Of a stretch of 6,628 bases of DNA, positions 1-6,628 are shown piece by piece. The position numbers and the translations under genes were made by a program. Position 1 is the first letter of the stretch. Each line of letters starts with the position of its first letter. The stretch comes from Chloroflexota bacterium (GTDB lineage: Bacteria; Chloroflexota; Anaerolineae; UBA1429), in contig JAAZBY010000202.1 of NCBI GenBank assembly GCA_012513595.1, positions 1 to 6,628 of the forward strand. Direction: 5' to 3'. Under the pieces are notes generated by a model that saw nothing but the letters and a program-made list of their open reading frames with translations, was not told where the DNA came from and made no database searches.

Positions 1-598
1 CCTGATCCAAACGAACATCGACAACCTGGCCGGCGTGCCGTCCATCATCTATGGGATGCTGGGCCTGGCTGTCTTTGTGCGCAGCCTGGAACGCGTCACT
101 AGCGGGGCGCTCTTTGGCCTGGGCGGCCCCTCGCAGAACGGGCGCACGGTGCTCTCTGCGGGGCTGACGTTGGGGCTTCTCGTGCTGCCCGTGGTGATCA
201 TCAACGCGCAGGAGGCCATCCGCGCGGTGCCCCGCTCGCTGCGCCAGGCTAGCCTGGGGTTGGGGGCCACCCGCTGGCAGACGATATGGCATCACGTGCT
301 TCCAGCCGCCCTGCCCGGCATCCTGACGGGCAGCATTCTGGCCATCTCGCGAGCCCTCGGCGAGACTGCCCCCCTGGTGGTGGTGGGCGCCTCGACGTTC
401 ATCGCCGTAGACCCCAGCGGCCCCTTTAGCAAGTTCACCACGCTACCGATCCAGATCTACCAGTGGACGGCGCGTCCGCAGGGGGCCTTCCGCAACATCG
501 CCGCGGCGGCCATCCTCGTTCTGCTGGCCATGCTACTGATCCTCAACGCCGCCGCAGTGATCCTACGCCACCGCGCTAGCAGGAGAACCCGAACGTGA
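1..598 (+). CDS. pstA: Phosphate ABC transporter permease PstA, 3' part
   Basis: Inner-membrane permease subunit of the high-affinity phosphate importer PstSCAB; it pairs with PstC and is driven by PstB. The frame is open from base 2, giving about 198 residues before the TGA at 596-598. PstA is usually about 280-300 residues, so roughly the first third lies outside the window. Visible hallmarks are the [11 protein letters not shown] segment near the left edge (shared by PstA and PstC), the cytoplasmic EAA loop ([20 protein letters not shown], then a [11 protein letters not shown] stretch) that docks on the ATPase, and the [14 protein letters not shown] segment typical of PstA. Hydrophobic segments flank these, and the tail is basic ([10 protein letters not shown]). 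The stop overlaps the pstB start in GTGA, indicating translational coupling. An apparent ATG at 35 is internal, because the conserved NLAGVP motif is encoded upstream of it. The identification is firm; only the 5' end is missing. Confidence 0.95.
581..587 (+). promoter_or_regulatory. Ribosome binding site of pstB
   Basis: AGGAGAA lies inside the last codons of pstA, 7 bases before the GTG at 595. It supports the GTG start with its 4-base overlap over the in-frame ATG at 604, which would sit too far from it. Confidence 0.7.
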
Positions 599-1431
599 CG
601 ACAATGGCATCTACGACCGCTACACTGACAGCCCGGGCCGTGCCTGTGGCCGTGGCCGCCGCCGGCGGCGACCCGGCGGTGGAGACGCGCGACCTCTCGA
701 TCTACTATGGCTCCTTTCGCGCCGTGCGCGGCGTGAACCTGCGCATCCCGCCCCGCAAGGTGACGGCGATCATCGGGCCGTCAGGGTGTGGCAAGAGCAC
801 CCTGCTCCGCTCGCTCAATCGCATGAACGAGACCCTCGGCGACAGCCACGTAACGGGAGAGGTCTACTTCCACGGCCAGAGCATCTATGGCGCGGACGTC
901 GACCCGGTGCAGCTGCGCCGGCGGATCGGCATGGTCTTCCAAAGGCCCAACCCGTTCCCGAAGAGTATCTATGAGAACGTAGCTTGGGGTGCACGAGTGA
1001 ACGGTTATCGGGGAGATATGAACGCCCATGTTGAGCGGTGCCTGCGCGATGCCGCCCTGTGGGACGAGGTCAAGGACAACCTGGCCAAGTCGGCCCTGGC
1101 GCTTTCCGGGGGACAGCAGCAGCGCCTGTGTATCGCCCGGGCCATTGCCGTGCGCCCCGAGGTGATCCTGATGGACGAGCCGGCCTCGGCGCTGGATCCG
1201 GTGGCCACGCTGAGGATCGAGGAGCTGATCCAGGCGCTCAAGCGGGAGTATGCCATCGTCATCGTCACGCACAACATGCAGCAGGCTGCCCGCGTGTCAG
1301 ACTACACGGCCTTTCTGACCATGGATGCTCAGAGGGCGGGCTACTTGGTGGAACACGGGCCCACTCGCGAGGTGTTCACCAATCCCAGGCAGCAGATCAC
1401 CGAGGACTATATCACCGGGCGGTTTGGCTGA
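595..1431 (+). CDS. pstB: Phosphate ABC transporter ATP-binding protein PstB
   Basis: Cytoplasmic ATPase that powers phosphate import through PstA/PstC. The 278 residues contain the full nucleotide-binding domain: Walker [10 protein letters not shown] (61-69), Q-loop Gln116 in [13 protein letters not shown] signature LSGGQQQR (170-177), Walker B VILMDEP (190-196), D-loop SALD (198-201) and switch His226 in VTHNMQQ. The pairing of the VFQRPNPFP segment with the [13 protein letters not shown] signature and the DYITGRFG end is characteristic of PstB rather than of other ABC ATPases. The GTG start overlaps the pstA stop and has a good ribosome binding site. About 29 N-terminal residues before the conserved [10 protein letters not shown] are Ala/Thr/Val-rich and of low complexity, which makes the protein a little longer than the usual 250-260 residues. 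No phoU follows; the next gene is convergent, with 31 bases between the stops. Such operons are normally phosphate-regulated, but the promoter is outside the window. Confidence 0.97.
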
Positions 1432-1462
1432 GGGCCGTCGAGCGGCAGGCCGTTGGGCAGTG

Positions 1463-3040
1463 TCAGGTGAGTTGGCAGGGCCTGCCGCGGCCGAGGACCA
1501 TGGCCTCATAGGCTCGACGCGTCTTGTCATAATCCCCGTCGCGGTCCAGCGCAAGCCCACGCCCCACGGCCGAGGCCACCTGCCCGAGCCCGATCTCCGC
1601 TAGGCGCGCGTCGAGGGCGGCCAGCATCGCTGGCGCGCTGCCCGGCGCGGTGCTGCGGCCATCCAGAATCAGGTGCAGCCAGGCGCGCCGCACGCCGGCC
1701 TCCCGGGCCATCCGCAGGATCGCCAAGGGGTAGGCGATCGACCCGTGCGAGCTCCTCTCGGAGAGCAGGCCGAGCAGGTGTAGCGCCGCGCCACGCCGGC
1801 GCACGCCGTCGAGGGCACTGCGGAGGACGGGGTTGGCCGCGAAGGAACCGTCCTGCAGGGCCTGGTCCAGGCGGACGTCGTCCTGTACCACCACGCGCCC
1901 TGCGCCGATGTTCAGGTGGCCGGCCTCGGAGTTGCCCGGCTTGCCCGCCTCCAGCCCCACAGCAGGGCCGGCGGCAAGCAGCCGCGTGTGCGGGTGGTGG
2001 GCCAGAAGGCCGTCCCAGACCGGCGTCGAGGCCAGATGGATGGGGTTGCCTTCATCGGCCGCCCCGCAGCCCCACCCGTCCAGGATGAGGAGGAGCATGC
2101 GGCGCGCCCCCCAGGCGTGCCCGGGGGCCAGGGTGCGCCCCGTCATGGCCGCCGGCACCGCCAAGCCCAGCGCATGGAGCACCGTGGGGGCCACGTCTGC
2201 AAGGGAGCCCGACACCAGCAGGGCGGGCGCCGGCGCACGCGCGTCGATGAGCACCAACGGCACCGGGCTGGCCGTGTGGGCCACGTGCGGCCCGCCGTCC
2301 GGACGGGCCATGACCTCCAAGTTGCCATGATCGGCGGTGACGAGGACGACGTAGCCCGCCGCGACGGCGGCGCCAACCATGCGCCCGAGGTGCCGGTCTA
2401 TCGCGGCAGCGCAGGCGATCTTGCCGGGGTGGCTGGCGGTGTGGCCGATGACGTCGCCATTGGCCACGTTGGCGGCGATCAGGGCGTAGCCCTCCTGCAG
2501 CCCGGCGATGACGCGGTCGGCCACTAGTGGCAGGCTCATCTCCGGGGTGTCTTCCCAGGCGACCCCGTGCAGCGAGGGCACGCGCACGTCGTCTTGGCCT
2601 GGGAAGGGCTGGGCGCGGCAGCCGTTCAGAAAGTAGGTGATGTGCGCCGCCTTTTCGGACTCGGCGACGCGCAACTGCCGCAGCCCAGCGCGGCTGACGA
2701 CTTCCCCAAGTGTCTCGCCCACCTCAGCAGGGGCAAAGGCCACCGGCAGGTGCACGAACTTGTCGTGGTACAGCGTGAGAATCACGAAAGTGAGGTCGCG
2801 GAGGGCGCGGCGCGGAAAGTGGCGGAAGCCCGGCTCTACGAAGGCCTCGGTGAGCTGGACCTCACGCTCGCCGCGCCGGCAGCAGAACACCACGGCATCG
2901 CCATCGCGGACTGGGCCGACGGGCGCGCCCCGCCCGTCTACAAGGACGAGCGGCTCCATGCCATAGTCGGACTGGCCGGCGGCGTACGCCGCCCTGACGG
3001 CTTGCGCCAGGGCCGCCCCGCCGCCCGCCAGGCTAGCCAT
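1463..3040 (-). CDS. gpmI: Circularly permuted cofactor-independent phosphoglycerate mutase
   Basis: Family role: interconverts 3- and 2-phosphoglycerate in glycolysis using two metal ions and a phosphoserine intermediate. The 525 residues match the usual total length of about 510, but the two halves are swapped. Residues 1-308 correspond to the canonical C-terminal part: Arg56 and Arg59 (the R..R pair of FRxDRxRQ), Lys130 in AESEK, Asp196 and His200 in NGDVIGH, Asp237-His238 in TADHGN, His252/His255 in PHVAHT, and the usual end SLADVAPTVLHALGL...MTGRTL. A linker of about ten residues follows. Residues 315-525 are the canonical N-terminal part: Asp321 in LILDGWG, phosphorylatable Ser371 in GNSEAGHLNIGAGR, His432, Arg462, Arg494 and Arg500 in GRGLALDRD. 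The frame is unbroken throughout. The ATG overlaps the stop of the upstream HAD gene by 8 bases (ATGGCTAG), so translation is probably coupled; a GGGG just upstream is only a weak ribosome binding site. The Asp of the conserved DGRD motif is Ser463 here. Family membership is firm. Phosphoglycerate mutase activity is inferred, and a divergent phosphomutase or phosphatase is possible. Confidence 0.9.
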   Translation of the reverse strand: MASLAGGGAALAQAVRAAYAAGQSDYGMEPLVLVDGRGAPVGPVRDGDAVVFCCRRGEREVQLTEAFVEPGFRHFPRRALRDLTFVILTLYHDKFVHLPVAFAPAEVGETLGEVVSRAGLRQLRVAESEKAAHITYFLNGCRAQPFPGQDDVRVPSLHGVAWEDTPEMSLPLVADRVIAGLQEGYALIAANVANGDVIGHTASHPGKIACAAAIDRHLGRMVGAAVAAGYVVLVTADHGNLEVMARPDGGPHVAHTASPVPLVLIDARAPAPALLVSGSLADVAPTVLHALGLAVPAAMTGRTLAPGHAWGARRMLLLILDGWGCGAADEGNPIHLASTPVWDGLLAHHPHTRLLAAGPAVGLEAGKPGNSEAGHLNIGAGRVVVQDDVRLDQALQDGSFAANPVLRSALDGVRRRGAALHLLGLLSERSSHGSIAYPLAILRMAREAGVRRAWLHLILDGRSTAPGSAPAMLAALDARLAEIGLGQVASAVGRGLALDRDGDYDKTRRAYEAMVLGRGRPCQLT

Positions 3041-3770
3041 CGCCCCGACGCGACGGGAAGAGGTCCAGGAGCTCGGAGAAGTTGCGGATCACCGCGTCGG
3101 GCGGGTAAGGGGCCTGGCGCGCGACGTCGTAATCCTCGGGTTCGAGGAGGAGGACGACCGCGCCCCAGCCCGCTTTGCGCGCGCCCTCGACGTCGCGGAT
3201 GGGGTTGTCTCCCACATAGGCGCAACACTGCGGGGCCACGCCGGCCTCGCGCGCGGCGTATTGGTAGATGTCGGCCCCTGGCTTGCGCAGGCCGATGACC
3301 GCCGAAAGGACCACCGGCGAAAAGTGCTGGCCCAGGCCGTCGTCCTCCAGCCAGTTGGGGATCTCACGCTCAGTGATGGTGTTCGAGAGGATGCCGAGGC
3401 GGTAACCCCGGGCGATCAGCCCTTCGACGACGGCCCTGGCCTCGGGGCGCGCCTCGCGGCGGCCCATGGTCTGGCGATAGGCATAGGTGAGCTCGCCGGC
3501 CCGTGGGGCGACCTGGTCGTAGGGATGGTCGGGTAGCAGCCACTTGGTCCAGAGTTCGCACTCGGTCGCCTCAGAGAGGGTCTCAAAGGCCCACTTGCGG
3601 TAGGCCTTGTAGCGCTCGTCGAGCAGGGCGCAGAACGCCGCGGGGGGCGCGGTAGCGCCGACCAGGGCGGTGATCCGTTCCCTGGCCCGGGCCTGGTAGG
3701 CCTCGTCGGGGTGGGTCACGCGCAGCGTGTTGCCCACGTCGATAAAGATCACCTCTATGCGATGGTCCAT
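3033..3770 (-). CDS. HAD-superfamily hydrolase (probable phosphatase)
   Basis: Cytoplasmic haloacid-dehalogenase-fold enzyme; most relatives hydrolyse small phosphate esters through an aspartyl-phosphate. From the ATG at 3770 it has 245 residues. Motif I is FIDVGNTL with nucleophile Asp11, but the second, acid/base Asp of the usual DxD is Gly13. Motif II is LGILSNT (Ser129), motif III is Lys163 in GLRKPG, and motif IV is YVGDNPIRD (Asp188, Asp193). A helical cap insert lies between motifs I and II (about 20-105), as in subclass I members such as phosphoglycolate phosphatase and dehalogenases. The frame also stays open to a GTG at 3839, but the ATG at 3770 is preferred: it has AAAGG 8 bases upstream and places motif I ten residues from the start, as is typical. 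The last 8 bases overlap the mutase gene, linking the two enzymes. It follows the binding-protein gene after a 97-base gap holding a hairpin. The substrate is unknown; it does not resemble phosphonoacetaldehyde hydrolase (no DWAGT motif I). Confidence 0.87.
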   Translation of the reverse strand: MDHRIEVIFIDVGNTLRVTHPDEAYQARARERITALVGATAPPAAFCALLDERYKAYRKWAFETLSEATECELWTKWLLPDHPYDQVAPRAGELTYAYRQTMGRREARPEARAVVEGLIARGYRLGILSNTITEREIPNWLEDDGLGQHFSPVVLSAVIGLRKPGADIYQYAAREAGVAPQCCAYVGDNPIRDVEGARKAGWGAVVLLLEPEDYDVARQAPYPPDAVIRNFSELLDLFPSRRGDG

Positions 3771-3772
3771 AT

Positions 3773-3783
3773 CCTCAGCCTTT
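3773..3783 (-). promoter_or_regulatory. Ribosome binding site region of the HAD hydrolase gene
   Basis: On the - strand, AAAGG (3783-3779) lies 8 bases before the ATG at 3770, with a second GAGG (3776-3773) closer to it. This decides the start: the alternative GTG at 3839 falls within the hairpin region at 3826-3854 and would add 23 Pro-rich residues in front of motif I. Confidence 0.6.
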
Positions 3784-3825
3784 CGCAGATAAAGCAGGGT
3801 CTCGGGCCGCACCGGAGGGAAAGGC

Positions 3826-3854
3826 GGGGACGCGGCCACGTGCGCCGCGCCCCC
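3826..3854 (-). terminator. Strong intergenic hairpin after the binding-protein gene
   Basis: On the - strand GGGGGCGCGGC pairs with GCCGCGTCCCC around the loop GCACGTG. That is 11 pairs, ten Watson-Crick plus one G.U. It starts 13 bases after the stop of the binding-protein gene and ends 55 bases before the HAD start. Only a short pyrimidine run with three T (GCCTTTCCCTC) follows, so it is not a textbook intrinsic terminator. It could be a partial terminator that lowers expression of the two enzymes relative to the transporter, or a 3' stabiliser of the transporter mRNA. On the + strand the same stem has an A.C mismatch, so it is better suited to the leftward transcript. Confidence 0.5.
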
Positions 3855-3867
3855 TGGGTTGGCGGGG

Positions 3868-5073
3868 TCACTGGCTCAGGAAGTTCACCGTCCAAAAGTC
3901 GCGCATCTTGCTGATGTTCTGGTAGACAAAGAGATCGTCCTGCGACCAGACGTCCAGCTCCTCACGCGGGATAGAGTCCTCGGGGGCGGGGATGTCGGTG
4001 CGCGCCGAGTAGTTCCCGATGACGTTCCAGGGCTCGTTCCCCTCGTTCAGGACAAAGTTGATGAACAGCTTGGCCGCGTTGGGATGCGCGGCGCGGTTGA
4101 TCACGGCCAGGTAGGCCTGCGTCTGCACGCCGATCACCGGGTCAAGCCCCATGCAGGCGTCAAACACGACCTCGCCCTTGAGCGTGCGGCGGTACTTGGA
4201 GTAGGAGGTAAAGCCCACGCCTGCCTCGGTCATGCCCGGGGTGGCAAAGCCCTCCACGGCCTCATCCCCGCCGGGCACCGGCACCGGCGCGTTCTGCGCA
4301 AAGCGCTTGACCCACAGCCAGCCGGCGTCGGGGGTGTCGCCGTCGAGAACCGGGTCACTGCCATAGTAGGCCTTGTAGGCGGCGGCCAGCTCCTCGGTGT
4401 TTGAGGCGATGGTCGTCAGGATCCCCATCGTGCTGGCGTCGGTCAGGGGGTCTTCGATGAAGACCTTGCCCTTCCACTCCGGCTCGGTCATCTCCCACCA
4501 GTTCGTGATCGGGCAGCCAGCGGGGTTCAGTTCGCTATTGTAGCCCACCACGCGGACGCCATAGCGAGAGACGACCAGCGGGTTGCGCGCCTCCGCGGGG
4601 ATGACGTCCAGCAGGTCGTCGGGGACGAACGGCACGAGGTAGCCCTTGGGCAGCAGGTCGCCAAAGATGTCGGGGCCGCCGCCGGAGAACCAGACGTCGC
4701 CGACGTAGGCGCCGGCCTTTTGCTCCTCACGCACCTTGATGACCGCATCGTCACCGCCGAGGTCAAAGCCCTCCACGGTGATCTCCGGGTACTTGGCCAT
4801 GAAGGCGGCCGCGGCGTCCTCGATGCGAGACGAGTTGGCGTAGACGAGCACCTTGCCCTCGGCCTTGGCGGCGGCCTCGATGGCCGCCCAGTCCTGCTTG
4901 GCGGGGGCGTACTGCCCCAGCTCTGCGCCCTTGAGCCACTCCTCGTCGGCGCTCAGCGCCGGGCTGGCCTCGCCGCCCGCGGCGGGCGCGCCCGTACCGG
5001 GCGCGGGGGCGACGCAGCCGGCCAAGAGGCAGACCAGCAGGCACAATATGCACAGCGAGCGTGACGGTCTCAT
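3868..5073 (-). CDS. ABC transporter substrate-binding lipoprotein (ferric/sugar-phosphate type)
   Basis: Extracytoplasmic receptor that delivers ligand to the permease encoded upstream. From the ATG at 5073 it has 401 residues. A signal peptide with basic start MRPSR and core LCILCLLVCLL ends in lipobox LAGC, predicting lipidation on Cys20. An Ala/Pro/Gly-rich tether (21-40) follows. The mature domain opens with DWAAIEAAAKAEGKVLVYAN (61-80), then DVWFSGGGPDIFGDL (126-140), GVRVVGYNSEL (172-182) and WWEMTEPEWKGKV (192-203). This order is that of the binding-protein group containing FbpA-like ferric and AfuA-like hexose-phosphate receptors. The adjacent Tyr pair used for iron by FbpA-type proteins is not evident; the comparable region reads GFTSYSKYRR (287-296). 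The frame extends upstream to 5223, but the signal peptide and a strong ribosome binding site fix the start at 5073. It is third in the operon after permease and ATPase, with 124 bases to the ATPase stop. The class is firm; the ligand is unknown. Confidence 0.9.
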   Translation of the reverse strand: MRPSRSLCILCLLVCLLAGCVAPAPGTGAPAAGGEASPALSADEEWLKGAELGQYAPAKQDWAAIEAAAKAEGKVLVYANSSRIEDAAAAFMAKYPEITVEGFDLGGDDAVIKVREEQKAGAYVGDVWFSGGGPDIFGDLLPKGYLVPFVPDDLLDVIPAEARNPLVVSRYGVRVVGYNSELNPAGCPITNWWEMTEPEWKGKVFIEDPLTDASTMGILTTIASNTEELAAAYKAYYGSDPVLDGDTPDAGWLWVKRFAQNAPVPVPGGDEAVEGFATPGMTEAGVGFTSYSKYRRTLKGEVVFDACMGLDPVIGVQTQAYLAVINRAAHPNAAKLFINFVLNEGNEPWNVIGNYSARTDIPAPEDSIPREELDVWSQDDLFVYQNISKMRDFWTVNFLSQ

Positions 5074-5078
5074 GGTTT

Positions 5079-5085
5079 CCTCCCT
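5079..5085 (-). promoter_or_regulatory. Ribosome binding site of the substrate-binding protein gene
   Basis: AGGGAGG on the - strand ends 5 bases before the ATG at 5073 and is the best such site in the leftward operon. It fits the need to make more binding protein than membrane subunits. The remaining 124-base gap (5074-5197) shows no convincing promoter; it holds a small inverted repeat, GCGC-att-GCGC, at 5129-5139. Confidence 0.75.
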
Positions 5086-5197
5086 GGTGTCCTGTGTCGG
5101 TGCCGAAGCCACTATCGACGACGCTGCCGCGCATTGCGCTTGCTGCGGACCACCTCCTCTCCCCTGCGGGCCCGTGCCCTGCCGCCGTGGCCGGCTA

Positions 5198-6283
5198 CTA
5201 GAACGGTGCCACCAGGTTGCCACTGTCGGCGTCGTACAGGTTGAGCATCTCGGTACGGAAGGTCAGCCAGATTCTGTCATCCATAGCGATCTCGCTGATG
5301 CCGGCTTCCTTGGCTGTGATCTCCAGGCCGTTGTGGTGGGCCACGATGGTCGTGTCGGCGCCGGCCGGCAGCACCGAGTAGGCGACGAACTCGGGCGCCC
5401 CGGCCACCGGCTCCCGTGAGATGGCCACGTCTTCAGGGCGCACGGCCACGACGACCTCTCCGCTGGCGCCGTGGGTGGGCACTTGAACGCTAAAGTGGCC
5501 GAGGTCCACGACTCCCTCGCTGGCCACGCGCCCCCGCAGCAGGTTGATCTTGGGGTTGCCCACAAAGTCCGCCACGAAAAGGTTGGCCGGGGTGCGGTAG
5601 ACGGCGTCGGGCGCGTCGACCTGCTGCAGGACTCCCTCCTTCATCACGGCGATCGACGTCGACATGGTCAGGGCCTCGACCTGGTCGTGGGTCACATAGA
5701 TCGTCGTGGCGCCGGCCAGGCGATGCAGCCGCTTGAGCTCGCCGCGCATGTCCATGCGCAGGCGCGCGTCCAGGTTGGAGAGGGGCTCGTCCATCAGGAA
5801 GACCTTCGGCCGGTAGGCCAACATGCGGGCCAGGGCGATGCGCTGCTGCTGCCCGCCGCTCATTTCGCGCGGGTAGCGCCCCTCATAGCCCTCCATCTTG
5901 ACCTCGGCAAGGGATTCTTGGACACGGCGCTCCATTTCCGCCTTGGGCACTTTCTGGATCTCCAGAGCGAAGGTCATGTTCTTGTACACGGTCATATGGG
6001 GCCAGAGGGCATAGTTCTGAAAGACGAGCCCCAGATCCCTCTTGCCGGCGGGTAGGGAGATGCCCTGGTCGTAGGAGAAGACCAGCTTGTCGCCGATCAG
6101 GATCTCACCGGCATCAGGTTCCTCGAGGCCGGCCACGCAGCGCAGCAGTGTCGTCTTGCCGCAGCCCGAGGGGCCCAGCAGGGTGAGGAAGGCGCCCGGC
6201 GCGATGGTGAGGCTGACGTCGTCGACGGCGACCACGTCTCCGAACCGCTTGGTGAGGTGGCTGATGGTGATCTCTGTGGCCAT
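5198..6283 (-). CDS. ABC transporter ATP-binding protein with C-terminal TOBE-type domain
   Basis: Cytoplasmic ATPase of the importer encoded by its neighbours. With the ATG at 6283 it has 361 residues. It carries Walker A GPSGCGKTT (37-45), Q-loop Gln89 in LVFQNYALWPHMTV, signature MSGGQQQR (141-148), Walker B VFLMDEP (161-167), D-loop SNLD (169-172) and switch His199 in VTHDQVEA. After FVGNPKINLL (240-249) comes a regulatory domain of about 110 residues with VAVRPEDV (279-286), as in the MalK/UgpC/PotA/FbpC group. Length and the GNPKIN segment are most like the sugar and glycerol-phosphate ATPases. A GTG at 6298 would overlap the permease stop as GTGA and add five residues (MKRGD). The ATG is preferred for its family-typical MATEITISHLTKRFG start and the GAGGGG just before it, though the choice is not certain. 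The permease stop lies 11 bases upstream of this ATG. Confidence 0.93.
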   Translation of the reverse strand: MATEITISHLTKRFGDVVAVDDVSLTIAPGAFLTLLGPSGCGKTTLLRCVAGLEEPDAGEILIGDKLVFSYDQGISLPAGKRDLGLVFQNYALWPHMTVYKNMTFALEIQKVPKAEMERRVQESLAEVKMEGYEGRYPREMSGGQQQRIALARMLAYRPKVFLMDEPLSNLDARLRMDMRGELKRLHRLAGATTIYVTHDQVEALTMSTSIAVMKEGVLQQVDAPDAVYRTPANLFVADFVGNPKINLLRGRVASEGVVDLGHFSVQVPTHGASGEVVVAVRPEDVAISREPVAGAPEFVAYSVLPAGADTTIVAHHNGLEITAKEAGISEIAMDDRIWLTFRTEMLNLYDADSGNLVAPF

Positions 6284-6294
6284 ATCCCCTCGCT

Positions 6295-6628
6295 TCACAT
6301 CCCTAGGCCTCGCCTGAGACTGCCGCCGCGGAACCTGCCGATCACCAGGTTGCCGACGAGCACCAGGGTGACCAGGATGAGGACCACGGCGTTGGCCATT
6401 TGTTCGTCGCCGTTCTCGGTGTAGCGCATCGTCTGGCTGGCCAAGACCTGCGTGGAAGGCGTCACCAGCAGGATGATCAGCGAGAGCTCGCGCATGGTGG
6501 TGATAAAAGTCAACAGAAAGCCGGAGACAAAGCCGGCGCTGGTCAGTGGAAAGATGATGCGGCGGAAGCGCTGCCAGAGCGCAGCCCCGGCCACCTGGCC
6601 GGCCTCCTCCAGTTCGCGGCCCACCTGC
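6295..6628 (-). CDS. ABC transporter permease, 3' part (FbpB/AfuB-like)
   Basis: C-terminal end of an inner-membrane permease; the frame is open to the right edge, so the 5' part is missing. About 110 residues are visible. They begin with the EAA loop (RELEEAGQVAGAALWQRFRR followed by IIFPL) that contacts the ATPase. A membrane segment (SAGFVSGFLLTFITT), the TMRELSLIILLVTP stretch resembling the T-ELP-TLLL-P segment of ferric-type permeases, and a last membrane helix (MANAVVLILVTLVLVGNLVIG) follow. It ends in a basic tail, RFRGGSLRRGLGM. Its TGA is at 6295-6297, immediately before the ATPase gene, so the two are probably co-transcribed. Ferric-type transporters often have one double-length permease with two EAA loops, or two separate permeases. 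The window cannot show which applies. Confidence 0.88.
   Translation of the reverse strand, partial: QVGRELEEAGQVAGAALWQRFRRIIFPLTSAGFVSGFLLTFITTMRELSLIILLVTPSTQVLASQTMRYTENGDEQMANAVVLILVTLVLVGNLVIGRFRGGSLRRGLGM

What the first reader, a model, noticed from the sequence alone, without database searches (positions are those of the whole stretch)
1463..3040. Phosphoglycerate mutase with its two halves in swapped order: a natural circular permutation
Seen: in one unbroken 525-codon frame, all canonical C-terminal motifs of iPGM (R..R pair, AESEK, GDVIGH, TADHGN, PHVAHT, SLADVAPT) come first, and all canonical N-terminal motifs (LILDGWG, GNSEAGHLNIGAGR, LDGRS, GRGLALDRD) come after. Known: in canonical iPGM the phosphatase domain is discontinuous, with the transferase domain inserted just after the catalytic Ser. 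Inference: the permutation makes the phosphatase domain contiguous (about residues 105-385) and splits the transferase domain (1-104 plus 386-525). Total length and the catalytic set are retained, so a folded enzyme is plausible. The natural edges (8-base overlap with the HAD gene, 31 bases to pstB) argue against an assembly chimera. I know of no description of this form.
Basis: partly seen in the sequence, partly recalled or inferred. Interest (0 to 1): 0.92.

Follow-up and report, generated by a model that had tools for sequence, protein, structure and literature searches.

The report
Circularly permuted phosphoglycerate mutase-like enzyme family
A relative of a central sugar-burning enzyme has had its two halves swapped end to end; the same rearranged form is shared by many gut and environmental bacteria and probably does a different chemical job from the original.

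Summary
The gene lies on the minus strand (3040..1463) and encodes a full iPGM whose C-terminal part (canonical 220-508) precedes its N-terminal part (6-211). It is not an assembly artefact: all 80 genome loci kept, including cultured Levilinea saccharolytica and Oscillibacter valericigenes, and all 120 listed protein relatives have the same order. Permuted and canonical proteins fall on opposite sides of one branch (SH-aLRT 100). There are two permuted subfamilies about 45% identical: one in Anaerolineae and Clostridia, a second located here only in Chloroflexota genomes.

Both keep every metal ligand, the nucleophilic Ser and eight of nine known substrate-contacting residues. Both lost the ninth: D154 is Ser or Gly. 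Of 50 subfamily-1 genomes searched, 46 have an independent phosphoglycerate mutase candidate. In Chloroflexota the permuted gene usually sits among HAD-hydrolase, kinase, ApgM and transporter genes.

Best reading: a natural circular permutation, probably of single origin, that turned the phosphatase domain from host into insert; now a pathway-specific metal-dependent phosphotransferase rather than the housekeeping glycolytic enzyme. The permutation is near certain. The change of function is inferred and the substrate is unknown. I found no description in the open-access papers searched.

The parts
1463..3040 (-). Circularly permuted iPGM-type protein, 525 aa
2732..3040 (-). Residues 1-103: second half of the transferase domain (canonical about 216-310), now N-terminal; holds the R261/R264-type arginines in CCRRGER
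   Evidence: alignment; domain bounds of canonical iPGM recalled
1886..2731 (-). Residues 104-385: phosphatase domain, contiguous here (canonical 311-510 then 1-76)
   Evidence: alignment; Pfam PF01676 at 103-293; domain bounds recalled
2099..2128 (-). Residues 305-314: linker joining the old C-terminus to the old N-terminus
   Evidence: gap between the two matched stretches; linker 10-11 residues in 93 of the 101 (of 120) subfamily-1 proteins that a pattern could measure, the other 8 giving a spurious 311
1466..1885 (-). Residues 386-525: first half of the transferase domain (canonical about 77-212), now C-terminal
   Evidence: domain bounds recalled
1928..1930 (-). Ser371, equivalent of the nucleophile Ser62 (GNSEAGH)
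1652..1654 (-). Ser463, at the position of canonical Asp154 (LDGRD to LDGRS)
3033..3839 (-). HAD-type hydrolase just upstream, 8-base overlap; fused to the permuted protein in 3 of 120 listed relatives
3868..5223 (-). ABC transporter solute-binding protein, nearest solved structures iron-binding proteins
   Evidence: (SBP_bac_11)
5198..6298 (-). ABC transporter ATPase, nearest models UgpC and PhnT2, below their cut-offs
6295..6627 (-). C-terminal part of an ABC permease, cut by the window end
595..1431 (+). pstB, convergent neighbour (not thought part of the same operon)
   Evidence: TIGR00972 over cut-off

Best explanation
This is a member of a natural circularly permuted iPGM family, probably of single origin. 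The old N- and C-termini in the phosphatase domain were joined by a short linker and new ends opened in the transferase domain near canonical residues 212-216. The phosphatase domain therefore became one continuous segment inserted in a split transferase domain. The two-metal site and nucleophilic Ser are intact, so it most likely still moves a phosphoryl group through a phosphoserine intermediate. The uniform loss of Asp154, the presence of another PGM candidate in most host genomes, and the neighbourhood of HAD hydrolases, kinases, an ApgM paralogue and a transporter point to a pathway-specific phosphotransferase on another small phosphorylated compound rather than the housekeeping 3PG/2PG mutase. 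Shown: the permutation, its conservation, residue identities, genome co-occurrence. Inferred: joint fold of the two halves, single origin, activity, change of substrate.
For: Order: 120 of 120 and 120 of 120 listed relatives of two queries permuted; 80 of 80 kept loci permuted. Descent: trees (54 permuted, 32 canonical rows; 53 and 27) put them on two sides of one branch, SH-aLRT 100; same breakpoint and shared motifs RGER and SSHG in both subfamilies. Residues: 39 canonical, 83 subfamily-1 and 10 subfamily-2 sequences; S62, H123, R153, R185, R191, R261, R264, K336 and the metal ligands identical in all; position 154 is D in 39 of 39, S in 83 of 83, G in 10 of 10. The nine substrate contacts come from PMC3886921 (passage). 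Fold of each half. Other PGMs: (46 of 50 genomes); in 23 Chloroflexota genomes a stand-alone ApgM and a dPGM replace each other (dPGM in 1 of 7 with a stand-alone ApgM, 15 of 16 without; Fisher p 4.6e-4), which suggests that those are the housekeeping enzymes. Subfamily 2: ApgM in 11 of 11 genomes searched (ten with confirmed subfamily-2 loci, one, G255, unassigned). Context.
Against: The protein passes NCBI's equivalog cut-off for iPGM (TIGR01307, 443 bits against 330.65) and keeps eight of nine substrate residues, so PGM activity is not excluded. Four of 50 genomes (G018, G032, G049, G050) showed no PGM independent of the cluster; completeness was not given. PF10143 also covers proteins other than PGMs (proposed homoserine kinase, PhpG), and the stand-alone ApgM copies were not sorted by type. 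Kinship was not controlled in the Fisher test. Neighbours differ between phyla, and subfamily 2 has another setting. No substrate could be named. The half-by-half structure matches do not prove the joint fold, and a single branch in an unrooted tree does not prove one origin.
Confidence: 0.68

Rival explanations
1. It is a true phosphoglycerate mutase; the permutation is neutral and the enzyme is redundant with other PGMs or used under certain conditions.
For: Eight of nine substrate residues and all metal ligands kept; TIGR01307 cut-off passed; four of 50 genomes show no other independent PGM candidate.
Against: D154 replaced in every permuted sequence checked (93, 240) and the pocket motif GVHS changed to SSHG in both subfamilies; 46 of 50 genomes have an independent PGM candidate; specialised neighbourhood.
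Confidence: 0.22
2. It has become a metal-dependent phosphatase that no longer transfers the phosphate back, for release of phosphate from an imported organophosphate.
For: Clustered with HAD hydrolases and, in some loci including the window, an ABC transporter whose ATPase is nearest to UgpC and PhnT2 models; pst genes next door in the window; loss of a transferase-side acidic residue.
Against: The transferase arginines and H123 are invariant, which a plain phosphatase would hardly need; pstB is convergent, not in the operon; the binding protein's nearest solved relatives bind iron.
Confidence: 0.15
3. The swapped order is an assembly or cloning chimera.
For: The finding came from one contig; raw reads could not be examined.
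Against: 80 of 80 kept genome loci, including isolate assemblies and one record titled a chromosome, and 240 of 240 listed relatives of two queries share the order.
Confidence: 0.005

Closest known systems
Cofactor-independent phosphoglycerate mutase (iPGM, GpmI; 1ejj, 1o98)
   Same: Both domains, both metal sites, Ser nucleophile, eight of nine substrate residues, total length
   Different: Segment order reversed; phosphatase domain continuous and transferase split; D154 is Ser or Gly; RPDR to RGER and GVHS to SSHG
ApgM (archaeal-type iPGM, PF10143)
   Same: Same metalloenzyme superfamily; within 6 kb of the permuted gene in 20 of 23 Chloroflexota genomes
   Different: About 400 aa, different inserted domain, canonical order
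PhpG (NF038358), an ApgM-like phosphonoformyl transferase
   Same: Example of a PGM homologue recruited to another transfer reaction (model description)
   Different: ApgM type and not permuted; its model matched the neighbouring ApgM of L004 (below cut-off), not the permuted protein
PGM3 (phosphoacetylglucosamine mutase)
   Same: Natural circular permutation in a phosphomutase, loop position kept in 3D (PMC5570346, passages)
   Different: Unrelated superfamily; about 60 residues within one domain rather than about 210 residues across two domains

Membership tests
iPGM (GpmI) | Order: phosphatase N-part, transferase, phosphatase C-part | tested here: not met
   order reversed
iPGM (GpmI) | Two-metal ligands and nucleophilic Ser | tested here: met
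   D12, S62, D403, H407, D444, H445, H462 equivalents identical in 39 canonical, 83 and 10 permuted
iPGM (GpmI) | Nine substrate contacts S62 H123 R153 D154 R185 R191 R261 R264 K336 (PMC3886921) | tested here: not met
   eight of nine identical; D154 lost in 93 of 93 permuted sequences
iPGM (GpmI) | iPGM fold | tested here: inconclusive
iPGM (GpmI) | 3PG/2PG mutase activity | not testable with these tools
   needs an assay
iPGM (NCBI TIGR01307) | Score over curated equivalog cut-off | tested here: met
   443 bits against 330.65; the longer model NF003897 is not met (377 against 862)
ApgM | PF10143 domain | tested here: not met
   no PF10143 match in the permuted protein at E <= 0.001

The most novel reading that the evidence does not exclude
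A new enzyme activity. The permutation turned the phosphatase domain from host into insert, changing how the two domains hinge and close, and together with loss of D154 produced a phosphomutase or phosphotransferase for a different small phosphorylated substrate. It serves an organophosphate or sugar-phosphate pathway and has passed from Chloroflexota to gut Clostridia.
Probability: 0.45. Interest if true: 0.8.

Novelty: new variant of a known kind. Interest (0 to 1): 0.66.

Why it matters
iPGM is a textbook enzyme and a proposed drug target in nematodes and pathogenic microbes (PMC5382265, PMC3886921, passages). A natural rearrangement that inverts which domain is inserted in which, shared by at least 240 listed proteins and present in cultured bacteria, lets one test how domain connectivity governs the domain closure on which catalysis depends. 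It also shows that NCBI's iPGM equivalog model accepts a protein (this one) that is probably something else, so automatic glycolysis reconstructions in Anaerolineae and gut Clostridia may go wrong on this step.

Tried and rejected
Assembly chimera: rejected. Plus-strand reading of the coordinates: the frame translated holds stops. Sole glycolytic PGM of the hosts: unlikely for 46 of 50 genomes. Naming the substrate from the transporter: the window's binding protein matches iron-binding proteins best (2e-10) and a pyridoxal-phosphate-binding protein weakly (7.7e-4), so no substrate is claimed. HAD neighbours: hits too general; in the 75 of 122 cluster members where a pattern found the first motif it reads D-x-G. 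Link with missing enolase: enolase was not found in 19 of 27 Bacillota genomes with the gene, but 50 of 150 genomes of the family of G036 also lack it and only 3 of those 150 carry the permuted gene (two of the three lack enolase). A pooled test against the family gave p 4e-4, but the samples are not matched and kinship is not controlled, so no link is claimed. Literature: (open-access PMC only; no hits, one search listed 12 of 27) showed no description of a permuted iPGM, on other points, gave no hits.

Limits: MAG completeness was not given. The 80 loci are the best 80 of 235 confirmed, found with two peptide patterns typical of subfamily 1, so subfamily 2 and distant forms are under-sampled; 50 of the 80 went into the PGM searches. 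Both protein searches listed only the best 120 of over 7,500 matches. Trees are quick IQ-TREE searches without bootstrap, unrooted, with canonical sequences only from the genomes behind these loci and draws from Chloroflexota and Clostridia; one search used 86 of 119 rows and one search used 80 of 132 after thinning by identity, with L002 left out of both (its frame looked broken near the end). Gene-neighbourhood counts come from greedy ORF picking and single-linkage clusters, so they are rough and probably low; cluster names rest on one representative each, except HAD (twelve ORFs checked).

Full report
Observation. The gene is a 525-codon minus-strand frame, 3040..1463. Pfam finds the Metalloenzyme domain (best stretch 103-293) before iPGM_N (392-520). 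phmmer against PDB sequences returns iPGMs in two stretches; for 1ejj, query 15-304 pairs with 220-508 and 315-520 with 6-211. Of 12 distinct PDB sequences matched, eleven are named phosphoglycerate mutases, each matched in two stretches; the twelfth, 4upk, is a phosphonate monoester hydrolase with a weak single match. The three printed alignments show the swap; no row suggested a solved permuted structure.

Not an artefact. The protein search found 7636 matches and listed 120, 61-100% identical over 95-100% of the query in one local alignment. A script confirmed permuted order in 120 of 120. A scan of one genome per species (84,980 species) gave 303 pattern stretches, 235 confirmed, 80 kept; all 80 are permuted. 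They include records titled as strains (Levilinea saccharolytica KIBI-1, Oscillibacter valericigenes An860 and An411, Butyricicoccus pullicaecorum ET57) and one titled a chromosome (CP070811, from a MAG).

Two subfamilies. PF06415 in 199 genomes of the class of Levilinea: 41 with a match, of which 22 canonical, 17 with the split permuted signature (in one, G255, the halves lie on two contigs, so order is not shown there) and 2 with one partial match. None of the 17 also had a canonical match. In 201 genomes of the phylum, 101 had a match and two were permuted, one of them Levilinea itself. In 196 genomes of the class of O. valericigenes, 171 had a match; the centre genome G036 had the three matches of canonical plus permuted, and G521, G548 and G594 had two each that I could not classify because the listing was cut. 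In 150 genomes of its family, 3 carried the permuted signature. Of 13 Chloroflexota loci fetched, ten (L131-L140) are a second permuted subfamily about 45% identical to the first, with the same breakpoint, and three (L141-L143) are subfamily 1. A search with one subfamily-2 protein found 7547 matches and listed 120 at 70-93% identity, 120 of 120 permuted.

Residues. In 39 canonical, 83 subfamily-1 and 10 subfamily-2 sequences, the metal ligands and nucleophilic Ser are identical. Of the nine residues that contact phosphoglycerate in Bacillus stearothermophilus (PMC3886921, passage seen), eight are identical throughout. The ninth, D154, is D in 39 of 39, S in 83 of 83 and G in 10 of 10. In the protein sets a pattern read DGRS in 120 of 120 and GRRGE in 120 of 120; subfamily 2 also reads ADHGT for ADHGN in 120 of 120. 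Both subfamilies share RGER (1ejj has RPDR) and S-S-H-G for G-V-H-S, which supports one origin. Of 188 columns at least 85% conserved in canonical sequences, 117 are shared by the permuted ones (subfamily 1 only).

Descent. Trees of the halves joined in canonical order (a script step) put permuted and canonical proteins on the two sides of one branch, SH-aLRT 100 (54 and 32 rows; 53 and 27). This is consistent with one origin but does not prove it. In one search the 30 Bacillota rows form a group (SH-aLRT 94) among Chloroflexota rows, consistent with transfer from Chloroflexota; the root is a midpoint, so this is an inference. That the canonical order is ancestral is inferred from its wide spread.

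Other PGMs in the same cells. Fifty genomes behind 50 of the 80 loci were searched. Canonical iPGM occurs in none of 23 Chloroflexota and 22 of 27 Bacillota genomes; PF10143 (ApgM) in 33 of 50; dPGM (TIGR01258) over cut-off in 19 of 50. In the 23 Chloroflexota genomes an ApgM lies within 6 kb of the permuted gene in 20, and elsewhere in 7. dPGM is present in 1 of the 7 with a stand-alone ApgM and 15 of the 16 without (Fisher p 4.6e-4; kinship not controlled). So a stand-alone ApgM or a dPGM seems to be the housekeeping enzyme, and the clustered ApgM and permuted gene look pathway-specific. PF10143 also covers proteins that are not PGMs, and the copies were not sorted by type. Counting canonical iPGM, stand-alone ApgM and dPGM, 46 of 50 genomes have an independent candidate; the exceptions are G018, G032, G049 and G050. 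Eleven of 11 genomes searched for subfamily 2 (one, G255, of unassigned subfamily) have ApgM and one a dPGM over cut-off.

Context. In 24 Chloroflexota loci, clusters represented by HAD hydrolase occur in 22, ApgM 18, PRK/uridine-kinase-like 15, RpiR regulator 15, ABC permease 14, LacI 12, ABC ATPase 6, binding protein 6; in the 56 other loci HAD 41, LacI 31, PfkB kinase 22, MgtC 14, proton pyrophosphatase 11, ABC permease 3 (names). Three of 120 listed relatives are HAD fusions (one printed in full). In the window the order is permease, ATPase, binding protein, HAD, permuted gene. Subfamily 2 does not share this setting; a gene of a His_Phos_1 cluster adjoins it in four of ten loci.

Novelty. 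Open-access paper searches (listings and abstract starts; passages seen in PMC2876114, PMC5570346 and PMC6957218, and in PMC5382265, PMC12077085 and PMC3886921) showed no description of a permuted iPGM. Subscription papers and preprints were not searched. PMC5570346 describes circular permutation in PGM3, an unrelated mutase. I therefore rate this a new variant of a known kind: a new topology of a known enzyme family, with probable but unproven change of function.

Noticed in passing
L131-L140 (genomes G253, G336, G260, G405, G264, G293, G061, G268, G288, G251): Second permuted subfamily, about 45% identical to the window's, with ADHGT for ADHGN and GRRGE for LDGRD.
   Followed up: yes
family of G036 (genome of L052, Oscillibacter valericigenes An860): Enolase (PF00113) was not found in 50 of 150 genomes of this family, nor in 19 of 27 Bacillota genomes with the permuted gene, while all 14 control genomes and 23 of 23 Chloroflexota ones had it. 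A glycolysis without recognisable enolase is odd; incompleteness was not checked.
   Followed up: partly
window 3033-3839 and neighbouring HADs in L001-L080: Where the first motif was found (75 of 122 cluster members) the HAD proteins show D-x-G-[NGD]-T in place of D-x-D; up to five occur in one locus.
   Followed up: partly
L004 4026-5216 and cluster c5: Kinase-like protein with an N-terminal part of about 190 residues without a Pfam match, joined to a phosphoribulokinase/uridine-kinase domain; in 15 of 24 Chloroflexota loci.
   Followed up: no
P0103: A permuted protein named as from a Bacteroidota MAG; contamination or transfer not examined.
   Followed up: no
window 2-1431: Convergent pstA-like permease (part) and pstB next to the permuted gene.
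   Followed up: no
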